64,000 nt of DNA from Devosia sp. 66-22 (GTDB taxonomy: Bacteria; Pseudomonadota; Alphaproteobacteria; Rhizobiales; Devosiaceae): positions 117,021 to 181,020 of the forward strand of contig MKUZ01000014.1 in assembly GCA_001899065.1 (NCBI GenBank), in the 5' to 3' direction. Shown in pieces: positions 1-64,000 of the stretch (positions within the stretch are counted from its first letter, which is position 1; the number at the start of each line of letters is the position of its first letter). The notes under the pieces were generated by a model, which was not told where the DNA came from, did no database searches, and worked only from the letters and a program-made list of their open reading frames with translations. A program made the position numbers and the translations under genes.

Positions 1-384
1 CCCTATGACGAGAGCGGCGGGCCCTACAATGCGAGCTCGGGTCCTGACTGGGCCATGGCGATCAACGCCAACACGGCTAATCCGGAGCTCGCCAAGGCGT
101 GGCTCGCCTTCATCCTCACCAAGACCGACCTGGCGCAGAAAGCCGGCTTCATCCCCGGCTACAAGAAGCTGCCGCCCACCCTGCCGCAGCTTGCCGAGTT
201 CCAGACCTACAGTCCGAAGCTGATCGAAGGCACGCCGCCGCTGCCGGCGCTCACCAATGTGCGCAACACCAGCGGCTGGAACGGCGGCAACGCCATCCGC
301 GACCTGGTCAACGCCCCCGACTTCAATGCCGCAGTCGGCGACGTCAACGCCAAATGGGCCGCCGCCGCGGCCCGCGAGCGGTAG
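1..384 (+). CDS. sugar ABC transporter substrate-binding protein, C-terminal part
   Basis: Reading frame open from the first base, giving the last 127 residues of a periplasmic binding protein. The segment WAMAINANTANPELAKAW and the following helix-rich tail fit the C-terminal lobe of family 1 (MalE/UgpB-like) solute-binding proteins. The gene is cut by the window edge, so signal peptide and ligand cannot be judged. It is followed by two permeases and an ATPase on the same strand, which makes it the binding component of a sugar or polyol importer. Family level is inferred mainly from context and the typical tail. Confidence 0.8.
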   Translation, partial: PYDESGGPYNASSGPDWAMAINANTANPELAKAWLAFILTKTDLAQKAGFIPGYKKLPPTLPQLAEFQTYSPKLIEGTPPLPALTNVRNTSGWNGGNAIRDLVNAPDFNAAVGDVNAKWAAAAARER

Positions 385-397
385 GACTGGCCGTCCA

Positions 398-420
398 CCC
401 TCTCCCATCAAGGGAGAGGG
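398..420. repeat. hairpin repeat, first of pair
   Basis: Perfect 9-bp inverted repeat (ccctctccc / gggagaggg) with a 5-nt loop, 14 bases after the binding-protein stop. Without a T-run it is not a classical terminator. In importer operons such a stem often stabilises the upstream binding-protein message; that role is inference here. Confidence 0.7.
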
Positions 421-448
421 CCATCGGGCCGCGGACGTGCAAGCTGGA

Positions 449-471
449 CCTTCTCCCCGTGTGGGAGAAGG
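449..471. repeat. hairpin repeat, second of pair
   Basis: Perfect 9-bp inverted repeat (ccttctccc / gggagaagg) with a 5-nt loop, closely related in sequence to the hairpin at 398-420. The two lie in tandem between binding-protein and permease genes and look like a dispersed palindromic intergenic repeat. Confidence 0.7.
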
Positions 472-529
472 CGCCCGAGGGGCGGATTGGGGGAGGCCGC
501 TGGAGCGGCATTCGAGGGATGAGACGGAC

Positions 530-1426
530 GTGACCTTCAACGCAGCAGTCCAGCGCCGGCTGACGATCTTCGCCTTCCTGCTCGTGCCCGTCACGTTTCT
601 CGTCGTGCTCAACATCTATCCGGTGCTGCAGCTCTTCTGGATCAGCCTCACCGACTTCAATTCCATCAACTGGCGGCGCGCCGAGTTCGTCGGCCTGCGC
701 AACTTCATCGACCTGTTCACCTTCGATCGCGACCTGCTCGTGCCGATGACGCGCTCGCTCTACTATCTGGGTGGCAGCGTGGTGCAGCTCATCCTCGCGA
801 CCTGGTTCGCCGTGGTGCTCAACCAGAAGCTGCCGGGCAGCCGCATGTTCCGCACCATCCTCTTCATCCCCTTCGTGCTCAATGCGGTGGCGGCCGGCCT
901 CATCTTCAAGAACTTCCTCGAGCTCAACGGCGCGGCCAACGACATCCTGCAGCTCTTCTTCGGCGAGGACTTCAAGGTCACCTGGCTGGATTCGTCCAAG
1001 CCCTATTCGAACCTCTCGCTCGCAGCCGCCAGCGTCTGGCGCTATCTCGGCTTCAACCTCGTCGTCACCTTCGGCGCCCTGCAGGCCATCCCGCAGGACC
1101 AGTACGATGCGGCGCGCCTCGAGGGCGCCAATCAGTGGCAGCAGTTCTGGCGCATCACCTTCCCCTCGATCCGCCTGGTACTGCTGCTGCAGTTCATGCT
1201 GTCGCTGGTCGGCTCGCTCGAAGTGTTCGAGGTGCCCATGCTGATCACGCGCGGCGCCGGCGAAACCTCCACCTTCGCCATCACCATGATCGAGACCGGC
1301 TTCCAGAACCGGCGCGCCGGCACGGCCGCGGCCATGGCCGTGCTCATGCTCGCCGTCGTCGTCATCGTCTTCATCATCACGCGGCTCATCAACTCGAGCC
1401 GCACCGCCATGAAGGAGCCGCTATGA
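530..1426 (+). CDS. sugar ABC transporter permease (MalF/UgpA type)
   Basis: 298-residue inner-membrane permease of a carbohydrate importer. The GTG at 530 is chosen because the protein then begins just before the first membrane helix (FAFLLVPVTFLVVLNIY), as in the family; the open frame upstream translates the hairpin repeats and is not protein-like. About six membrane segments. The EAA loop that contacts the ATPase is visible around residues 193-213 (AARLEGANQWQQFWRITFP). The stop overlaps the next permease start (ATGA), so the two are translationally coupled. Substrate unknown. Confidence 0.88.
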   Translation: MTFNAAVQRRLTIFAFLLVPVTFLVVLNIYPVLQLFWISLTDFNSINWRRAEFVGLRNFIDLFTFDRDLLVPMTRSLYYLGGSVVQLILATWFAVVLNQKLPGSRMFRTILFIPFVLNAVAAGLIFKNFLELNGAANDILQLFFGEDFKVTWLDSSKPYSNLSLAAASVWRYLGFNLVVTFGALQAIPQDQYDAARLEGANQWQQFWRITFPSIRLVLLLQFMLSLVGSLEVFEVPMLITRGAGETSTFAITMIETGFQNRRAGTAAAMAVLMLAVVVIVFIITRLINSSRTAMKEPL

Positions 1427-2292
1427 GCCGCCGCCGTCCGCTCACGCCGGGCAGGGGCCTGGCGCTCGGCTTCCAGTATCTCACGCTGGTCCTGGCCTCC
1501 ATCCTCGTGCTGCTGCCGCTGTGGAGCCTGATCATCTCCTCGCTCAAGAGCGCGCGCGAATATCTCGACACCAACCGCATCGTGCCGCCGCAGAACTGGT
1601 TCAATCTGTCCAACTATGCCGAAGCGATCTGGCCCGAGCAGGCAAACGGCATCACCATCGGCCAGGCATTCGCCAACACCGGCTTCATCCTGGTGTTCTC
1701 GCTGCTGCTGCTCATCCTGTTCGGCACCAGTGCCGCCTTCGTCATCGACCGCTTCCGCTTCCGCGGCCGCATGCTGATCCTGGGTGCGTGGGCCATGGTC
1801 GTCGCGGTGCCGGGCATCCTGACGCCGGTCTCCACCTTCCAGGTGCTGAAGGCCCTCGGCCTCGCCAATTCGAAGTGGGCGCTCGTCGTTCTCTATTCGG
1901 GCGTCGATATCATCTCGATCCTGATCTTCGTGCAGTTCCTCAAGAACATCTCGACCGAGGTGGACGACAGCGCACGCATCGAGGGCGCCAACTATTTCCA
2001 GATCTATTTCCGGCTGATCCTGCCCATGCTGACGCCGGCCATTGCCACGGTGGTGATCCTGCGCACGGTGGGCATCTACAACGATTTCGTCACGCCCTAT
2101 CTCTACGTGCCGCAGCCGCAGGAAGCGACGGTCTCCATGATGCTGTTCAACATGGCCGGCTTCAACTCGGGCACCTCTGCCGCCGTGCTCCTCGCCGCCA
2201 TCGTGCTGGTCATCCTGCCCACCGTGGTCGGCTTCTTCATCCTCCAGCGCTACATCTATGCCGGCATCACGAACGGCTCGGTCAAGGGATAA
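1423..2292 (+). CDS. sugar ABC transporter permease (MalG/UgpE type)
   Basis: 289-residue second permease. It starts at the ATG overlapping the previous stop by four bases. It has an N-terminal membrane helix (ASILVLLPLWSLIISSL), about six helices in all, and an EAA loop near residues 181-200 (DSARIEGANYFQIYFRLILP). With the preceding gene it forms the heterodimeric membrane channel of a type I sugar importer. The C-terminal ITNGSVKG ending is typical of MalG-like permeases. The ATPase follows four bases later. Confidence 0.88.
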   Translation: MSRRRPLTPGRGLALGFQYLTLVLASILVLLPLWSLIISSLKSAREYLDTNRIVPPQNWFNLSNYAEAIWPEQANGITIGQAFANTGFILVFSLLLLILFGTSAAFVIDRFRFRGRMLILGAWAMVVAVPGILTPVSTFQVLKALGLANSKWALVVLYSGVDIISILIFVQFLKNISTEVDDSARIEGANYFQIYFRLILPMLTPAIATVVILRTVGIYNDFVTPYLYVPQPQEATVSMMLFNMAGFNSGTSAAVLLAAIVLVILPTVVGFFILQRYIYAGITNGSVKG

Positions 2293-2296
2293 TGAA

Positions 2297-3364
2297 ATGT
2301 CGTTCCTGAAGCTCGAAAATGTCAGCAAGTCGTTCGGCACCTTCAAGGCGCTCGACGATGTGAGCTTCGAGGCACCGGCCGGCGCGTTCGTCGTGCTGCT
2401 CGGTCCCTCGGGCTGCGGCAAGTCCACGCTGCTGCGCCTCATCACCGGCCTCACCGAAGACCATGACGGCGAGATCTACATCAACGAACGGCGGGTCACC
2501 GACATGGACCCCAAGGACCGCAAGGTCGCCATGGTGTTCCAGTCCTATGCGCTCTATCCGCATCTGAGCGTGCGCAAGAACATCTCGTTCGGCATGGAGA
2601 TCAACCGCGTTCCGCGCGCCGAGCGCGATCGTCGCGTCGCCGAGGCGGCCCGGGCGCTGCAGCTCGAGCCGCTGCTCAACCGTCTGCCGGTGCAGCTCTC
2701 GGGTGGCCAGCGGCAGCGTGTCGCCATCGGCCGCTGCCTCGTGCGCGAGCCCGACCTGTTCCTGTTCGACGAGCCGCTCAGCAATCTGGATGCCAAGCTT
2801 CGGCACGACACGCGCGTCGAGCTCAAGCACCTGCACCAGCGCCTCAAGGCAACCACCGTCTACGTCACCCACGACCAGCACGAGGCCATGACGCTCGCCA
2901 CCCAGGTCGTGCTGATGCAGGACGGCCGCATCGTCCAGATCGCTTCGCCCATGGAGCTCTATGCGCGCCCGGTCAATCGCTTCGCCGCCACCTTCATCGG
3001 CTCGCCCGCCATCAACCTGATCAAGGGCGCACTCGGCGCCGATGGCCGCTTTGTCGGCGGAGGCCTCGATGTCGCCATTCCCGCCGGCGTGCTCGACGGC
3101 CCGGCCGCGGCGCGTCCCGCCGAGCTCGGCCTTCGCTCCGAAAGCGTCCGCATCGCCCGCGATAGCGACGCGCATCAGACCATCGCCGTCGACTACATCG
3201 AGCCGACCGGCGCCGACCTCTACGTCAACGGCAAGGTTGCCGGGCAGGACGTCGTCGTCCGCGTCGAGCGCACCGAAAAGGTCAGACCGGGCGACCACCT
3301 GCCCATACGCTGGCAGCTCGACCAGGCCCTGCTGTTCGACGCCGACACCGGCGTCCGCCTCTAG
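2297..3364 (+). CDS. ABC transporter ATP-binding protein (UgpC/MsmX type)
   Basis: 355-residue ATPase driving the sugar importer. Walker A GPSGCGKS at residues 36-43, Q-loop in VFQSYALYPH, signature LSGGQRQRVAIGR near 134-146, Walker B LFLFDEP near 154-160, H-loop in YVTHDQHEAM, and a C-terminal TOBE-like region. ATG at 2297 is used because the canonical N-terminus SFLKLENVSKSFG follows directly. Proteins of this group are often shared between sugar importers, which may matter for the ATPase-less transporter at 50127-53622. Its stop codon interlocks with the stop of the opposite-strand gene (CTAG). Confidence 0.9.
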   Translation: MSFLKLENVSKSFGTFKALDDVSFEAPAGAFVVLLGPSGCGKSTLLRLITGLTEDHDGEIYINERRVTDMDPKDRKVAMVFQSYALYPHLSVRKNISFGMEINRVPRAERDRRVAEAARALQLEPLLNRLPVQLSGGQRQRVAIGRCLVREPDLFLFDEPLSNLDAKLRHDTRVELKHLHQRLKATTVYVTHDQHEAMTLATQVVLMQDGRIVQIASPMELYARPVNRFAATFIGSPAINLIKGALGADGRFVGGGLDVAIPAGVLDGPAAARPAELGLRSESVRIARDSDAHQTIAVDYIEPTGADLYVNGKVAGQDVVVRVERTEKVRPGDHLPIRWQLDQALLFDADTGVRL

Positions 3365-4230
3365 AAGGGCAGCAGCGGTTTCAGCCGGCTGACCATCAGG
3401 GTCGAGCCGCGCCCATTGAGGTGCTGCGCATCCTGGAACAGGATGTGTCCGTCCTCGAAGAACTGGCAGATGCCGCCCGGGCACTGGATGTCGTTGACCG
3501 ACAGGAACTCGGGCACCAGCTCGTCGAGGCGATCATTGTACTGGAACTCGGCCCGCGCCACGCGCGGCTGGCCGACGCAACGGGCCGGCAGCCACACCAA
3601 CAGCGCGCCGAGGCCGAGCTCGAAAGTGCGCGAGGGCAGCATGTAGAACGCCGCTGCATCGTCCGTGCGCAGCCAGTGCAGGCTGACGGCGAGGCTGGCG
3701 GCCGAAATCAGGACGATGGCAATGACCACGCCGGGCCGGGGCAGCAGGCGGTGCAGGGCGAACAGCAACAGCGGCCAGATGAGGTAGAACTGCTCCTCGA
3801 CGCTGAGCGACCAGGTGTGCAGCAGCGGCTTGGTGTTGGCGAGCGCCGCCCAGTACCCGGATTCGAGATAGAACTGCACATTGGCAAGGCTGAACACCGC
3901 GGCGAAGGCGGAGCTGGCAAAGTCGCGCATCTGGTGCGGCGACAGCAGAAAGAACGACACTACCCAGGTCGCCGCAATTGTCGTCAACAGAGCCGGATAG
4001 AGCCGGCGGAGGCGACGCAGGTAGAAGGTGCGGAAGCCGAGCCTGCCGGTTTCGGCCAGCTCGCCGGTCAGCAGCCGGGTGATGAGGAAGCCGCTGAGCA
4101 CGAAGAAGATGTCGACGCCCACGAAGCCGCCGGGCAGCCATGGAAAGTCGAGATGGCACAGGACGACGCCCGAGACGGCAAGAGCCCGGAGCCCATCGAG
4201 CTCCGCCTGATAATGGTGCCTCGCCGCCAT
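3361..4230 (-). CDS. truncated-by-internal-deletion acyltransferase (AT3 N-terminus joined to SGNH C-terminus)
   Basis: 289 residues. Residues 1 to about 220 match the N-terminal half of acyltransferase family 3 (OafA/YrhL type), with the conserved LDGLRALAV, GVDIFFVLSGFLITRLL and HTWSLSVEEQFYLIWP motifs. Residues from about 224 onward match the last part of the SGNH domain in the adjacent 621-residue paralogue (both end LMVSRLKPLLPF or LFMTRVKPLLPF, with a C-terminal CQFF segment). About 330 residues are missing in frame: the last membrane helices and the GDSH nucleophile region. Nothing interrupts the frame, so it may be expressed, but acyl transfer to a surface sugar is doubtful. Assembly or genuine deletion cannot be told apart here. 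Confidence 0.75.
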   Translation of the reverse strand: MAARHHYQAELDGLRALAVSGVVLCHLDFPWLPGGFVGVDIFFVLSGFLITRLLTGELAETGRLGFRTFYLRRLRRLYPALLTTIAATWVVSFFLLSPHQMRDFASSAFAAVFSLANVQFYLESGYWAALANTKPLLHTWSLSVEEQFYLIWPLLLFALHRLLPRPGVVIAIVLISAASLAVSLHWLRTDDAAAFYMLPSRTFELGLGALLVWLPARCVGQPRVARAEFQYNDRLDELVPEFLSVNDIQCPGGICQFFEDGHILFQDAQHLNGRGSTLMVSRLKPLLPF

Positions 4231-4303
4231 ACAAACCCCCAGGCCAGCTAAGCCGAGGCGGCCGGCATGCGCAATGCCAAACTCCCGTCAGCCATGGGAG
4301 AGT

Positions 4304-6169
4304 CTAGAACGGCAGCAGCGGCTTCACGCGGGTCATGAACAGCGTCGCGCCCGCATCGTTCAGGTGATGGTCGTCGCGGAAGAGCAGGCGTGCGCCGTCG
4401 AAGAACTGGCACACGCCCCTGGGGCACTGCGCGTCGTTGGGAGAGACGAAGGCGGGCAGCAGCGCCTGCATCGCCTGGTTGTAGGCCAGCTCGTCCGCCG
4501 CGATCCGTGCGTCGCCGGTGCAGCGCGCTTCGATCCACGCGTCGCTGACGACGAGCCGCGGGGCAGCGGTGCAATCTACGAGGTTGACGGCCGGGCGAAT
4601 GAAGTCGCCGAGCACGGTCACCGTGTTGCCGGCCGCCTGCAACTGCCGGACGATCGGCTCGGTTATCCCTGCCATCAGTTCGGGCGTGTCGCGCTTGGCG
4701 CTGGTGATGATGATGTTGCGCGGCGGGCCATCGAGGAAGAACTGGAGCGCACTCCGGTTGCGCTCGACGCATTCCTGTTCATCCCCCTCGCTCGCATATT
4801 GGCGCACATAGCCGCCGAAGCCCGATTGCGGTGTGCAGGCGCTGCGGTAGAGGATGTAGACGTTGTAGTCGTCGAACACCTTGAACAGGCCGGGCGCGAG
4901 ATGCAGCGCGTGGCTGTCGCCCCACACGAACAGGTCCTTGGGGCGCTCGCGGAAGTTCTGGCAGGTGACGAGTTCACGATCGAGCTGAGGGTTCCACTGC
5001 TGGCAGTCCGGCGTGTCGATGGGATTGACCACGGCCGTGATCCGCTCCGCCGGCACGCGCCAGGCCCAGCCCGTGGCGAGCGCGGTTGCCGAAGTGATCG
5101 AAAGGGCGATCGCCATTGCCACCAGGGCGCCGATGACGACGCGGTTGCGGCCCGCGACGGGGCGCCGGAAGCGCTGCTCGATCAGGGCGTATTGCAGCCA
5201 GGCGAGGAGAACCGACAACCCACCCAGCAGCAGCGCATCGGTCCATTCGATCGGCCTGTAGGTATAGGCGCGCCACAAGACGATCAGCGGCCAGTGCACA
5301 AGGTAGAGCGAGTAGCTGATGCGGCCGATCCAGGCGACGGGGCCGAGCCGGAAGGGCGCTGCCGCGTCCGATTTCGAGCCGGCGATGAACAGCGCCGCGC
5401 CGATGCAGGGCAGCAGCGCCGACAGGCCGGGGAACGGCGTGGCTTCGGTATAGAGCACCATCGGCACGATCATCGCGGCGCAGCCGATGATCGTCGCGGC
5501 ATTGAGCAGCCATCTGTTGCGCAGGGCGGGCAGGAAGACCACGAGGGCGCCGAGCCCGAGCTCGATGGCGCGGGCCGGCAGCATATAGAAGGCCGCCGTG
5601 CGGTCGGCATCGAGCCAGAACTGCGCGAGAGCGAGGCTCGCAACGCAGATGGCCGCAAGCGCGGCGACCATGCCGCGGCGTCCGAACAGCTTGTGGGCCA
5701 GCAGCAGGGTCAGCGGCCAGAGCAGGTAGAACTGCTCCTCGACGCTGAGCGACCAGGTGTGGAGCAGCGGCTTGGTCGTCGACAGGGCGTCGAAATAGTC
5801 CGCCTGCAGGTAGAAGAGGATGTTGGAGTAGCTGAACAGAGCGGCGATGGCCGAGGCGGCGAAGTTCTCGAGCTGTGCCGGCGACAGCAGCAGGAAAGCG
5901 GCCAGCCAGGTGGCGATGACTGTCGACACCAGCGCCGGATACAGCCGCCTGATGCGCCGGACGTAGAAATTGCCGAAACTAAATGCCTGCGTTTCGAGGA
6001 TCTCGACGGCGATCAGCCGGGTGATGAGATAGCCGCTGAGCACGAAGAAGATGTCGACGCCGACGAAGCCACCCGGCAGCCAGGTCAGCTCCAGATGGCA
6101 CAGCAGCACGCCGACAACCGCCAGAGCCCGTAGGCCGTCGAGCTCGGGCTGGTAGATTCGTTCGGTCAT
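4304..6169 (-). CDS. acyltransferase family 3 / SGNH domain surface polysaccharide acyltransferase
   Basis: 621-residue integral membrane protein. The N-terminal acyltransferase_3 domain (about residues 1-350) shows LDGLRALAV, GGFVGVDIFFVLSGYLI, FYVRRIRRLYPAL and LHTWSLSVEEQFYLLWP. The C-terminal periplasmic SGNH domain (about 380-621) has the catalytic GDSH block (FVWGDSHALHL, near residue 418) and a DDHHLN block near residue 603 supplying Asp and His. This is the usual OafA-like architecture for O-acetylation of lipopolysaccharide or exopolysaccharide. It is upstream of, and paralogous to, the deleted copy at 3361-4230, so the pair probably arose by tandem duplication. Confidence 0.88.
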   Translation of the reverse strand: MTERIYQPELDGLRALAVVGVLLCHLELTWLPGGFVGVDIFFVLSGYLITRLIAVEILETQAFSFGNFYVRRIRRLYPALVSTVIATWLAAFLLLSPAQLENFAASAIAALFSYSNILFYLQADYFDALSTTKPLLHTWSLSVEEQFYLLWPLTLLLAHKLFGRRGMVAALAAICVASLALAQFWLDADRTAAFYMLPARAIELGLGALVVFLPALRNRWLLNAATIIGCAAMIVPMVLYTEATPFPGLSALLPCIGAALFIAGSKSDAAAPFRLGPVAWIGRISYSLYLVHWPLIVLWRAYTYRPIEWTDALLLGGLSVLLAWLQYALIEQRFRRPVAGRNRVVIGALVAMAIALSITSATALATGWAWRVPAERITAVVNPIDTPDCQQWNPQLDRELVTCQNFRERPKDLFVWGDSHALHLAPGLFKVFDDYNVYILYRSACTPQSGFGGYVRQYASEGDEQECVERNRSALQFFLDGPPRNIIITSAKRDTPELMAGITEPIVRQLQAAGNTVTVLGDFIRPAVNLVDCTAAPRLVVSDAWIEARCTGDARIAADELAYNQAMQALLPAFVSPNDAQCPRGVCQFFDGARLLFRDDHHLNDAGATLFMTRVKPLLPF

Positions 6170-6287
6170 TCACGTCCCCGGTCGCCGGGCTGTAGCGTGC
6201 GCACGGCGCACAAGCCAGCCGGAATCGGTGCCGTTGACAATGGCTTAACCATGCAAATGCGCCGCGGCTGCCCCGCGTGCGTCGCAG

Positions 6288-6339
6288 TTGACCTCCTAAG
6301 TAGGCTTATTATATGTGCACTTAGCTTTAAGCGTACTTA
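6288..6339 (+). promoter_or_regulatory. marR promoter with two TAAG-N4-CTTA operators
   Basis: TTGACC at 6288-6293 with TATATG at 6310-6315 (16-bp spacer) forms a plausible sigma-70 promoter. Two dyads of identical plan, TAAG-N4-CTTA, lie at 6297-6308 (inside the promoter spacer) and 6328-6339 (just past the expected start point), with centres 31 bp apart, about three helical turns. This arrangement fits autorepression by the MarR protein encoded directly downstream. Binding is inferred. Confidence 0.6.
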
Positions 6340-6348
6340 AGAACTGCC

Positions 6349-6810
6349 ATGCCGCAGGATCCCACCCGAGAGAACTCCATCGGCTACCTCATCTACGAAG
6401 TCGCCCGGCTGATGCGCCGGCGCTTCGAGGACGAGGCGAGCGTGCACGGCTTCACGCTGCCGCAATGGCGGGCCCTCGCCGAAATCTACCGCACCGAAGG
6501 CCTTGCCCAGGTGAGTCTCGCGGCGGCGCTCGATGTCGACCAGATGACCGTGAGCGGCATTGTCAGCCGGCTCGAAAAGCGCGGACTGATCGACCGCTAT
6601 CCCGATCCCAATGACAGCCGCGCCAAGCTCGCGAAGCTGACGCCGGCCGGCCTCGCGCTCGTCACCGACGCCAAGAATGTCGGCCGCGCGCTCTATGAAA
6701 ATGCCCTCGACGGATTGAGCCCTGCCGACCGCGAGACGATGGCCGCACAGTTGCGGCTCATCCGCGACAACCTCAATTCGATGACGACCCAGCAAAAGGA
6801 ATCTGCGTGA
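6349..6810 (+). CDS. MarR family transcriptional regulator
   Basis: 153-residue winged-helix regulator. The DNA-recognition region is around residues 55-85 (SLAAALDVDQMTVSGIVSRLEKRGLIDR), followed by the wing containing DPNDSRAKLAKLTPAG, the MarR family hallmark. It heads an operon with an EmrA-like fusion protein and an EmrB-like transporter, the same order as emrRAB, so it probably represses efflux until a small aromatic or lipophilic ligand binds. There is no strong Shine-Dalgarno before the ATG. The stop overlaps the next start (TGATG). Confidence 0.9.
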   Translation: MPQDPTRENSIGYLIYEVARLMRRRFEDEASVHGFTLPQWRALAEIYRTEGLAQVSLAAALDVDQMTVSGIVSRLEKRGLIDRYPDPNDSRAKLAKLTPAGLALVTDAKNVGRALYENALDGLSPADRETMAAQLRLIRDNLNSMTTQQKESA

Positions 6811-7910
6811 TGTCCGCGCGTAACGAAAAGACCGGCGATGCCGAGATCGTGCAAATGCCGCTGAGCGAGAAGGCCGCGCCCAGCGACGCCGCGCCGGCGC
6901 CCCGCAAGCGCAACGGTCGCCGCATCGCGCTGATGGCCTCGGTGCCCGTCGTGCTCGCCGCGGTCGGCGGATATTTCTGGCTCACCGGCGGCCGGTATCA
7001 GGAAACCGACAACGCCTATGTCGAGCAGGCCAAGGTCGCCATCTCGGCGGACGTCGCCGGCCGCATCGCGACTGTCTCCGTGCATGAGAACCAGAGCGTT
7101 AAGGCCGGCGACGTGCTGTTCAGCATCGACGCCGAACCCTACCGCATCGCCCTCGCACAGGCCGATGCCGCGCTGGCCACCGCGCGCGTCAATGTCGAGC
7201 AGCTCAGGGTCGCCTACGGCACCGCCAAGGCGCAGCTCAATGCCGCGCAGTCCACTCTCGCCATCCGGCAGGCGGCGTTCGATCGCAAGAACGCGCTGGT
7301 CGAGAACGGCACGGCGGCCGATGCCGCGCTCGATGACGCCAAGCTCGCGCTCGAGACGGCCCGCAACGCCGTCGTCGCCGCCGAACAGCAGCTCGCTTCG
7401 GCCACCGCCGCGCTCACGGGCAATCCCGATATCGCCACCGACGACCATCCGGCCGTTCGCGCCGCGCTCGCCGCCCGCGACACCGCCCAGCGCAATTTCG
7501 ACAAGACCACCGTCATCGCGCCGGCCGACGGTATCGTCAGCCAGGTGGCCTCGCTCAATGCCGGCCAGTTCATCGCCACGGGCACCACCATTGCGAGCCT
7601 GATCGAGACCGGCGACACCTGGATTTCGGCGAACTTCAAGGAAACGCAGCTCGCGGCGCTGCATGAAGGCATGCCCGTCGAGATCAAGATCGACGCCTAT
7701 CCGGGCGTTGCCTTCGAGGGCGAGCTCGAGTCGATCGCGGCCGCCACCGGCGCCGAGTTCGCGCTGGTGCCGGCGCAGAACGCCACCGGCAACTGGGTGA
7801 AGGTCACCCAGCGCATTCCCGTCCGCATCGCCGTGACGCCGGTCGACGGCAAGACGCTCCGCGCCGGCATGAGCGCGGTGGTGGCGGTGGACACGAAGGC
7901 GGCGGGCTGA
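6810..7910 (+). CDS. HlyD/EmrA family membrane fusion protein
   Basis: 366-residue periplasmic adaptor of a multidrug efflux pump. A short cytoplasmic N-terminus is followed by one membrane helix (about residues 33-52), then a biotinyl-lipoyl-like half-motif (YVEQAKVAISADVAGRIATVSV), a long alpha-helical hairpin and a beta-barrel ending GKTLRAGMSAVVAVDT. ATG at 6810 is preferred, with AAGGA nine bases upstream; GTG at 6807 would add one residue. It partners the MFS transporter that follows. Confidence 0.9.
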   Translation: MSARNEKTGDAEIVQMPLSEKAAPSDAAPAPRKRNGRRIALMASVPVVLAAVGGYFWLTGGRYQETDNAYVEQAKVAISADVAGRIATVSVHENQSVKAGDVLFSIDAEPYRIALAQADAALATARVNVEQLRVAYGTAKAQLNAAQSTLAIRQAAFDRKNALVENGTAADAALDDAKLALETARNAVVAAEQQLASATAALTGNPDIATDDHPAVRAALAARDTAQRNFDKTTVIAPADGIVSQVASLNAGQFIATGTTIASLIETGDTWISANFKETQLAALHEGMPVEIKIDAYPGVAFEGELESIAAATGAEFALVPAQNATGNWVKVTQRIPVRIAVTPVDGKTLRAGMSAVVAVDTKAAG

Positions 7911-7944
7911 GCGCCCGCCTCTCTCGGTGTAGAGGATTATTCCC

Positions 7945-9489
7945 ATGGCCGACGCCGTCGCCATTTCGCAACCGGCGCTCGTGGTCAAGAACCGCGGGCT
8001 GCTGATCGGCGCCATCATGCTTGCCATGGTGATGCAGGTGCTCGACACCACCATCGCCAATGTGGCGCTGCCGCACATGCGCGCGGCGCTGTCGGCGTCG
8101 CAGGACGAGGTGAGCTGGGTGCTCACCTCCTACATCGTCGCCGCGGCCATCGCGACGCCGCTCTCGGGCTGGCTCGCCGACCGGTTGGGGCGGCGCAACC
8201 TGCTCCTCATCGGTGTCGCCGGCTTCACCGCGGCCTCGCTGCTCTGCGGCCTCGCGACGAGCCTGCCGATGATGGTGGGTTTCCGCATTCTGCAGGGCGT
8301 GTTCGGCGCCACCCTGGCGCCGCTCGCCCAGGCGATCATGATGGACGTGACGCCGCGCGAGAAGATGGGCCAGTCGATGGCGATCTTCGGCCTCGGCGTC
8401 ATGGTCGCGCCCATTGTCGGGCCGACGCTGGGCGGTGTGCTCACCGAGAATTTCGACTGGCGCTGGGTGTTCCTCGTGAACCTGCCGGTCGGCATCCTCG
8501 CCTTCGTCGCGCTGTGGTTCAACATGCCGCGCGAAGCCATCAAGATCCGTCGCTTCGACTTCTTCGGCTTTGCCATGCTCGCCATCGCCGTCGCCTCGAC
8601 GCAGATGATCTTCGACCGCGGCTCGAGCGCCGGCTGGTTCGAGAGCGCCGAGATCTGGATCTATCTGGGACTGGCGATTTCGGGGGTGTGGGCGTTCATC
8701 GTCCATTGCTGGACGGCGGAATCGCCGTTCGTCGACCTCCGGATGTTCACCGACCGCAACTTCACCTCCGGCCTGTTCTTCATCTTCATGATCGGCATCA
8801 CGACGTTCTCGGGTCTCGCGCTGCTGCCGCCGCTGCTGCAGGGCCTGATGGGCTATTCGGTGATCGACACCGGCATCCTCATGGCGCCGCGCGGCCTTGG
8901 CACGATGGTGTCGATGCTGTTCGTCGGCCGCCTCGTCGGCCGCGTCGATGCACGCATCCTCGTCATCTCGGGCATCGCGATTTCGGCCTGGTCGCTGTGG
9001 TACATGACGGGCTTCGACCTGCAGATGGATGGCGGGCCGATCATGATCTCGGGCTTCTTCCAGGGCATCGGGCTCGGCCTCGTCTTCGTGCCGCTCAACA
9101 CGCTGGCCTTCGCCACCATCGCCCCGCAACTGCGCGTCGACGCCACGGCCTTCTTCAGCCTTGTGCGCAATGTCGGGCAGGGCGTCGGCATCTCGCTGGT
9201 CACCACCGTGCTGGCGCAGATGATGCAGGTGAACCAGGCCGAGCTCGCGACCCGCATCACGCTCGATTCACCTGTCGCCCGCGATTTCCCGGGCGTGCTG
9301 CAGGGCGCGACCGGGGCAATCCAGAGCCTGGGCGGTCTCGTGATGCAGCAGGCGGCGATGCTGGGCTATCTCGACGATTTCTGGCTCATGGCCATCGTCA
9401 CGGTGGCGTCGGCGCCGCTGGTCCTGCTGCTCAGGAAGCCCAAGGGGGCGTCGGCCAAGGTCGATCTCGCCCATGCGGCGGGCGAGTAG
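7945..9489 (+). CDS. DHA2 family MFS drug transporter (EmrB-like)
   Basis: 514-residue inner-membrane proton/drug antiporter with about 14 helices, as expected for the DHA2 family. The family signature MVMQVLDTTIANVALPHM lies in helix 1, and the loop 2-3 motif GWLADRLGRRNLLLIG is clear. With the preceding fusion protein, and probably an outer-membrane channel encoded elsewhere, it would expel lipophilic toxicants. AGAGGA eight bases before the ATG is a good ribosome site. Confidence 0.9.
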   Translation: MADAVAISQPALVVKNRGLLIGAIMLAMVMQVLDTTIANVALPHMRAALSASQDEVSWVLTSYIVAAAIATPLSGWLADRLGRRNLLLIGVAGFTAASLLCGLATSLPMMVGFRILQGVFGATLAPLAQAIMMDVTPREKMGQSMAIFGLGVMVAPIVGPTLGGVLTENFDWRWVFLVNLPVGILAFVALWFNMPREAIKIRRFDFFGFAMLAIAVASTQMIFDRGSSAGWFESAEIWIYLGLAISGVWAFIVHCWTAESPFVDLRMFTDRNFTSGLFFIFMIGITTFSGLALLPPLLQGLMGYSVIDTGILMAPRGLGTMVSMLFVGRLVGRVDARILVISGIAISAWSLWYMTGFDLQMDGGPIMISGFFQGIGLGLVFVPLNTLAFATIAPQLRVDATAFFSLVRNVGQGVGISLVTTVLAQMMQVNQAELATRITLDSPVARDFPGVLQGATGAIQSLGGLVMQQAAMLGYLDDFWLMAIVTVASAPLVLLLRKPKGASAKVDLAHAAGE

Positions 9490-9494
9490 GCTCG

Positions 9495-9587
9495 TCAGTA
9501 GAGGTGGCCGGTGAGCATCAGGATCGGGGCGGTCAGCACGATCGCCACCAGCACCCACCACCACGCCTTCTGCCAGACAGTCGTCAT
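9495..9587 (-). CDS. possible 30-residue single-pass membrane peptide
   Basis: Short frame encoding a peptide with one strongly hydrophobic helix (WWWVLVAIVLTAPILML) after a short charged start MTTVWQK and ending TGHLY. ATG at 9587 is the only start that gives a credible protein; the upstream extension reads as noncoding. It lies just past the efflux transporter on the opposite strand. Small membrane peptides of this shape often bind larger transporters, but that role is speculative. Confidence 0.4.
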   Translation of the reverse strand: MTTVWQKAWWWVLVAIVLTAPILMLTGHLY

Positions 9588-9709
9588 CACGCACCCCACG
9601 CCTCTGAAAGCGCGCGAATGTGAACGGATAGGGTGAACGAGGGGTAAATTCGATTTGCTCTTGCCAAGCGTGGAGATTGCCCCCACTTTCGCGGTCGAGT
9701 TCAACAGCG

Positions 9710-9723
9710 AAAGGAGGTGATCC
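9710..9723 (+). promoter_or_regulatory. extended Shine-Dalgarno, 14-nt match to 16S rRNA 3' end
   Basis: AAAGGAGGTGATCC is the exact complement of the universally conserved 3' end of bacterial 16S rRNA (GGATCACCTCCTTT). The GGAGG core sits 7 bases before the ATG at 9725. A pairing this long is far beyond the 4-6 bases used by neighbouring genes. Confidence 0.8.
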
Positions 9724-9724
9724 A

Positions 9725-9796
9725 ATGCATCATCAGAAATCGACGGTTTCGAAAGGCTTTGGGTCGTTGCGCTTCCTCACGGAGCAGCCTCTGTAG
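9725..9796 (+). CDS. 23-residue ORF with extreme ribosome-binding site, possible leader peptide
   Basis: Encodes MHHQKSTVSKGFGSLRFLTE followed by QPL and a TAG stop. No membrane helix or known motif; basic and polar. The ribosome site is the strongest in the window. The ORF is followed by a bulged hairpin and an intrinsic terminator that ends 24 bases before the MBOAT start. Possible roles: leader peptide of an attenuator controlling the acetylation genes, an independently transcribed small protein, or a dual-function small RNA. A GTG start at 9717 in another frame gives an arginine-rich product and is less likely because its start lies inside the Shine-Dalgarno. Confidence 0.55.
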   Translation: MHHQKSTVSKGFGSLRFLTEQPL

Positions 9797-9850
9797 TCGT
9801 CGCACCGGCCTGCGCCCGAGGCGCAAGGCTGATCGAGACCGCGAAATCGG

Positions 9851-9884
9851 GAAAGGGCCGGCAGAACTCGCCGGCCCTTTCTTT
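9851..9884 (+). terminator. intrinsic terminator downstream of the 23-codon ORF
   Basis: Perfect 12-bp stem (gaaagggccggc / gccggccctttc) with a 7-nt loop, followed by TTTA. It lies only 24 bases upstream of the TTG start of the MBOAT gene, so either a promoter is squeezed between them or readthrough of this structure is regulated. Confidence 0.8.
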
Positions 9885-9907
9885 ATGGGTATCGTAGGGC
9901 GCACTGA

Positions 9908-11380
9908 TTGATCTTTAGCTCACCCGCCTTCGTCTTTCTGTTCCTGCCGATCGCGGTCGTCGTCTATTTCGCGCTGACCCGTCGGCGGTGGACGATCCTG
10001 GCGCGCCTTTGGCTCGCTGCGGCGAGCCTGGCCTTCTATGCGGTGTGGCGTGTCGATCACCTCCCGCTGCTACTCGCATCGATTGCCTTCAACTTCTGGG
10101 CTGGTACGCGCTTGTCGCGCGCCGAAGTGGCGGGAACGTCGCGGGGGCGATGGCTGCTCGGCGGCGCGATCACCCTCAATGTTCTGGTCCTCGGCTACTT
10201 CAAATATGCCGCGTTCGGTGTGCAGATACTCGACGGGCTGACCGGAGCAGACTTCTCGGTTGGCGAGATTGCGCTGCCGCTCGGCATCAGCTTCTTCACC
10301 TTCACGCAGATCGCGTTCCTCGTTGATTGCTATCGCGGTCGGGTCAAGGAAGCCGATCCGCTCAACTACACGCTGTTCGTCACCTTCTTCCCGCATCTGA
10401 TCGCGGGGCCGATCCTTCATCACAGCGAGATGATGCCGCAGTTCGCTTCGCGCTGGACGATGCGACCGCGCTACCGCAACATTCTGTTCGGCCTCTGCCT
10501 GTTCGGTCTTGGGCTGTTCAAGAAGGTCATCATCGCCGATACGTTCGCCATCTGGGCCACCTACGGATTTGACGGGTCGCACGCGCTCGATTTCTTCAGT
10601 GCCTGGGGAACCGCGCTCTCCTACACCTTCCAGATCTACTTCGACTTCAGTGGCTACAGCGATATGGCGCTCGGCGCGGCCATGCTCTTCAACATCCGCC
10701 TGCCCATCAATTTCAACTCGCCCTACAAGGCGCTCGATATCCAGGACTTCTGGCGGCGCTGGCACATGACGCTCAGCCGCTATCTGCGCGACTATCTCTA
10801 CATCCCGCTGGGCGGCAATCGTGCCGGCGAGGGGCGCATGTACGTCAATCTGTTCGTCACCTTTGCCCTGGGTGGTCTGTGGCATGGTGCGAGCTGGATG
10901 TTTGTGATCTGGGGTGTCCTGCATGGCAGCGCCATGGTGGTGCATCGGCTGTGGCAGAAGCTCAATCGTCCGCTTCCGGCTCCCCTCGCATGGACGCTGA
11001 CCTTCGTGTTCGTCGTGATCACCTGGGTCTTCTTCCGTGCCAAGGACTGGGGATCGGCGCGCCGAGTGCTCTCAGGAATGGTCAACTTCCAGTCCATCGC
11101 CGTGTTGCCGATTGCCGACATACCCACCGCCCAACTGGCCTGGGGAGGCTGGCTGATGGATCGGCTCGTGGTTACGCTCCCGCCGGGCCTTGCCGTCAAC
11201 CTCCCGGTCTACCTTGCAATGGTGGCGGCGTTCGTCATCATTTCGCGGCCCAACTCCATGGAGATCGCGACCGCCGCGGTGACGCGCCGTCGGCCGTGGC
11301 TCATCGCCGTACTGTTTGCCATTGCATTGATCGCCATCAGCACGACAAGCTCCACCGTGTTCCTCTACTTCAACTTCTGA
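9908..11380 (+). CDS. MBOAT family O-acyltransferase (AlgI/DltB-like)
   Basis: 490-residue polytopic membrane protein that would carry acetyl groups across the inner membrane for polysaccharide acetylation. The start TTG at 9908 is supported by the family-typical N-terminus MIFSSPAFVFLFLPIAV; a weak AGGG lies eight bases upstream. The MBOAT core includes FSGYSDMALG, DFWRRWHMTLSRYLRDYLYIPLGG and the catalytic histidine in LGGLWHGASW near residue 326. Its stop overlaps the AlgX/AlgJ-like gene (TGATG). No other alginate genes are present, so the substrate may be another exopolysaccharide. Confidence 0.9.
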   Translation: MIFSSPAFVFLFLPIAVVVYFALTRRRWTILARLWLAAASLAFYAVWRVDHLPLLLASIAFNFWAGTRLSRAEVAGTSRGRWLLGGAITLNVLVLGYFKYAAFGVQILDGLTGADFSVGEIALPLGISFFTFTQIAFLVDCYRGRVKEADPLNYTLFVTFFPHLIAGPILHHSEMMPQFASRWTMRPRYRNILFGLCLFGLGLFKKVIIADTFAIWATYGFDGSHALDFFSAWGTALSYTFQIYFDFSGYSDMALGAAMLFNIRLPINFNSPYKALDIQDFWRRWHMTLSRYLRDYLYIPLGGNRAGEGRMYVNLFVTFALGGLWHGASWMFVIWGVLHGSAMVVHRLWQKLNRPLPAPLAWTLTFVFVVITWVFFRAKDWGSARRVLSGMVNFQSIAVLPIADIPTAQLAWGGWLMDRLVVTLPPGLAVNLPVYLAMVAAFVIISRPNSMEIATAAVTRRRPWLIAVLFAIALIAISTTSSTVFLYFNF

Positions 11381-12462
11381 TGCGCAGTTACCGGACCATC
11401 AGTTTCGTGTTTCTTGGCGGACCGCTGGCGGTACTCGTGCTGCTTGCGCTGGCAAATCTTGCAACCTCTGGTGCCGTGCGCGACGGCAGCAGGTCCTGGT
11501 GGGATCCGGGCGTTGCCTTCAGCGCTGACGGGCTCGCCAGCCTCCTGTCACGCGCGCTCTATCCCGCCGGCATATCAATTGATCCCGGCGGCGCCGTCAT
11601 CGGTCGTGATGGCTGGCTGTTTCTCGGGGATCGGTACGAAGGCGGCGTGACTGCGGTCCGCGTGGCGCCGACGCGAGCACAGAGCCGGGCCGTCGAGCGT
11701 GTCGCCGAAGGCGCTCTGGCCTGGCGTGACTGGCTGAAGCAGCAGGGCGTCGGCCAGTTCTGGATTCTCGTTGCGCCCGACAAGGACGACGTCTACCCCG
11801 ACTACCTGCCCGCGTGGGTTGGCCGCGTCCCGGGCAATCGGCAGGATGCGATGCGGTCCGCCTTCGACTCCAGCATTCTCATCGATGCCGGCCAGGCTCT
11901 GCGGACCGAGCGCCTGGTCCAGTCCGAACTGCTGTTCCGGCGCACCGACACGCACTGGAGCAACCTTGGCGCGTGGTTCGCCGCTGATGCATTCTTCCGA
12001 CGCTCCAGCGCAGCAGATCCGGGGCTGCAGTTTCCGACCGCAATGGAACTGGGGCAGTCCTGGCCGACACCTGGGTCCGATCTCGCGCAGTTCCTGCGGC
12101 TCGAGGGCGTGCTGGTCGACGAGCACCAGCATGTGACGCCGATCGGCGCGCCGGTGCCGCAGACACAGCAGGTCGAATACGACATCGGCGACGTGGTGCT
12201 GCCGTCCAGGCAGAAACCACAGTTGATGACGACGCCCAACGCCCTCAATCAGCGGCGGGTGCTGTGGCTGCATGATTCCTTCGGCTGGGCCATGGCGCCC
12301 TATATGCATGCTGCCTTCACCGAGGTGCTTGACGTTCATGTTCTCAGTCGTGCCGACGTGGTCGGCGAGTTGGTCAACCGGTTCAAACCCGACATCGTGC
12401 TGATCAGCGTCGTCGACCGGCAGGCGGACCTCAGATGGCTGCGAAGCGGACCGCCGGACTGA
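11380..12462 (+). CDS. AlgX/AlgJ-like SGNH acetyltransferase partner
   Basis: 360 residues. An N-terminal membrane anchor or signal (VFLGGPLAVLVLLALANLA) precedes a periplasmic SGNH-like domain with family blocks GRDGWLFLGDRYEGG, FRRTDTHWSNLGAWF (near residue 189, Asp/His pair) and VLWLHDSFGWAMAPY (near 297, nucleophile serine). Such proteins transfer the acetyl group delivered by the MBOAT partner to the sugar chain. Start and stop are coupled to the upstream MBOAT gene. Substrate not identifiable. Confidence 0.82.
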   Translation: MRSYRTISFVFLGGPLAVLVLLALANLATSGAVRDGSRSWWDPGVAFSADGLASLLSRALYPAGISIDPGGAVIGRDGWLFLGDRYEGGVTAVRVAPTRAQSRAVERVAEGALAWRDWLKQQGVGQFWILVAPDKDDVYPDYLPAWVGRVPGNRQDAMRSAFDSSILIDAGQALRTERLVQSELLFRRTDTHWSNLGAWFAADAFFRRSSAADPGLQFPTAMELGQSWPTPGSDLAQFLRLEGVLVDEHQHVTPIGAPVPQTQQVEYDIGDVVLPSRQKPQLMTTPNALNQRRVLWLHDSFGWAMAPYMHAAFTEVLDVHVLSRADVVGELVNRFKPDIVLISVVDRQADLRWLRSGPPD

Positions 12463-12512
12463 GCCTCCCGCACCGGCTGGCAGGGCAGCTCATTTTGCGA
12501 TAGACCGCCGCC

Positions 12513-14108
12513 ATGAACGCCCTTACGCAGACCACGGCCGCGGTGCGGCTTTTGCCGTATCAGTTACGGCGGACCTTCGCGATCATCTCGCACCCGGACG
12601 CCGGCAAGACCACGCTGACCGAGAAGCTGCTCGCCGCTTCCGGAGCCATCAACCAGGCCGGCGCGGTGCGCGGCCGGGCCAATCAGCGCGCCACCCGGTC
12701 GGACTGGATGGAGATCGAGCGGCAGCGCGGCATCTCGATCTCGTCCTCGGTGATGACCTTCGAGCATGACGGGCTGACCTTCAACCTGCTCGACACACCG
12801 GGTCACTCGGACTTCTCGGAGGACACCTATCGCACCCTGACCGCGGTCGATGCCGCGGTGATGGTGATCGACGTCGCCAAGGGCATCGAGGCGCAGACGC
12901 TCAAGCTGTTCGAGGTCTGCCGCCTGCGCGACATTCCGCTGATCACCTTCGCCAACAAGGTGGACCGCGAGGGCAAGGACCCCATCGCCATCCTCGACGA
13001 GATCGCCGATACGCTCGCCATCGACGTGACGCCGGTGGTGTGGCCGCTGGGGCAGGGTGTCGACTTCAAGGGCACGGTCGATCTCGTCGGCGGGCGCATC
13101 CTGTCGCCGTCGGGCGAGGTGCTCAGGGAATTCACCGATCCCGACGCGCTGCTCAACGATGCCGCGCTCACGGCCGATCCGGTGATCGGGGCGGCGCTCG
13201 AATCCTTCGAGCTTGCCCGTATCGGCTACCCCGCCTTCGATCTCGAGATCTACCGGGCCGGCCACCTGACCCCGGTGATCTTCGGTTCGGCGCTCAAGAC
13301 CGTGTCGGTGCCGGCGCTGCTGCGCTCGCTCGGCATGTGGGCGCCCGAGCCGCGGCCGCAGCCGGCAGAGCCCGCGCCGATCGATCCGGGCGAGCCCAAG
13401 GTGTCGGGCTTCGTGTTCAAGGTGCAGGCCAATATGGACGCCAACCATCGCGACCGCGTGGCGTTTGTGCGGCTCAGTTCGGGCACCTTCCAGCGCGGCA
13501 TGAAGCTCAGGAATGTCCGCACCGGCAAGGACCTCGCGGTATCCAACCCGATGTTCTTCCTCGGGCATGACCGCGAGCTCGCCGAGGAGGCCGTCGCCGG
13601 CGATATCGTGGGCATCCCCAATCACGGCTCGCTCAGCGTGGGCGACACGCTCACCGAGGGGGCGCAGGTCAGGGTCACCGGCATTCCCAATTTCGCGCCC
13701 GAAATCATCCGGCGCGTCCGGCTGACCGATCCGATCAAGGGCAAGCAACTGGGCAAGGCGCTCAGCGATCTTGCAGAGGAAGGCGTGGCGCAGGTGTTCC
13801 GCCGCATGATCGGCGGCGACTACATCGTGGGTGTCGTCGGCCAGCTCCAGCTCGAGGTGCTGCAGGCGCGCATCCTCAAGGAGTACAACGTGCCTATCTC
13901 GTTCGAGAACATCAATTTCGAGATGGCGCGCTGGGTCCGGGCCGACGACAAGAAGGCGCTCGAACAGTTCATCACCGCGCAGAAGCTCGAATTTGCCGAG
14001 GACAAGGACGGCGATCCCGTCTACCTCGCGCAGTCGGCCTGGTGGCTCGGGCGCGCCCAGCGCGACAACCCCAAGGTCGAGTTTCTCGCTACCAAGGAAC
14101 GGCACTAG
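12513..14108 (+). CDS. prfC: peptide chain release factor 3
   Basis: 531-residue translational GTPase that recycles release factors RF1 and RF2 from the ribosome after termination. G1 motif SHPDAGKT at residues 26-33, switch I segment RGISISSSVMTF, G3 DTPGHSDF and G4 NKVD are all intact. The length matches bacterial RF3, and the SISSSVMTF segment separates RF3 from elongation factor G. It stands alone, preceded by a 50-base gap and followed convergently by the autotransporter gene. Confidence 0.95.
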   Translation: MNALTQTTAAVRLLPYQLRRTFAIISHPDAGKTTLTEKLLAASGAINQAGAVRGRANQRATRSDWMEIERQRGISISSSVMTFEHDGLTFNLLDTPGHSDFSEDTYRTLTAVDAAVMVIDVAKGIEAQTLKLFEVCRLRDIPLITFANKVDREGKDPIAILDEIADTLAIDVTPVVWPLGQGVDFKGTVDLVGGRILSPSGEVLREFTDPDALLNDAALTADPVIGAALESFELARIGYPAFDLEIYRAGHLTPVIFGSALKTVSVPALLRSLGMWAPEPRPQPAEPAPIDPGEPKVSGFVFKVQANMDANHRDRVAFVRLSSGTFQRGMKLRNVRTGKDLAVSNPMFFLGHDRELAEEAVAGDIVGIPNHGSLSVGDTLTEGAQVRVTGIPNFAPEIIRRVRLTDPIKGKQLGKALSDLAEEGVAQVFRRMIGGDYIVGVVGQLQLEVLQARILKEYNVPISFENINFEMARWVRADDKKALEQFITAQKLEFAEDKDGDPVYLAQSAWWLGRAQRDNPKVEFLATKERH

Positions 14109-14128
14109 CACGCCGTTCCAGAGTCGGC

Positions 14129-17100
14129 TCAGAAGGCGACGCGCAGGGTCGCATTCGCGCTGTGCTGCGTCGCTCCTGCGGCCAGCACGCCGTCATAGTC
14201 GAGAGCGAGCGTCGCCGTCTCGCCCAAAGCGAGGTTGAGATCGAGCCCGAGCGCAAGGCCGCCGGCCGGTCCGGACCGTCCGCGGATCATCCGCCGCTCG
14301 CCGCCCGCAAAGCCCAGCATCGCGAGCGACGCGTCTCCGGCCAGCCGCTGTTGCCAGCCGGCCGAGGCGCGCATCCTGCCGGGTCCGAGTTCAGCATCGG
14401 CGGCGAGGCCCAGGGTCGCCACCACCACGCCGCTCTGTCGTGCTTCGCCACTGAGCGCGGCGTCGCCGCCGGTCTCGCTGAAGGCCGGTGTTGCGAGGCC
14501 GACATAGGCGAGACTGGCGAACGGCTCGAGGCCCAGCGGTCCGGCCTCGATGCGGTAGCCAGCTTCCATGAAGGTTTGCGTCGCGAGGGCGGCGTAGCCG
14601 GCCGTGAGCGTGTCGGCGTAGCCGGGGAAGGCGACGCGCCGCTCGGTGCCGACACTGTGGAGCGTCGCCGCCGCGCCGCCGCGCAGGGCAAGTCCGCCCA
14701 GTGCCGCGCCGCCATAACCGCCCAGCGTGACATCGCTGCTCGTGGCCGTGCCGATGCGGCTGCTGCCCGCGCCGCCATAGACGCCCAGCACGGTGGTGCC
14801 TGGGCCCGGCAAATCGGCGCCGAACAGGAAGCCGCCGGTGCGCAGGTCGAGGCTGCCGTCGACAAGGCCATAGCCGGTGGTCCACAGCGTCGCGCCGGGT
14901 TCGCAGCTCGACGTGCGTGCGCACAGCGCCTCGCGCAGCCGGTCGAGCGCCGCCTCGCGCAGCGGCCGCGTCGCGTCGACCAGTCCGGCGCGCACATCGG
15001 CATGCAGGTCGCCGGTCAACTGACCGAGCGCCCGTGCGGCGCTGTCATCGTCGGGCAGCGACAACAGCGCCGTCCGCGCGGCGTTGCCGGGCGGCGTGCT
15101 TTCCAGCGCCTCGGCGATGGCCGTCTGGTTCGGTGTCGCCGCGGCTTCAGCAAGGCGGCGCGTCTGCACGACGGTGAGATAGGCGTTGCGTGCGTCGTAC
15201 TCGTCCTCGAGGCCGAGGAAGGCGCTGACCGCAAGGTCGCCGGTGAGCGTGAAGGTGCCGCTCAGGCTGTTGGCGGCGCTCAGCACCGCGTAGCGCGTGC
15301 CCACGCGCCCGGCCGCGGTGCCCAGTTGCGTCACGTCGAGCCGCGCGCCGGGGCGGAGGATGACGTTGCCGTCGCCGGCCAGCGGTGCCGACTCTTCGAC
15401 GAGAATCCTGTCGGTGACATTGGCGTCGCGGTCGAATTCGAGCGCATAGGTGCTCGAGCCGTCCTGCAGGTAGCCGCCGACAATTGTCAGTGTGCCGGGG
15501 CTGTTGCCGGGAGCGATCGTCGCGCCGTCGGTGATCAGGTTGCCATAGATCACGCCGCTGCCCTTCACCACCGTGCCGGGATTGGCGTAAACCGTGGCGG
15601 CTACCGAGCCCGCCTGGGTGGCGCTGCCCAGGACCAGCGTGCCGGCGTCGATGTTGAACACCGTGGCATCGATATGCTTGTCGATGGTCCAGGTGCCGCT
15701 GCCCTGCTTGACGACGGTGGAGGCGAACACCGTGTCGTTGGTGACCGCGTCCGAGTAGAGCTGCGTTCCGGCGCCGTCGAGGATCAGCCGCGAGGTCGAG
15801 TTGCTGCCGATATGGAGATCGCCGGTGATGCGGCTGCCAGTCAGCAGCGTCACGCTGTTGCTCGCCTCCTCCTCCAGCCACACATTGCCCTCGATCGTGC
15901 CGGCATTGACCACATTGGTGTCGCCGAAGGCGTGGATGCCGGTCGAGGTCGAGGCGATGGTCGAGCCGGCGCCGTTGATCACCGTGCCGCCGTTCTCGTA
16001 GAGATAGATGGCGATCGGCCCGCCCTCGATGCGGCCGCCATTGCTGTTGGTGACGCTGCCGCCTTCGGCGAGGACAATCCCGTAGTCGGTTGCGGGCACG
16101 TTGATCGTCGCCGCGTCGTTGCTGATCTGCGCCGTCCCGGCGCTGATGCCGGCGATGGTGGCGCCGGCGCTGTTGCGGATCACCGCGCTGCCATCCACCG
16201 TGACGCTGCCGAGCGTCGAGGCGTCGTTGCTGATCTCCGCATCGCCACCCACATGGAGGTCGCCCATGCGGCTGCCGGCGGTGTTGGCCACATTGCCATC
16301 GCCGCCGATATGGGCAGCCTGGCTGCCCTCGATCGAGCCGCCATTGGTGTTGGTGATCGTGCCATCGTCGCGGATGAAGACGCCGGTCGCCCGGTCGCCG
16401 GTGATCGTCGCGCCGTCATTGGTGACGGTGCCGTCGCCGACAATCCACACGCCCATGCCGCCATCGGCGTCGCCGCCGCCTGCGATCGTCGCGCCGTCGC
16501 TGTTGACCACGATACCCGCGCCGCCATTCTCCCCGTTGAGGTAGATGCCCTGCGCCTTGCCGCGGATCCGGCTGTCGGTGCCGGTATTCGTCACGCTGGC
16601 GGGCGCGCCCAGCGAATAGATGCCCACAACTTCGGCGTCGATCTGCGCGCCGCTGCTGTTGCTCACGTCGCCGCCAAAATAGAGCGCAACGCCGCTGCCG
16701 TCGCGGCTGACGATGCGTGCGCCGTCCTGGTTGGTCACGTCGCCGGCGTCATACTCGTAGAAGATCGCGTAGGAATCGGCGGCGATCAGGCTGTCCGTGC
16801 CGCTGTTGGTGACCTTGCCCGTCGCCGAAAAACGCAGGCCCGCATAGCCGCCATCGATGACGGCGCCGTCCTCATTGATGACGGCGAGGGAGTCGGTGTC
16901 GACCGGAATCATCAGGTCGACGCCCACGCCGCCGCCCACTGTCCTGATAGTGCTGCCCGCGCCGGAATTGCGCAGCGTGCCGTAGTCCCAGATCACCACG
17001 CCGACCCGGCTCGAGTGGATCGTGGCACCACCCGAATTGGTGACGTCGCCGCCCCAGTCGAGCACGATGCCGTCGGCGGCCGCCACGATGCTGGCGCCGT

Positions 17101-18184
17101 CGCCGTTTGTCACCTCGCCGACATCGCCCAGATAGATGCCGGTGCCGTCGGCCTCGATCGAGGTGCCCGCCCCGGAGTTGGTCACCGTGCCGCCCAGCGC
17201 CAGGGCGATGCCGTCGCCTCTCGATGAGATGGTGGCGCCATCCCGGTTGGTCACCTCGCCGGCCTCGCTAAGCGCGATGCCGGTGCCGCTGGCCGTGATC
17301 GAGGCATCCGCGCCCGCACTGGTGACGGTGCCGCCCGCGACGTTGACGCCGTCGCCGTCGGTCACCTCGATAGTGCCGTTGTTGGTGACGCGCGTGGAGG
17401 CGTCGCCATAGATGCCGTCGGAGACGCCGCGGATAATGGCGCCGGCACCGTTCTCGACGACGCCCCCGCCCTCGATATGGACCGCGGTGCGGCCATCGAG
17501 AGTGCTGCCCTCGCCGCTGTTGATCAGCGTGCCGCCGCCCCTGATATGGACGACGCGGCCAGTGCCGATCACTTTCGCGCCGTCGCTGTTGGTCAGGGTG
17601 CCACCGTCTCCGAGCACGCTGATGCCGCCAGTGATCTGGCTGCCCGCGCCCGTATTGGTGACGCTGCCGCCCTCCCACACCATCACGTCGCCGACGATGC
17701 TGCCGCCGTTGCGGTTGATGACTTCGCCGGTATCGCCCTGGAGGCTGATGCCGTAGACGGTGCCCGAGATCAGCCCGCCATCGTTGAGCACGCTGCCGCC
17801 CTCGTAGAGCAGCACGCCAGTGGCGCCATTGGCGGTGATGACGCCGGTCGCGCGGTTGATCACGTGACCGTTGCCGCCCACCACGCCACGATTGCCGCTG
17901 CCCGTGCGGGTGATGCTGCCAGCATTGTCCACCGTCGCGCCGTTCTGGAGGTCTACCGTATTGGTCAGCGGCAGGCTGCCGCTTCTGATTTCGAGCACCG
18001 TGCTCGCACCGCTGACGATGAACGCGTCATTGGCGCCGTAAGGCGTGCCCGGATAGACCACCGTGCCGCTGGTGATGGTGTGCGTCGCGCCCACCGCCGG
18101 GGCTGCAGCCAGCAGTGCGGCCAGAGCTCCGCCGGTCCAGGGCAGCCAGTCACGCTGCCGCGGAAGGACACTCCTGCGCGCCAT
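14129..18184 (-). CDS. large autotransporter with repetitive beta-helix passenger
   Basis: 1351 residues from the ATG at 18184, chosen because a signal peptide (LPWTGGALAALLAAAPAVGA) follows and GGGA lies upstream. The passenger (about residues 40-1080) is built from roughly 20-residue repeats of the type GGxVTNSxGAxI / GxGIxLxxGG, as in adhesin-like beta-helices. A linker with a proline/glycine-rich APGNSPGTL motif precedes the C-terminal barrel (about 1085-1351), which ends in phenylalanine (ATLRVAF) as required for BAM assembly. Likely a type Va surface protein, possibly an adhesin. The barrel has two closely spaced cysteines near its start (CARTSSC). Divergent from a putative regulator 74 bases away. 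Confidence 0.85.
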   Translation of the reverse strand: MARRSVLPRQRDWLPWTGGALAALLAAAPAVGATHTITSGTVVYPGTPYGANDAFIVSGASTVLEIRSGSLPLTNTVDLQNGATVDNAGSITRTGSGNRGVVGGNGHVINRATGVITANGATGVLLYEGGSVLNDGGLISGTVYGISLQGDTGEVINRNGGSIVGDVMVWEGGSVTNTGAGSQITGGISVLGDGGTLTNSDGAKVIGTGRVVHIRGGGTLINSGEGSTLDGRTAVHIEGGGVVENGAGAIIRGVSDGIYGDASTRVTNNGTIEVTDGDGVNVAGGTVTSAGADASITASGTGIALSEAGEVTNRDGATISSRGDGIALALGGTVTNSGAGTSIEADGTGIYLGDVGEVTNGDGASIVAAADGIVLDWGGDVTNSGGATIHSSRVGVVIWDYGTLRNSGAGSTIRTVGGGVGVDLMIPVDTDSLAVINEDGAVIDGGYAGLRFSATGKVTNSGTDSLIAADSYAIFYEYDAGDVTNQDGARIVSRDGSGVALYFGGDVSNSSGAQIDAEVVGIYSLGAPASVTNTGTDSRIRGKAQGIYLNGENGGAGIVVNSDGATIAGGGDADGGMGVWIVGDGTVTNDGATITGDRATGVFIRDDGTITNTNGGSIEGSQAAHIGGDGNVANTAGSRMGDLHVGGDAEISNDASTLGSVTVDGSAVIRNSAGATIAGISAGTAQISNDAATINVPATDYGIVLAEGGSVTNSNGGRIEGGPIAIYLYENGGTVINGAGSTIASTSTGIHAFGDTNVVNAGTIEGNVWLEEEASNSVTLLTGSRITGDLHIGSNSTSRLILDGAGTQLYSDAVTNDTVFASTVVKQGSGTWTIDKHIDATVFNIDAGTLVLGSATQAGSVAATVYANPGTVVKGSGVIYGNLITDGATIAPGNSPGTLTIVGGYLQDGSSTYALEFDRDANVTDRILVEESAPLAGDGNVILRPGARLDVTQLGTAAGRVGTRYAVLSAANSLSGTFTLTGDLAVSAFLGLEDEYDARNAYLTVVQTRRLAEAAATPNQTAIAEALESTPPGNAARTALLSLPDDDSAARALGQLTGDLHADVRAGLVDATRPLREAALDRLREALCARTSSCEPGATLWTTGYGLVDGSLDLRTGGFLFGADLPGPGTTVLGVYGGAGSSRIGTATSSDVTLGGYGGAALGGLALRGGAAATLHSVGTERRVAFPGYADTLTAGYAALATQTFMEAGYRIEAGPLGLEPFASLAYVGLATPAFSETGGDAALSGEARQSGVVVATLGLAADAELGPGRMRASAGWQQRLAGDASLAMLGFAGGERRMIRGRSGPAGGLALGLDLNLALGETATLALDYDGVLAAGATQHSANATLRVAF

Positions 18185-18258
18185 CTCGATTCCCGTGCGA
18201 GTTCGACGTATCACTAGCCGGTGCCCGTCCGGGCCGCGCGAACGGAAACGCACCTGAA

Positions 18259-19158
18259 TTGCACGACCTCGCCACTATCCACAGCCCCGGCGCCGCCGAT
18301 GCGCTGCTCGTGGAGGCTGCCGCGTTGCGCGCGCAGCCGCAGTTCGATGCGGCTGTCATCGCCTATTGCGCGGGACTGGTGCGATTCCGCGAACAGACCC
18401 GGCCGATGAGCAAGCTCAACGCCAACGAGACACGGCTGCGCGTCATCGGCTACCTGCTGCATCTGAGCGCGGTCAGCCGGCAGGCGGGCGGCGATGGCGG
18501 CGTCAGCTATGGTACGCTGCGCGACATCTCGGCGGGCGAAGTCAGCGACCGCGTGCTCAGGACCATGCTGGCGCTGCTGCAATTGCTGGGGCTGGTGGAA
18601 TGCTGGCGCAGTGTCAGCGACCGCCGGGTCAAGTACTACCGGCCGAGCCCGCGCATGCTTGAGCTCGCGCGCGGCATGTATGCCAACAGCGCCGCGGCGC
18701 TCGACTGCATCGAACCGGCCGCCGAGCGCGAGCGACGGTTAGCCCGAGATCCGGTGTTCTTCAACCGCATGCTGGTCGAGGCCGGACGGGCGCATGCGGT
18801 CGATCCGCCGGCCAGCCGCATGCCCGATTTCATCGCCTTCTTCGGCGCGCGCGAAGGGGCAGGGGCGGTCTCCACCCGTCTGCTGCTGGGCGCGCTCACC
18901 GGTTCGCCGGTCGACAGCCGTGCCGCGCTGGCCCGGCAGTTCGGCCTCTCCAAATCGCAGGTGGCCGACGTGATTGCTGCCGGGGTCGGGCTCGGCTACT
19001 TTTCGCTTGATCCCACCGCGCTGCCAACACCCACTCCCGCCCTGCGCGACCATCTCACCCGCTGGATCTCGATCGAGCTTGCCTTCATGGCGCGCCATCT
19101 GCGGGCGGAGGGCCCGTCGAGCCGGCACAATGACGACACCCGGAGGAAACATGCCTGA
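18259..19158 (+). CDS. putative two-HTH transcriptional regulator
   Basis: 299 residues if started at TTG 18259; the true start is uncertain because no convincing Shine-Dalgarno is visible and the frame is open further upstream. A winged-helix-like domain lies around residues 55-135 (LRVIGYLLHLSAVSR, then ISAGEVSDRVLRTMLALLQLLGLVECWRS with a wing SDRRVKYYRPSP). A second helix-turn-helix lies near 225-260 (SRAALARQFGLSKSQVADVIAAG). I do not recognise the family. It is divergent from the autotransporter and overlaps the next gene by eight bases, so it could control either. Confidence 0.6.
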   Translation: MHDLATIHSPGAADALLVEAAALRAQPQFDAAVIAYCAGLVRFREQTRPMSKLNANETRLRVIGYLLHLSAVSRQAGGDGGVSYGTLRDISAGEVSDRVLRTMLALLQLLGLVECWRSVSDRRVKYYRPSPRMLELARGMYANSAAALDCIEPAAERERRLARDPVFFNRMLVEAGRAHAVDPPASRMPDFIAFFGAREGAGAVSTRLLLGALTGSPVDSRAALARQFGLSKSQVADVIAAGVGLGYFSLDPTALPTPTPALRDHLTRWISIELAFMARHLRAEGPSSRHNDDTRRKHA

Positions 19159-20071
19159 AACCATCGGCTTTCTCGGACTCGGCCTCATGGGCCACGGCAT
19201 GGCTAGGAACATCGTCGAGAAGGGCTATGCCCTCACCGTGTCGGCGCATCGCAATCGCGCTCCGGTCGACGATCTCGTCAGCCGCGGTGCGGTGGAAGTC
19301 AAAAGCGTGCGCGAGATGGCGGAACGCAGTTCCATCGTCTTCCTGTGCGTCACCGGCTCGCGCGAAGTGGAAGCGCTGATCCGCGGCAAGGACGGGCTCA
19401 AGGCGCACCTCAAGCCCGGCTCGGTGATCGTCGATTGCTCGACTGCCGATCCGACCTCCACTGTCGCGCTCGCCGAAGAGCTCGCCGCCGTGGGCATCGC
19501 ACTTGCCGATGCGCCGCTCGGCGGCACGCCGGTGCAGGCCGCCGAAGGCAAGCTCAGCGCCATGGTGGGCGCCACACCCGAGACCTTCGCCCGGATCAAG
19601 CCGGTGCTCGACACCTGGGCCGGCGCCAAGATCGTGCATCTGGGCGGTCCCGGGGACGGTCACAAGATGAAGCTCCTCAACAACTTCGTCTCGCTCGGCT
19701 ATGCAGCGATCTATGCCGAGGCAATGACGCTCGCCACCAAGACCGGCCTCTCGCCGGAGATCTTCGATTCCGTGCTGCGCGGCAGCCGCATGGATTGCGG
19801 CTTCTACCAGACCTTCATGGGCTACACGATCGAGGGCAATCGCGAGGCGCACAAGTTCACGCTGGCCAACGCGTTCAAGGACCTGACCTATCTCGAGTCG
19901 ATGGCCGACGCCGCGAAGCTGGTCAACCCGATCGGCAACGCCGTCAAGAACAGCTTCGGCATGGCGGTGGCCACCGGCGGCGACGGCGCAGCGGACTACG
20001 TGCCGCATCTGCCCGAATATGTCGGCCGCGCCAATGGTGTCGACATGACACCGCGGAAACTGCGCACGTGA
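19151..20071 (+). CDS. 3-hydroxyisobutyrate dehydrogenase family NAD(P)-dependent oxidoreductase
   Basis: 306 residues, cytosolic beta-hydroxyacid dehydrogenase. The N-terminal Rossmann motif GLGLMG (residues 9-14) is followed by the substrate signature DAPLGGTPVQAAEGKL and the catalytic lysine block GDGHKMKLLNNF near residue 171. The start ATG at 19151 has a GGAGG site and overlaps the regulator stop. The exact substrate (3-hydroxyisobutyrate, tartronate semialdehyde, 6-phosphogluconate-like) cannot be set from sequence. The GTGA overlap with the next gene implies a shared pathway with the aldo/keto reductase. Confidence 0.85.
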   Translation: MPETIGFLGLGLMGHGMARNIVEKGYALTVSAHRNRAPVDDLVSRGAVEVKSVREMAERSSIVFLCVTGSREVEALIRGKDGLKAHLKPGSVIVDCSTADPTSTVALAEELAAVGIALADAPLGGTPVQAAEGKLSAMVGATPETFARIKPVLDTWAGAKIVHLGGPGDGHKMKLLNNFVSLGYAAIYAEAMTLATKTGLSPEIFDSVLRGSRMDCGFYQTFMGYTIEGNREAHKFTLANAFKDLTYLESMADAAKLVNPIGNAVKNSFGMAVATGGDGAADYVPHLPEYVGRANGVDMTPRKLRT

Positions 20072-21045
20072 ACAGCCGCACGCTCGGCAAGACCGGCTAC
20101 TCGGTCAGCGAGATCGGCCTCGGCTGCTGGCAGTTGGGTGGCGATTTTGGTCCGCTCAGCGACCAGACGGCGTCGGATATCCTGCGCGCGGCCCGCTCGC
20201 TCGATGTGAGCTTCTGGGATACCGCCGATGTCTATGGCGGCGGCCAGTCCGAGGAGCGGATCGGGGCGTTCAAGGACAAGAGTGGCGTTCTTATCGCGAC
20301 CAAGCTCGGCCGTGGTCCGCAGTTCGAGGGCATGACGCGCTACACCCGCGACAAGGTCAAGGACAGCCTCGCCGGCTCGATCCAGCGTCTCGGTATCGAC
20401 ACGCTGGACCTTGCGCAGCTCCATTGCATTCCGATCGACGTGCTGCGCGACGGCGAGATCTTCACCTGGCTCGACGATCTGCGCGATGCCGGAATGGTCC
20501 GCCATTGGGGCGCCAGCGTGCAGACGGTGGAAGAGGGGATGCTGGCCCTGCGGGCCGACACCTGCACCGCGATCCAGACTATCTTCAACCTGTTCCGGCA
20601 GGATGCCATCGACACGCTGTTCCCCGCCGCGCAACGCGCCAATGTGGGCATCATCGCGCGCCTGCCGCTCGCCTCGGGTCTCTTGTCGGGCCGCATGAGC
20701 GCGGCGACGGCTTTCACCTCCGGCGACCACCGCAACTACAATCGCGACGGCGCCGCCTTCTATGTCGGCGAGACGTTCTCCGGCCTGCCGTTCGACACGG
20801 GCGTGGCCTTCGCCGACCAACTCAAGCACTGGCTGCCCACCGGCATGAGCCTTGCCGACCTTGCCCTGCGCTGGATACTCGACCAGCCGGCGGTGTCGAC
20901 CGTCATCACCGGTGTCAGCCGCCCCGACCAGCTCAAGGCCAATGCCGCCGCGAGCCGCATGGAGCCGCTCGAAGCGGCGCTGATCGAAAAGCTCATGGAC
21001 TTCTACCTCGAGAAGGTTCGTCCCCAGGTGCGGGGCGGCATCTAG
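20068..21045 (+). CDS. aldo/keto reductase
   Basis: 325-residue NAD(P)H-dependent oxidoreductase with a TIM-barrel fold. The tetrad is visible: Asp51 and Tyr56 in FWDTADVYGGG, Lys79 in ATKLG and a histidine in LAQLHCIP near 118. Start is GTG at 20068, overlapping the stop of the dehydrogenase by four bases. It probably acts on the product or substrate of its partner, reducing a sugar or hydroxy-aldehyde. Closest in style to the AKR families with short N-terminal RTLGKTGYSVSEIGLG. Confidence 0.88.
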   Translation: MNSRTLGKTGYSVSEIGLGCWQLGGDFGPLSDQTASDILRAARSLDVSFWDTADVYGGGQSEERIGAFKDKSGVLIATKLGRGPQFEGMTRYTRDKVKDSLAGSIQRLGIDTLDLAQLHCIPIDVLRDGEIFTWLDDLRDAGMVRHWGASVQTVEEGMLALRADTCTAIQTIFNLFRQDAIDTLFPAAQRANVGIIARLPLASGLLSGRMSAATAFTSGDHRNYNRDGAAFYVGETFSGLPFDTGVAFADQLKHWLPTGMSLADLALRWILDQPAVSTVITGVSRPDQLKANAAASRMEPLEAALIEKLMDFYLEKVRPQVRGGI

Positions 21046-21061
21046 GTCGTTTCGAGCGGAC

Positions 21062-21119
21062 TTGACGCCGAGGTCAACGCGCCTATATGGTTCATTAGTC
21101 CAGTAATGAACCATAGGAG
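21062..21119 (+). promoter_or_regulatory. ytrA-type promoter with 12-bp perfect inverted repeat operator
   Basis: TTGACG at 21062-21067 and TATATG at 21084-21089 (16-bp spacer) form a strong promoter. Left arm TATGGTTCATTA at 21086-21097 and right arm TAATGAACCATA at 21104-21115 are exact complements separated by 6 bp, covering the -10 region and start point. AGGAG at 21115-21119 follows, five bases before the GTG start. This is an obvious autoregulatory operator for the GntR protein. Confidence 0.85.
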
Positions 21120-21124
21120 CTTCG

Positions 21125-21493
21125 GTGTTCGACGACCGTTCGCCCATCTACCGGCAGATTGCTGACCGCATCAAAGCCGATGTGGCGTCCGGCGCGCTTG
21201 GGCCCGACGAGCAGGTGATGTCCACCAACCAGTATGCGAGTTTTTACGGCATCAACCCGGCCACGGCGCAAAAGGCCTTCCAGACGCTCGTCGACGAGGG
21301 CGTGCTCTACAAGCGGCGCGGCCTCGGCATGTATGTGTCGCCGGGCGCCCGCGAGGCGCTGATCGCCGAAAAGCGCACCCGCTATTTCGACGCCGTGCTC
21401 GGCCCCGCACTCGACGAGGCGATGGCCATCGGCATCTCGGCGGACGAGCTCCGCTCTTTCTTTAACGCCCGCACCAAGAGGCAAGACCAATGA
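21125..21493 (+). CDS. GntR family regulator, YtrA subfamily
   Basis: 122 residues. The N-terminal winged helix (residues 5-75: SPIYRQIADRIKADVASGAL, then MSTNQYASFYGINPATAQKAFQTLVDEGVLYKRRGLGMYV) is followed by a short helical tail of about 45 residues. The small size and short tail define the YtrA subfamily, whose members usually repress a downstream ABC transporter operon. GTG start at 21125. The stop overlaps the ATPase start (ATGA). A 12-bp perfect operator sits in its promoter. Confidence 0.92.
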   Translation: MFDDRSPIYRQIADRIKADVASGALGPDEQVMSTNQYASFYGINPATAQKAFQTLVDEGVLYKRRGLGMYVSPGAREALIAEKRTRYFDAVLGPALDEAMAIGISADELRSFFNARTKRQDQ

Positions 21494-22371
21494 CCGCCAG
21501 TCTCACCGTCGACCGGCTGACCTATCGCTACAGCGACGTGGTCGCCCTCAACGAGATCAGCCTCAGGCTCGATACGCCCGGCATCCATGGCCTGCTCGGC
21601 CGCAACGGTTCAGGCAAGACCACGCTGATGTCGCTCGCCTCCGGCCTGCGCCGCCCCACAGCGGGGCAGATCCGCCTCAACGGCCAGCCGATCTTCGAGA
21701 ATTATGCGGCCACCACCGAGATCTGCATCATCCGCGAGAGCGGCGACACCACCGCCGAATGGTCCGAGAGCATCGAGGACGGGCTGGCCTTCGCCCGCGA
21801 CATGCGGCCCTATTGGGACGAAGCCTATGCGCGCAAGCTGCTCGACCGCTTCGAGCTGTCGCCCAGGCGCAGCGTCGCCCAGCTATCGCGTGGCCAGCGC
21901 GCCAAGTTCGCCTGCCTGCTCGGCCTCGCGGCCCGTGCACCCCTCACCATGTTCGACGAATCCTATCTCGGCATGGATGCCCCGACCCGCTACGATTTCT
22001 ACGACGCGCTGCTCGAAGACTACATGGCCCATCCGCGGCTCGTGCTGGTCTCGAGCCACCATATCGAGGAGATCGCGCGGCTCTTCGAGGAAGTCATCAT
22101 CATCGATGACGGCAAGCTGCTGCTGCATGAGAGCGCCGAGGCGCTGCGCGGGCGCGGCATGACGGTGACGGGGCCGGCGACGGCCGTCGACAGTGTCGCG
22201 GCCGGCAGCACCATCCTCAGCGAACGCAGCCTCGGTTCGACCAAGTCCGTCGCCATCTACGATGCGCCGGCAACGCTCGCCGAGCAGGCGAGGGCCGCCG
22301 GGCTCGAGACCAGCCTGCTCCCCATCCAGGATATCTTCGTCCATCTCACGGCCAAGCGCGGAAAGCACTGA
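21490..22371 (+). CDS. ABC transporter ATP-binding protein (YtrB-like)
   Basis: 293 residues. Walker A GRNGSGKT near 38-45, an unusual signature LSRGQRAK in place of LSGGQ, Walker B with LTMFDESYLGMD where serine replaces the usual proline after DE, and an H-loop in VSSHHIEEIARL. The C-terminal 80 residues are typical of exporter ATPases paired with ABC-2-like permeases. Works with the membrane protein encoded three bases downstream; substrate unknown, possibly cell-envelope stress or antibiotic related as in other YtrA operons. Confidence 0.9.
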   Translation: MTASLTVDRLTYRYSDVVALNEISLRLDTPGIHGLLGRNGSGKTTLMSLASGLRRPTAGQIRLNGQPIFENYAATTEICIIRESGDTTAEWSESIEDGLAFARDMRPYWDEAYARKLLDRFELSPRRSVAQLSRGQRAKFACLLGLAARAPLTMFDESYLGMDAPTRYDFYDALLEDYMAHPRLVLVSSHHIEEIARLFEEVIIIDDGKLLLHESAEALRGRGMTVTGPATAVDSVAAGSTILSERSLGSTKSVAIYDAPATLAEQARAAGLETSLLPIQDIFVHLTAKRGKH

Positions 22372-22373
22372 GC

Positions 22374-23123
22374 ATGACCAGCACGACCCCTCCGGCGGCC
22401 ATGCGTCGCGAGCCCCTGTTTCCCCGCCGCCTGTTCACCGAACAGGCGATCTTCGCGGTCATGATCTGGGCCGGCTATTCGCTCTTCGTGTTCGTCCTCA
22501 CCTTCGCCGTGTCGCTGTTCCGCCCCATTACGGTCAGCGGCTGGGACCTCGCCGGGCAGCCGGCCGTGTGGTTCGCCTTTGCCATCGGCTGCTATCTGGG
22601 CTGGTCGGTGCTGCAGCTCTACGTCACGCATGGCGGCACGCGGCGCGGCTTCCTCATCCGCTCGGTCAGCTTCATGCTTGCCTATGGCCTGCTGCTCACG
22701 CTGCTGTTCATGGTCACCTATTGGCCCGAAGCAGGCCTCTACGCGCTCGCCGGCTGGCCGCACCAGCCTGATGACGACGGCCTCTACACCTCGCTGCGCG
22801 ATCTGCCGATGCTGTTCCTGCAGTGGCTGCTGGTCTTCGAGCTGTGGGCGATCGGCGGCCTGTTCGTCAGTGTCGCGTGGTATCGCGGCGCGGTCTTTGG
22901 GGCGCTCAGCATCCTGTTCGGCCTCGTCGTCATCAGCGTCTCCTCCTTCACCACGCGGGAAGATATCGGCCCGATGGGCTGGGTCGGGCGGTTGCTCCCG
23001 GGCCAGACCGGACCGCTGCCTGCAGCCATCGCCCATGTCGTGATGTTCGTCCTGCTGGCGGCGCTCACCTGGCTCATCGTGCGCAACATCTCGATCCGCG
23101 GCAAATCGGTCGAACCCACCTGA
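22374..23123 (+). CDS. ABC transporter membrane subunit
   Basis: 249 residues with about six membrane helices (for example IFAVMIWAGYSLFVFVLTFAV, MLAYGLLLTLLFMVTYW, AVFGALSILFGLVVISV and a final AAIAHVVMFVLLAALTWLIV). No recognised permease motif, but size, topology and position three bases after the ATPase identify it as the membrane part of the YtrA-controlled exporter. A 10-bp inverted repeat follows the gene. Confidence 0.75.
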   Translation: MTSTTPPAAMRREPLFPRRLFTEQAIFAVMIWAGYSLFVFVLTFAVSLFRPITVSGWDLAGQPAVWFAFAIGCYLGWSVLQLYVTHGGTRRGFLIRSVSFMLAYGLLLTLLFMVTYWPEAGLYALAGWPHQPDDDGLYTSLRDLPMLFLQWLLVFELWAIGGLFVSVAWYRGAVFGALSILFGLVVISVSSFTTREDIGPMGWVGRLLPGQTGPLPAAIAHVVMFVLLAALTWLIVRNISIRGKSVEPT

Positions 23124-23131
23124 CCTCATGG

Positions 23132-23180
23132 GCAGCCGGGGCATTACACCGCCTCGACTGCCCTTCCAAACCCCGGCTGC
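23132..23180 (+). terminator. long-loop inverted repeat after the ytr-like operon
   Basis: GCAGCCGGGG at 23132-23141 and CCCCGGCTGC at 23171-23180 pair perfectly over 10 bp with a 29-nt loop. No T-run follows, so it is at best a weak or Rho-assisted terminator between the transporter and the protease gene. Confidence 0.5.
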
Positions 23181-23220
23181 ACCACCTAGATTGGCTCCAG
23201 TTCCTATCGAGTGAGCCCAC

Positions 23221-26139
23221 ATGTCCGTGCATGCCGCCTTCGACCTCGTCCGCGACGAGACGATCCCCGAAATCGCGTCCGACGTCCGTCTCTATCGCCA
23301 CAAGAAGACCGGCGCGGAGGTGATGAGCTACATCAATGACGACGAGAACAAGGTCTTCGGCATCACCTTCAAGACCCCACCCGAGGATTCGACCGGCGTC
23401 GCCCATATCCTCGAGCACTCGGTGCTGTGCGGCTCGCGCAAATATCCGGTGAAGAAGCCCTTCGTCGAACTCATCAAGAGCTCGATGAACACCTTCCTCA
23501 ACGCCATGACCTTCCCCGACAAGACCGCCTATCCGGTTGCATCGCAGAACCTCCAGGATTTCTACAATCTGGTCGACGTCTATCTCGACGCCGTGTTCTT
23601 CCCGCTCATCTCCGAGGACACCTTCCGCCAGGAAGGCTGGCACTACGAGGCCGACGGCACGCAGATGCCGCTGGCCTATAAGGGCGTCGTGTTCAACGAG
23701 ATGAAAGGCGCCTATTCCTCGCCCGCGGCACTCCTGGGCAAGGTCAGCCAGCTCTCGCTCTATCCCGACAATGCCTATGGCGTGAATTCGGGCGGCGATC
23801 CCAAGGCCATCCCCGATCTCACCTACGACTATTTCAAGAACTTCCATCGCCGCTTCTATCATCCGTCCAACGCTAAAATCGTGTTCTATGGCGATGATCC
23901 GGAGGGGCGCCGCCTCGAAATGCTGGACGAATATCTGAGCCAGTTCGACGCCGCGCCCGTCGATGCGACGGTCAAGCTGCAGCCGCGCTTCCACGAGCCG
24001 CGCCACATCGAATCCACTTATGCGGCCACCGAGGCCGAGCCGGGCAAGAAGACCGGCATGATCACCGTCAACTGGATGCTCGACGAGATCGAGGATCCCG
24101 AGACGGTGCTGGCCCTCAACGTGCTCGAGCACGTCCTCGTCGGCACGCCCGCAGCGCCGCTCCGCAAGGCGCTCACCGATTCCGGCCTCGGCGAGGGCCT
24201 CACCGGCTCGGGCCTCGCCGACGATCTGCGCCAGCCTTATTTCACCGTTGGCCTCAAGGGCATCGACGAGGGCGATGGCGGCAAGGTCGAGACGCTGGTC
24301 CTCGATACGCTGCGCAAGCTTGCCGCCGACGGCATCGATCCACTCACCATCGAAGCCTCGATGAACTCCTTCGAGTTCGCGCTGCGCGAGAACAATACCG
24401 GTTCCTTCCCGCGCGGCATGGCGCTGATGTTCCGCACCATGAAGAACTGGCTGCATGGCGGCGACCCGTTCGACTCGCTCACCTATGAGAAGCCGCTCGA
24501 GGCGCTCAAGGCCAGGGTTGCGGCGGGCGAGCCGGTATTCGAAACGCTGGTCGACCGGCACCTCAATTCCAATACGCACCGCGTTACCGTGCTGCTGCGC
24601 GCCGACACGACGCAGGCCGAGCGCGAGGTCGCCGAAGAGCGCGAGCGGCTCGATGGCGTCGCCGAGGGGCTCGACGAGGCCGGGCGCGAGGACATCGTCG
24701 AGATCACCGCCAAGCTCAAGGCGCTGCAGGACACCGCCGATCCGCCGGAGGCGCTGGCGAAGATTCCGAGCCTGGGGCTCAATGATCTCGACCGCGTCAA
24801 CAAGCCCATTCCGATCGAGCGCGACACGCTGGCGGGCGCGCGGCTCTATACGCATCCGCTGCCCACCAATGGCGTCATCTATCTCGATCTCGCCTTCGAT
24901 CTCCGCCGCGTGCCGGCTGAGCTCCTGCCCTATCTGTCGCTGTTCTCGCGCGCCCTGTTCCAGACCGGGACCGCCCGGGAGGACTTCGTCTCCCTGACGC
25001 AGCGCATCGGCCGGTCGACCGGCGGCGTCGGCGCCAGCCGCTCCATCTCGATGATGCGCGATACCGCTTCCGTCGCGGCGTGGCTCTTCATCCGCGGCAA
25101 GGCCGTGCCCGACAAGGCCGACGAGCTGCTCGCCATCATCACCGACGTGCTCACTTCGGCCAATCTCGACAACCGCGAGCGCATCAAGCAGATGGCACTC
25201 GAGGAGAAGGCGGGCTTTGAGTCCGGCATTGCCGGCCGCGGCAATGGCATCGCCGCCGGCCGCCTCGGCGCGTCGCTCAATCCGGCCTCATGGGCCAATG
25301 AGCAGTCGAGCGGCGTGAGCTATCTGTTCTTCCTGCGCGAACTGCTCAAGGGCATCGACAACGAAGAGGGCTGGCTCAGGATCAAGGCGGCGCTCTACGC
25401 CATCCGCGACCTCGTCATCGACCGCCAGTCGATGGTCCTCAACGTCACGAGCGATGCCGGCCTGTGGAATGCCTTCCGGCCCAAGCTCGAGGGGTTCGTG
25501 GCGGCGCTGCCGGCTTCCGACGCGGCGCCGCGGCTGTGGCTTCCCTCGACGCCGGTCAATGAGGGGCTGACCTTCCCCGGCCAGGTCAACTACGTCGCCA
25601 AGGGCGCCAATCTCTACACCCTGGGCTACGAGCACACCGGCGCCACGGCGGTGGCGCTGCGGCAGCTCAACACCACCTATCTGTGGGACAAGGTGCGCGT
25701 GCAGGGTGGGGCCTATGGCGGCTCGGCCAGCTTCGATCCGTTCTCGGGCGGCTTCGTGTTCACCTCCTACCGCGACCCCAATCTGCTCGAAACGCTCGCC
25801 GCCTATGACGGTGCGGCGCAGTGGCTGAAGCAGGGCATCGGCGAGCAGGACCTCGTGCGTTCGATCATCGGCGCGATCGGTGCCATCGATACCTACCGCC
25901 TGCCGGACGCGAAGGGCTTCACGTCCCTGATGTGGGAACTCACCGGCAACACCGACGAGAACCGCCAGGTGCGCCGCGAGCAGATCCTCGACGCCACCAC
26001 CACCGACGTCAGCCGCTTCGCCGACGTACTGGGCGAAGTCGCGAGGGCAGGGCAGATCGTCGTCCTCGGCTCGGAAACCGCCATCAAGACCGCCAACCAG
26101 GAGCGCGGCGGGTTCCTGAGCGTCACCAAGGTGCTCTGA
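23221..26139 (+). CDS. M16C metalloprotease, presequence protease (PreP)-like
   Basis: 972 residues, the normal length of the four-domain PreP group. The inverted zinc motif HILEH gives His62, Glu65 (catalytic base) and His66 near the N-terminus, followed by family blocks KKPFVELIKSSMNTFLNAMT and VFNEMKGAYSSP. It would degrade short unstructured peptides in a closed chamber. No signal peptide is visible, so a cytosolic location is likely. It stands alone between a hairpin and a repeat-rich region. Confidence 0.92.
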   Translation: MSVHAAFDLVRDETIPEIASDVRLYRHKKTGAEVMSYINDDENKVFGITFKTPPEDSTGVAHILEHSVLCGSRKYPVKKPFVELIKSSMNTFLNAMTFPDKTAYPVASQNLQDFYNLVDVYLDAVFFPLISEDTFRQEGWHYEADGTQMPLAYKGVVFNEMKGAYSSPAALLGKVSQLSLYPDNAYGVNSGGDPKAIPDLTYDYFKNFHRRFYHPSNAKIVFYGDDPEGRRLEMLDEYLSQFDAAPVDATVKLQPRFHEPRHIESTYAATEAEPGKKTGMITVNWMLDEIEDPETVLALNVLEHVLVGTPAAPLRKALTDSGLGEGLTGSGLADDLRQPYFTVGLKGIDEGDGGKVETLVLDTLRKLAADGIDPLTIEASMNSFEFALRENNTGSFPRGMALMFRTMKNWLHGGDPFDSLTYEKPLEALKARVAAGEPVFETLVDRHLNSNTHRVTVLLRADTTQAEREVAEERERLDGVAEGLDEAGREDIVEITAKLKALQDTADPPEALAKIPSLGLNDLDRVNKPIPIERDTLAGARLYTHPLPTNGVIYLDLAFDLRRVPAELLPYLSLFSRALFQTGTAREDFVSLTQRIGRSTGGVGASRSISMMRDTASVAAWLFIRGKAVPDKADELLAIITDVLTSANLDNRERIKQMALEEKAGFESGIAGRGNGIAAGRLGASLNPASWANEQSSGVSYLFFLRELLKGIDNEEGWLRIKAALYAIRDLVIDRQSMVLNVTSDAGLWNAFRPKLEGFVAALPASDAAPRLWLPSTPVNEGLTFPGQVNYVAKGANLYTLGYEHTGATAVALRQLNTTYLWDKVRVQGGAYGGSASFDPFSGGFVFTSYRDPNLLETLAAYDGAAQWLKQGIGEQDLVRSIIGAIGAIDTYRLPDAKGFTSLMWELTGNTDENRQVRREQILDATTTDVSRFADVLGEVARAGQIVVLGSETAIKTANQERGGFLSVTKVL

Positions 26140-26323
26140 AAGAGTCGGCGACCCGCGGTGCTGGCTGCGGACCTCCCGTCAGAGGGGGAGGGTGGGCCAA
26201 GAGCACCATCGCGCCCCGCCACCGCTTCATCACGCCTCTCGGCCCGTCATGGCTGGGCGAAGACCCGGCCACCCAGCCGGGCCAAGCCTGGGATGGCGAC
26301 TAATGGGCTGGACGCAAGCGCAC

Positions 26324-26352
26324 AGCTGGGTCCCCGCCTTCGCGGGGATGAC
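26324..26352 (+). repeat. short palindromic intergenic repeat, copy 1
   Basis: Element AGCTGGGTCCCCG...GGGATGAC with a 7-bp stem TCCCCGC / GCGGGGA (26331-26348). Related elements lie at 26470, 34988 and about 35042. This family of GGGTCC...GGATGAC palindromes is common between genes in alphaproteobacteria. Confidence 0.7.
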
Positions 26353-26469
26353 ATCGGGGGGTATGGAAGCGCCTTTGCAACCGTGCGAGCTTGGGAGGGG
26401 CGACACAACCTCAATCAGGCCGCTCGCACCACTCCCGCGGTCAGCACCATCGCGCCCACCCCACAGCTG

Positions 26470-26495
26470 TCATCCCGCGCAGGCGGGGACCCAAC
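26470..26495 (-). repeat. short palindromic intergenic repeat, copy 2
   Basis: Opposite orientation to copy 1: starts with TCATCCCGC and ends GGCGGGGACCCA. Shows the same stem region with small differences. Confidence 0.65.
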
Positions 26496-26604
26496 TCTCA
26501 CCGCCCACTTACCCCTCATGGGGGTGAGCGAAGTGACCAAAAATTGTCCCCGCAACGCCCTGAGGATCCTGGCCTCTCCGGACTTATTTCTCCCACTTAT
26601 CCCC

Positions 26605-26956
26605 GTCCCCTGGGGCCGTGATATTCTCCCCTCACTGCGTCCTCATCGAGCGACTCGAGACGAACGGGCGGGGGCGCAGGGCCGGGTGGTGCGGGGGTCG
26701 CCTCGCACCCGGCGGGACAGAGCGGATCGTGCGGGCATTCCCTGGCCCGGGGTCCGGCGCAGATGGGCACCATGGTCGGTGTCCATCGCGGAGCAAATGG
26801 GCGGATCGTCGCCCCATCCCTCCAGAGCGGCGCCGCGCCAGCACTCAAGGCAGCCACCTCTCCCCTCTGACCGTCCGAGCGCCCGGATCGCAGCGGCGAG
26901 GCGACGAGCCTCAATGTTTGCGGACTACCCGCGTCGAGGCCTCGCCTCGCCGCTGC
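26605..26956 (+). repeat. structured dispersed repeat, copy A (candidate ncRNA)
   Basis: About 350 bp matching 34529-34885 in reverse orientation. Landmarks in order: -10-like TATTCT at 26622-26627; hairpin 1 at 26688-26709 (9-bp stem, loop GTCG); hairpin 2 at 26763-26786 (ATGGGCACC / GGTGTCCAT, loop ATGGTC); terminal stem 26890-26904 with 26942-26956 (15 bp, perfect); apical hairpin 26920-26932 with loop ACTAC. Sequence outside the stems is nearly the same as in copy B, whereas hairpin 2 and the terminal stem differ but still pair. It ends 179 bases before the acyl-CoA ligase on the same strand. Confidence 0.75.
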
Positions 26957-27053
26957 AGCTCTTTACCCGAAAGGGCAAGAGCATCCCCATCGAGCGACCG
27001 GTCGAGCCCGGTCAGGGGCTTCCGCTCGCCCGCAAAACCGGGTGCCATTGCCG

Positions 27054-27097
27054 TTGCGTAACGTAGTTGACGCATAGGGAAAGCCCTGCTCTAGTTT
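27054..27097 (+). promoter_or_regulatory. possible MerR-type promoter of the acyl-CoA ligase operon
   Basis: TTGACG at 27067-27072 and TAGTTT at 27092-27097 are separated by 19 bp, the long spacer typical of MerR-controlled promoters; the spacer contains an AGGG/CCCT dyad. A CGTAACG dyad lies just upstream (27056-27063). The MerR regulator encoded as second gene of this operon is the natural candidate to bind. Confidence 0.45.
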
Positions 27098-27135
27098 CTG
27101 CGAGAGGGCGAAAACGCTCCGAGGAGGGATTTCAC

Positions 27136-28854
27136 ATGGATACCGTTGCCGCCGCGCATCCGCGACCATGGGTCGAGCACTATCCCGAAGGCATCGCCTG
27201 GGACGTCTCCGTCAATCTCACGCCGGTGCACGAGCAGCTGCTCGCCGCGTGCGAGCGCAATGCCGGTGCCGTGGCCCTCGACTTCCTTGGGGGGACGACC
27301 AGCTTCGGCGAGCTGGGCAAGGCCATCAGGGCCTTCGCCGGTGCGCTCCAGACGCAGTACGGCGTCAAGAAGGGCAGCCGCGTGGCGCTGCTCCTGCCCA
27401 ATACGCCGTTCTACGCCGTCGCCTATTACGGCGTGCTACTGGCGGGCGGGACGGTGGTCAACTGCAACCCGCTCTACACCGTGCACGAGCTCAGCCACAT
27501 CACCTCGAATGCCGGCGCCGACGTGCTTGTGACCCTCGACCTCAGGCAGATCTTCGAGAAAGCCGAAGCGCTGGTCAAGGCCGGCCACGTCAAGAGGATC
27601 ATCGTCTGCCACTTCCCGGCCGCGCTGCCCACCGTCAAGCGCATCCTCTACTCGATCGCCAAGCGCAAGGACCTCGCCAGGATCGGCGCGTCACCGGCCG
27701 CGGGGGCGTGTACCTGGTACGCCGATCTCATCGCGCGCAACGACCGGCCGACACCTGTCGCGATCGACGCCCTCACCGACGTGGCGGTCCAGCAATATAC
27801 CGGCGGCACGACCGGTCTGCCCAAGGGCGCCATGCTCAGCCACGGCAATATCGCCGCCAATATGAGCCAGATCGACGCCTGGGGCTGCGGGCTGTTCTAT
27901 CCGCCCAGCAAGGTCGTGGCCGTGCTGCCCTTCTTCCACATCTTCGCGATGACCGTCTGCCTCAACGTGCCGCTCTGCAACGGTACACAGGTCGTGATGA
28001 TGCCGCGCTTCGAGCTCAAGGGGTTCCTCGACCTGCTGCGCCGGACGCGCCCCAATGTGCTGCCGGCGGTGCCCACGCTGATCCAGGCGCTGGCCAAGGT
28101 CAGCGGCGCCGATCGCGAGGCGCTCGACTGCCTCGACGTGGTGATCTCGGGCGGCGCCGCGCTGCCGGACGAAGCCCGCGGCAAGTTCGCCAAGGTCTCC
28201 AAGGCCATCCTGGCCGAAGGCTACGGTCTCACCGAGGCGTCGCCGGTGGTGTGCTGCGCGCCGCTGCGCGTGCCCTCCAAGGCACTCTCGATCGGCATGC
28301 CGTTGCCGGCGACGGATGTGCGCTTCATCGATATCGAGACCAATGAAGTGGCCAAGCTCGGCGAGCGTGGCGAGCTGCAGGTCAAGGGGCCGCAGGTCAT
28401 GCTGGGCTACTACGAGAATCCCGATGCGACGCGGGAGGCGTTCATGGATGGCTGGTTGCGGACGGGCGATGTCGGCTATGTCGACGCGGACGGCTATGTG
28501 TTCCTGGTCGACCGCATCAAGGATCTGATCATTTCGTCTGGCTTCAACATCTATCCGCGCACCATCGAGGAGGCGCTGGTCGCCAACCCGGCCGTCGACG
28601 AGGCCAATGTGATCGGCGTTCCGGACGAGTATCGCGGCGAAGCGGCCGTGGCCTTCGTCAAGCTCAAGGACGGGCAGACGATCAGCGAGGGCGATCTCAA
28701 GAAGTTCATCGGCGAGCGGCTCAACAAGCTCGAGATGCCGCGCGAGATCATCTTCAAGGACCAGCTCCCCAAGACGCTCATCGGCAAGCTCTCCAAGAAG
28801 GAGCTACGCGACGAGTACAAGGCGATGAAGGGACAAAAGAGTGAACCGGCCTGA
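27136..28854 (+). CDS. long-chain fatty acid--CoA ligase
   Basis: 572-residue adenylate-forming enzyme that activates fatty acids to acyl-CoA with ATP. ATP-binding motif QYTGGTTGLPKGAMLSH, A5-like GYGLTEASPVV, core DGWLRTGDVGYVDADGY and the C-terminal catalytic lysine in LPKTLIGKLSKKELR are intact. ATG 27136 has a GGAGGG site; the open frame extends upstream but is not conserved-looking. It feeds beta-oxidation, whose genes lie 6.5 kb downstream, and overlaps a MerR regulator by 14 bases. Confidence 0.92.
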   Translation: MDTVAAAHPRPWVEHYPEGIAWDVSVNLTPVHEQLLAACERNAGAVALDFLGGTTSFGELGKAIRAFAGALQTQYGVKKGSRVALLLPNTPFYAVAYYGVLLAGGTVVNCNPLYTVHELSHITSNAGADVLVTLDLRQIFEKAEALVKAGHVKRIIVCHFPAALPTVKRILYSIAKRKDLARIGASPAAGACTWYADLIARNDRPTPVAIDALTDVAVQQYTGGTTGLPKGAMLSHGNIAANMSQIDAWGCGLFYPPSKVVAVLPFFHIFAMTVCLNVPLCNGTQVVMMPRFELKGFLDLLRRTRPNVLPAVPTLIQALAKVSGADREALDCLDVVISGGAALPDEARGKFAKVSKAILAEGYGLTEASPVVCCAPLRVPSKALSIGMPLPATDVRFIDIETNEVAKLGERGELQVKGPQVMLGYYENPDATREAFMDGWLRTGDVGYVDADGYVFLVDRIKDLIISSGFNIYPRTIEEALVANPAVDEANVIGVPDEYRGEAAVAFVKLKDGQTISEGDLKKFIGERLNKLEMPREIIFKDQLPKTLIGKLSKKELRDEYKAMKGQKSEPA

Positions 28855-29239
28855 GAGCGAGAACCGCGACCTGTTCGCGATCGCCGACCTCGCCCGCGAG
28901 TTCGGCATCTCGACGCGAGCGATCCGCTTCTACGAGACCAAGGGGCTGCTCACGCCCGACCGCGTCGGCTCGACCCGCGTATTCCGCCGCCGCGACCGCG
29001 CGCGCCTGATCCTGATCCTGCGCGGCAAGCGGCTGGGCTTCTCGCTGCGCGATATCTCGGAATATCTCAGCCTCTACGACGCCGACCGCACGCAGCGTGC
29101 CCAGGTCAACCTGCTGGTCGATATGGTGGACCAGCGTGTGCAAATGCTCGAGCAGCAACTGGCGGATCTGCAGACGACGATCAGCGAGCTGCGCGAGATC
29201 AAGAAGCTCGCAACCGAGCGGCTGGCGCAAGCGAGCTAG
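28841..29239 (+). CDS. MerR family regulator (LiuR-like context)
   Basis: 132 residues. N-terminal winged helix (residues 10-80: FAIADLAREFGISTRAIRFYETKGLLTP, then RVFRRRDRARLILILRGKRLGFSL) and a C-terminal dimerisation coiled coil (about 90-128). No cysteine metal ligands, so it is not a metal sensor. The GTG start lies inside the ligase gene, implying cotranscription. MerR proteins of this sort (LiuR, for example) control acyl-CoA catabolism; the fad genes nearby carry a matching palindrome. The 3' end overlaps the opposite-strand signalling gene by 41 bases. Confidence 0.85.
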   Translation: MNRPESENRDLFAIADLAREFGISTRAIRFYETKGLLTPDRVGSTRVFRRRDRARLILILRGKRLGFSLRDISEYLSLYDADRTQRAQVNLLVDMVDQRVQMLEQQLADLQTTISELREIKKLATERLAQAS

Positions 29240-31412
29240 CATGATGCTCCATCCATTCCTCGAATACGGGGGGTGGCATGGCTTCGCCGAAGAGGTAGCC
29301 CTGCAGCACGTCGCAGCCGAGCGCCTCGAGGAAGCGCCGCTGCGCGACGCTCTCCACCCCTTCGGCGACGACCCTGAGCTTGAGCGTCTCGCCGATCCGG
29401 ATCACCGCCGTGACCATGGCCTGCACCGCCTCGTTCTCTTCGAGGTCGGCCATGAAGCTGCGGTCGATCTTGAGCTCCGACACGGGGAGCTTGGCGAGAT
29501 TGCTGAGCGAGGAATAGCCGGTGCCGAAATCGTCCATCGAGATGGTCACGCCCATCGCGCGGAGCCGGCGGGCATTGTCGAGCGCCGTCGGATAGCCCTC
29601 CATCATCACGCTTTCGGTCACCTCGACGGTCAGCCGGCCGGCAGCGAGGTCGTGCTTGGCGAGGGTTTGGGCGATGACGAAGGGGAAGTCGGGATTGCGG
29701 AACTGGATGGCCGAGATGTTCACCGCGATGTGAGGAACCTCATAGCCCGCCTCGTCCCACCGGCGAAGCTGTGCGCAGCCGGCACCGAGGCAGGCCTCGC
29801 CGATCGTCTCGATGAGGCCGAAGTCCTCCGCCAGCGGAATGAAGCGCGCGGGGGGGACGGCGCCGAGCGCCGGGTGAGTCCAGCGCGCGAGCGCTTCGAC
29901 ACCGGCGACCGCGCCGGTCGCGGCGTCGATCTGCGGCTGGTAGGCGAGGCCGACCTGGCCCTGTTCCACGGCGTCGCGGAGCAGGGCGCCGAGCAGCAGG
30001 CGGTCCTGGGCCATGCGGTTCATTTCGGTGGTGAAGAAGCGGAAGGTGCTGCGGCCCTCGCTCTTGGCGCGGTACATCGCGGTGTCGGCGTTGCGCAGCA
30101 GAGTTGCACTGTCGGTGCCGTTGTCCGGGCACAGGCTGATGCCGATACTGGCGGATGCGGGCAGCGTGACGCCCTCGACGCGAACCGGCTGGGCGAGGCG
30201 GCCGAGCAGCGCTTCCGCGACACGCTGGGCGCGCGGGCCGTCGGCGCCGTCAAGGACGATGACGAATTCGTCGCCGCCATGGCGGCAGACGATGTCGACG
30301 TCCCAGACTTCGGCGACGATGCGGCTGGCGATCTCCCTGAGAAAGCTGTCGCCGACCGGGTGGCCGAGCGTGTCGTTGACGTCCTTGAAGTGGTCGATGT
30401 CGACGAAGAGAAGCGCGGCGGGGCCCGGGGAGTCCGTCGCATCGAACCGCGCTTCCATCTGCTCGCGCAGCATGGTGCGGTTGGGCAGGCCAGTGAGGCC
30501 GTCATAGTAGGCGAGACGGCCAATACGGGTGGTCGCCTCGTCGCGCTCGAGGGCGACCACGCAGAGATTGACGCAGGCGCGCACGATGTGTTCGTGCCAG
30601 ATGCTCGGCCCGCGCTTCTGCCGATAGTAGAAAGCGAAGGTGCCGCCGACCCGGCCGTCGCGCAGCGTGATCGGGCTCGACCAGCAGGCGAGGAGGCCGA
30701 GCGGCAGGGGCAGGGCCTTGAAGTCGTCCCACAGCGGATCGGTCTCGATGTCCTCGACCACAACCGATTGCTTGCGCCAGGCGGCCGTGCCGCAGGAGCC
30801 GTGCTTGGGGCCCATGCGGAGGCCGTCGATGGCGGCGCCGAAATGTGGCGGCAGAGCGGGGGCGGCCAGAGGGTGGAGGCGCTCTTCCTCGTCGACGGAA
30901 AGGATGGAGCACACGACGTCGGGCGCGATGTACTCGACGCGGCGGCAGATGAGATCCATCACTTCGCGGAGCGGGCGGTCCTGCGCGATGGCTTCGAGCA
31001 CGTCGCGCTGCATGCGCTGAATCTGCTTGCTGTCGTTGATGTCGGAGAAGACCAGCAGGTAGTGCGCGAGCTCGCCGTCATCGTCGTAGAGCGGCTTGAC
31101 GACGGTCGACATCCAGAAGACCTCGCCATGTTTGCCGACGACAGGGACTTCTTCCTCGAAGGTGCGGCGCTGCGCGATCTCGCCGCGCAGGCGGTCGAGG
31201 ATACCACCGTCGAAGCCCTCGGTCGCAAGGAGGTGCGCGGCGTTGCGGCCTTCCATGTCGCCGCGCGGGTAGCCGAACATGCTGTGGAAGGCGCGGTTCG
31301 AATAGACGATGCGGCCGGACGCATCGGCGACAAGCACCGCATGATCGATCTGTTCGGCGGCCAGGGCGACATAATCGTTCGCCGGCCGGTCCAAAGTCCC
31401 CGGGTCGTCCAT
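29199..31412 (-). CDS. PAS-GAF-GGDEF-EAL cyclic di-GMP signalling protein
   Basis: 737 residues from the ATG at 31412 (GGAAGG nine bases upstream); a longer frame adds 63 residues that look noncoding. PAS about 15-130, GAF about 140-285, GGDEF about 300-460 with intact HGGDEF, EAL about 475-725 with GVEALARW, DDFGTGYSS and a KIDRSF block. Both catalytic motifs look competent, so it could make or break c-di-GMP. The RxxD inhibitory site expected five residues before GGDEF is absent (WDVD instead). No membrane helix, so a soluble sensor. It ends inside the MerR gene on the other strand. Confidence 0.92.
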   Translation of the reverse strand: MDDPGTLDRPANDYVALAAEQIDHAVLVADASGRIVYSNRAFHSMFGYPRGDMEGRNAAHLLATEGFDGGILDRLRGEIAQRRTFEEEVPVVGKHGEVFWMSTVVKPLYDDDGELAHYLLVFSDINDSKQIQRMQRDVLEAIAQDRPLREVMDLICRRVEYIAPDVVCSILSVDEEERLHPLAAPALPPHFGAAIDGLRMGPKHGSCGTAAWRKQSVVVEDIETDPLWDDFKALPLPLGLLACWSSPITLRDGRVGGTFAFYYRQKRGPSIWHEHIVRACVNLCVVALERDEATTRIGRLAYYDGLTGLPNRTMLREQMEARFDATDSPGPAALLFVDIDHFKDVNDTLGHPVGDSFLREIASRIVAEVWDVDIVCRHGGDEFVIVLDGADGPRAQRVAEALLGRLAQPVRVEGVTLPASASIGISLCPDNGTDSATLLRNADTAMYRAKSEGRSTFRFFTTEMNRMAQDRLLLGALLRDAVEQGQVGLAYQPQIDAATGAVAGVEALARWTHPALGAVPPARFIPLAEDFGLIETIGEACLGAGCAQLRRWDEAGYEVPHIAVNISAIQFRNPDFPFVIAQTLAKHDLAAGRLTVEVTESVMMEGYPTALDNARRLRAMGVTISMDDFGTGYSSLSNLAKLPVSELKIDRSFMADLEENEAVQAMVTAVIRIGETLKLRVVAEGVESVAQRRFLEALGCDVLQGYLFGEAMPPPVFEEWMEHHASSLAPAARLRAS

Positions 31413-31581
31413 CCTGGACAGCCTTCCCTTGTGCCCCACGACGCTGATTGAGGCCTCGATGCCCTCATCGGGGGGCAAGACTATGAAGAATCCGCCACCG
31501 GGCCACTGCCAAAGATCAGTGGCCCGACAACTGTGTGTCGCCGTGGTTATGGGAATCTTTCCGGCGTTCGGACAATGGAGA

Positions 31582-31836
31582 TTAGCGGCCACGTTTGACA
31601 TTCGTTGTCATCGGATCGGGCTTTCGCGGGCGTTTCCAGCCCTTGGGCGGCGCGGCCACGGGGACGTGCGTGCCGAGCCCCATCTGCCCCGGCGGCGGCT
31701 TGCGGACCGAGGGTCCCTTCAGCTCCTCGATCTCGTTGCGGAGGCGGGCGGCGAGCTCGAAATCCTCGGCCTCCGCCGCCTCCTGCATGCGCCGGGTGAG
31801 ATCGTTGACCTTGCGTTCGATCGACTGCGACGACAT
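31582..31836 (-). CDS. UvrB/UvrC motif-containing small protein
   Basis: 84 residues. A UVR motif fills residues 5-40 (IERKVNDLTRRMQEAAEAEDFELAARLRNEIEEL), the helical hairpin by which UvrB and UvrC contact each other. The rest is a basic, proline-rich tail (KPPPGQMGLG, PKGWKRPRKPDPMTT). The start overlaps the ligase stop by one base, so it belongs to the exonuclease-ligase operon and may recruit repair proteins. The function is inferred from motif and location. Confidence 0.82.
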   Translation of the reverse strand: MSSQSIERKVNDLTRRMQEAAEAEDFELAARLRNEIEELKGPSVRKPPPGQMGLGTHVPVAAPPKGWKRPRKPDPMTTNVKRGR

Positions 31837-33413
31837 CAGGTGGCCTCCAGGAAGATCTGCATATCGTCGAGGGTCGCGGCTTCGGCGGCCGGCTTGTCCC
31901 AACGAATGCGGTTGATGCGCGGGAAGCGCAGGGCGACTCCCGATTTGTGGCGAGTCGAGGCCTGCGCCGAGTCGAATGCAACCTCGAATACGAGTTCCTT
32001 GCGCACTTCGCGGACCGGTCCGAAGGCGGCGACGGTATTGTTGCGCACCCATTTGTCGAGCTGCCTGAGCTCTTCGTCGGTGAAGCCGAAATACGCCTTG
32101 CCGATCGGCACGATCTCGTTGCCCTTCCAGACCCCGAACGTGTAGTCGGAGTAGAACGACGATCGCTTGCCGTGGCCGCGCTGCGCGTACATCAGGATGG
32201 CGTCGACGACATTGGGATCGCGTTTCCACTTGAACCACAGCCCCTTGGGCCGCCCGGGCACATAGGGCGACGTCCTGAGCTTGAGCATGACGCCTTCGTG
32301 GCCGTGCTCGGCGGCGCCTTTGCGGCGCAGGTCGGCCAAAGAGGGCCAGTCGGCAAAGGTGAGGACCTCGGAGAGATCGAGGCGGCGCTGCGGGTTGCGC
32401 GCGAACCAGTCCTCGAGATGGGCGCGGCGCTCGCTCCAGGCAAGGGGGCGGATGTCCTGTCCGCCGTCGAACAGCATGTCGTAGACGCGCACGAAGGCGG
32501 GAAACTCCTCCTGCAGCTTAGGGGTCGCCACCTTGCGGTTGAGGCGCTGTTGCAGGGCGTTGAACAGGTCAGGCTCAAAGTCGCGGCCGACAAGAAGCTC
32601 GCCGTCGAGCACGGCCTCGCCGAAGACGTTGTCTACGAGGTCCGGGAAGGCGCCGGCGATGTCGTCGCCGGTCCTCGAGAACAGCGAGACCTTGCCCTTG
32701 CCCAGGATGAGCTGGACCCGGATGCCGTCCCATTTCCACTCCGCAGCGAAATCGGCAGGGGCCAGCACTGCGAGGTCCTTCTCCTCGTCGATGGGATTGC
32801 TGAGCATCATGGGGTGGAAGCGCGAGGCATGATCGATATCGGGGCGCTCGCCCTTGTCCTCGAGCCAGTCGAACAACTCGGTGTAGGGCAGGGTAATGCC
32901 GTGCCAGATCTCCTCGAGCTGCTGCAGGTCCTTGCCGCTCATATTGGCGAGCGCGGTCTTGGCCAGGCGGGCGCTTAAGCCGATGCGGAGCGCGCCGGTC
33001 GCGAGCTTGACCAGCGCCCAGCGCTCATTGATGGCGGCGCGGGTGAGGAGCGAGGCGATGAGTGCCGGCAGTTCGGACTTGCTCGTGGTGTTGAACAGCT
33101 CGATCAGATCGGTCAGCGAGGGAAGGTCGTCCTGTGCGCCGTGGTGCGGCCAGATCAGCGCGATGGTCTCACCGAGGTCGCCGACATAGTCGTAGCTCAT
33201 GCCGAACAGCACGGGATCGACCTCGCGGGTGACGACGTCGCGCAGCACGGCGGGCTTGACGTTCTTGAAGCTCAGCGCGCCGGTGAGGATGGCGAGGGCA
33301 TAGCCGCGGTCGGGATCGGGCGTCGTGGCGAAATACTGCGTCAGCGCCTCGATCTTGCGGTTGCGCGAGGGGGTGAGGGCGAGGAGCTCGAGAAGCTGGG
33401 CGAACTTCTTCAC
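31836..33413 (-). CDS. ATP-dependent DNA ligase, ligase-associated repair type
   Basis: 525 residues. N-terminal DNA-binding region (about 1-190), nucleotidyltransferase domain with motif I EWKWDGIR containing the adenylated lysine near residue 226, later blocks LDGELLV, EGVMLKL and WFKWKR, and an OB-fold domain (about 400-525). It seals nicks using ATP, unlike the essential NAD-dependent LigA. The four-base overlap with the exonuclease gene is typical of this module. The DEXH helicase and PdeM nuclease usually found with it are not adjacent. Confidence 0.92.
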   Translation of the reverse strand: MKKFAQLLELLALTPSRNRKIEALTQYFATTPDPDRGYALAILTGALSFKNVKPAVLRDVVTREVDPVLFGMSYDYVGDLGETIALIWPHHGAQDDLPSLTDLIELFNTTSKSELPALIASLLTRAAINERWALVKLATGALRIGLSARLAKTALANMSGKDLQQLEEIWHGITLPYTELFDWLEDKGERPDIDHASRFHPMMLSNPIDEEKDLAVLAPADFAAEWKWDGIRVQLILGKGKVSLFSRTGDDIAGAFPDLVDNVFGEAVLDGELLVGRDFEPDLFNALQQRLNRKVATPKLQEEFPAFVRVYDMLFDGGQDIRPLAWSERRAHLEDWFARNPQRRLDLSEVLTFADWPSLADLRRKGAAEHGHEGVMLKLRTSPYVPGRPKGLWFKWKRDPNVVDAILMYAQRGHGKRSSFYSDYTFGVWKGNEIVPIGKAYFGFTDEELRQLDKWVRNNTVAAFGPVREVRKELVFEVAFDSAQASTRHKSGVALRFPRINRIRWDKPAAEAATLDDMQIFLEAT

Positions 33414-34408
33414 TGCTCGTCCTCCGGGCCGTCCTCATAGGCCTCGATGTTGAGCGGCTCGGCGGCTAGGCCCTGCTGCTGGCTCCAATAGATCAGCGCG
33501 TCCTCGCGGCCATGCGTGACCCAGACCGTGCCGGCGCCGGTTTCGCCGATGGTCTGGCGCAGTTCGTTCCAGTCGGCGTGGTCGGAGATGACGAGCGGCA
33601 GCTCGACACCGGACTGGCGGGCGCGCTGCTTGACGCTCATCCAGCCTGAGGCCACGGCAAGGACGGGGTCGGGCAGGCGGCGCGACCAGCGGTCCTTGAT
33701 GGCGGAGGGCGGGGCGATGACGATCTGCCCGGCGAGCTCGGCCTTGGGCACGTCGAGCGAGTGCCTGAGATCGCCGAGCGGGATACCGCGCTCGACGTAG
33801 AGCTCGCACAGGCGGATCATCGCGCCGTGAAGATAGATGGGCGCATTGTAGCCGGCCTGCCTGAGCAGCGAGATGACGCGCTGCGCCTTGCCAAGGGCAT
33901 AGCAGCCGATGACATGGGCGCGCTCGGGGAAGGCGGCGACGGAGCGGAGCAGGCGGCCGATTTCGTCGGTGGGCTTGGGATGCTGGAACACAGGGAGGCC
34001 GAAGGTCGCCTCGGTGACGAGGAGGTCGCATGCGAGCAACTCGAAAGGTTGCGCGGTGCGGTCAGGAAGGCGCTTGTAGTCGCCGGTGACGACGATGCGC
34101 TGGCCGCGATGCTCGAGCAGCACCTGGGCCGAGCCGAGGATGTGGCCGGCGGGGTGGAGCGAGACGGTGACGCCGTCAATGTCGCGCTTCTCGCCGAAGG
34201 GCAGTTCCTCCCAGCGCCCCGCGGCATCCTCGCCATAGCGCGTCTTCATGATGGCGATGGTGTCGGGCGTCGCGAGCACGGCGCCGTGACCGGCGCGGGC
34301 GTGGTCGGCATGGCCGTGGGTGATGATGGCGCGGGCGCGGGGCTGCGGCGGGTCGACATAGACGTCGATGGGAGCAATGCGCAGGTCGCGGTCGAGGAAG
34401 GGTTTCAT
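33410..34408 (-). CDS. ligase-associated DNA damage response exonuclease
   Basis: 332 residues, metallo-beta-lactamase/beta-CASP fold nuclease. Zinc motif HGHADHA near residue 31-37, HPAGHILGSAQ, TGDYKR and a C-terminal SDHADWNEL supply the metal ligands. Members of this family occur with the ATP-dependent ligase encoded immediately downstream and take part in DNA damage repair. ATG at 34408 gives the usual N-terminus. A structured repeat (copy B) lies 120 bases upstream on the same strand. Confidence 0.9.
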   Translation of the reverse strand: MKPFLDRDLRIAPIDVYVDPPQPRARAIITHGHADHARAGHGAVLATPDTIAIMKTRYGEDAAGRWEELPFGEKRDIDGVTVSLHPAGHILGSAQVLLEHRGQRIVVTGDYKRLPDRTAQPFELLACDLLVTEATFGLPVFQHPKPTDEIGRLLRSVAAFPERAHVIGCYALGKAQRVISLLRQAGYNAPIYLHGAMIRLCELYVERGIPLGDLRHSLDVPKAELAGQIVIAPPSAIKDRWSRRLPDPVLAVASGWMSVKQRARQSGVELPLVISDHADWNELRQTIGETGAGTVWVTHGREDALIYWSQQQGLAAEPLNIEAYEDGPEDEQ

Positions 34409-34528
34409 GGGCCGATGTTAACGCGCGTTGGGGGAAGGCGGTTCTGAATTCGGACGAGCGCACCCGCCGGACGGCCATGCGGCTCCCGGGTTTGGGGGAT
34501 GCTCCTTCGCCCTGTGGGCAAGGGAGCG

Positions 34529-34885
34529 GCGAGGCGGGACCATGGGTCCAGCCGGTTAGTCCGGCGAAGTAAGGGACCATTGGTCCCGCCTCGCGATCCG
34601 GGAGCTCGGACGGTCAGAGGGGAGAGGTGGCTGCCCTTGAGGGCTGGCGCGGCGCCGCTCTGGAGGGGATGGGGCGACGATCCGCCCATCCGCTCCGCGA
34701 TGATGGTCGATCATGACCATCATCTGCGCCGGACCCCGGGCGCAGGAAGCTGCCCGCACGATCCGCTCTGTCCCGCCGGGTGCGAGGCGACCCTCGCACC
34801 ACCCGGCCCTGCATCCCCGCCCGTTCGTCTCGAGTCGCTCGATGAGGGTGCAGTGAGGAGGAGTATACGCCCGGTGCCAGGGACC
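34529..34885 (-). repeat. structured dispersed repeat, copy B (candidate ncRNA)
   Basis: Minus-strand partner of 26605-26956. In minus orientation: -10-like TATACT (34867-34862); hairpin 1 (34800-34779, perfect 9-bp stem, loop GTCG); hairpin 2 (34723-34700, perfect ATGATGGTC / GACCATCAT, loop ATGATC); terminal stem 34594-34581 with 34542-34529 (14 bp, perfect); apical hairpin 34565-34551 (GCCGG-ACTAA-CCGGC). Stem sequences differ from copy A yet still pair. It ends 120 bases before the exonuclease gene. Confidence 0.75.
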
Positions 34886-34987
34886 GTGCGTAAGTTGGGC
34901 CGAAATCGGGGTGTGAGGCCTGAGATTACTGGCGACTCCGCGAGTCAAACTGATGCGGTTTTGCACAGGGTGTGACGCAGCCGCAGG

Positions 34988-35014
34988 TATCATCCCGGCG
35001 CAAGGCTGGGACCC
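34988..35014 (-). repeat. short palindromic intergenic repeat, copy 3
   Basis: TATCATCCCGGCGCAAGG...GGGACCC form, same family as copies 1 and 2. With copy 4 it makes a head-to-head inverted pair. Confidence 0.65.
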
Positions 35015-35039
35015 ATTCATCCGCTGGCGCAAGGTGAGA

Positions 35040-35067
35040 GCTGGGTCCCAGCTTTCGCTGGGATGAC
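35040..35067 (+). repeat. short palindromic intergenic repeat, copy 4
   Basis: GCTGGGTCCCAGC...GCTGGGATGAC form. Opposite orientation to copy 3, from which it is separated by about 25 bases. Confidence 0.65.
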
Positions 35068-35166
35068 AGCCGGTGGGTGGGGCGCGACGGTGCGCGCTTG
35101 CGTTCGGCCCATCAATCGTCATCCGATAGCGGGCGACGCTTCAGCTAAAGCGGCAAGCCCCCACCC

Positions 35167-35202
35167 ACCGGCTGCGCCGGTCCCCCCTCCCCGATGGGAG
35201 GG
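35167..35202. repeat. tandem GC hairpins
   Basis: ACCGGC-tgc-GCCGGT (35167-35181) followed by CCCTCCC-cgat-GGGAGGG (35185-35202). The second resembles the hairpin repeats at 398-471. No T-run. Confidence 0.6.
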
Positions 35203-35278
35203 AGGGGCTCGGTGGCTCCGCATCAATGGAGCCGATCTCCATCAACCCGCATCGGCGCATGCCGTTAACGGCGGTTGG

Positions 35279-35308
35279 TTGACGTATACGTCAATGAGAG
35301 GGTAGAGT
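35279..35308 (+). promoter_or_regulatory. fadE promoter with perfect 16-bp palindrome
   Basis: TTGACGTATACGTCAA at 35279-35294 is a perfect palindrome. Its first six bases can act as a -35 box, with TAGAGT at 35303-35308 as -10 (18-bp spacer). The ACGT-centred dyad plus long spacer fits a MerR-type acyl-CoA regulator such as the protein at 28841-29239. A related imperfect dyad lies at 41268. Confidence 0.6.
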
Positions 35309-35366
35309 TGGGGAATGATGGAGGCGGGGATAGAGTGCCTCGACTCGCTCTCGGCGGAGGACGGGA

Positions 35367-37862
35367 TTGTTTGCACTGGTCGTGGTTCTGATCGGAGTCG
35401 TCGGCGTCCTGACGCTGGCGATGCGGCGCGCGCCGCTGTGGCAGTGGGCGCTGCTGGCGCTGGTGGTGGCCCTGCTGAGCCGGGTGGTGACGGCGCCTGG
35501 ACTGGCGATCGACCTGTTCTCCTGGTGGACGCTGGTGGCGCTGCTCCCGGCGATCGTGCTCGGGCTCCTCTGCATCACGCCGATCCGGCGTGCGGCGCTG
35601 ACGGGGCCGGCCTATGGGCTGGTGAAGTCGATCCTGCCGCGCGTGTCGCGCACCGAACAGGAAGCGCTCGATGCAGGGACCGTGGGCTGGGACGCCGAGC
35701 TGTTCTCGGGCAAGCCGCACTGGGACAAGCTGCTCAACATCCGCAAGGTGACGCTGACGGCCGAAGAGCAGGCGTTCCTCGACGGGCCGGTCAACACCGT
35801 CTGCTCGATGATCGACGACTGGGATACGCGGCATAACCGCGCCGACCTCACGCCAGAGGTGTGGGCCTTCCTCAAGGAGAAGGGTTTCCTTGGCATGCTC
35901 ATCGGGAAGGAGCATGGCGGGCTGGGGTTCTCGGCGCAGGCGCAGAGCCAGGTGGTGAGCAAGGTCGCGTCGCGCTCGGTGGCGGCGGGCATCACGGTGA
36001 TGGTGCCCAATTCGCTCGGGCCGGGCGAACTGCTCGAGAAATATGGAACGGCGGAGCAGAAGGCGAAGTATCTGCACCGGCTGGCCAAGGGCCAGGAGGT
36101 GCCGTGCTTTGCGCTGACCGGGCCGCATGCGGGGTCGGACGCCGCGGGCATGCGCGACGTCGGTGTCGTGACGCATGAAATGGTCGATGGCAAGAAGACG
36201 CTGGGCGTCAAGCTGAGCTTCGACAAACGCTACATCACGCTGGCGCCGGTGGCGACGCTTGTCGGCCTCGCCTTCAACCTGCGCGACCCCGACCATCTGC
36301 TCGGCGACGAAACCAATATCGGCATCACGCTGGCGCTGATCCCGGCGGACTATCCGGGCGTCGAGATCGGGCGGCGGCACTATCCGGCGCGCTCGGCCTT
36401 CATGAACGGCCCGATCAAGGGCAAGAACATCTTCATCCCGATGGACTATCTGATCGGCGGCACGCAATATGCCGGGCAGGGCTGGCGGATGCTGATGGAA
36501 TGCCTTTCCACCGGACGCGCCATCTCGCTGCCGGCGATCGGCACCGTGTCGATCAAGCATGCGCTGCGCGTCACATCGGCCTATGCCCGCATCCGGCGGC
36601 AGTTCGGCATTGCGGTGGGCATCATGGAAGGCGTGGCCGAGCCGCTGAGCCGCATGGTGCGGTCGGCCTACACATTCGAAGCGGCGCGCGGCCTCACGGC
36701 CTCGATGGTGGATGAAGGGCAGAAGCCGGCGGTGATTTCGGCGCTGCTCAAATACCGCACCACCGATGCCATGCGCGACCGGGTGAACGATGCGCTCGAC
36801 ATCCATGGCGGCCGCGCGGTGCAGGACGGGCCGAGCAACTATCTGTTCTCGGGCTACATGACGACACCGGTGGCGATCACGGTCGAGGGCGCCAATATCC
36901 TGACGCGCACGCTGATCACCTTCGCACAGGGCGCGCTGCGGGCGCATCCCTATCTCTACACCGAGATCGAGGCGGCGCAGAACACGGACCGGAAAGCCGG
37001 GCTCGCCGCGTTCGACACGGCGTTCAGCGGACATATCAGCTTCATGCTGCGCAACATGGTGGGGAGCTTCCTGCATGCGGTGAGCTTCGGGGCGTTCGCG
37101 TCGCGTCCCGACAAGACCGCGCCGGAGATGGCCAAATGGTTCCGGCAGCTGGCGCGCTATTCGCAGAGCTTCGCGCTGGTGGGCGACTGGACGGTGGCGT
37201 TCCTGGGCGGCGACCTCAAGCGCAAGCAGCGGCTGAGCGGCCGGATGGCCGACATCCTCTCCGACCTCTACCTGATCTCGGCGGTGCTCAAGCGCTACGA
37301 GGACGAGGGGCGCGTGGCCGAGGACAAGCCGCTGGTGGACGCCATCGTGCGCGACCATCTGTTTGCGATCGAGCAGAGTTTTGCAGGCGTGTTCGCGAAC
37401 TTCCCCAATCCGGTGCTGCGCTGGCTGATGCGGTTCCTGGTGTTCCCGCTGGGCCGGCACCGGAAGCCCGCCTCGGATCGCGAGACCTATCGCCTGGTGC
37501 GCGCCGTGTTGCGGCCCGGGACGTTCCGCGACCGGTTGACGATGGGCACCTATGTGACGATGGACCCCAAGGACATCACCGGCGTGCTCGAGGACGCCAT
37601 GATCAAGGTGACAAAAGCCGAGGACGCCGAGGCCAAGTTCGTGCGGGCGATCAAGAAGGGGATCGTCGAGCGTCGGCTCGACCGCGACGCGATCACCGAT
37701 GCGGTGGATGCGCAGGTGCTCACCGAGGCGGAGGCGGCGGTGCTGCGGCTGGCCGACCAGGCGACGGATCGCGTCATCAAGGTGGACGATTTCGAGTTCG
37801 ATGAGCTAGCCGCCAAGCAATTGTCGCGGCATGAGGAGCCGGCGGACCGCGCTGCCGAGTGA
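35367..37862 (+). CDS. fadE: acyl-CoA dehydrogenase, FadE type
   Basis: 831 residues, matching the large FadE form rather than 380-residue dehydrogenases. The N-terminus has two or three membrane helices (about 1-70), then an acyl-CoA dehydrogenase domain (about 120-500) with FALTGPHAGSDAAGM and DIHGGRAVQDGPSNYL, and a FadE-specific C-terminal region. It performs the first step of beta-oxidation, forming the trans-2-enoyl-CoA at the membrane. The TTG start at 35367 is supported by GGAGG six bases upstream and by the family-like hydrophobic start. First gene of a three-gene operon. Confidence 0.9.
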   Translation: MFALVVVLIGVVGVLTLAMRRAPLWQWALLALVVALLSRVVTAPGLAIDLFSWWTLVALLPAIVLGLLCITPIRRAALTGPAYGLVKSILPRVSRTEQEALDAGTVGWDAELFSGKPHWDKLLNIRKVTLTAEEQAFLDGPVNTVCSMIDDWDTRHNRADLTPEVWAFLKEKGFLGMLIGKEHGGLGFSAQAQSQVVSKVASRSVAAGITVMVPNSLGPGELLEKYGTAEQKAKYLHRLAKGQEVPCFALTGPHAGSDAAGMRDVGVVTHEMVDGKKTLGVKLSFDKRYITLAPVATLVGLAFNLRDPDHLLGDETNIGITLALIPADYPGVEIGRRHYPARSAFMNGPIKGKNIFIPMDYLIGGTQYAGQGWRMLMECLSTGRAISLPAIGTVSIKHALRVTSAYARIRRQFGIAVGIMEGVAEPLSRMVRSAYTFEAARGLTASMVDEGQKPAVISALLKYRTTDAMRDRVNDALDIHGGRAVQDGPSNYLFSGYMTTPVAITVEGANILTRTLITFAQGALRAHPYLYTEIEAAQNTDRKAGLAAFDTAFSGHISFMLRNMVGSFLHAVSFGAFASRPDKTAPEMAKWFRQLARYSQSFALVGDWTVAFLGGDLKRKQRLSGRMADILSDLYLISAVLKRYEDEGRVAEDKPLVDAIVRDHLFAIEQSFAGVFANFPNPVLRWLMRFLVFPLGRHRKPASDRETYRLVRAVLRPGTFRDRLTMGTYVTMDPKDITGVLEDAMIKVTKAEDAEAKFVRAIKKGIVERRLDRDAITDAVDAQVLTEAEAAVLRLADQATDRVIKVDDFEFDELAAKQLSRHEEPADRAAE

Positions 37863-37873
37863 GAGGACAGACA

Positions 37874-39844
37874 ATGCCCCAACCCCAAATGCCCGCCATG
37901 ACCAACTGGCGCTTCGAGGCGGATTTCGAAGGGATCGGCTGGCTGACGATCGATACGCCCAATGCGCCGGTCAACACGCTGAGCCGGCTGGCGATTAACG
38001 AGCTCGGAGCGGCGCTGCAGCGCGTCGAGGACCTGGTCGCGAGCGGCGAGCTGATCGGGCTGGTGATCCAGTCGGGCAAGGATTCGGGGTTCATCGCGGG
38101 CGCCGATGTGAGCGAGTTCGATTCGATGTCGGACCCGGCGGTGCTGCCCGAGGCGCTCAAGCGCACGCATACGGCGATGGACCGGATCGAGAAGATGAAG
38201 GCGCCGGTGATCGCGGCGATCCACGGCTTCTGCCTTGGCGGCGGGCTCGAGCTGGCACTCGCCTGCCACTACCGGATCGCGGTCAATGACGACAAGACGC
38301 GGGTTGGCTTCCCCGAAGTGAACCTGGGTATCTTCCCCGGCTTCGGCGGTACGGGCCGCTCGATCCGGCAGGCGGGGCCGGTGCCGGCGATGCAGGCGAT
38401 GCTGACCGGCCGGATGATCAAGGCGGGCGCAGCGCGCGGCATGGGGCTGGTGGACAAGCTGGTGCGGCATCGCGACATGCTGCACTGGGAAGCGCGCAAG
38501 GCCGTGCTGCAGAAGCGGAAGTCGACGCCGGCGCCGCTGATCGAGCGCATCATGGCGTGGGGGCCGATCCGCTCGCGCATCGTCGAGAAGATGCGGGCGG
38601 AGACGAGCAGGAAGGCGCGCCAGGAGCACTATCCGGCGCCGCATGCGCTGATCGACCTGTTCGAGCGCCACGGCGACAATTGGCGCACGATGGTGGATGC
38701 CGAGGCGGGCAGCTTCGTGCCGCTGATGGCGTCGGATACGGCACGCAACCTCAGGCGCGTGTTCTTCCTCAGCGAGAGCCTCAAGAAGCAGGGCCTGCGC
38801 GGCAAGGAGAAGCCCGAGTTCAAGCGCGTGCATGTGATCGGCGCGGGCGTGATGGGCGGCGACATCGCGGCCTGGTGCGCCTATCGCGGCATGGCGGTGA
38901 CGCTGCAGGACCTCGACATGGCGCGCATCCAGCCGGCGCTGGACCGGGCGAAATCGCTGTTCAAGAAGCGGCTCAAGGGACGCACGGAAGTGGCCTCGGC
39001 GCTGGCGCGGCTCGAGGCCGATCCGGCCGGCAACGGCATTGCGCGGGCCGATGTGATCATCGAGGCGGTGGTCGAGAACCTCGAGATCAAGCAGAAGATC
39101 TTCACCGATGTGGAGGCGAAGGCGAAGCCGGACGCGATCATTGCGAGCAATACGAGCTCGATCGAGCTCGAGCGCATCGCGAGCGCGCTGAAGGACCCGT
39201 CGCGGCTGATCGGGCTGCATTTCTTCAATCCGGTGGCGAGCCTGCCGCTGGTCGAGGTGATCCGCTCGGGCTTCAATGTGGAGCGCGACGTGGCGATGGG
39301 CGCGAGCTTCGCGCTCGCCATCGGCAAGAGTCCCGTTCTGGTGAAGTCGGCGCCGGGCTTCCTCGTCAACCGCGTGCTGATGCCCTACATGCTGGGCGCG
39401 GTGGAGCGGGTCGAGCGCGGCGAGAGCCCGGAGCTGCTCGATGCGGCGGCGGTGGCGTTCGGCATGCCGATGGGGCCGATCGAGCTGATGGATACGGTGG
39501 GGCTCGATGTCGGCCAGTCGGTGGCGCATGAGCTCAAGCACACTGTGCCGGAGGGCTCGCGGTTCGCGCGGCTGGTGCGGGACAAGAAGCTCGGCCGCAA
39601 GACCGGCGAGGGGTTCTACAAATGGGTGGACGGCAAGGCGCAGAAGGGCGAGACGCCGGCGCATGCCGACCTCAGCGGGCTCGGGCGCGAGCTGGTGAAG
39701 CCGCTGATCGATACGACGGAGCTGGTGGTGAGCGAGGGGATCGTGGCGTCGCCCGACCTCGCCGATATCGGGGTGATCCTGGGGACAGGCTTTGCCCCGT
39801 TCCTGGGCGGGCCGATGAATGCACGCAAGGAAGGGAAAGCCTGA
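37874..39844 (+). CDS. fadJ: bifunctional enoyl-CoA hydratase / 3-hydroxyacyl-CoA dehydrogenase
   Basis: 656 residues. N-terminal crotonase domain (about 10-290) with SGFIAGADVSEF and the oxyanion/active-site block FCLGGGLELALACHYRIA; C-terminal NAD-binding domain from about 315 (HVIGAGVMGGDIAAWCA) and 3HCDH domain with LHFFNPVASLPLVEV. Catalyses steps two and three of beta-oxidation. ATG 37874 is chosen for its GAGAGGA site; a GTG at 37859 overlaps the fadE stop. It is FadJ/FadB-like in layout; the symbol is assigned by architecture. Confidence 0.88.
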   Translation: MPQPQMPAMTNWRFEADFEGIGWLTIDTPNAPVNTLSRLAINELGAALQRVEDLVASGELIGLVIQSGKDSGFIAGADVSEFDSMSDPAVLPEALKRTHTAMDRIEKMKAPVIAAIHGFCLGGGLELALACHYRIAVNDDKTRVGFPEVNLGIFPGFGGTGRSIRQAGPVPAMQAMLTGRMIKAGAARGMGLVDKLVRHRDMLHWEARKAVLQKRKSTPAPLIERIMAWGPIRSRIVEKMRAETSRKARQEHYPAPHALIDLFERHGDNWRTMVDAEAGSFVPLMASDTARNLRRVFFLSESLKKQGLRGKEKPEFKRVHVIGAGVMGGDIAAWCAYRGMAVTLQDLDMARIQPALDRAKSLFKKRLKGRTEVASALARLEADPAGNGIARADVIIEAVVENLEIKQKIFTDVEAKAKPDAIIASNTSSIELERIASALKDPSRLIGLHFFNPVASLPLVEVIRSGFNVERDVAMGASFALAIGKSPVLVKSAPGFLVNRVLMPYMLGAVERVERGESPELLDAAAVAFGMPMGPIELMDTVGLDVGQSVAHELKHTVPEGSRFARLVRDKKLGRKTGEGFYKWVDGKAQKGETPAHADLSGLGRELVKPLIDTTELVVSEGIVASPDLADIGVILGTGFAPFLGGPMNARKEGKA

Positions 39845-39845
39845 A

Positions 39846-41129
39846 ATGGCGGAGATGAGAAAAGTCGCCATTGTCGGCTCGGCGCGCATTCCGTTCACGC
39901 GCGCCTATACGGGCTATGCCAATGAGAGCAATCTCAGCATGCTGGCGGCGACGCTGGCGGGGCTGGCCGACAAATTCGGGCTCAGGGGCAAGGCCGTCAG
40001 CGAGGTGATGGGCGGTGCGGTGATCTCGCACAGCCGCGATTTCAACCTGGCACGCGAGGCGTCGCTCGATGCCGGGCTCTCGCCCCGGACGCCGGGGACG
40101 AACCTCCAGATCGCGTGCGGCACGAGTCTCCAGGCGGCGCTGAACCTGGGCGCCAAGATCGCGACGGGCGAGATCGAGAGCGGGATCGCCTGCGGGACGG
40201 ATACGGTCTCGGATTCGCCGATCGTGTTCGGGACGAAATTCCAGCACCGGCTGGTGGAGCTCAACCGGGCGCGGACGCCGGGCGAGAAGCTCGGCACATT
40301 CAAGGGATTCTCGTTCGGCGAGCTGGCGCCGGTGGCGCCCTCGACGCAGGAGCCGCGCACGGGGCTCAGCATGGGCGAGCACTGCGAACTGATGGCGCGG
40401 CAGTGGGGGATCACCCGGGCCGAGCAGGACGAGCTGGCGCTCGCCTCGCATCAGAACGCCGCCAAGGCGTATGAGCAGGGGTTCCACGACGATCTGATCG
40501 TGCCGTTCGCCGGCGTGCTCAAGGACAACAATGTGCGCGCCGACACCAGCCTCGAGAAGATGGCGACGATGAAGCCGGCGTTCGACAAGAGCTCGGGAAA
40601 GGGCACGCTGACGGCGGCCAATTCGACGCCGCTCACCGATGGCGCGGCGGCGGTGCTGCTGGCGAGCGAGGAGTGGGCCCGGGCGAACGATCTGCCGGTG
40701 CTCGCCTATCTGACGATGGGGCAGGTGGCGGCCAACGATTTCGCGCATGGCGAAGGGCTGCTGATGGCGCCCACGATCGCAGTGAGCGAGATGCTCAAGC
40801 GCGCCGGGCTGACGCTGCAGGATTTCGACCTCTACGAGATCCATGAGGCGTTCGCGGCGCAGGTGCTGTGCACGCTCAAGGCGTGGGAAGACGCCGACTA
40901 TTGCCGCGACGTGCTGGGCCGCGACGCGCCGATGGGGTCGATCGACCGCAGCAAGCTCAACCCCAAGGGCTCGAGCCTTGCCTACGGCCATCCGTTCGCG
41001 GCGACGGGCGCGCGTATCCTGGGGCTCACGGCCAAGGAACTGGCGACGGAGATGAAGGGCCGGGCGCTGATTTCGGTGTGCACGGCAGGCGGGCAGGGCG
41101 TGGCGGCCATTGTCGAGCGCGCGGTCTGA
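39846..41129 (+). CDS. fadI: acetyl-CoA C-acyltransferase (thiolase)
   Basis: 427 residues. Nucleophilic Cys91 in QIACGTSLQAAL, histidine of EIHEAFAAQVL, the GHPFAATGAR block and the second catalytic cysteine in CTAGGQG. It cleaves 3-ketoacyl-CoA, the last beta-oxidation step. The length fits the FadI group. Start ATG is one base after the previous stop, with a GGAAGGGA site. Its partner is the bifunctional protein encoded just upstream. Confidence 0.9.
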   Translation: MAEMRKVAIVGSARIPFTRAYTGYANESNLSMLAATLAGLADKFGLRGKAVSEVMGGAVISHSRDFNLAREASLDAGLSPRTPGTNLQIACGTSLQAALNLGAKIATGEIESGIACGTDTVSDSPIVFGTKFQHRLVELNRARTPGEKLGTFKGFSFGELAPVAPSTQEPRTGLSMGEHCELMARQWGITRAEQDELALASHQNAAKAYEQGFHDDLIVPFAGVLKDNNVRADTSLEKMATMKPAFDKSSGKGTLTAANSTPLTDGAAAVLLASEEWARANDLPVLAYLTMGQVAANDFAHGEGLLMAPTIAVSEMLKRAGLTLQDFDLYEIHEAFAAQVLCTLKAWEDADYCRDVLGRDAPMGSIDRSKLNPKGSSLAYGHPFAATGARILGLTAKELATEMKGRALISVCTAGGQGVAAIVERAV

Positions 41130-41267
41130 TGCTTAGACTGTGAGCATCCTAACTGTGACGCAGGGACGCAGTGGCAGGCTTTGTGCAATTTCGGGTGCCT
41201 CCGGGCGTACCCGCGAGGCCGCTGAAAGTGCCGTGTTAACAATAAGTTACAGTTGGGTGACGGTCGC

Positions 41268-41319
41268 TTGACGCTTACGTCATGCTTTTGCTTGTCAGTG
41301 GACGCATTTGCCATATACG
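41268..41319 (+). promoter_or_regulatory. oppA promoter and upstream dyad
   Basis: TTGTCA N16 TATACG gives a sound sigma-70 promoter with a start near 41326. The dyad TTGACGCTTACGTCAT sits at about -55 and resembles the perfect palindrome before fadE, which could link peptide uptake to fatty acid control or simply terminate the fad regulon region. Confidence 0.5.
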
Positions 41320-41372
41320 GTTCGGTCCAATTCTGACCGGCAAGTCAAAAAAAGCAGCCGGAATAAAGAAGC

Positions 41373-41395
41373 GCCCCGGGCTTTGAATCCGGGGC
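41373..41395 (+). promoter_or_regulatory. hairpin in oppA leader
   Basis: GCCCCGG / CCGGGGC, 7-bp perfect stem with a 9-nt loop, between the promoter and the AAGGAG ribosome site at 41415. May stabilise the abundant binding-protein message. Confidence 0.5.
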
Positions 41396-41431
41396 TGTCG
41401 GGAAACGCCTTAACAAGGAGATGGGACGATA

Positions 41432-43051
41432 ATGAAACTCCGTAATGTTCTGGGGGTTGCGATTGCTGCTGCCCTGCTGAGCAGCACCGCGATGACCTAC
41501 GCCGCCGACGTACCGGCGGACGCCAAGCTCGCGGCCGAGCAGGTCTTCAAGTATCGCGTGCTGGACAATATCCGCGCGCTTGATCCGCAGCTCGTCGAAG
41601 ACGTCGACACTGCGTATGTGACCAACCAGCTCTTCGAGGGTCTTTACAACGCCGGCCCGGATGGCGAGCCCGTTCCGGGCGTTGCCGAGAGCTACACGGC
41701 GAATGACGACTTCACCGTCTTCACCTTCAAGCTGCGCGACGCGAAGTGGTCGAACGGCGACCCGGTCACTGCGCAGGACTTCGTGTTCGGCTGGCAGCGC
41801 GCCGTCGATCCGGCCCTGGCCTCGACCTATGCTTATTTCGTGGGCCTGGTGAACATCGCCAATGCCGACGACATCGTGGCCGGCAAGAAGCCGCTCACCG
41901 ACCTGGGCGTCAAGGCGATCGACGACAAGACCCTGGAAGTGACGCTGAGGGCGTCGACCCCGTGGTTCCCGCGTACCCTCGCACACGGCACCCTGTTCCC
42001 CGTGAACCAGAAGGTCGTGACCGAGAAGGGCGCCGACTGGACCAAGCCGGAGAACATCGTGGGCAACGGCGCCTACGTGCTGGCCGAGAATTCGCCCGGC
42101 GAGCGCGTCGTGCTCAAGCGCAACCCGAACTACTGGAACAACGACAAGACCGTGATCGAGGAAGTCCAGTTCCTCACGATCAACGACGAGAACCAGGGCC
42201 TGACCCGCTGGCGCGCCGGCGAAGTCGACCAGACCGACGTTCCCGCCGGCCAGTATCCGGCGCTCGAAGCCGAGATGCCGGACCAGGTCTACTCGGTGCC
42301 GCAGTTCTGCACCTACTACCTCTCGGTCAACATGACCGACAGCGCTCCCGACGCGCTCAAGGACAAGGGCGTCCGTCAAGCGCTGAACCTTGCCATCGAC
42401 CGCGACATCATCGTCAACGCCGTGCTCCAGGGCGGCCAGCAGCCGGCCTATTCCTTCACCAACCCCAACACCGCCGGTTTTACCATGCCGACGATCGCGG
42501 CCGCGGGGATGACGCAGGAAGAGCGCGACGCCAAGGCCAAGGAGCTGTTCGCAGCTGCCGGCTACGGTCCCGACAAGCCGCTGACCCTCGACTACATCTA
42601 CAACACGTCGGAAGCCCACAAGGCGATCATCGTCGCCGTGAGCCAGATGTGGAAAGAGAAGCTGGGCGTCAACATCAACATGTCCGATATGGAATTCGCG
42701 GTTCTGTCTGACCGCCGCCATACGCAGGACTATGAGCTGGCCCGCAACGCCTGGTGCGGCGACTACAACGAAGCTTCGACCTTCGTGTCGCTGTATGACT
42801 CGAAGTCGGAACAGAACGACTCCGGCTGGTCGAACCCCGAGGTCGACAAGCTGCTTGCCGACGCCAAGCTCGCGGCCGATCCGGGCCCGATGTATGAGCA
42901 GATCGAGCAGATCGCTGCGGAAGAAGTTCCGATCATGCCGATCTACTTCTACGCCAAGGTCTTCCTGCAGAAGCCGACCGTGAAGGGTTGGCCGTACGAC
43001 AACGTCGAGCAGACCTGGTACGCCAAGGACATGTACATCACCGCTGAGTAA
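41432..43051 (+). CDS. oppA: oligopeptide ABC transporter substrate-binding protein
   Basis: 539 residues, periplasmic. Signal peptide of about 24 residues (LGVAIAAALLSSTAMTYA), then a family 5 binding fold with NIRALDPQLVEDVDTAYV, FKLRDAKWSNGDPVTAQDFVFGWQRAV and NPNYWNN. The TW segment near the C-terminus (EQTWYAKDMYITAE) resembles other OppA/MppA proteins. Captures peptides for the OppBCDF complex. Followed by a strong hairpin that probably raises its mRNA level above the permeases. Confidence 0.92.
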   Translation: MKLRNVLGVAIAAALLSSTAMTYAADVPADAKLAAEQVFKYRVLDNIRALDPQLVEDVDTAYVTNQLFEGLYNAGPDGEPVPGVAESYTANDDFTVFTFKLRDAKWSNGDPVTAQDFVFGWQRAVDPALASTYAYFVGLVNIANADDIVAGKKPLTDLGVKAIDDKTLEVTLRASTPWFPRTLAHGTLFPVNQKVVTEKGADWTKPENIVGNGAYVLAENSPGERVVLKRNPNYWNNDKTVIEEVQFLTINDENQGLTRWRAGEVDQTDVPAGQYPALEAEMPDQVYSVPQFCTYYLSVNMTDSAPDALKDKGVRQALNLAIDRDIIVNAVLQGGQQPAYSFTNPNTAGFTMPTIAAAGMTQEERDAKAKELFAAAGYGPDKPLTLDYIYNTSEAHKAIIVAVSQMWKEKLGVNINMSDMEFAVLSDRRHTQDYELARNAWCGDYNEASTFVSLYDSKSEQNDSGWSNPEVDKLLADAKLAADPGPMYEQIEQIAAEEVPIMPIYFYAKVFLQKPTVKGWPYDNVEQTWYAKDMYITAE

Positions 43052-43070
43052 GCGTGTGACGTCCAAGATA

Positions 43071-43097
43071 GGAGCCCCGCGCAACGCGCGGGGCTCC
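43071..43097 (+). repeat. perfect 12-bp hairpin between oppA and oppB
   Basis: ggagccccgcgc / gcgcggggctcc with a 3-nt loop and no T-run. Typical stabilising or partially terminating structure that lets the binding protein be made in excess. Confidence 0.75.
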
Positions 43098-43138
43098 AGC
43101 CATTGCGGCCCGGCTTTGGGCCTATCGGACAGCCCGAC

Positions 43139-44062
43139 ATGATTGCATTCATCCTCAAGCGTCTGGCCGTCGCCATTCCGACGCTGCTGGTTCTGATCAT
43201 CCTCTCCTTCATCCTGATGAAGGTGGCACCCGGCTCGCCGTTCTCGGGCGAGAAGGCCATTCCAGAGACGGTGATGAAGAACATTCTCGCGCGCTACGGG
43301 CTCGACAAGCCGCAGTGGCAACAGCTCCTGGAATACATCTACAACATCATCTTCCGCTTCGACTTCGGACCGTCCTTCGTCTATCGCGACCGTACGGTGA
43401 ACGACATCATCGCGCAGGGCTTCCCGGTGACGGTGAAGTACGGGTTCTTCGCCTTCATCTTCGCGACCGTTATCGGCGTCGCTATGGGCATCTTCGCCGC
43501 GATCCGCCACAACAGCTGGGGCGACTACCTCGCCGTCGGCTTCACGGTGGGCGCGCAGGTCGTGCCGAACTTCGTGCTGGCGCCGATCCTGGTGCTGGTC
43601 TTCACGCTGTGGCTGCGCTGGCTGCCGGGCGGCGGCTGGAACGACGGGCAGTGGAACTATGTGGTGCTGCCGGTGATCGCGCTGGCGACCAGCTATGTGG
43701 CCAACATCGCGCGCATCATGCGCTCGTCGATGCTCGAAGTGCTCCACTCCAATTTCATCCGCACGGCGCGCGCCAAGGGCATGCCGGGCTGGCAGGTGAT
43801 CGTCAAGCATGCGCTGAAGCCGGCAATGCTTCCCGTTGTCTCCTATCTGGGCCCGGTGTTCGTGGGCATGATCACCGGCTCGGTGGTCATCGACCTGTTC
43901 TTTTCGACGGGCGGTATCGGCCAGTGGTTCGTCAACAGCGCGCTGGGGCGCGACTATTCGACGATCCTGGGGATCACGATCCTCCTGGGCGCCCTCACCA
44001 TCGCCGCCAACCTCGTGGTCGACATCCTCTATGCGTGGATCGACCCCAAGATCCGTTACTAG
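43139..44062 (+). CDS. oppB: oligopeptide ABC transporter permease
   Basis: 307 residues, six membrane helices. N-terminal IAFILKRLAVAIPTLLVLIILSF is typical of OppB/DppB. The EAA-like loop ARAKGMPGWQVIVKHALKPAM sits near residues 213-233. Starts at ATG 43139; the upstream in-frame codons translate the hairpin. Pairs with OppC to form the peptide channel. Confidence 0.92.
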   Translation: MIAFILKRLAVAIPTLLVLIILSFILMKVAPGSPFSGEKAIPETVMKNILARYGLDKPQWQQLLEYIYNIIFRFDFGPSFVYRDRTVNDIIAQGFPVTVKYGFFAFIFATVIGVAMGIFAAIRHNSWGDYLAVGFTVGAQVVPNFVLAPILVLVFTLWLRWLPGGGWNDGQWNYVVLPVIALATSYVANIARIMRSSMLEVLHSNFIRTARAKGMPGWQVIVKHALKPAMLPVVSYLGPVFVGMITGSVVIDLFFSTGGIGQWFVNSALGRDYSTILGITILLGALTIAANLVVDILYAWIDPKIRY

Positions 44063-44071
44063 GAGCGCGTC

Positions 44072-45007
44072 ATGCTGGTAGAAGCTCGCAGCGACGTCGT
44101 CGCAACCCAGGAAGGCACGGAAGCCGCTTCCACGCCGGTCAAGGGCCGGTCGCTCTGGCACGATGCCGGCCGGCGTTTCCTCCGCAACCGCGCGGCCGTG
44201 TTCTTCGTCGGCCTGCTGGTGCTGATCGTGCTGTTCACGATCATCGGCCCCTATTTCGCGCAGTACACGATCGAGAAGGTCGACTGGTCGATCCTGGGCA
44301 AGGTGCCGGCGCTGGGCGGCCCCTCGCTCGCCAACGGCCACTTCTTCGGCGTCGACCAGACAGGCCGCGACCTCTATATTCGCGTCATCCAGGGCACGCA
44401 GATCTCGCTCGTCGTGGGCGTGCTCGGCTCGGCGGTGGCCGTGGTGGTGGGCACGCTCTATGGCGCGATCGCCGGCTATTTCGGCGGCCGGCTCGACAGC
44501 GCCATGATGCGCTTCGTCGATATCCTCTACTCGATCCCCTACATGTTCATCCTGATCCTGCTGCTGATCATCTTCGGCCGCTCGTTCTCGCTGCTGTTCG
44601 TGGGCATCGGCCTCGTGTCGTGGCTGGGCATGGCGCGCGTGGTGCGCGGCCAGACGCTGACGCTCAAGAACCGCGAGTTCGTCGAAGCCGCCGTGGCGAC
44701 GGGCGTCAAGCCGCTGGCCATCGTGATCCGGCACATCGTGCCCAACCTGCTGGGCATCGTCGTCGTCTACGCGACGCTGCTGATCCCCGAGATGATCCTG
44801 CTCGAGAGTTTCATCTCGTTCCTCGGCCTCGGCATCCAGGAGCCGAATACGTCGCTGGGCGCGCTGATCAGCGAAGGCGCGCAGACCATGCAATATGGCA
44901 CGTTCTGGCAGCTCGGCTTCCCGCTCGCCTTCTTCGTGGTGATCCTGTTTGCATTCTTCTTCGTGGGCGACGGGCTGCGCGACGCGCTCGATCCCAAGGA
45001 CCGCTAA
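44072..45007 (+). CDS. oppC: oligopeptide ABC transporter permease
   Basis: 311 residues. Longer cytoplasmic N-terminus, then six helices, first FFVGLLVLIVLFTIIGPYF. The coupling loop FVEAAVATGVKPLAIVIRHIVPN and the GLGIQEPNTSLGALI block are hallmarks of OppC/DppC. AGGAGCG precedes the ATG. The stop overlaps the oppD start by one base. Confidence 0.92.
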   Translation: MLVEARSDVVATQEGTEAASTPVKGRSLWHDAGRRFLRNRAAVFFVGLLVLIVLFTIIGPYFAQYTIEKVDWSILGKVPALGGPSLANGHFFGVDQTGRDLYIRVIQGTQISLVVGVLGSAVAVVVGTLYGAIAGYFGGRLDSAMMRFVDILYSIPYMFILILLLIIFGRSFSLLFVGIGLVSWLGMARVVRGQTLTLKNREFVEAAVATGVKPLAIVIRHIVPNLLGIVVVYATLLIPEMILLESFISFLGLGIQEPNTSLGALISEGAQTMQYGTFWQLGFPLAFFVVILFAFFFVGDGLRDALDPKDR

Positions 45008-45990
45008 TGTCTCTGCTTGAAGTCACCGACCTGTGCGTCGGATTCCACATGCCCGGCCGCGATGTGCAGGTCGTGGACAAAGTCAGCTTCACCCTCGAGG
45101 AAGGCCAGACGCTCGCCATCGTGGGCGAGAGCGGCTCGGGCAAGACCCAGACGGCGTTCTCGATCGTGGGCCTGCTCGCCGATAACGGCTACTCCTGGGG
45201 CAGCGTGAAGTTCGAGGGCAAGGAGCTGATCGGGCTGCGCGAGAGCGAGCTCAACAAGGTGCGGGCCGAGAAGATCGCGATGATCTTCCAGGACCCCATG
45301 ACCTCGCTCAATCCCTATATCCGGGTGATCGACCAGCTCGCCGAAGTGCTGGTGCAGCACAAGGGCGTGAGCCGGCAGCAGGCGGAAGCGGAGTCGATCC
45401 GCATGCTGGACGCGGTGAAGCTGCCCGACGGCAAGAACATCGCGCGGCGCTTCCCGCACGAATGCTCGGGCGGCATGCGCCAGCGCATCATGATCGCGAT
45501 GGCGCTGCTGTGCCGGCCCAAGCTGCTGATCGCGGACGAGCCGACGACGGCGCTCGACGTGACGGTGCAGGCGCAGATGCTGGAGCTGTTCAAGTCGCTG
45601 ACCGACGAGTTCGGCACGGCGCTCATCATGATCACGCACGATCTGGGCGTGGTCGCCGGCCTCGCCGACAAGATGATGGTGATGTATGCCGGTCGTGCGG
45701 TGGAGAAGGGGACGGTGGACGAGCTGTTCTACGACCCGCGCCATCCCTATACGCTGGGCCTTCTGACCTCGACGCCGCATGTCGAGGAGCGGTCGCGCCG
45801 GCTCAACCCGATCACCGGCTCGCCACCCAATATCGAGAACCTGCCGCGCGGCTGCACCTTCCATCCGCGCTGCGCCTTCCGTTTCGAGCGCTGCTTTGCC
45901 GAGATCCCGGCGATCCGCGAGTTCGAGCCGGGGCGCTCCAAGGCCTGCCATTGTGAAGGCAAGCTGGTGTTCGAGGAGAACGTGGCGTGA
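45007..45990 (+). CDS. oppD: oligopeptide ABC transporter ATPase
   Basis: 327 residues. Walker A GESGSGKT, Q-loop IFQDPMTSLNPY, signature CSGGMRQR (cysteine in the first position), Walker B LLIADEPTTALD, and the C-terminal cysteine-rich oligopeptide/dipeptide domain (GCTFHPRCAFRFERC ... ACHCEGK). The C-terminal cysteines may ligate an iron-sulphur cluster, as reported in some DppD/OppD proteins. Overlaps oppF by four bases. Confidence 0.92.
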   Translation: MSLLEVTDLCVGFHMPGRDVQVVDKVSFTLEEGQTLAIVGESGSGKTQTAFSIVGLLADNGYSWGSVKFEGKELIGLRESELNKVRAEKIAMIFQDPMTSLNPYIRVIDQLAEVLVQHKGVSRQQAEAESIRMLDAVKLPDGKNIARRFPHECSGGMRQRIMIAMALLCRPKLLIADEPTTALDVTVQAQMLELFKSLTDEFGTALIMITHDLGVVAGLADKMMVMYAGRAVEKGTVDELFYDPRHPYTLGLLTSTPHVEERSRRLNPITGSPPNIENLPRGCTFHPRCAFRFERCFAEIPAIREFEPGRSKACHCEGKLVFEENVA

Positions 45991-47003
45991 GCGAGCTCCT
46001 TCGGATCGACAATCTGAGCAAGACCTTCTCGATCAATGCGGGCGGGTTCTTCTCCAAGCCGCTCAAGCTCAAGGCGCTGCAGGACATCTCGTTCTCGGTG
46101 CAGCGCGGCGAGACGCTGGGCATCGTGGGCGAAAGCGGCTGCGGCAAGTCCACGCTGGGCCGCTGCATCCTGCAGCTGCTCAAGCCCGACGAGGGCCGCG
46201 TGCTGTGGATGGGCACCGATCTCAACCGGGTCCCGGGCGAGGAAATGCGCAAGCGCCGCAAGGACCTCCAGATCATCTTCCAGGACCCGCTGGCGTCGCT
46301 CAATCCGCGCATGACGGTGGGCGAAATCGTCGCCGATCCGCTCAAGACGCTGATGCCCGAGCTCAATCGCGAGCAGCGCCGGCAGCGCGTGATGGAGATG
46401 ATGGAGGCGGTGGGGCTGCAGCCCGAAATGATCAACCGCTATCCGCACGAATTCTCGGGTGGACAGGCGCAGCGCATCGGCATCGCGCGGGCGCTGATCA
46501 CCGAGCCCAAGCTGATCGTGTGCGACGAGCCGGTCTCGGCGCTCGACGTGTCGATCCAGGCGCAGATCCTCAACCTGCTGAGCGAGCTCAAGGACCAATT
46601 CGGGCTGACGCTGATCTTCATCTCGCACAACCTGTCGGTGGTGCGGCATGTGTCGGACCGCATCCTGGTGCTCTATCTGGGCCGGATGGTGGAGCTGTCG
46701 AGCGGCGACGAGCTCTATGACGATCCCAAGCACCCCTATACCAAGGCGCTGCTGACGGCGGTGCCGATCCCCGATCCCAAGCGGGCGCGTCAGCGCAGCA
46801 TCGATGCGCTGACGGGCGAAATTCCCTCGCCGATCAATCCGCCCTCGGGCTGCACGTTCCGCACGCGCTGCCGCTATGCGACCGAGCGCTGCGCCGAAAT
46901 CCGGCCACCGCTGGAGCTGGTGAGCGAGGGCCGGCAGGTGGCCTGCATCCGCTGGCGCGAGATCGACGCGGCGCCGGGGATGGAAGCGTCGACAGCCGCC
47001 TAG
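45987..47003 (+). CDS. oppF: oligopeptide ABC transporter ATPase
   Basis: 338 residues, GTG start. Walker A GESGCGKS, Q-loop IFQDPLASLNPRM, signature FSGGQAQRIGIARAL, Walker B LIVCDEPVSALD and the C-terminal oligo_HPY domain with GCTFRTRCRYATERC. Last gene of the Opp operon. The convergent receiver gene begins two bases beyond its stop. Confidence 0.92.
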   Translation: MSELLRIDNLSKTFSINAGGFFSKPLKLKALQDISFSVQRGETLGIVGESGCGKSTLGRCILQLLKPDEGRVLWMGTDLNRVPGEEMRKRRKDLQIIFQDPLASLNPRMTVGEIVADPLKTLMPELNREQRRQRVMEMMEAVGLQPEMINRYPHEFSGGQAQRIGIARALITEPKLIVCDEPVSALDVSIQAQILNLLSELKDQFGLTLIFISHNLSVVRHVSDRILVLYLGRMVELSSGDELYDDPKHPYTKALLTAVPIPDPKRARQRSIDALTGEIPSPINPPSGCTFRTRCRYATERCAEIRPPLELVSEGRQVACIRWREIDAAPGMEASTAA

Positions 47004-47005
47004 GA

Positions 47006-47500
47006 TCAGGCTGCCGGCGGGTCCGAGGCGCGGCGGCGCGTCGCGCCGCTGACAGTGCGGCGACGCCGATCGGGACCGGTGTAGCTCTGGCCCTCGACGA
47101 AGGCGCGCGGGGCCCTCTTGAGGCCATCGAGCCGCAACTGGATGTGCTCGGCCGAGAACGGCTTCTTGAGGAATTCGGTGACGCCGGCATCGCGCGCCGT
47201 CGCGATCATGCGCGCATCGGGGGCGCCGGCCATCATGAAGATGGGCGTTTCGCGATTGGGGTGGTCGGCCAGATGGCGGAGCGCCCGGATCATGTCGAAG
47301 CCCTCCTTGCCGCCCAATTGCTCGTCGATGAGGATGAGGCCATAGGGGCGGCGGGCCAGTTCGGCGGCCGCGTGCGGCAGGTCGAGCGTGGCGCCGACGG
47401 AACGGATGCCGATGCTGCGCAGCATTACGGCGACGAGCGACGCCATGTGCGAGGACGGATCGGCGACAAGGACGGAAAGGGCTGGATCGCGCTTGGACAT
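47006..47500 (-). CDS. single-domain response regulator with basic tail
   Basis: 164 residues. A receiver domain fills 8-130, with phospho-acceptor aspartate in LILIDEQLGG, the threonine/serine region IFMMAG and the conserved lysine in FLKKPF. The tail after residue 138 (YTGPDRRRRTVSGATRRRASDP) is highly basic; similar GPDRRRR tails recur in alphaproteobacterial receivers. No output domain, so it likely works by protein contact. No kinase gene adjacent. Confidence 0.85.
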   Translation of the reverse strand: MSKRDPALSVLVADPSSHMASLVAVMLRSIGIRSVGATLDLPHAAAELARRPYGLILIDEQLGGKEGFDMIRALRHLADHPNRETPIFMMAGAPDARMIATARDAGVTEFLKKPFSAEHIQLRLDGLKRAPRAFVEGQSYTGPDRRRRTVSGATRRRASDPPAA

Positions 47501-47648
47501 GCGCCGATCCTGCGCGCAAGTCCTTGAAATCCCGGTTAACGGCCATTCGGCAACGCGATAGACCGTGGTGCGGCAGAACGCCCGGGATATGGGCGGTTTC
47601 CGTTGACAGGGGGCGGATTCGCCTCTATGTGAACCGCACTCTTTGAAG

Positions 47649-47668
47649 GGCGCGCGGCGCCTCTTTTT
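47649..47668 (+). promoter_or_regulatory. terminator-like hairpin upstream of rpmJ
   Basis: GGCGC-gcg-GCGCC stem directly followed by TCTTTTTG. The stem is short, but the T-run makes it attenuator-like, 20 bases before the rpmJ start. Confidence 0.35.
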
Positions 47669-47688
47669 GTTTGTCCCGAGGTTGCACG

Positions 47689-47814
47689 ATGAAAGTCCGC
47701 AATTCCCTGAAAGCCCTGATGGGGCGTCATCGCGCCAACAAGCTGGTTCGCCGGCGCGGCCGCGTCTACATCATCAACAAGGTCGACAAGCGCTACAAAG
47801 CCCGCCAGGGCTGA
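47689..47814 (+). CDS. rpmJ: 50S ribosomal protein bL36, zinc-free form
   Basis: 41 residues beginning [15 protein letters not shown] and ending KRYKARQG, the standard alphaproteobacterial bL36. It lacks the CxxC...CxxxxH zinc ligands of the classical form, so it needs no zinc. It is one of the shortest genes in the window. It lies alone, with a T-rich hairpin before and a strong terminator after. Confidence 0.95.
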
Positions 47815-47842
47815 AGCGCCGATCGATCCGGCAGCAGGTTTG

Positions 47843-47872
47843 AAGGCCCGCTTCGGCGGGCCTTTTGCTTTT
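47843..47872 (+). terminator. rpmJ intrinsic terminator
   Basis: AAGGCCCGC-ttcg-GCGGGCCTT, 9-bp stem with a stable TTCG loop, then TTGCTTTTG. Lies 28 bases after the rpmJ stop. Confidence 0.85.
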
Positions 47873-47960
47873 GTTGGCCGCGTGTCGTCAAGGGCGTTGG
47901 AGCGCGCCGGTTTTCGGCATAGGTTTTCGCCGCGCGCCCACGCACCCAGCGAGGTCACAC

Positions 47961-48362
47961 ATGCTGGCGTCCGAGGTTATCACGGTCACCATCCGGCGGC
48001 CCTATGCGGAGGTCTACGAGTTTCTCGCGGACCCGATGAACTTCACCCGCTGGGCGTCCAATCCCGGCTCGCAGATAGAGCCGCTGGACGGTGGCGACTG
48101 GCTGGTCGACCTGCCGCGCGGACGTAGCGCGATCCGGTTCGCGCCGCGCAACAATTTCGGCGTGCTCGACTACCAGGTGTTCAAGCCGGGGGAAGACGGC
48201 GGCTCGGTGACGCCGGTGCGGCTCGTCGCCAATGAGCGCGGCGCCACGCTGATGCTGACGTGGTTCCGGAAGGCCGGCGTGAGCGATGAGCAGTTCCGGT
48301 CCGAGCTCGAGTGGATCGCATCGGACCTCAACCGGCTGAAGACGCTGCTCGAGGGCGGCTGA
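47961..48362 (+). CDS. SRPBCC family protein
   Basis: 133 residues with the START/Bet v1-like layout: beta-strand SEVITVTIRRPYAEVYEFLADPMNFTRWAS at the start, a glycine-rich middle and a C-terminal long helix (EQFRSELEWIASDLNRLKTLLEG). Such proteins bind lipids or polyketides or act as cyclases. ATG 47961 chosen for the conserved strand start; the frame is open 96 bases further upstream through the terminator. Ligand unknown. Confidence 0.82.
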   Translation: MLASEVITVTIRRPYAEVYEFLADPMNFTRWASNPGSQIEPLDGGDWLVDLPRGRSAIRFAPRNNFGVLDYQVFKPGEDGGSVTPVRLVANERGATLMLTWFRKAGVSDEQFRSELEWIASDLNRLKTLLEGG

Positions 48363-48390
48363 CGTCCTTACCGGCGGTCGCGTCGGTCCT

Positions 48391-48415
48391 CCTCCCCCGT
48401 TGTGCGGGGGAGGAT
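48391..48415. terminator. bidirectional hairpin between convergent genes
   Basis: TCCTCCCCCG-ttgtg-CGGGGGAGGA, 10-bp perfect stem in the 72-base gap between convergent stops. No long T-run on either side. Confidence 0.6.
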
Positions 48416-48434
48416 GCCAGGCGAGCGATCCGTC

Positions 48435-49829
48435 TCAGGCGCCCAGGGCCGCGAGGATGCGGATCCAGGAGCGGATGCCCTTGTGGTAGCTGGTGAGGTT
48501 GTACTTCTCGTTGGGCGAGTGGATGCGGTCGTCGTTGAGGGCGTAGCCGATCAACAGCGTGTCGAGGCCGAGGATGCGCTTGAAGTCACCAGCGACGGGG
48601 ATGGAGCCGCCCGAGCCGCGCAGCACCGCCTCCTTGCCCCATTCGGCGGTGAGCGCGTCGCGCGCCCTGGTGACGTAGGGGCCGGTCGAGGGCACGGTGA
48701 TGGCCGGGCTGCCGCCATGCTCCTTGAAGGTGACGGAGCAGTCGGCGGGGACGCGGGCGCGAACATGCTCGCGGAAGGCGGCGCGAATCTTCTGGGGGTC
48801 CATGCGCGAGACGAGGCGGAAGCTGATCTTTGCACTGGCCTTTGAGGGAATGACGGTCTTGAAGCCCTCGCCGGTGTAGCCGCCGATCATGCCGTTGATC
48901 TCGCAGGTCGGGCGCGACACTGTCTGCTCGAGCACGGAGCGGTTCTTCTCGCCGGCCGGGATGGAAAGACCTGCGGCCCGCATGAACTTGTCGCCGTCGA
49001 AATTGAGCTTGGCAAAGCTCTCGGCGGTGACGGGGTCGAGCTCGTCGACGTCGTCGTAAAAGCCGGCGACGGCGACGGAGCCGTCGGGGTTGCGCAGGCT
49101 TGCAATGATCTCGGCCAGCACCTGGTTGGGGTTGTGCGCGGCGTTGCCATACATGCCCGAATGAAGGTCCATCGCGGCGGCAGTGATCTCGATCTCGTCG
49201 GCGACGAGGCCGCGCAGCATGGTGGTGATCGAGGGGGTCTTCTCGTCCAGCAGATCGGTGTCGCAGACGAGCGCGACGTCGGCCTTGAGCTCGTCCCTCG
49301 CGGAGGTGAGGAAGGCGGCGAGGTTCTTGGAGCCGGACTCCTCCTCGCCCTCGAGGCAGAACTTCACATTGACCGGCAGCGTGCCGGTGGCGGCGCGCAG
49401 GGCGCGGCAGGCCTCGACGAAAGTGAGGAGCTGGCCCTTGTCGTCGGACGCGCCACGGGCGGTGAGGAAGGTCTCGCCATTGGGCTGCTTGATCGGGGTC
49501 AGCGTGAATGGATCGGTCTTCCACAGCTCGATGGGGTCGACCGGCTGCACGTCGTAATGGGCGTAGAAGACGGCCGTGGGACCTTCGACCGCCGGACCAT
49601 GCGCGACGACGACCGGATGGCCGGGCGTGGGGCGGGCCGAGGCATCAAAGCCCTCGGATTTGAGGTCGGCGACGAGCCAGTCGGCGGCGCGCTTGCACTC
49701 GGCGGCGTAAGCGGGGTCGGTCGAGACGGACTTGATGGCGATGAGCGCCGTCAGCCGCTCGAGCGAGGCGTCCATGTGGGCGTCGGCATAGGCGAGGGCG
49801 GCATCGAGCTGTTGCGTCGTCAGGGGCAT
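48435..49829 (-). CDS. M20 family metallopeptidase/dipeptidase
   Basis: 464 residues. Zinc ligands in VFYAHYDVQPVDP, GASDDKGQL, EGEEESGSKN and DTD, and the C-terminal histidine in IHSPNEKYN. The bacterial dimerisation domain lies in the middle (about 195-355). Matches the DapE/ArgE-CNDP-like dipeptidase group. It hydrolyses dipeptides or acylated amino acids and could act on peptides taken up by the Opp system encoded 2 kb upstream. Cytosolic, with no signal peptide. Confidence 0.9.
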   Translation of the reverse strand: MPLTTQQLDAALAYADAHMDASLERLTALIAIKSVSTDPAYAAECKRAADWLVADLKSEGFDASARPTPGHPVVVAHGPAVEGPTAVFYAHYDVQPVDPIELWKTDPFTLTPIKQPNGETFLTARGASDDKGQLLTFVEACRALRAATGTLPVNVKFCLEGEEESGSKNLAAFLTSARDELKADVALVCDTDLLDEKTPSITTMLRGLVADEIEITAAAMDLHSGMYGNAAHNPNQVLAEIIASLRNPDGSVAVAGFYDDVDELDPVTAESFAKLNFDGDKFMRAAGLSIPAGEKNRSVLEQTVSRPTCEINGMIGGYTGEGFKTVIPSKASAKISFRLVSRMDPQKIRAAFREHVRARVPADCSVTFKEHGGSPAITVPSTGPYVTRARDALTAEWGKEAVLRGSGGSIPVAGDFKRILGLDTLLIGYALNDDRIHSPNEKYNLTSYHKGIRSWIRILAALGA

Positions 49830-49945
49830 GATGAATCCGGTCGTTTGGTGTGAGAGCGGGCTTAGCCCTGCGCGGGCAGACGGGCAACCCTCGACCGCGC
49901 CGGTGCGTGCACGGACAGTTGTCCACGGCGGAGCGGGATGGACGA

Positions 49946-49957
49946 GAAAGCGCTTTC
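49946..49957 (+). promoter_or_regulatory. LacI-type operator palindrome
   Basis: GAAAGCGCTTTC, a perfect 12-bp palindrome with the central CG typical of LacI/GalR operators, 170 bases before the sugar-binding-protein gene. A LacI-family regulator is expected but none is encoded in the window. Confidence 0.7.
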
Positions 49958-50126
49958 ACATCCAATGAAGCAACGCTAAGCTCATCTTTGTCCGCAGCCG
50001 GGGAACGAGGAAAAGCCCTGGAAAACGTGCAGGGAGGACCGACAGCTGAGGGGCTGGCGAGCTGCACTTCTGCGGGAGGACTAGTCGTCAAATCAACTGA
50101 TCCGACTCCTGGGAGGTACGTATATC

Positions 50127-51527
50127 ATGGACTTCGACAAGATTAGCCGTCGCCAGTTGCTCAAGACCAGCGCCCTGACGGGCGCAGGGCTGGCTGCAGC
50201 GGGAAGCGGGCTTCCGGCGTTCGCGCAGGACAAGCCCCCCGAGCAGGATTTGCCGCAGGGCGCCGCTGGCAAGCTAACCGTCATCCACCGTACGGAATAT
50301 TTCGAAGACGCGCAGACGATGTTCCGCGAAACCGTCGCGAACTTCGCCAAGACCAACAATGTCGAGCTCGATATCTCGACGACCAATCCGGAGTCGTTCG
50401 GCGACTTCCTGGGCAAGATGACGGCGGCGGTGAAAGCCGGCAATCCGCCCGATTTCGCCTACACGTCCAACGTCAACATCTCGCAGATGGCGGCGCTCGA
50501 CCTGGTCGAGGACGTCACCGATGTGGTGGAAGAGGCGGTCAAGCGCTACGGCAACATCATGCCGGGCATCAATGCCGACATCAACGGCAAGATCAACGGC
50601 CAGTGGAAGTCCATTCCATTCCTCGGCGCCACGACGTCCTTCATGTTCCGCAGCGACAAGCTCAAGGAGAAGGGCATCGATCCGGCCTCGCTGAAGACCT
50701 TCAGCGATCGTCGCGACGCGGCACTCGCCGTGTCCGGTCCGGATTTCTATGGCTGGGGCCTGACGCCCAACCAGTCGGGCGACGGCTATGGCTATCTGGT
50801 GCTGCTGATCCAGGCGTTCGGCGGTCACTTCACCGACGAGACCGGGCAGATCGTGCAGTTCAACTCGCCCGAGACCGTCGCGGCCTATGAATGGCTGGCC
50901 GAGACCTACGACCGCAACGGCAAATATGCCGCCGCGCTGCCGCCGGGGGTCGAGAGCTGGAACGATACGGGCAACAACGAGGCGTTCCTCGCGGGCTCCA
51001 TCGGCTACACGCACAATGCGTTCAGCGTGTATGCCAACGCCAAGCTCAACAAGAACCCGATCTTCCCCAATATCGCGCTGCTGAGGGCGCCCACGGCCAA
51101 CAATGGCGACAGCCGGGACGGCGGCAATGTGGGTGGCTGGCTGACCATCTTCAAGAACGCGCCGAACAAGGACCTCGCCAAGCAACTGGCGCTGGACCTG
51201 ATCGACCCCAAGAACTTCACGCCGATGTCGGCCATCGCAGGCGGCCTGTTCATGCCCGCCTACGAGAATCTGTGGACCGACGAGCTGCTCGCGGCTGACC
51301 CCAACTACGCGATCATCAAGGAGCAGGTGAGCGTCGCCAAGCCGTTCCTCGGCGAGACCTGGCCGGCACAGCCCGCACCGCAGTTCGGTGCGATCCGTGC
51401 ACAGGGCATCGTCGAGCAATCGGTGGGCAACGCCATCGCCAAGCGCATGTCGCCGGCCGACGCCGTGGCCGACGCCCACAACAAGATCGTCCAGGTCTTC
51501 GAGGAGGGCGGCATCCTGCAACCCTAG
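50127..51527 (+). CDS. Tat-exported sugar ABC transporter substrate-binding protein
   Basis: 466 residues, periplasmic. Twin-arginine signal SRRQLLK at residues 7-13 followed by a hydrophobic stretch and ALA-like cleavage (LPAFAQ). The binding fold of family 1 proteins is recognisable from FRETVANFAKTNNVELD onward, with NNEAFLAGSIGY. Export as a folded protein is uncommon for sugar binders. Works with the fused permease downstream. The SD GGGAGG is ten bases from the ATG. A LacI-type operator lies upstream. Confidence 0.88.
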   Translation: MDFDKISRRQLLKTSALTGAGLAAAGSGLPAFAQDKPPEQDLPQGAAGKLTVIHRTEYFEDAQTMFRETVANFAKTNNVELDISTTNPESFGDFLGKMTAAVKAGNPPDFAYTSNVNISQMAALDLVEDVTDVVEEAVKRYGNIMPGINADINGKINGQWKSIPFLGATTSFMFRSDKLKEKGIDPASLKTFSDRRDAALAVSGPDFYGWGLTPNQSGDGYGYLVLLIQAFGGHFTDETGQIVQFNSPETVAAYEWLAETYDRNGKYAAALPPGVESWNDTGNNEAFLAGSIGYTHNAFSVYANAKLNKNPIFPNIALLRAPTANNGDSRDGGNVGGWLTIFKNAPNKDLAKQLALDLIDPKNFTPMSAIAGGLFMPAYENLWTDELLAADPNYAIIKEQVSVAKPFLGETWPAQPAPQFGAIRAQGIVEQSVGNAIAKRMSPADAVADAHNKIVQVFEEGGILQP

Positions 51528-51545
51528 ACTGACAGTCCGTTGGGT

Positions 51546-51567
51546 GGGGCGGCTGGCGAGCCGCCCC
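51546..51567 (+). repeat. 8-bp hairpin after the Tat binding-protein gene
   Basis: GGGGCGGC-tggcga-GCCGCCCC perfect stem without a strong T-run, the same position as the hairpin after oppA. Likely stabilises the binding-protein transcript or reduces permease expression. Confidence 0.6.
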
Positions 51568-51660
51568 CTCCTTCAATCGAGCGCGTGATGCCGCCCGGTT
51601 CAGACCACGCGGCGTCGTGCGCCCTTCATTGAGGGGCCGCTGGCCCCGGGGGAGTGCCGG

Positions 51661-53622
51661 ATGGATGAACGGGTTGCCTTGAACGACGCGCTTGCCGCCA
51701 CGCCGCCACGGCGCGGCACCTGGCTGCGCGACCTGCTGGGCCGCGACTGGAAGGTGGGCTTCCTGTTCGTGCTGCCGATGGTCGCGATCATGGCCGGACT
51801 GATCTTCTGGCCGTTCGTGAGCGCGATCATGCTCTCGACGACGGCGTTCAACTTCAATACGGGCGAGACGTTCAACGTCGGGCTGCGCAACTATCAGCGG
51901 CTGGCGAGCAACAGCGACTACATCCTGTCGCTGCAGAACACCATCAGCTTCACCTTCTGGTCGCTGTCGATCAAGTTCGTGGTGGGCATGACGCTGGCGC
52001 TGATCCTCAACAGCCGGCTGCCGCTGCGCGGGCTGCTCAGCGGCATCATGCTGCTGCCCTGGATCGTGCCCGAGATCGTGACGGCGCTGGCCTGGAAGAG
52101 CATCTACGACCCGCTGTTCGGCGGGCTGAACCCGATCCTGCAGAGCATCGGCGTCATCGATCGGCCGTTGGGCTGGCTGAGCGACCCGCACATGGCGATG
52201 GGCTCGATCATCTCGGTCAATGTGTGGAAGGGCATCCCCTTCTTCGTGCTGCTGCTGCTCGCCGGCCTCAAGGCGGTGGACAAGGAACAGCTCGAGGCGG
52301 CCGAGATCGACGGCGCCAATGTGGTGCAGCGGTTCCGGCACGTGACGCTGCCCAGCATGCGCTACGTGATCGTGGTGACGCTGCTGCTGAGCTTCATTTC
52401 GACCTTCAACCAGTTCGGCCTGCCGTTCCTGATGACCGGTGGCGGCCCGAGCGGCGCGACCAAGCTCTATGCGATCCTCGCCTACGAAAAGGCGATCGGT
52501 TCGCTGCAATATGGGCCGGGCATCGCCATCGCGTTCTCGGTGGCGCCGCTGATGGCGGTGCTGATCTGGCTGCTGGCGCGCTTCATGCGCCACGACGACA
52601 AGCGCGACGCCACGAGCAATGCCAAGCCGGGCATCGTCGACCGCATCATGGCGGCCGGCGGGCGCGGCGTTAGCCTTGTCGTCGACGTGCTGTTCTGGCC
52701 GGTGCAGGTGGTCTATGCCGGGCTCGAATGGGTGATCCGGCGCCTGCGCCAGGCGAGCGGACGGCGGGCGGAGGAGCCCATTCTGGCGCCGGCGTCGCGC
52801 GAGAGTGGCGGCGTGGTGGCGCGGCTGGCGGTGCTGGTGCCGTTCCTCGTTTTCGTGCTGTTCCCGTTCTTCTGGATCATCATCACGTCGCTCAAATCGA
52901 CGTCGCAGATCAGCGAGCGGCGGTCGATCTTCTGGCCCGAGCCGGCAACGCTGGAACAGTACAACCACCTGCTCACCGGCACGGGCTTCCTGACATGGGC
53001 GATGAACTCGATCTTCGTGGCCGCCGCGGCGACGCTGATCTCGGTGGCGCTGTCGTCGCTGGCGGCCTATGCGCTGACCCGGCTGCGCTTCCTCGGGGCG
53101 GGCATGCTGACGACGCTGCTGCTTATCACCTATCTACTGCCGGGCACGCTGCTGTTCATCCCGCTCTATCAGACCCTGACGTCGCTGGGGATCATCAACA
53201 CCTACGCGGCGCTGATCCTTACCTATCCGACGTTCCTGCTGCCGTTCGCGACATGGGTGCTGATGGGCTATTTCCGCTCGATCCCGGTGGAGCTCGAGGA
53301 AGCGGCGATGATCGACGGGGCGAGCCGGTTCTACATCTTCCTGCGCATCACGATCCCGCTCGCGGCGCCGGCGATCCTCAGTGTAACGCTGTTCGCCTTC
53401 ACCAATGCGTGGAACGAGTTCCTGTTCGCCTTCGTGTTCATCACCTCGGAATCGCTGCGCACGCTGCCGATCGGCCTGCAGTCGATGGTGGTGGGCGACA
53501 TCCTGCCCTGGGGACGGCTGATGGCGGCGTCGCTGCTGACCGCGGTGCCGGTGGCGGTGCTCTACGTCTACGCCCAGCGCTTCCTCGTCGAGGGGCTGAC
53601 GGTAGGCGGCGTCAAGGGTTGA
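51661..53622 (+). CDS. fused two-permease sugar ABC transporter membrane protein
   Basis: 653 residues containing two complete permease modules in one chain. Module 1 (about 30-315) is MalF/UgpA-like with EAA loop AAEIDGANVVQRFRHVTLP. A linker of about 70 residues (basic, RRLRQASGRRAEEP) leads to module 2 (about 385-653), MalG/UgpE-like with EAA loop EEAAMIDGASRFYIFLRITIP and the terminal VEGLTVGGVKG. Importers of this family normally use separate proteins. No ATPase gene follows, so it may borrow one, such as the gene at 2297. Confidence 0.9.
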   Translation: MDERVALNDALAATPPRRGTWLRDLLGRDWKVGFLFVLPMVAIMAGLIFWPFVSAIMLSTTAFNFNTGETFNVGLRNYQRLASNSDYILSLQNTISFTFWSLSIKFVVGMTLALILNSRLPLRGLLSGIMLLPWIVPEIVTALAWKSIYDPLFGGLNPILQSIGVIDRPLGWLSDPHMAMGSIISVNVWKGIPFFVLLLLAGLKAVDKEQLEAAEIDGANVVQRFRHVTLPSMRYVIVVTLLLSFISTFNQFGLPFLMTGGGPSGATKLYAILAYEKAIGSLQYGPGIAIAFSVAPLMAVLIWLLARFMRHDDKRDATSNAKPGIVDRIMAAGGRGVSLVVDVLFWPVQVVYAGLEWVIRRLRQASGRRAEEPILAPASRESGGVVARLAVLVPFLVFVLFPFFWIIITSLKSTSQISERRSIFWPEPATLEQYNHLLTGTGFLTWAMNSIFVAAAATLISVALSSLAAYALTRLRFLGAGMLTTLLLITYLLPGTLLFIPLYQTLTSLGIINTYAALILTYPTFLLPFATWVLMGYFRSIPVELEEAAMIDGASRFYIFLRITIPLAAPAILSVTLFAFTNAWNEFLFAFVFITSESLRTLPIGLQSMVVGDILPWGRLMAASLLTAVPVAVLYVYAQRFLVEGLTVGGVKG

Positions 53623-53642
53623 CGCGACAGCGGAATTGTCTT

Positions 53643-53676
53643 GAGGCGGCGAGAGCTTAGCAGTGATCGCCGCCTC
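53643..53676 (+). terminator. hairpin after the fused permease gene
   Basis: GAGGCGGCGA (53643-53652) pairs with TCGCCGCCTC (53667-53676), 10 bp with a 14-nt loop. No T-run follows; probably a weak terminator. Confidence 0.5.
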
Positions 53677-53792
53677 TGAATTGCTGCTCTAGAGACAGGC
53701 AATCCGTCGGTTTCGACAACGCGACGTTCAAGTTCAATTCAAGATTCGAGTGCTTTGACTGGCGGTCTGTGGTATCAACCCAGCCGCGGGAC

Positions 53793-53810
53793 CCGTGCCT
53801 GTTGGCACGG
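53793..53810 (+). promoter_or_regulatory. 5' leader hairpin of the large secreted protein gene
   Basis: CCGTGCC-tgtt-GGCACGG, perfect 7-bp stem ending 18 bases before AGGAG. May modulate mRNA stability or translation. Confidence 0.5.
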
Positions 53811-53837
53811 CCTGGGGCGCACATAGCAGGAGCGGAC

Positions 53838-56800
53838 ATGCCTTCGCTTTCTCGCCTATCGGTCACCCGCCTTCACTGGACCGCCGCTGCAGTCGCGGCC
53901 TTCCTTGGTTTGACGGCGCTCCCCGGAACCGCCTTGGCGGCGAGCGATGTGTTCGCGCCGGGCCAACCCGTTCTCACCGGATTCCCCGGTGTCGTGACGG
54001 CCGACGAGATGCCGGACGGCAGCGATCCGCTCGACTACAGCTTCATCGACCCCGACGGGTTGTCACTGGTCATCCAGCAGTTGCAGCCGGAGGCGCCACC
54101 CGAGGGGCAACTGATCGAGACGTCCAATGCATTCGGCGTGAGCGCGGCGGATGTCGGCCTCGTGTTCGGCATTGCGCTTGACGATGCGCCCGAGACCACG
54201 GGCGCCGACGCGCCAAATGTCTATGTCGCGGCGACCTCGGCCTTCGGGCTTTACGCCGTAGTACCCGATGCCGACGGCAATCCGGTTCGCACGCGGACGG
54301 GCGATCCCGACGCGGCGTTCATGGCCGGGCAGTGGGGCAGCGCGGACGGCGCGACGGGCTATCCGGGCAGCATCTGGAAGATCGACGGCGTGACCGGCGA
54401 GGTGTCGCTGTTCACCACCATCGCCGCCAATAGCGGCCCGAGCCTGGGCGATATCGTGTTCGATTCCGGCTCGCAGCAGTTCTTCGTGTCGGACCTCGAT
54501 ACCGGCCTCATCTATCGGCTGGCGCTGGATGGATCGATCGTTGACACCTACGACCACGGCGTCGACGGCCGGCCGGCGCACGACCTTGATGCGGTGGCCG
54601 ATGACGGGGCGACGATGGACGTCACCGATGCGGCGTTCGATTCCGAGGACCCCAGCACCTGGGGCTTCACGCCGGTGGAGCGCCGCGTGAACGGCCTCGC
54701 GGCCTACAATGGCCGGCTCTACTACGCGGCGCTCGAGCCGCAGCAGATCTGGTCGGCGCGCATCAATGACGATGGTAGCCTGAGCGCGCCGCGCTGGGAG
54801 CTCGACATTACGGGGCTGGGCGCTCCGAACGAGATCACCAGCCTTGCGTTCGACTCCAAGGGCCGCATGGTGCTGGCGCAGCGCGGCGCGACCACGGGTG
54901 TCTACGACTATTCGACGCTGACGCAGGTGGCGAGCTCGGCGGTGGTGCGCTATGAGCGCGAATTCCCCGACGATCCGGATACCGAAAGCACCTGGGTCGA
55001 GACACCCGACAGCTATGCGATCGGCGTGGCCGAGCCGGGCACCTATGCGGCCGGCGGCATTGCCTTCGGCTATGGGTACGACGAGGCAAGCGGTTCGTTC
55101 GACGGGGCCTGCGGTGTCACGCTGTGGGCGACGGGCGATGCGCTGCGCGACAATGCCGAACTCGACCCGCCGCTCGAAGGGCCGGCCTATGTGGCGGGCC
55201 TGCAGGGCGTGCCGCGGTCGTGGGTGCGGCCGCTCAACGACCCGCCGACGCTGTCGGCGTTCACCGATTTCGATGGCAACACCGATGACGGGCAGGCCGC
55301 GCTGAGCGGGCATGTGGGCGACGTTGCGATGTGGGCGCCGTGCGGCAGCGACGGGCCGTTCGTCGATCCGGACGAGCCGGATGTCCTGCCGCCGGACGAC
55401 TATGTGCCGCCGCCGAGCTTCAACCTCAGCCTCGAGAAGTGGGCGAGCCCGTTTGCCTGCTTCGACGGCGGTGCCAATTGGTGGTGCAGCTTCACGATCC
55501 GCGTGGAGAACACCGGCGACGCGCCCTATTGGGGACCGATCGCGATCGAGGATCATCTGCCGGCCAACAATCCGGGCGCCAGCATGAGCTTCTGGCCCAG
55601 CCCGCCCTGGTCGTGCGGACCGACGGGACCGACCTCCGCCGAATGTACGCGCGGGCCGGTGCTGCTGTTCCCCGGCGAGGGGGTGACGCTGCACGAGACG
55701 GTGAAGCTGCCCAAGGCGCTGGTCGACTATTGCTACGTCGCCAATGTGGCGGGGCTGAGCTGGCCGTTCGGGCTGCATGACGACGATCCGAGCGACGATT
55801 TCGACGTGGGTGTCGCGAGCATCGCGGCGCCGGGCTGCGTACCGCCGGGCGGCGGCAGCGACCTGCTGCTCAAGAAGGTCGCGGCACCGTGGTGCTTCGA
55901 CGCCGGCGCCACCTACAATTGCTCGTATGTGGTGTCGGTGCAGAACGTCGGACCGGGCAATTATTCGGGCCCGATCCAGGTGCAGGATACGCTCGGTATC
56001 AATGCCCCGGCGACGGTGATCGGACCCTGGGCCTGTGCCCAGGCCGGCCCGGTGCTGACCTGCGATATCGTGGCGGCGCCCGTGAACGTGCCGCCGGGCT
56101 GGACTTCGGGCTTCCTCGTGACGGCGCATGTGCCCAAGGGGCCGGGCTCGCCGCTCTGCGAGCTCGTGAACCGCGCCAACATTGCGTCGCCGCTGGGCGG
56201 GCCGAGCAACAGCGTTGCCGGCAACGACTTCGACGAAGCGACGGCGAACGTGCCGAACCCCCTCTGCCTGCTGCCGGCCTCGGACAGCGATCTCCAGGCC
56301 AAGAAGCAGGGGCTGGGCTGCGGTGCGTTCTTCTCGGGCTGGTACTGCGAGTGGAAGATCACCATCACCAATGTGGGGACAACGCCCTATATCGGGCCGC
56401 TGGGCTTCGAGGACCGGTCGACCGGTGCGGTGTTCAACACGCTGCCCTCGGTGGCGCCGTTCTGCGCGGGAACGCCGACGGATGTCGACTGCAATCCGAT
56501 TGGACCGGTGTTCTACGCGCCGGGCGTGCCGCACAGCCTGACGTTCTACACGTTCTACAATGGCGGACCGACGGTCTGTTCAGCGAACAACACGCTGACC
56601 ATCGTCAATCCGAGCCCGGGCTCGGCCGACAATCCGGCGGGCAACGATTCGGTGACGCGGGCGCAGACCATCCCCAATCCGGCCTGCGCCGGGCTGCCGG
56701 TGCTCAACATCACCAAGACGGCGAAGGGCTGCGCGCCCGACCCGTCGAGCCCGGACTGGCTGTGCAAGTGGGACATCAAGGTGAAGAATGTTGGCGGCGC

Positions 56801-58307
56801 GCAGCAGCCGGCGCCCATCGTGTTCAAGGACTTCTTCACCAAGCCGACGACGTTCAGCACGCCCGCCTGTGTGCCGACCGGCGGGCACTTCACCTGTACG
56901 CGCGTGACGCCGCTCAATGCGGGCGCCACCTGGACGGTGCAGGCGACGTCGCATGTCGACCCCAACGGCGTGACGCTGGCCGACTGCAACGTGGTCAACT
57001 CGGTGTGGATCACCAATCCGGCCAATGCCGATCCGGGCCACTTCTCGCAGGCCGAGCAGAAGGTGCCGCAGCTGTTCATCAACCTCGGGCCCGGACCGGT
57101 CTACGTCTATTGCGACCCGCCCAGCATCGCGCTCGAAAAGACCGCGACCAAGACGGTGAAGGCGGGCGACGGCCATGATGCGACGTTCCGCATCAAGGTG
57201 ACGTCGACCGGACCCGACCCCTACAACGGGACGGTCGAGCTCGACGAGGACCTGCCCGAGGGCACGAGCTATGTGTCGAGCAGCTGGCCGTGCGTGCCGA
57301 CGACGGACAACAATGTCCACTGCTCGTCGCCTTACAAGACGCTGCCCGTGGGCACCTACACGACGATGACGATCACCATCCACATCCCCGAGGATGTGGC
57401 CAAGGAGAGCGCGTGCGAGGTCGTCAATGTGGTGAATGCCGCGATCTCGGCCGAAGTGCTGCATTCGGACGAAGGGCTGCAGTACACGGCGTCGGCCGCA
57501 GCCAAGCTGCCGGCGAGCGTGTGCCGCGACGAGCCCGAGCCGCCGCAGTGCCCGATCAACCAGGTGATGCCGGATGGCGGTTGCTGCCCGGCGGGCGAGG
57601 TGTGGACCGGCAAGCAGTGCGCGCCGCCCAAGCCGATCTGCCCCGACGACAGCCACATCAACAGCGCCGGCAAGTGCGTGTGCGATGCGGGCACCACGGG
57701 CAAGCCGGGGTCGTGCGAGGAGCCGGAAGACATCACGCCGGCCTGCCCCGATGACAGCCACATCAACAGCGCCGGCAAGTGCGTGTGCGACCGTGGGACC
57801 GAGGGCAGACCGGGGTCGTGCGAGCCGGTCGATGTCGAGGAAGAGCCCAGTTGCCCCAAGGACAGCGTGCTCAACAGCCGCGGCGAGTGCGTGTGTAAGC
57901 GTGGTACCGAAGGCCAGCCAGGCTTCTGCGAGGAGATCGTGGAAGAGCCGGTCTGCCCCAAGGACAGCGTGGTCAACAACCGCGGCGAGTGCGTCTGCCG
58001 GCGCGGCACGGAAGGCGAGCCGGGCAACTGCCAGGCGGTGATCGTGATCCCGATCTGCCCTGACGACAGCGTGCTCAACACTCGCGGCGAGTGCGTGTGC
58101 AAGCGCGGCACGGAGGGTGAGCCCGGCAACTGCCAGAGGCCCGACTTCGACGAGCCGATCGAGGACGAGCCCGACAAGGTGAGCTGCCCCGACGACAGCG
58201 TGCTCAACAATCGCGGGCAGTGCGTATGCAAGCGCGGCACGACGGGCAAGCCGGGCAACTGCCAGATCGAGCTGCAACTCGACCTGGGACCGATCAAGAT
58301 CTTCTGA
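53838..58307 (+). CDS. large secreted protein with DUF11-like repeats and six cysteine-rich C-terminal repeats
   Basis: 1489 residues. ATG 53838 has AGGAG five bases upstream and starts a signal peptide (AAVAAFLGLTALPGTALA); a longer frame is less plausible. Residues about 30-520 are beta-rich with WKIDGVTGEV and DLDTGLIYRLALDG segments, resembling a beta-propeller. Residues about 527-1225 hold five DUF11/CARDB-like domains. Residues 1268-1475 hold six repeats of C-x11-C-x-C-x10-C (CPxDSxxNxxGxCVCxxGTxGxPGxC) separated by acidic linkers. Many cysteines imply disulphides outside the cytosol. No cell-wall anchor; role unknown, perhaps surface adhesion. Confidence 0.8.
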   Translation: MPSLSRLSVTRLHWTAAAVAAFLGLTALPGTALAASDVFAPGQPVLTGFPGVVTADEMPDGSDPLDYSFIDPDGLSLVIQQLQPEAPPEGQLIETSNAFGVSAADVGLVFGIALDDAPETTGADAPNVYVAATSAFGLYAVVPDADGNPVRTRTGDPDAAFMAGQWGSADGATGYPGSIWKIDGVTGEVSLFTTIAANSGPSLGDIVFDSGSQQFFVSDLDTGLIYRLALDGSIVDTYDHGVDGRPAHDLDAVADDGATMDVTDAAFDSEDPSTWGFTPVERRVNGLAAYNGRLYYAALEPQQIWSARINDDGSLSAPRWELDITGLGAPNEITSLAFDSKGRMVLAQRGATTGVYDYSTLTQVASSAVVRYEREFPDDPDTESTWVETPDSYAIGVAEPGTYAAGGIAFGYGYDEASGSFDGACGVTLWATGDALRDNAELDPPLEGPAYVAGLQGVPRSWVRPLNDPPTLSAFTDFDGNTDDGQAALSGHVGDVAMWAPCGSDGPFVDPDEPDVLPPDDYVPPPSFNLSLEKWASPFACFDGGANWWCSFTIRVENTGDAPYWGPIAIEDHLPANNPGASMSFWPSPPWSCGPTGPTSAECTRGPVLLFPGEGVTLHETVKLPKALVDYCYVANVAGLSWPFGLHDDDPSDDFDVGVASIAAPGCVPPGGGSDLLLKKVAAPWCFDAGATYNCSYVVSVQNVGPGNYSGPIQVQDTLGINAPATVIGPWACAQAGPVLTCDIVAAPVNVPPGWTSGFLVTAHVPKGPGSPLCELVNRANIASPLGGPSNSVAGNDFDEATANVPNPLCLLPASDSDLQAKKQGLGCGAFFSGWYCEWKITITNVGTTPYIGPLGFEDRSTGAVFNTLPSVAPFCAGTPTDVDCNPIGPVFYAPGVPHSLTFYTFYNGGPTVCSANNTLTIVNPSPGSADNPAGNDSVTRAQTIPNPACAGLPVLNITKTAKGCAPDPSSPDWLCKWDIKVKNVGGAQQPAPIVFKDFFTKPTTFSTPACVPTGGHFTCTRVTPLNAGATWTVQATSHVDPNGVTLADCNVVNSVWITNPANADPGHFSQAEQKVPQLFINLGPGPVYVYCDPPSIALEKTATKTVKAGDGHDATFRIKVTSTGPDPYNGTVELDEDLPEGTSYVSSSWPCVPTTDNNVHCSSPYKTLPVGTYTTMTITIHIPEDVAKESACEVVNVVNAAISAEVLHSDEGLQYTASAAAKLPASVCRDEPEPPQCPINQVMPDGGCCPAGEVWTGKQCAPPKPICPDDSHINSAGKCVCDAGTTGKPGSCEEPEDITPACPDDSHINSAGKCVCDRGTEGRPGSCEPVDVEEEPSCPKDSVLNSRGECVCKRGTEGQPGFCEEIVEEPVCPKDSVVNNRGECVCRRGTEGEPGNCQAVIVIPICPDDSVLNTRGECVCKRGTEGEPGNCQRPDFDEPIEDEPDKVSCPDDSVLNNRGQCVCKRGTTGKPGNCQIELQLDLGPIKIF
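57639..58262 (+). repeat. six tandem coding repeats (cysteine-rich)
   Basis: Six 26-codon units in the 3' part of the gene, each keeping four cysteine codons and the core VCxxGTxGxPG. Units 1-2 share HINSAGK and units 3-6 share the NxRGE/Q core, which indicates stepwise duplication. Confidence 0.85.
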
Positions 58308-58312
58308 TCGAT

Positions 58313-58334
58313 GGGGCGGCCTCCGGGCCGCCCC
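58313..58334. terminator. hairpin between convergent genes
   Basis: GGGGCGGCC-tccg-GGCCGCCCC, perfect 9-bp stem followed by TCTC. Six bases past the stop of the large secreted protein gene and shortly before the end of the acetyltransferase gene. Confidence 0.7.
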
Positions 58335-58342
58335 TCTCACAT

Positions 58343-58957
58343 TCAGGCAGGACGGATCATTGCTTCGCTGCCGATGGGCCAGAAGCCCAGGCTCAGGAAC
58401 ATGCGCAGCGAGCGGGCATTGCCGGGCGAAACGGCGGCAAAGACCAGTTCCCCCTCCGGCACGAGCCCCAGCGCTTCCCCGATGAGCGCACGGCCCCAGC
58501 CGCGGTTGTGCTCGGCCGCCTCGATGCTGAACTCGCGGCGGCCGGCGAGGCCTTCGGCGAGCGTGACGATGCCGCGCTCGTCGCCATAGACGGCAACGTT
58601 GCGCCGCTGCTCGCGCGCATAGAGCACGCGGGGATGCTCATCGGCATCGGTGCGGCGGGGCAGGGTGGAGCGACCCGTGCCGCGCGCCGCGAGCATCACG
58701 TCGATGACGCCGACAAGGCCGGTGGGACCGGCGAGATAGCGCAGCACTTCGGGCGACATCGAGCCGCCATAGCCATCGGCCCCGTGGGCGAGGATGTCCT
58801 CGCGCGGGCGGGAGGTCGCAATGACGGCGTGGCCGGTGAAGGCTACCGAGCACGCCCAGCCATTATCGAAGGGCGGCAGGACGGTGACGCCGCCATCGAC
58901 GGGCGGGAAGCGGTTCTCAGCGGCGGCGTGAAGGTAGGCAAGGAGGGGATGCGGCAT
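58343..58957 (-). CDS. GNAT family N-acetyltransferase
   Basis: 204 residues. The acetyl-CoA binding core is in the C-terminal half (about 125-204: EFSIEAAEHNRGWGRALIGEAL, then VFAAVSPGNARSLRMFLSLGFWPIG), with the usual R-x-x-G-x-G/A type P-loop in RGWGRALIG. The N-terminal 120 residues are less conserved and may bind the acceptor. The substrate cannot be deduced. Confidence 0.82.
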   Translation of the reverse strand: MPHPLLAYLHAAAENRFPPVDGGVTVLPPFDNGWACSVAFTGHAVIATSRPREDILAHGADGYGGSMSPEVLRYLAGPTGLVGVIDVMLAARGTGRSTLPRRTDADEHPRVLYAREQRRNVAVYGDERGIVTLAEGLAGRREFSIEAAEHNRGWGRALIGEALGLVPEGELVFAAVSPGNARSLRMFLSLGFWPIGSEAMIRPA

Positions 58958-59069
58958 GGTGCGCGTTGCTTAGCACCCCCGCGCACCGATCAGCCAGAGG
59001 CGCCATGGCCGCCTTGACGAGCCCCGGCGCGTCGGTCGAAGAGGAGGGCGAGAGCCAGCGGAGCCGCCC

Positions 59070-59741
59070 ATGGACTTCATGAGACTGCTGAAATCCATCG
59101 AGGAGCTGCTCTATGAGGTGGCGACCTGGGTGCTGTTCTATCCGCTGACGGTGGCGCGGGTGGTGCGCCGGCCCGTGGCGATGATGGCCTATGCCGAACG
59201 CGAGCTGGGCGACGAGGTCGAAGAGCAATATGTCGACGCGCTCAGCCCGCCGATCTGCCTGTTGATCACGCTGTTCCTGCTGCACGTCGTGGAGCGGATA
59301 TTCCCGCGCGTCGAAGCGGAGATCCCGGGCGTCCTGTCGAGCGACAACAACCTGCTGGCCTTCCGGGCCGTCCTGTTCAGCATCTTCCCGCTACTGCTGG
59401 GGCTGGTGCATCTCAAGCAACGGGGCGTGAAGCTGACGCGGCACTCGCTCCGGCCGAGCTTTTACGCGCAGTGCTACGTGGCCGTCCCGTTCGTGGTTGC
59501 CGCTTCGCTCGGCCTGTCGCTGGCGTCGCGGGGTCTGACCGTGCCGGGCCTTGCGCTGATGGCGGCCGGCTATGCGTGGTACGCGGCGGTGCAGACGATC
59601 TGGCAGAGCCGCGACGGCAAGACCAGTCGGGCGATGGCGTTGCTGGCCTCAAGCGCAACGATCGTCGGGGCCACGATCCTGCTCATCGCCGTCACGGCGA
59701 TCACCGGTTTCGCCATCGGCATGGTGCCGCCGGCCGATTGA
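59070..59741 (+). CDS. multi-pass membrane protein of unknown function
   Basis: 223 residues with four or five hydrophobic segments (PPICLLITLFLLHVV, AVLFSIFPLLLGLVHL, YVAVPFVVAASLGLSLA, GLALMAAGYAWYAAVQ, IVGATILLIAVTAITGF) after an amphipathic start. Topology resembles Yip1-like or permease-like proteins, but I see no diagnostic motif. It precedes the secreted SH3 protein by 135 bases and may be an independent gene. Confidence 0.7.
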   Translation: MDFMRLLKSIEELLYEVATWVLFYPLTVARVVRRPVAMMAYAERELGDEVEEQYVDALSPPICLLITLFLLHVVERIFPRVEAEIPGVLSSDNNLLAFRAVLFSIFPLLLGLVHLKQRGVKLTRHSLRPSFYAQCYVAVPFVVAASLGLSLASRGLTVPGLALMAAGYAWYAAVQTIWQSRDGKTSRAMALLASSATIVGATILLIAVTAITGFAIGMVPPAD

Positions 59742-59876
59742 TTGCGCCGCGATATGACAGCCTCGCTGATTGACTCTGACGCTGGTCGCGCCACCTTTGC
59801 TTCAATTGCGGAATGCCGCCTTCACGGTTGGAAGGCACATATACTCTTGAATCACCAAGCAAAACTGGGTGGTGCA

Positions 59877-60854
59877 ATGAATATTAGAATGGCAATCAAT
59901 TTTGGACTGCGGCTTCGTCAAACACTTCTGCTTGCTGCCACCCTTCTGTGTACCGCCGGCATCGCGGCGGCGCAGGATACGCGCACGGTGAACGTGAAAT
60001 TTCCGCGCGGAGCGACGGGGACAAGCATCGACGACAGCATTCGCGGCTACGAGACCGTCAACTATCGGATCGGCGTGAGCGCCAGCCAGCAGATGACGGT
60101 GAGCCTCGAGACCAGCAATGCGAGCAACTATTTCAACATCACGGCGCCCGGTGCGTCCGAGGCGCTCTACAACAGCTCGATCAACGGCAACAGCACCAGC
60201 TTCGAGATCCCCTCGAGCGGCACCTATGTCATCTCCGTCTACCTGATGCGCAACGCGGCGCGGCGCAACGAGCGGGCGACCTACAAGCTGTCGATCAATG
60301 TCGACAACAGCGTCACCGGACAGACGCAGGCGCCGTCGCAGACGACCTCGGACGATTTCGCCGACGGCCTCAGCGGCGGACCGGACCACTGGCGCGTCAC
60401 GGGCCTCAATGGCGACACGCTGAACGTGCGCGCGACGCCATCGACGAGCGCCAAGGTCCTGACGGTCCTCTATGAGGGCGATGTGGTGCGCAATCTCGGC
60501 TGCAAGAAAGTATCGTCGGCCCGCTGGTGCGGCGTCGTGACCGATACGGGCCTGCGGGGCTGGGTGAACGGCAAGTTCCTGCACGAGGACTTCGCGGACG
60601 AGGCGACCACGCTGCCGGCGTTCCCCGTTCGTCCGATCCAGGTCCAGCCGGCGGTGGATACAAGCCTGATGCCGCGCTATTGCACGGGTGAAGCGTCGGC
60701 CAAGTTCGACGTCCGTCCGCCGCGCATTACCACCAATGCGGCGTTCAAATCGGGCAACCGCTACGTCGTTCAAGGCTATTTCGACAACGGGCGAGGCACG
60801 ACGTTCTTCAACTGCTGGTTCGACCTGCAGGGCAATTTCGTCAGCGTCAGTTGA
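59877..60854 (+). CDS. secreted protein with SH3b domain
   Basis: 325 residues from ATG 59877. Signal peptide with helix LRQTLLLAATLLCTAGIAAAQ; a beta-sandwich segment resembling pre-peptidase C-terminal domains (about 40-150, QMTVSLETSNASNYFNI then GTYVISVYLM); bacterial SH3 domain (about 175-245: GDTLNVRATPSTSAKVLTVLYEGDVV ... GLRGWVNGKFL); and a C-terminal region with a cysteine pair. SH3b domains often bind peptidoglycan peptides. The upstream 135 bases are AT-richer and hold TATACT at 59840. Precedes the CPBP cluster with a 90-base gap. Confidence 0.8.
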   Translation: MNIRMAINFGLRLRQTLLLAATLLCTAGIAAAQDTRTVNVKFPRGATGTSIDDSIRGYETVNYRIGVSASQQMTVSLETSNASNYFNITAPGASEALYNSSINGNSTSFEIPSSGTYVISVYLMRNAARRNERATYKLSINVDNSVTGQTQAPSQTTSDDFADGLSGGPDHWRVTGLNGDTLNVRATPSTSAKVLTVLYEGDVVRNLGCKKVSSARWCGVVTDTGLRGWVNGKFLHEDFADEATTLPAFPVRPIQVQPAVDTSLMPRYCTGEASAKFDVRPPRITTNAAFKSGNRYVVQGYFDNGRGTTFFNCWFDLQGNFVSVS

Positions 60855-60895
60855 GGCGGCACCTCAAGGTGTATTGATACTCGCATTTCACGGTG

Positions 60896-60916
60896 GCCGG
60901 CGGGGTGACCGCCGGC
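60896..60916 (+). repeat. hairpin between SH3 gene and CPBP gene
   Basis: GCCGGCGG-ggtga-CCGCCGGC, 8-bp perfect stem, no T-run. It may separate expression of the secreted protein from the membrane-protease genes. Confidence 0.6.
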
Positions 60917-60944
60917 TCGATTGTGCGTACGCAAAGGGGCTTTC

Positions 60945-61682
60945 ATGCGGCAAACACCGGACTTTCCGTTCTACAATGGACAACCCACCTCCATCAGTGG
61001 CCTGGGCTGGCTGCTGGTCATTGCTTCGACCGGACTGGCGTTCTACCTGCTGACCGGCCCGGTCCTGACCGTTCTGCCCGGGCTGCTCGCGGCCTATTCG
61101 GCCGCCATCCTGTTCGCGGGGCTGCCGCTGCTTGCGCTGCACCTTGTGAGCAAGGGGCACGGAACGGCGGTGTTTCACCGCTACGGCGTCAAGTCGCTGG
61201 GTATTTCCCTCGGCTTTGCGATCCTCACGATCTGCGCGTCGTTCGCTGTCGCCTTCGTGCTGTCGCGTGTCTTCACGTTCACGGCCAACCCCTCGGGCGA
61301 TGCGCTGGCGGGAACCGACGGGTGGGGACTGGCGATCTTCCTGTCGCGCACCTTCTTCCAGCTCATCGGCGAGGAAGTCGTCACCATCCTGCCGCTGCTG
61401 GCGGTGCTGTGGTTCTGCGTGCAGAAGCTCAATCTGTCGAAGGGACTGGCCCTGACCATCGCCGTGATCGTATCGACGGCGTGGTTCGCGGCGATGCACC
61501 TGCCGACCTACGACTGGAACTACCTCCAGTGCTTCGGCATCATCGGCACAGCGCGGCTGGTGCTGACGGCGGCGTATCTGCTGACGCGGAACCTGTGGGT
61601 CTCGGCGGGCGCGCATATCATCAACGACTGGTCGATCTTCATTTTCACCTTCGTCGGCAGTCACGCGCCGATCGAGGCCTAG
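60945..61682 (+). CDS. CPBP-like intramembrane protease, divergent
   Basis: 245 residues, about seven or eight helices. CPBP-like motifs: Glu-Glu in GEEVVTILPLL near 142 (the usual arginine is replaced), FxxxH in WFAAMHLPT near 181-185, and HxxxN in AHIINDW near 224. Start ATG at 60945 is preferred over a GTG 24 bases earlier. Family members include Rce1-like CAAX proteases and bacteriocin-related proteases. Nine bases before the TraB-like gene. Confidence 0.78.
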   Translation: MRQTPDFPFYNGQPTSISGLGWLLVIASTGLAFYLLTGPVLTVLPGLLAAYSAAILFAGLPLLALHLVSKGHGTAVFHRYGVKSLGISLGFAILTICASFAVAFVLSRVFTFTANPSGDALAGTDGWGLAIFLSRTFFQLIGEEVVTILPLLAVLWFCVQKLNLSKGLALTIAVIVSTAWFAAMHLPTYDWNYLQCFGIIGTARLVLTAAYLLTRNLWVSAGAHIINDWSIFIFTFVGSHAPIEA

Positions 61683-61691
61683 GAGCAAGCC

Positions 61692-62795
61692 ATGAGTGAA
61701 GTTGCAGCCCCCGCCGCCATCAGCGGCGGCATGAAATGGAAGCTCCGCATCTCGGCGGTGGTGTGGTTCCTGCTCGGTGCGGCGTTCCTGCTCGCTATTC
61801 CGGTGCTGTTCAACGTGTCGCCGCTCGTCCCGCTGGGGGTCGCGGTCGTCGCGCTGATCCTCGCCTTTCCGGGAGCCTTGCTGGTGCGCCGGCTCTTTGC
61901 GGGGCAACGCCGGCAGGGCTTCGTGTGGAGCTTCGTGAAGGCGGCGCTGGCGCTGCTGTTCGTCCTGTCGATCGCGCTTGCGGCGCCGATCTATTTCCTC
62001 GCGCTCTATGCCGAGTTTCGTCCGCTGACGGTGCCCCAGGCGACGCTGTCGAACGGCAAGAAGACCGTCGTGTTCCAGGGCATGATGCATATCGGCTCCG
62101 AGCCCTTCTACAAGAGCGTCGTCTACGACCTCGAGAAGGCATTGGCCGATGGCTACGTCGTCTACTATGAGGGCGTGCGCGGCGATCCCGAGGGCGACAA
62201 GTGGTTCAGCGATACGCTGGCGGGCGGCGGCGACCTCAGCGCCAACTACCAGCTCATCGGCGGCATCTGTGGACTGAAGTTCCAGCTCGACTACTTCCAG
62301 CTGCTGGCGGCCGACATGAAGGAGCATCCCGAGCGGCACGTGTCGGCTGACGTCTCGACGGCCGACATGATGCGCGAGTACGAGCGGCTGATGAAGGAGG
62401 ACCCGGTGTTCGCCGCGGCGATGCGGAGCAAGTCCGCGGCCGAGCCCAGCAGCGACAAGTCGGGAGGAATGGCGGGCCTCGTGGGCTTCCTCAAGGGCGG
62501 CAGTCCCGAGTTCCAGCGCCTCGCCGGCACGATGTGCCGCGGCTATATGTCGATGGTGCTGCAGAACAAGTCTGCACCCGACGAAATGGATAAGGTGACC
62601 CTCGACTTCCGCAACCGGGCGCTTGCCGATCGGATCATCGCCGACACGCACCAGTTGATCTACGCGACATACGGCGCCGAGCACCTGAACGGCCTGCTCA
62701 CGGACCTCAAGGCAAAGGACCCCGCCTGGGAGATCAAGTCGGTGAGCTGGCAGCGGACAATCGACACACCGCAGGATGTGACGGGCGAGCTCTGA
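61692..62795 (+). CDS. TraB/TIKI-like domain membrane protein
   Basis: 367 residues. Three N-terminal helices (about 18-45, 50-68, 80-108) anchor a domain exposed beyond them (about 110-367). Superfamily marks are GMMHIG near 130, VYYEGVRGD and, near the C-terminus, THQLIYATYGAEHLNGLL with the second histidine and glycine. In enterococci TraB proteins suppress pheromone peptide; other family members are proteases or hydrolases. The conserved His and Glu suggest catalysis. One base from the next CPBP gene. Confidence 0.72.
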   Translation: MSEVAAPAAISGGMKWKLRISAVVWFLLGAAFLLAIPVLFNVSPLVPLGVAVVALILAFPGALLVRRLFAGQRRQGFVWSFVKAALALLFVLSIALAAPIYFLALYAEFRPLTVPQATLSNGKKTVVFQGMMHIGSEPFYKSVVYDLEKALADGYVVYYEGVRGDPEGDKWFSDTLAGGGDLSANYQLIGGICGLKFQLDYFQLLAADMKEHPERHVSADVSTADMMREYERLMKEDPVFAAAMRSKSAAEPSSDKSGGMAGLVGFLKGGSPEFQRLAGTMCRGYMSMVLQNKSAPDEMDKVTLDFRNRALADRIIADTHQLIYATYGAEHLNGLLTDLKAKDPAWEIKSVSWQRTIDTPQDVTGEL

Positions 62796-62796
62796 G

Positions 62797-63516
62797 ATGC
62801 GCACAACACCGTCGGCCAGGATCGGCGCGCTCACGGGCCTGCTCTATGCGCCGGCCTTTGTCGGCCTGCTGGTCTGGTCGGGCGTAGCCTATCCGGACAT
62901 TGCCAACGACCAGGACAGCGTGTTGCGCGCCGTCCTGGTCCCGGAGGCGATCCTTGCGGTCGTGCTGATCGGCCTGGTCTCCTGGTGGGGCTGGTGGGGG
63001 CCGGTGCTGCGCGACGACAGGCCGGCGCCCGGCTGGCTCAAGGTCATCCCGATCCTCCTCGGCCTCGCGATCGTCGGTGGGCTGATCGAGAACGCAGCTG
63101 TGCTGCCGACGCTTGCGCCCTCGCTGCTTGCGGTCACGCTGGTCGCGACGCTGCTCGTGGGCTTCAACGAGGAGCTCGTCTATCGCGGCATCGCCGTGGT
63201 GGGCTTCCGCGCGAGCCTGCCGGAGTGGCAGGTATGGCTGTTCTCGTCATTGCTGTTTGCTGCGCTGCATGCATGGAACGCGGCGGCGGGGCAGGATCTC
63301 GCCAGCACAGCGGTGCAGGTGGTGATGACGTTCGGTATCGGCAGCGTGCTCTATCTCTGCCGGCGGGCGAGCGGCACCATCATCGTGCCGATGCTGCTGC
63401 ACGGCTTCTACGACTCCATCAGCTTCCGCCTCGTCAGCGGCGTGGCGAATCTCGCCTTGATCGCGATGCTGGTGGTCACCGCCGCCGGCCTTTACGCAGC
63501 GCTGCGCCGCTCGTGA
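62797..63516 (+). CDS. CPBP family intramembrane glutamic endopeptidase
   Basis: 239 residues with six to eight helices. All three motifs are intact: EExxxR in FNEELVYRGIAVVG (near 124-129), FxxxH in FAALHAWNA (near 153-157) and HxxxD in LLHGFYDSI (near 201-206). The fold and motifs match Rce1/Abi proteases that cut peptides within the membrane. Unlike the neighbouring CPBP gene at 60945, this copy should be catalytically competent. The cluster continues with an ICMT-like gene 16 bases later. Confidence 0.9.
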   Translation: MRTTPSARIGALTGLLYAPAFVGLLVWSGVAYPDIANDQDSVLRAVLVPEAILAVVLIGLVSWWGWWGPVLRDDRPAPGWLKVIPILLGLAIVGGLIENAAVLPTLAPSLLAVTLVATLLVGFNEELVYRGIAVVGFRASLPEWQVWLFSSLLFAALHAWNAAAGQDLASTAVQVVMTFGIGSVLYLCRRASGTIIVPMLLHGFYDSISFRLVSGVANLALIAMLVVTAAGLYAALRRS

Positions 63517-63532
63517 CGCCGGGGGTCGGGGA

Positions 63533-63985
63533 ATGAGGTCGTGGCCGCCGGACGCGTTCGCAGCGCTCGCCGTCGCGATGGCCCTGCTGGCCGAGTGGAT
63601 GCTGCCACTGCGCGTGCTCCCCGACGCGCATGTGCTGAGCGCGGTGAGCTGGCTGGGGGTAGCGATCGCGGGCGCCGGACTCGCCCTCGAGGTCGCTGCG
63701 GCGCGGCCCCTGGCCGGGGCCGGCACGACGACGCGGGCCGGGCAGGCGGCGACGGTGCTCGTCACGGACGGGCCGTTCGGCTGGTCGCGCAATCCGTTCT
63801 ATATCGGGCTGCTGCTGGTGCTGGCCGGCGTCGTCGTGGCCTTCAGCCTCGACTGGGGCGTGCTCGCCGTGCCGCTGGTCTGGCTTGCGCACGACCGGAC
63901 GGTCGTGCCGGCCGAGGAAGCGATGCTGCACCAGCGGTTCCCGGGGTTCGGGGACTATGCGCGGCGAGTGCGGCGCTGGGTGTGA
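63533..63985 (+). CDS. isoprenylcysteine carboxyl methyltransferase (ICMT) family protein
   Basis: 150 residues, three to four helices. C-terminal signature RNPFYIGLLLVLAG followed by EEAMLHQRFPGFGDYARRVRRW, typical of the ICMT/PEMT-like (isoprenylcysteine methyltransferase) family. Bacterial members methylate lipids or amines or are uncharacterised. Last gene of the tight membrane cluster. The eukaryotic pairing of an Rce1-type protease with ICMT makes its company with CPBP proteins notable. Confidence 0.85.
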   Translation: MRSWPPDAFAALAVAMALLAEWMLPLRVLPDAHVLSAVSWLGVAIAGAGLALEVAAARPLAGAGTTTRAGQAATVLVTDGPFGWSRNPFYIGLLLVLAGVVVAFSLDWGVLAVPLVWLAHDRTVVPAEEAMLHQRFPGFGDYARRVRRWV

Positions 63986-64000
63986 GCGCGCCGCGCCGGT

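Follow-up and report, generated by a model that had tools for sequence, protein, structure and literature searches.

The locus raises the question of what two oppositely oriented copies of a structured repeat, here called A and B, represent in Devosia sp. 66-22. Both lie in the window, by which we mean the whole 64,000-nucleotide stretch of DNA that was analysed, and a preliminary description had proposed them as a candidate non-coding RNA or a mobile RNA-like element. Our answer, to which we assign a probability of about 0.75, is that A and B belong to a set of 15 genes, dispersed through this genome, for a ~400-nt structured non-coding RNA of the Devosia family, with transcription and function inferred from the sequence.

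The two opposite copies were readily recovered: four inverted blocks, 81–98% complementary, connect positions 26630–26891 with 34593–34858, and the genome contains 15 copies of the element in total. The limits given previously placed both copies correctly but stopped short, as the unit extends ~75 nt beyond the 3' ends proposed then. It runs from a promoter-like CTTATCCCC-N17/18-TAnnnT signal to ~435 nt downstream (Table 1). The preliminary description would have been refuted by the absence of further copies or by exact copies only; instead, additional non-identical copies were found, together with groups of near-identical copies inside individual genomes. A coding gene was ruled out because indels of 1, 2, and 4 nt between copies leave no frame maintained, which speaks for a non-coding RNA. 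A search of the whole window with Rfam 15 at the gathering threshold matched no family, and the same search of the 15 loci returned just a tRNA and sul1 RNA, both outside the elements. A permissive Rfam scan of copy A, run for a known RNA, gave only sub-threshold matches, mainly to microRNA-type hairpins.

Table 1. Positions of the features in the window
Feature	Position	Strand	Basis or detail
Copy A, whole inferred transcription unit	26596..27030 (3' end approximate)	+	copies diverge after CGCTCGCC
Copy A, CTTATCCCC, conserved motif upstream at a -35-like position	26596..26604	+	motif counts over 84 copies
Copy A, -10-like TATTCT	26622..26627	+	sequence
Copy A, P1 outer stem	26635-26644 / 26670-26679 (feature 26635..26679)	+	own-genome alignment
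Copy A, P1b, cross-species, inside P1	26654-26657 / 26665-26668	+	loop AGACGAA 26658-26664
Copy A, P2 hairpin	26688..26709	+	GTCG tetraloop 26697-26700
Copy A, hairpin 2 of the preliminary description, ATGGGCACC / GGTGTCCAT	26763..26786	+	
Copy A, long 3' hairpin	26888..26960	+	apical GCGG-ACTAC-CCGC; model R1
Copy A, small covarying hairpin GCTCTT..AAGAGC, 3' of the long hairpin	26958..26982	+	
Copy B, whole inferred transcription unit	34453..34894 (3' end ~34453)	-	CTTACGCAC 34886-34894, TATACT 34862-34867
Copy B, -10-like TATACT	34862..34867	-	sequence
Copy B, 5' core domain P1b + P2	34773..34842	-	model R2
Copy B, hairpin 2, ATGATGGTC / GACCATCAT	34700..34723	-	
Copy B, second version of the long 3' hairpin	34524..34597	-	apical CCGG-ACTAA-CCGG
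Stretch between the halves of the G008 FadD/acyl-CoA dehydrogenase intergenic region	27046..35259	.	comparison with G008

Support for a folded product comes from the changes between copies. In the alignment of 14 own-genome copies, 36 of the 101 predicted pairs show two-sided changes. Hairpin 2 had been said to differ between A and B at almost every base pair with pairing kept; the sequences are as written and pairing is indeed retained, but the changed pairs number five of nine. In a simple simulation, five random changes per arm would leave all nine pairs intact with a probability of 0.00035. Eight pairs of this hairpin, counted in 14 of the 15 own-genome copies, give 96 Watson-Crick, 11 G-U, no A-C, and 5 other combinations in 112 cells. 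The terminal stem, also presented as covarying, pairs well in both copies. The stems of A and B are two versions of the long 3' hairpin, which takes yet other forms elsewhere, and because both versions recur in other copies, the contrast between A and B may reflect a module swap instead of base-by-base covariation.

The covariation claimed in the preliminary description also appears across species, where it exceeds both kinds of control. In the 5' core of 26 sequences, 94.9% of the cells are paired, two-sided changes occur in 12 of 13 pairs, and the covariation score is 0.803, compared with 0.336 for shuffled and at most 0.211 for slid alignments. The collection for this domain was filtered on P1b pairing and on GTCG, leaving the P2 stem unfiltered, and the alignment (A8) was fitted to the model. 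The P2 stem contains 40 G-U and one A-C combination in 204 cells, against 43.1 and 13.4, respectively, in shuffles; it tolerates G-U and is depleted in A-C, a pattern that fits RNA. We did not take an excess of G-U in the raw counts to prove an RNA because the shuffles nearly equal the observed count, so that the informative signal in P2 is the loss of A-C. Compensatory changes across species, as expected of an independent non-coding RNA gene, are thus present, with the reservation that P1b pairing and GTCG were pre-filtered. Across genera, the retained core comprises P1b with an nGACGAR-type loop and P2 with a GUCG loop, and the middle part of the element varies between species. RNAalifold, given the own-genome copies alone, preferred another weak inner pairing over P1b. 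We can only speculate about a GAC:GUC contact between the P1b and P2 loops, about the apical GGACTACC, a variable motif that we presume to be complementary to the 16S h24 loop, and about CTTATCCMC, which we take to resemble a DnaA box.

An independent RNA gene would also be expected to carry a promoter-like signal at a fixed position. CTTATCCCC is exact in 38 of 84 copies and has at most one mismatch in 55 of 84, whereas shuffles gave 0.15 and 3.65, and the -10-like box previously reported for each copy was located in both. This expectation is met on sequence grounds only, with promoter activity not shown, and the lack of any noticed U-rich terminator counts against an RNA gene. If the element were instead a cis-acting 5' leader of the downstream gene, riboswitch-like or an attenuator, a constantly co-directional gene should follow it. 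A and B do each precede a same-strand gene in the window, as originally described, and 14 of 84 copies have boxA-like cores (labelled after what we take to be the alphaproteobacterial boxA sequence) in their 3' part, compared with 0.3 in shuffles. This enrichment was measured against plain letter shuffles; the genome's own rRNA leader was not compared because no 16S gene was found in this assembly. However, among the 65 copies for which both flanking genes were called (the other 19 of 84 were excluded), the downstream gene is co-directional in just 38 and convergent in 27 (4 of 13 in the own genome), and the genes downstream of A (acyl-CoA ligase) and B (exonuclease) are unrelated. The element is thus not simply a leader, and we regard that explanation as very improbable.

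To follow the element through the family, we used the covariance model of the 5' core (R2), because the 3' hairpin model (R1) found no match in genomes G008 and G018, which carry members with the 5' core and a different 3' domain; the 3' hairpin was accordingly rejected as the defining part. R2 matches 81 of 136 family genomes in 11 of 16 genera, with 1 to 23 copies per genome; the carriers with names are Devosia and kin, among them the culturable D. limi, D. insulae, and Devosia sp. ZB163, in each of which the core motif occurs exactly at least once. In the order sample, 11 of the 12 positive genomes belong to the family (Devosiaceae). The absence of an R2 match from 55 of the 136 family genomes and the single copy in many carriers indicate that the element is not universally needed.

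Positions and sequences of the copies bear on how they arose. Of the 14 own-genome loci that were compared, only 3 occupy a site at which G008 also has one of its 10 copies. At shared sites, A, B, and loci L047 and L052 are 51–62% identical to the G008 copy but 77–100% identical to their best own-genome paralogue; independent insertions could also account for unlike copies at shared sites, and judging from coordinates, the element at L052/L286 has opposite orientations relative to the shared gene. Median identities within genomes are 82% (G000), 53% (G008), 59% (G015), 61% (G028), 79% (G033), and 77% (G082), and homogeneity is by copy group, not by genome. A and B lie at either end of a 7-kb inversion, with the gene order between them reversed relative to all six relatives for which the whole block was fetched. 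The FadD/acyl-CoA dehydrogenase intergenic region of G008 is split here between the two ends of the inversion, and the stretch separating its halves holds the inverted block (FadD, MerR, GGDEF-EAL, ligase, and exonuclease) and copy B.

These patterns invite the reading of a selfish mobile element whose fold aids its own spread, through an unknown enzyme or recombination, without benefit to the cell. High and variable copy number, patchy presence, the few positions shared with G008, and the element-free FadD/dehydrogenase region of that genome all fit it. The low site sharing also lends partial support to the mobility first suggested, but no transposition gene, target duplication, or phage or plasmid carrier was found. 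Neither reverse transcriptase nor Y1 transposase, both tried as movers, is associated with the element: each is absent from all 19 genus genomes, and they occur in 37 and 5 of the 136 family genomes, respectively. Plasmid and phage searches gave no match, and one core motif is missing from viral contigs; two viral-contig matches to an 18-mer are one common sequence with a weak R2 score (25.7 bits) that looks by eye like a coding repeat. Terminal repeats and target duplications were not noticed, although the ends were inspected by eye only. We consider a selfish element possible but doubtful.

A relic of a retron or group II intron, suggested by the long hairpins and many copies, is scarcely credible, given the lack of reverse transcriptase in the genus, the absence of an Rfam intron match, and the presence of the element in 24 of 37 reverse transcriptase-positive family genomes (overlap counted by hand) compared with 81 of 136 overall. 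The Y1 counts likewise leave membership in REP/RAYT systems unmet. A repeat acting as DNA, in the manner of REP/BIME-like palindromes serving recombination or nucleoid structure, would accord with copies at inversion ends and with the REP-like palindromes adjoining several copies, but it is difficult to reconcile with A-C depletion alongside G-U at the shuffled level, or with a promoter-like motif at a fixed distance, and we hold it to be very unlikely.

The best reading is an undescribed, family-restricted, multi-copy gene for a structured non-coding RNA, its transcription and function being inferred. The initial proposal of a candidate non-coding RNA is supported by cross-genus covariation, A-C depletion, the fixed upstream motif, mixed gene orientation, and frame-breaking indels. 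Under this non-coding RNA reading, each copy would be transcribed independently, for which there are no transcript data, and the RNA would act in trans as a folded molecule, probably by scaffolding an RNA-protein particle that recognises the two conserved loops, with no protein partner identified. The many copies may provide dosage, their likeness may be maintained by gene conversion or recent duplication, and recombination between inverted A and B, or their ancestors, could have flipped the 7-kb FadD-exonuclease block. Only tentatively do we go further and propose that these genome-dispersed RNA genes constitute a new class, in which many members of the family keep up to ~20 concertedly evolving copies that form an unknown, dosage-dependent RNA-protein or RNA-only machine and also serve as points of chromosome rearrangement. 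Few large structured bacterial RNAs exist, and this one would unite a complex fold, many dispersed copies, and within-genome homogenisation without a recognised enzyme of its own. It would supply a missing annotation for a bacterial family, offer a case of non-rRNA RNA genes at rearrangement ends, and be directly testable in culturable Devosia.

Among known systems, rRNA operons are present in several untranslated, structured copies that are alike within a genome, recombine with each other, and carry boxA. The element resembles them in its structured untranslated copies, which are inferred to be kept alike and to recombine with each other, and in its boxA-like cores, but it is not universal and a sequence relation is not shown. 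Rhizobiales trans-acting sRNAs are ~100 nt long, and OLE, GOLLD, and ROOL are usually single-copy. Among the matches listed from the open-licence PMC literature, the titles and opening parts of abstracts name no such RNA in Devosia. Br-REP1 and Br-REP2 of Bradyrhizobium (PMC5082802) are, like the element, palindromic repeats scattered through intergenic DNA that turn over rapidly; in contrast to REPs of tens of nucleotides, the element is a ~435-nt promoter-bearing unit depleted in A-C but not in G-U, in a genus sample without Y1 transposase. The Rhizobiales trans-acting sRNA families (PMC3927594) share with the element an intergenic alphaproteobacterial origin and, for some, several copies, whereas the element has a 400-nt fold, more copies, and no Rfam match. 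OLE, GOLLD, and ROOL, for which no match was obtained at the Rfam threshold (assuming that their models are in the library), are described in PMC12286853 and PMC9723947 as large ornate bacterial RNAs. The element is likewise predicted to be a large, elaborately folded bacterial non-coding RNA, but differs from them in being ~400 nt long, in having up to ~20 dispersed copies, and in its occurrence in one alphaproteobacterial family.

Both window copies of the repeated structured element, a putative non-coding RNA gene, were present as had been described (copy A on the plus strand, copy B on the minus strand). A search of the own genome with the DNA of copy A returned 15 matches, two of them short, and a search with R2, a covariance model of the 5' core, also returned 15; the lists share members but differ, L099 being found only by R2 and L014 only by DNA. 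The own-genome unit was defined by aligning 13, then 14 copies (Table), and the -10-like box noted in the preliminary description was recovered within it. Indels among these copies are of 1, 2, and 4 nt, and no reading frame is kept. RNAalifold on the 14 copies predicted 101 pairs, 36 of which show two-sided changes.

Table. Parts of the repeated unit and extent of the two window copies.
Feature	Position	Strand	Sequence	Basis
Upstream motif	5' start of unit		CTTATCCCC; in B CTTACGCAC	copy alignment
-10-like box	after upstream motif		TATTCT/TATACT	copy alignment
Body	~300 nt, between -10-like box and long hairpin			copy alignment
Long 3' hairpin	after body		tip GCGG-ACTAC-CCGC or CCGG-ACTAA-CCGG	copy alignment
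Small covarying hairpin	3' of long hairpin			copy alignment
CGCTCG block	3' end of unit; flanks beyond mostly unrelated among copies			copy alignment
Copy A unit	~26596-27030	+
Copy B unit	~34894-34453	-

The contrast between copies A and B in hairpin 2 had been read as a change of almost every pair with pairing retained. Pairing is indeed kept, but only five of the nine pairs differ; in a simple simulation, the probability of all nine pairs surviving five random changes per arm was 0.00035. The terminal stems, which had been reported to differ in sequence while pairing in both copies, are two versions of the 3' hairpin, and because both versions recur in other copies, this contrast may instead reflect module exchange.

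Comparison of full elements from genomes matching R1, a model of the long 3' hairpin, suggests that the constant part of the element is the 5' core, with a variable middle and 3' domain. Three stems make up the core: P1; P1b, which lies inside P1 and bears an nGACGAR-type loop; and P2, which bears a GUCG loop. A motif scan of the fetched loci gave 51 distinct candidate cores, not all true members by eye; 29 were aligned and 26 modelled as R2, leaving out L149 and L159, misaligned in P2, and L065, for which no reason was recorded. Since candidates were filtered on the promoter-like motif, four P1b pairs, and GTCG, the covariation of P1b and the constancy of GTCG arise partly by construction, whereas the P2 stem was unfiltered. 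In the 26 sequences, 94.9% of cells are paired and 12 of 13 pairs show two-sided changes; their covariation score of 0.803 compares with 0.336 in shuffles and a maximum of 0.211 when slid. The 204 P2 cells hold 153 Watson-Crick, 40 G-U, 1 A-C, and 10 other combinations. Shuffling the partners gave means of 43.1 G-U and 13.4 A-C, and every one of 1000 shuffles held more than one A-C, indicating tolerance of G-U but not of A-C, as would be expected, from sequence, of an RNA read from the strand of the promoter motif. P1b rests on the between-species comparison, because RNAalifold on the own-genome copies alone preferred another weak pairing inside P1.

A DNA search of 61 genomes matched 12, the own genome included, mostly at the 3' hairpin. 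R1 matched 12 of 19 genomes in the genus sample, with up to 25 matches, and 27 of 136 in the family (Devosia and kin); its counts include some matches to the same palindrome on the opposite strand, and many are at the ends of contigs, where near-identical repeats are expected to fall. A covariance-model search with R2 found copies in 81 of the 136 family genomes and 11 of 16 genera (1 to 23 matches per genome), and in 15 of the 19 genus genomes. Of 397 genomes sampled evenly from the order, 12 matched, 11 within the family and one marginally outside it (E 4e-4); the family and order runs used stricter filters, at which weak matches are lost. A search for an exact core motif in one genome per species (84,980 species) yielded 59 stretches, whose titles read Devosia, 'uncultured Rhizobiales bacterium' or 'Hyphomicrobiales bacterium'; the family is named here from these titles.

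R2 has 84 matches in the fetched loci; CTTATCCCC occurs exactly in 38 of them and with no more than one mismatch in 55 (0.15 and 3.65 expected from shuffles), counts somewhat inflated because part of the R2 training set was chosen by this motif. Its best match starts 48-54 nt before the R2 start in 65 of the 84 copies. Of the 55, 29 carry a TAnnnT, which in 28 follows the motif by 17-18 nt. In the window CTTATCCCC occurs once, at copy A. For 65 of the 84 copies, a simple codon-based caller placed a gene within 1.5 kb on each side. The upstream gene is co-directional with the element in 45; of the downstream genes, 38 are co-directional and 27 convergent (4 of 13 convergent in the own genome). 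This mixed orientation argues against the element being a leader of the downstream gene. In eight copies GACTCGCGGAGTC, a palindrome with two GANTC sites, or a close variant lies upstream of the promoter motif (34934-34946 in B, the same place in seven others), whereas A and a few other copies carry an unrelated stretch there.

Copy identities, computed over 332 nt, have within-genome medians of 82% in the own genome (G000, 14 copies), 53% in G008 (10), 59% in G015 (13), 61% in G028 (4), 79% in G033 (4), and 77% in G082 (5). Best pairs within these six genomes reach 85-100%, against between-genome medians of 47-57%, so the copies form near-identical groups, of which a genome may hold more than one. 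The ten copies of G008 include five at 93-98% identity and a looser group of five; two RNA subfamilies coexist there (L283-L287 versus L288-L291 and L170), ~50% identical and with different 3' domains. Three of 14 own-genome loci share their site with a G008 copy, and two G018 loci compared in the same way had no matching own-genome locus. The G008 counterparts of unshared sites were examined for emptiness only between the acyl-CoA ligase (FadD) and acyl-CoA dehydrogenase genes. Identity to the G008 copy at the common site is 51% for A, 51% for B, 53% for L047, and 62% for L052, which comes close to the maximum of 64% between the two genomes, while the best own-genome paralogues reach 98, 100, 95, and 77%, respectively. 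Gene conversion of the shared-site copies, or their replacement by recent duplicates, fits these identities; independent insertions at the same site are not excluded, and L052 and L286 differ in orientation relative to the shared gene.

Gene order was compared in the six relatives for which the whole block was fetched (G008, G014, G010, G015, G011, and G002). All six have the order PreP-like peptidase, exonuclease, ligase, MerR, FadD, and dehydrogenase; exonuclease and ligase share the strand of the peptidase, and MerR and FadD are on the opposite one. In the window, by contrast, the FadD-to-exonuclease block is reversed between A and B. A GGDEF-EAL gene inside the inverted block (29202-31601) has a counterpart in G008, where it lies between ligase and MerR, and in G004, and none at that place in the other five relatives. 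The FadD/dehydrogenase intergenic region of G008 contains no element, and its two halves are separated in the window: one lies beside FadD at 27046, 15 nt past the end of copy A, and the other beside the dehydrogenase at 35260-35294, ~365 nt upstream of the B promoter motif with other repeats between. G008 carries an element between PreP and exonuclease; G004 has elements upstream of exonuclease and of FadD, its outer flanks being on other contigs or different. The simplest account, with the cause inferred, is that recombination between the inverted copies produced the inversion. The palindrome TTGACGTATACGTCAA (35279-35294) beside the dehydrogenase is kept in the G008 region and is possibly an operator separated from FadD by the inversion.

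The window also holds sets of direct repeats at 57622-58269 and 15943-17726, whose units are 102 and 44 nt long. Directly upstream of the elements, at 26460-26500 and 34990-35070, are REP-like palindromes (GTCATCCC.GCG...GGGACCC type), and because some copies, such as B and L011, share palindromes and element together, the two suggest a larger composite repeat. Plasmids and phages searched with copy A gave no match, and an Rfam scan at threshold placed no family over the elements. Neither Y1 transposase nor reverse transcriptase was found in any of the 19 genus genomes, and among the 136 family genomes 5 have the former and 37 the latter; by hand count, the element is present in 24 of the 37 reverse transcriptase-positive genomes versus 81 of 136 overall. 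The analysis identified no partner gene, target, or transcript, and it is by inference from the constant loops and the fold that we suggest an RNA acting in trans, protein-bound or self-assembling.
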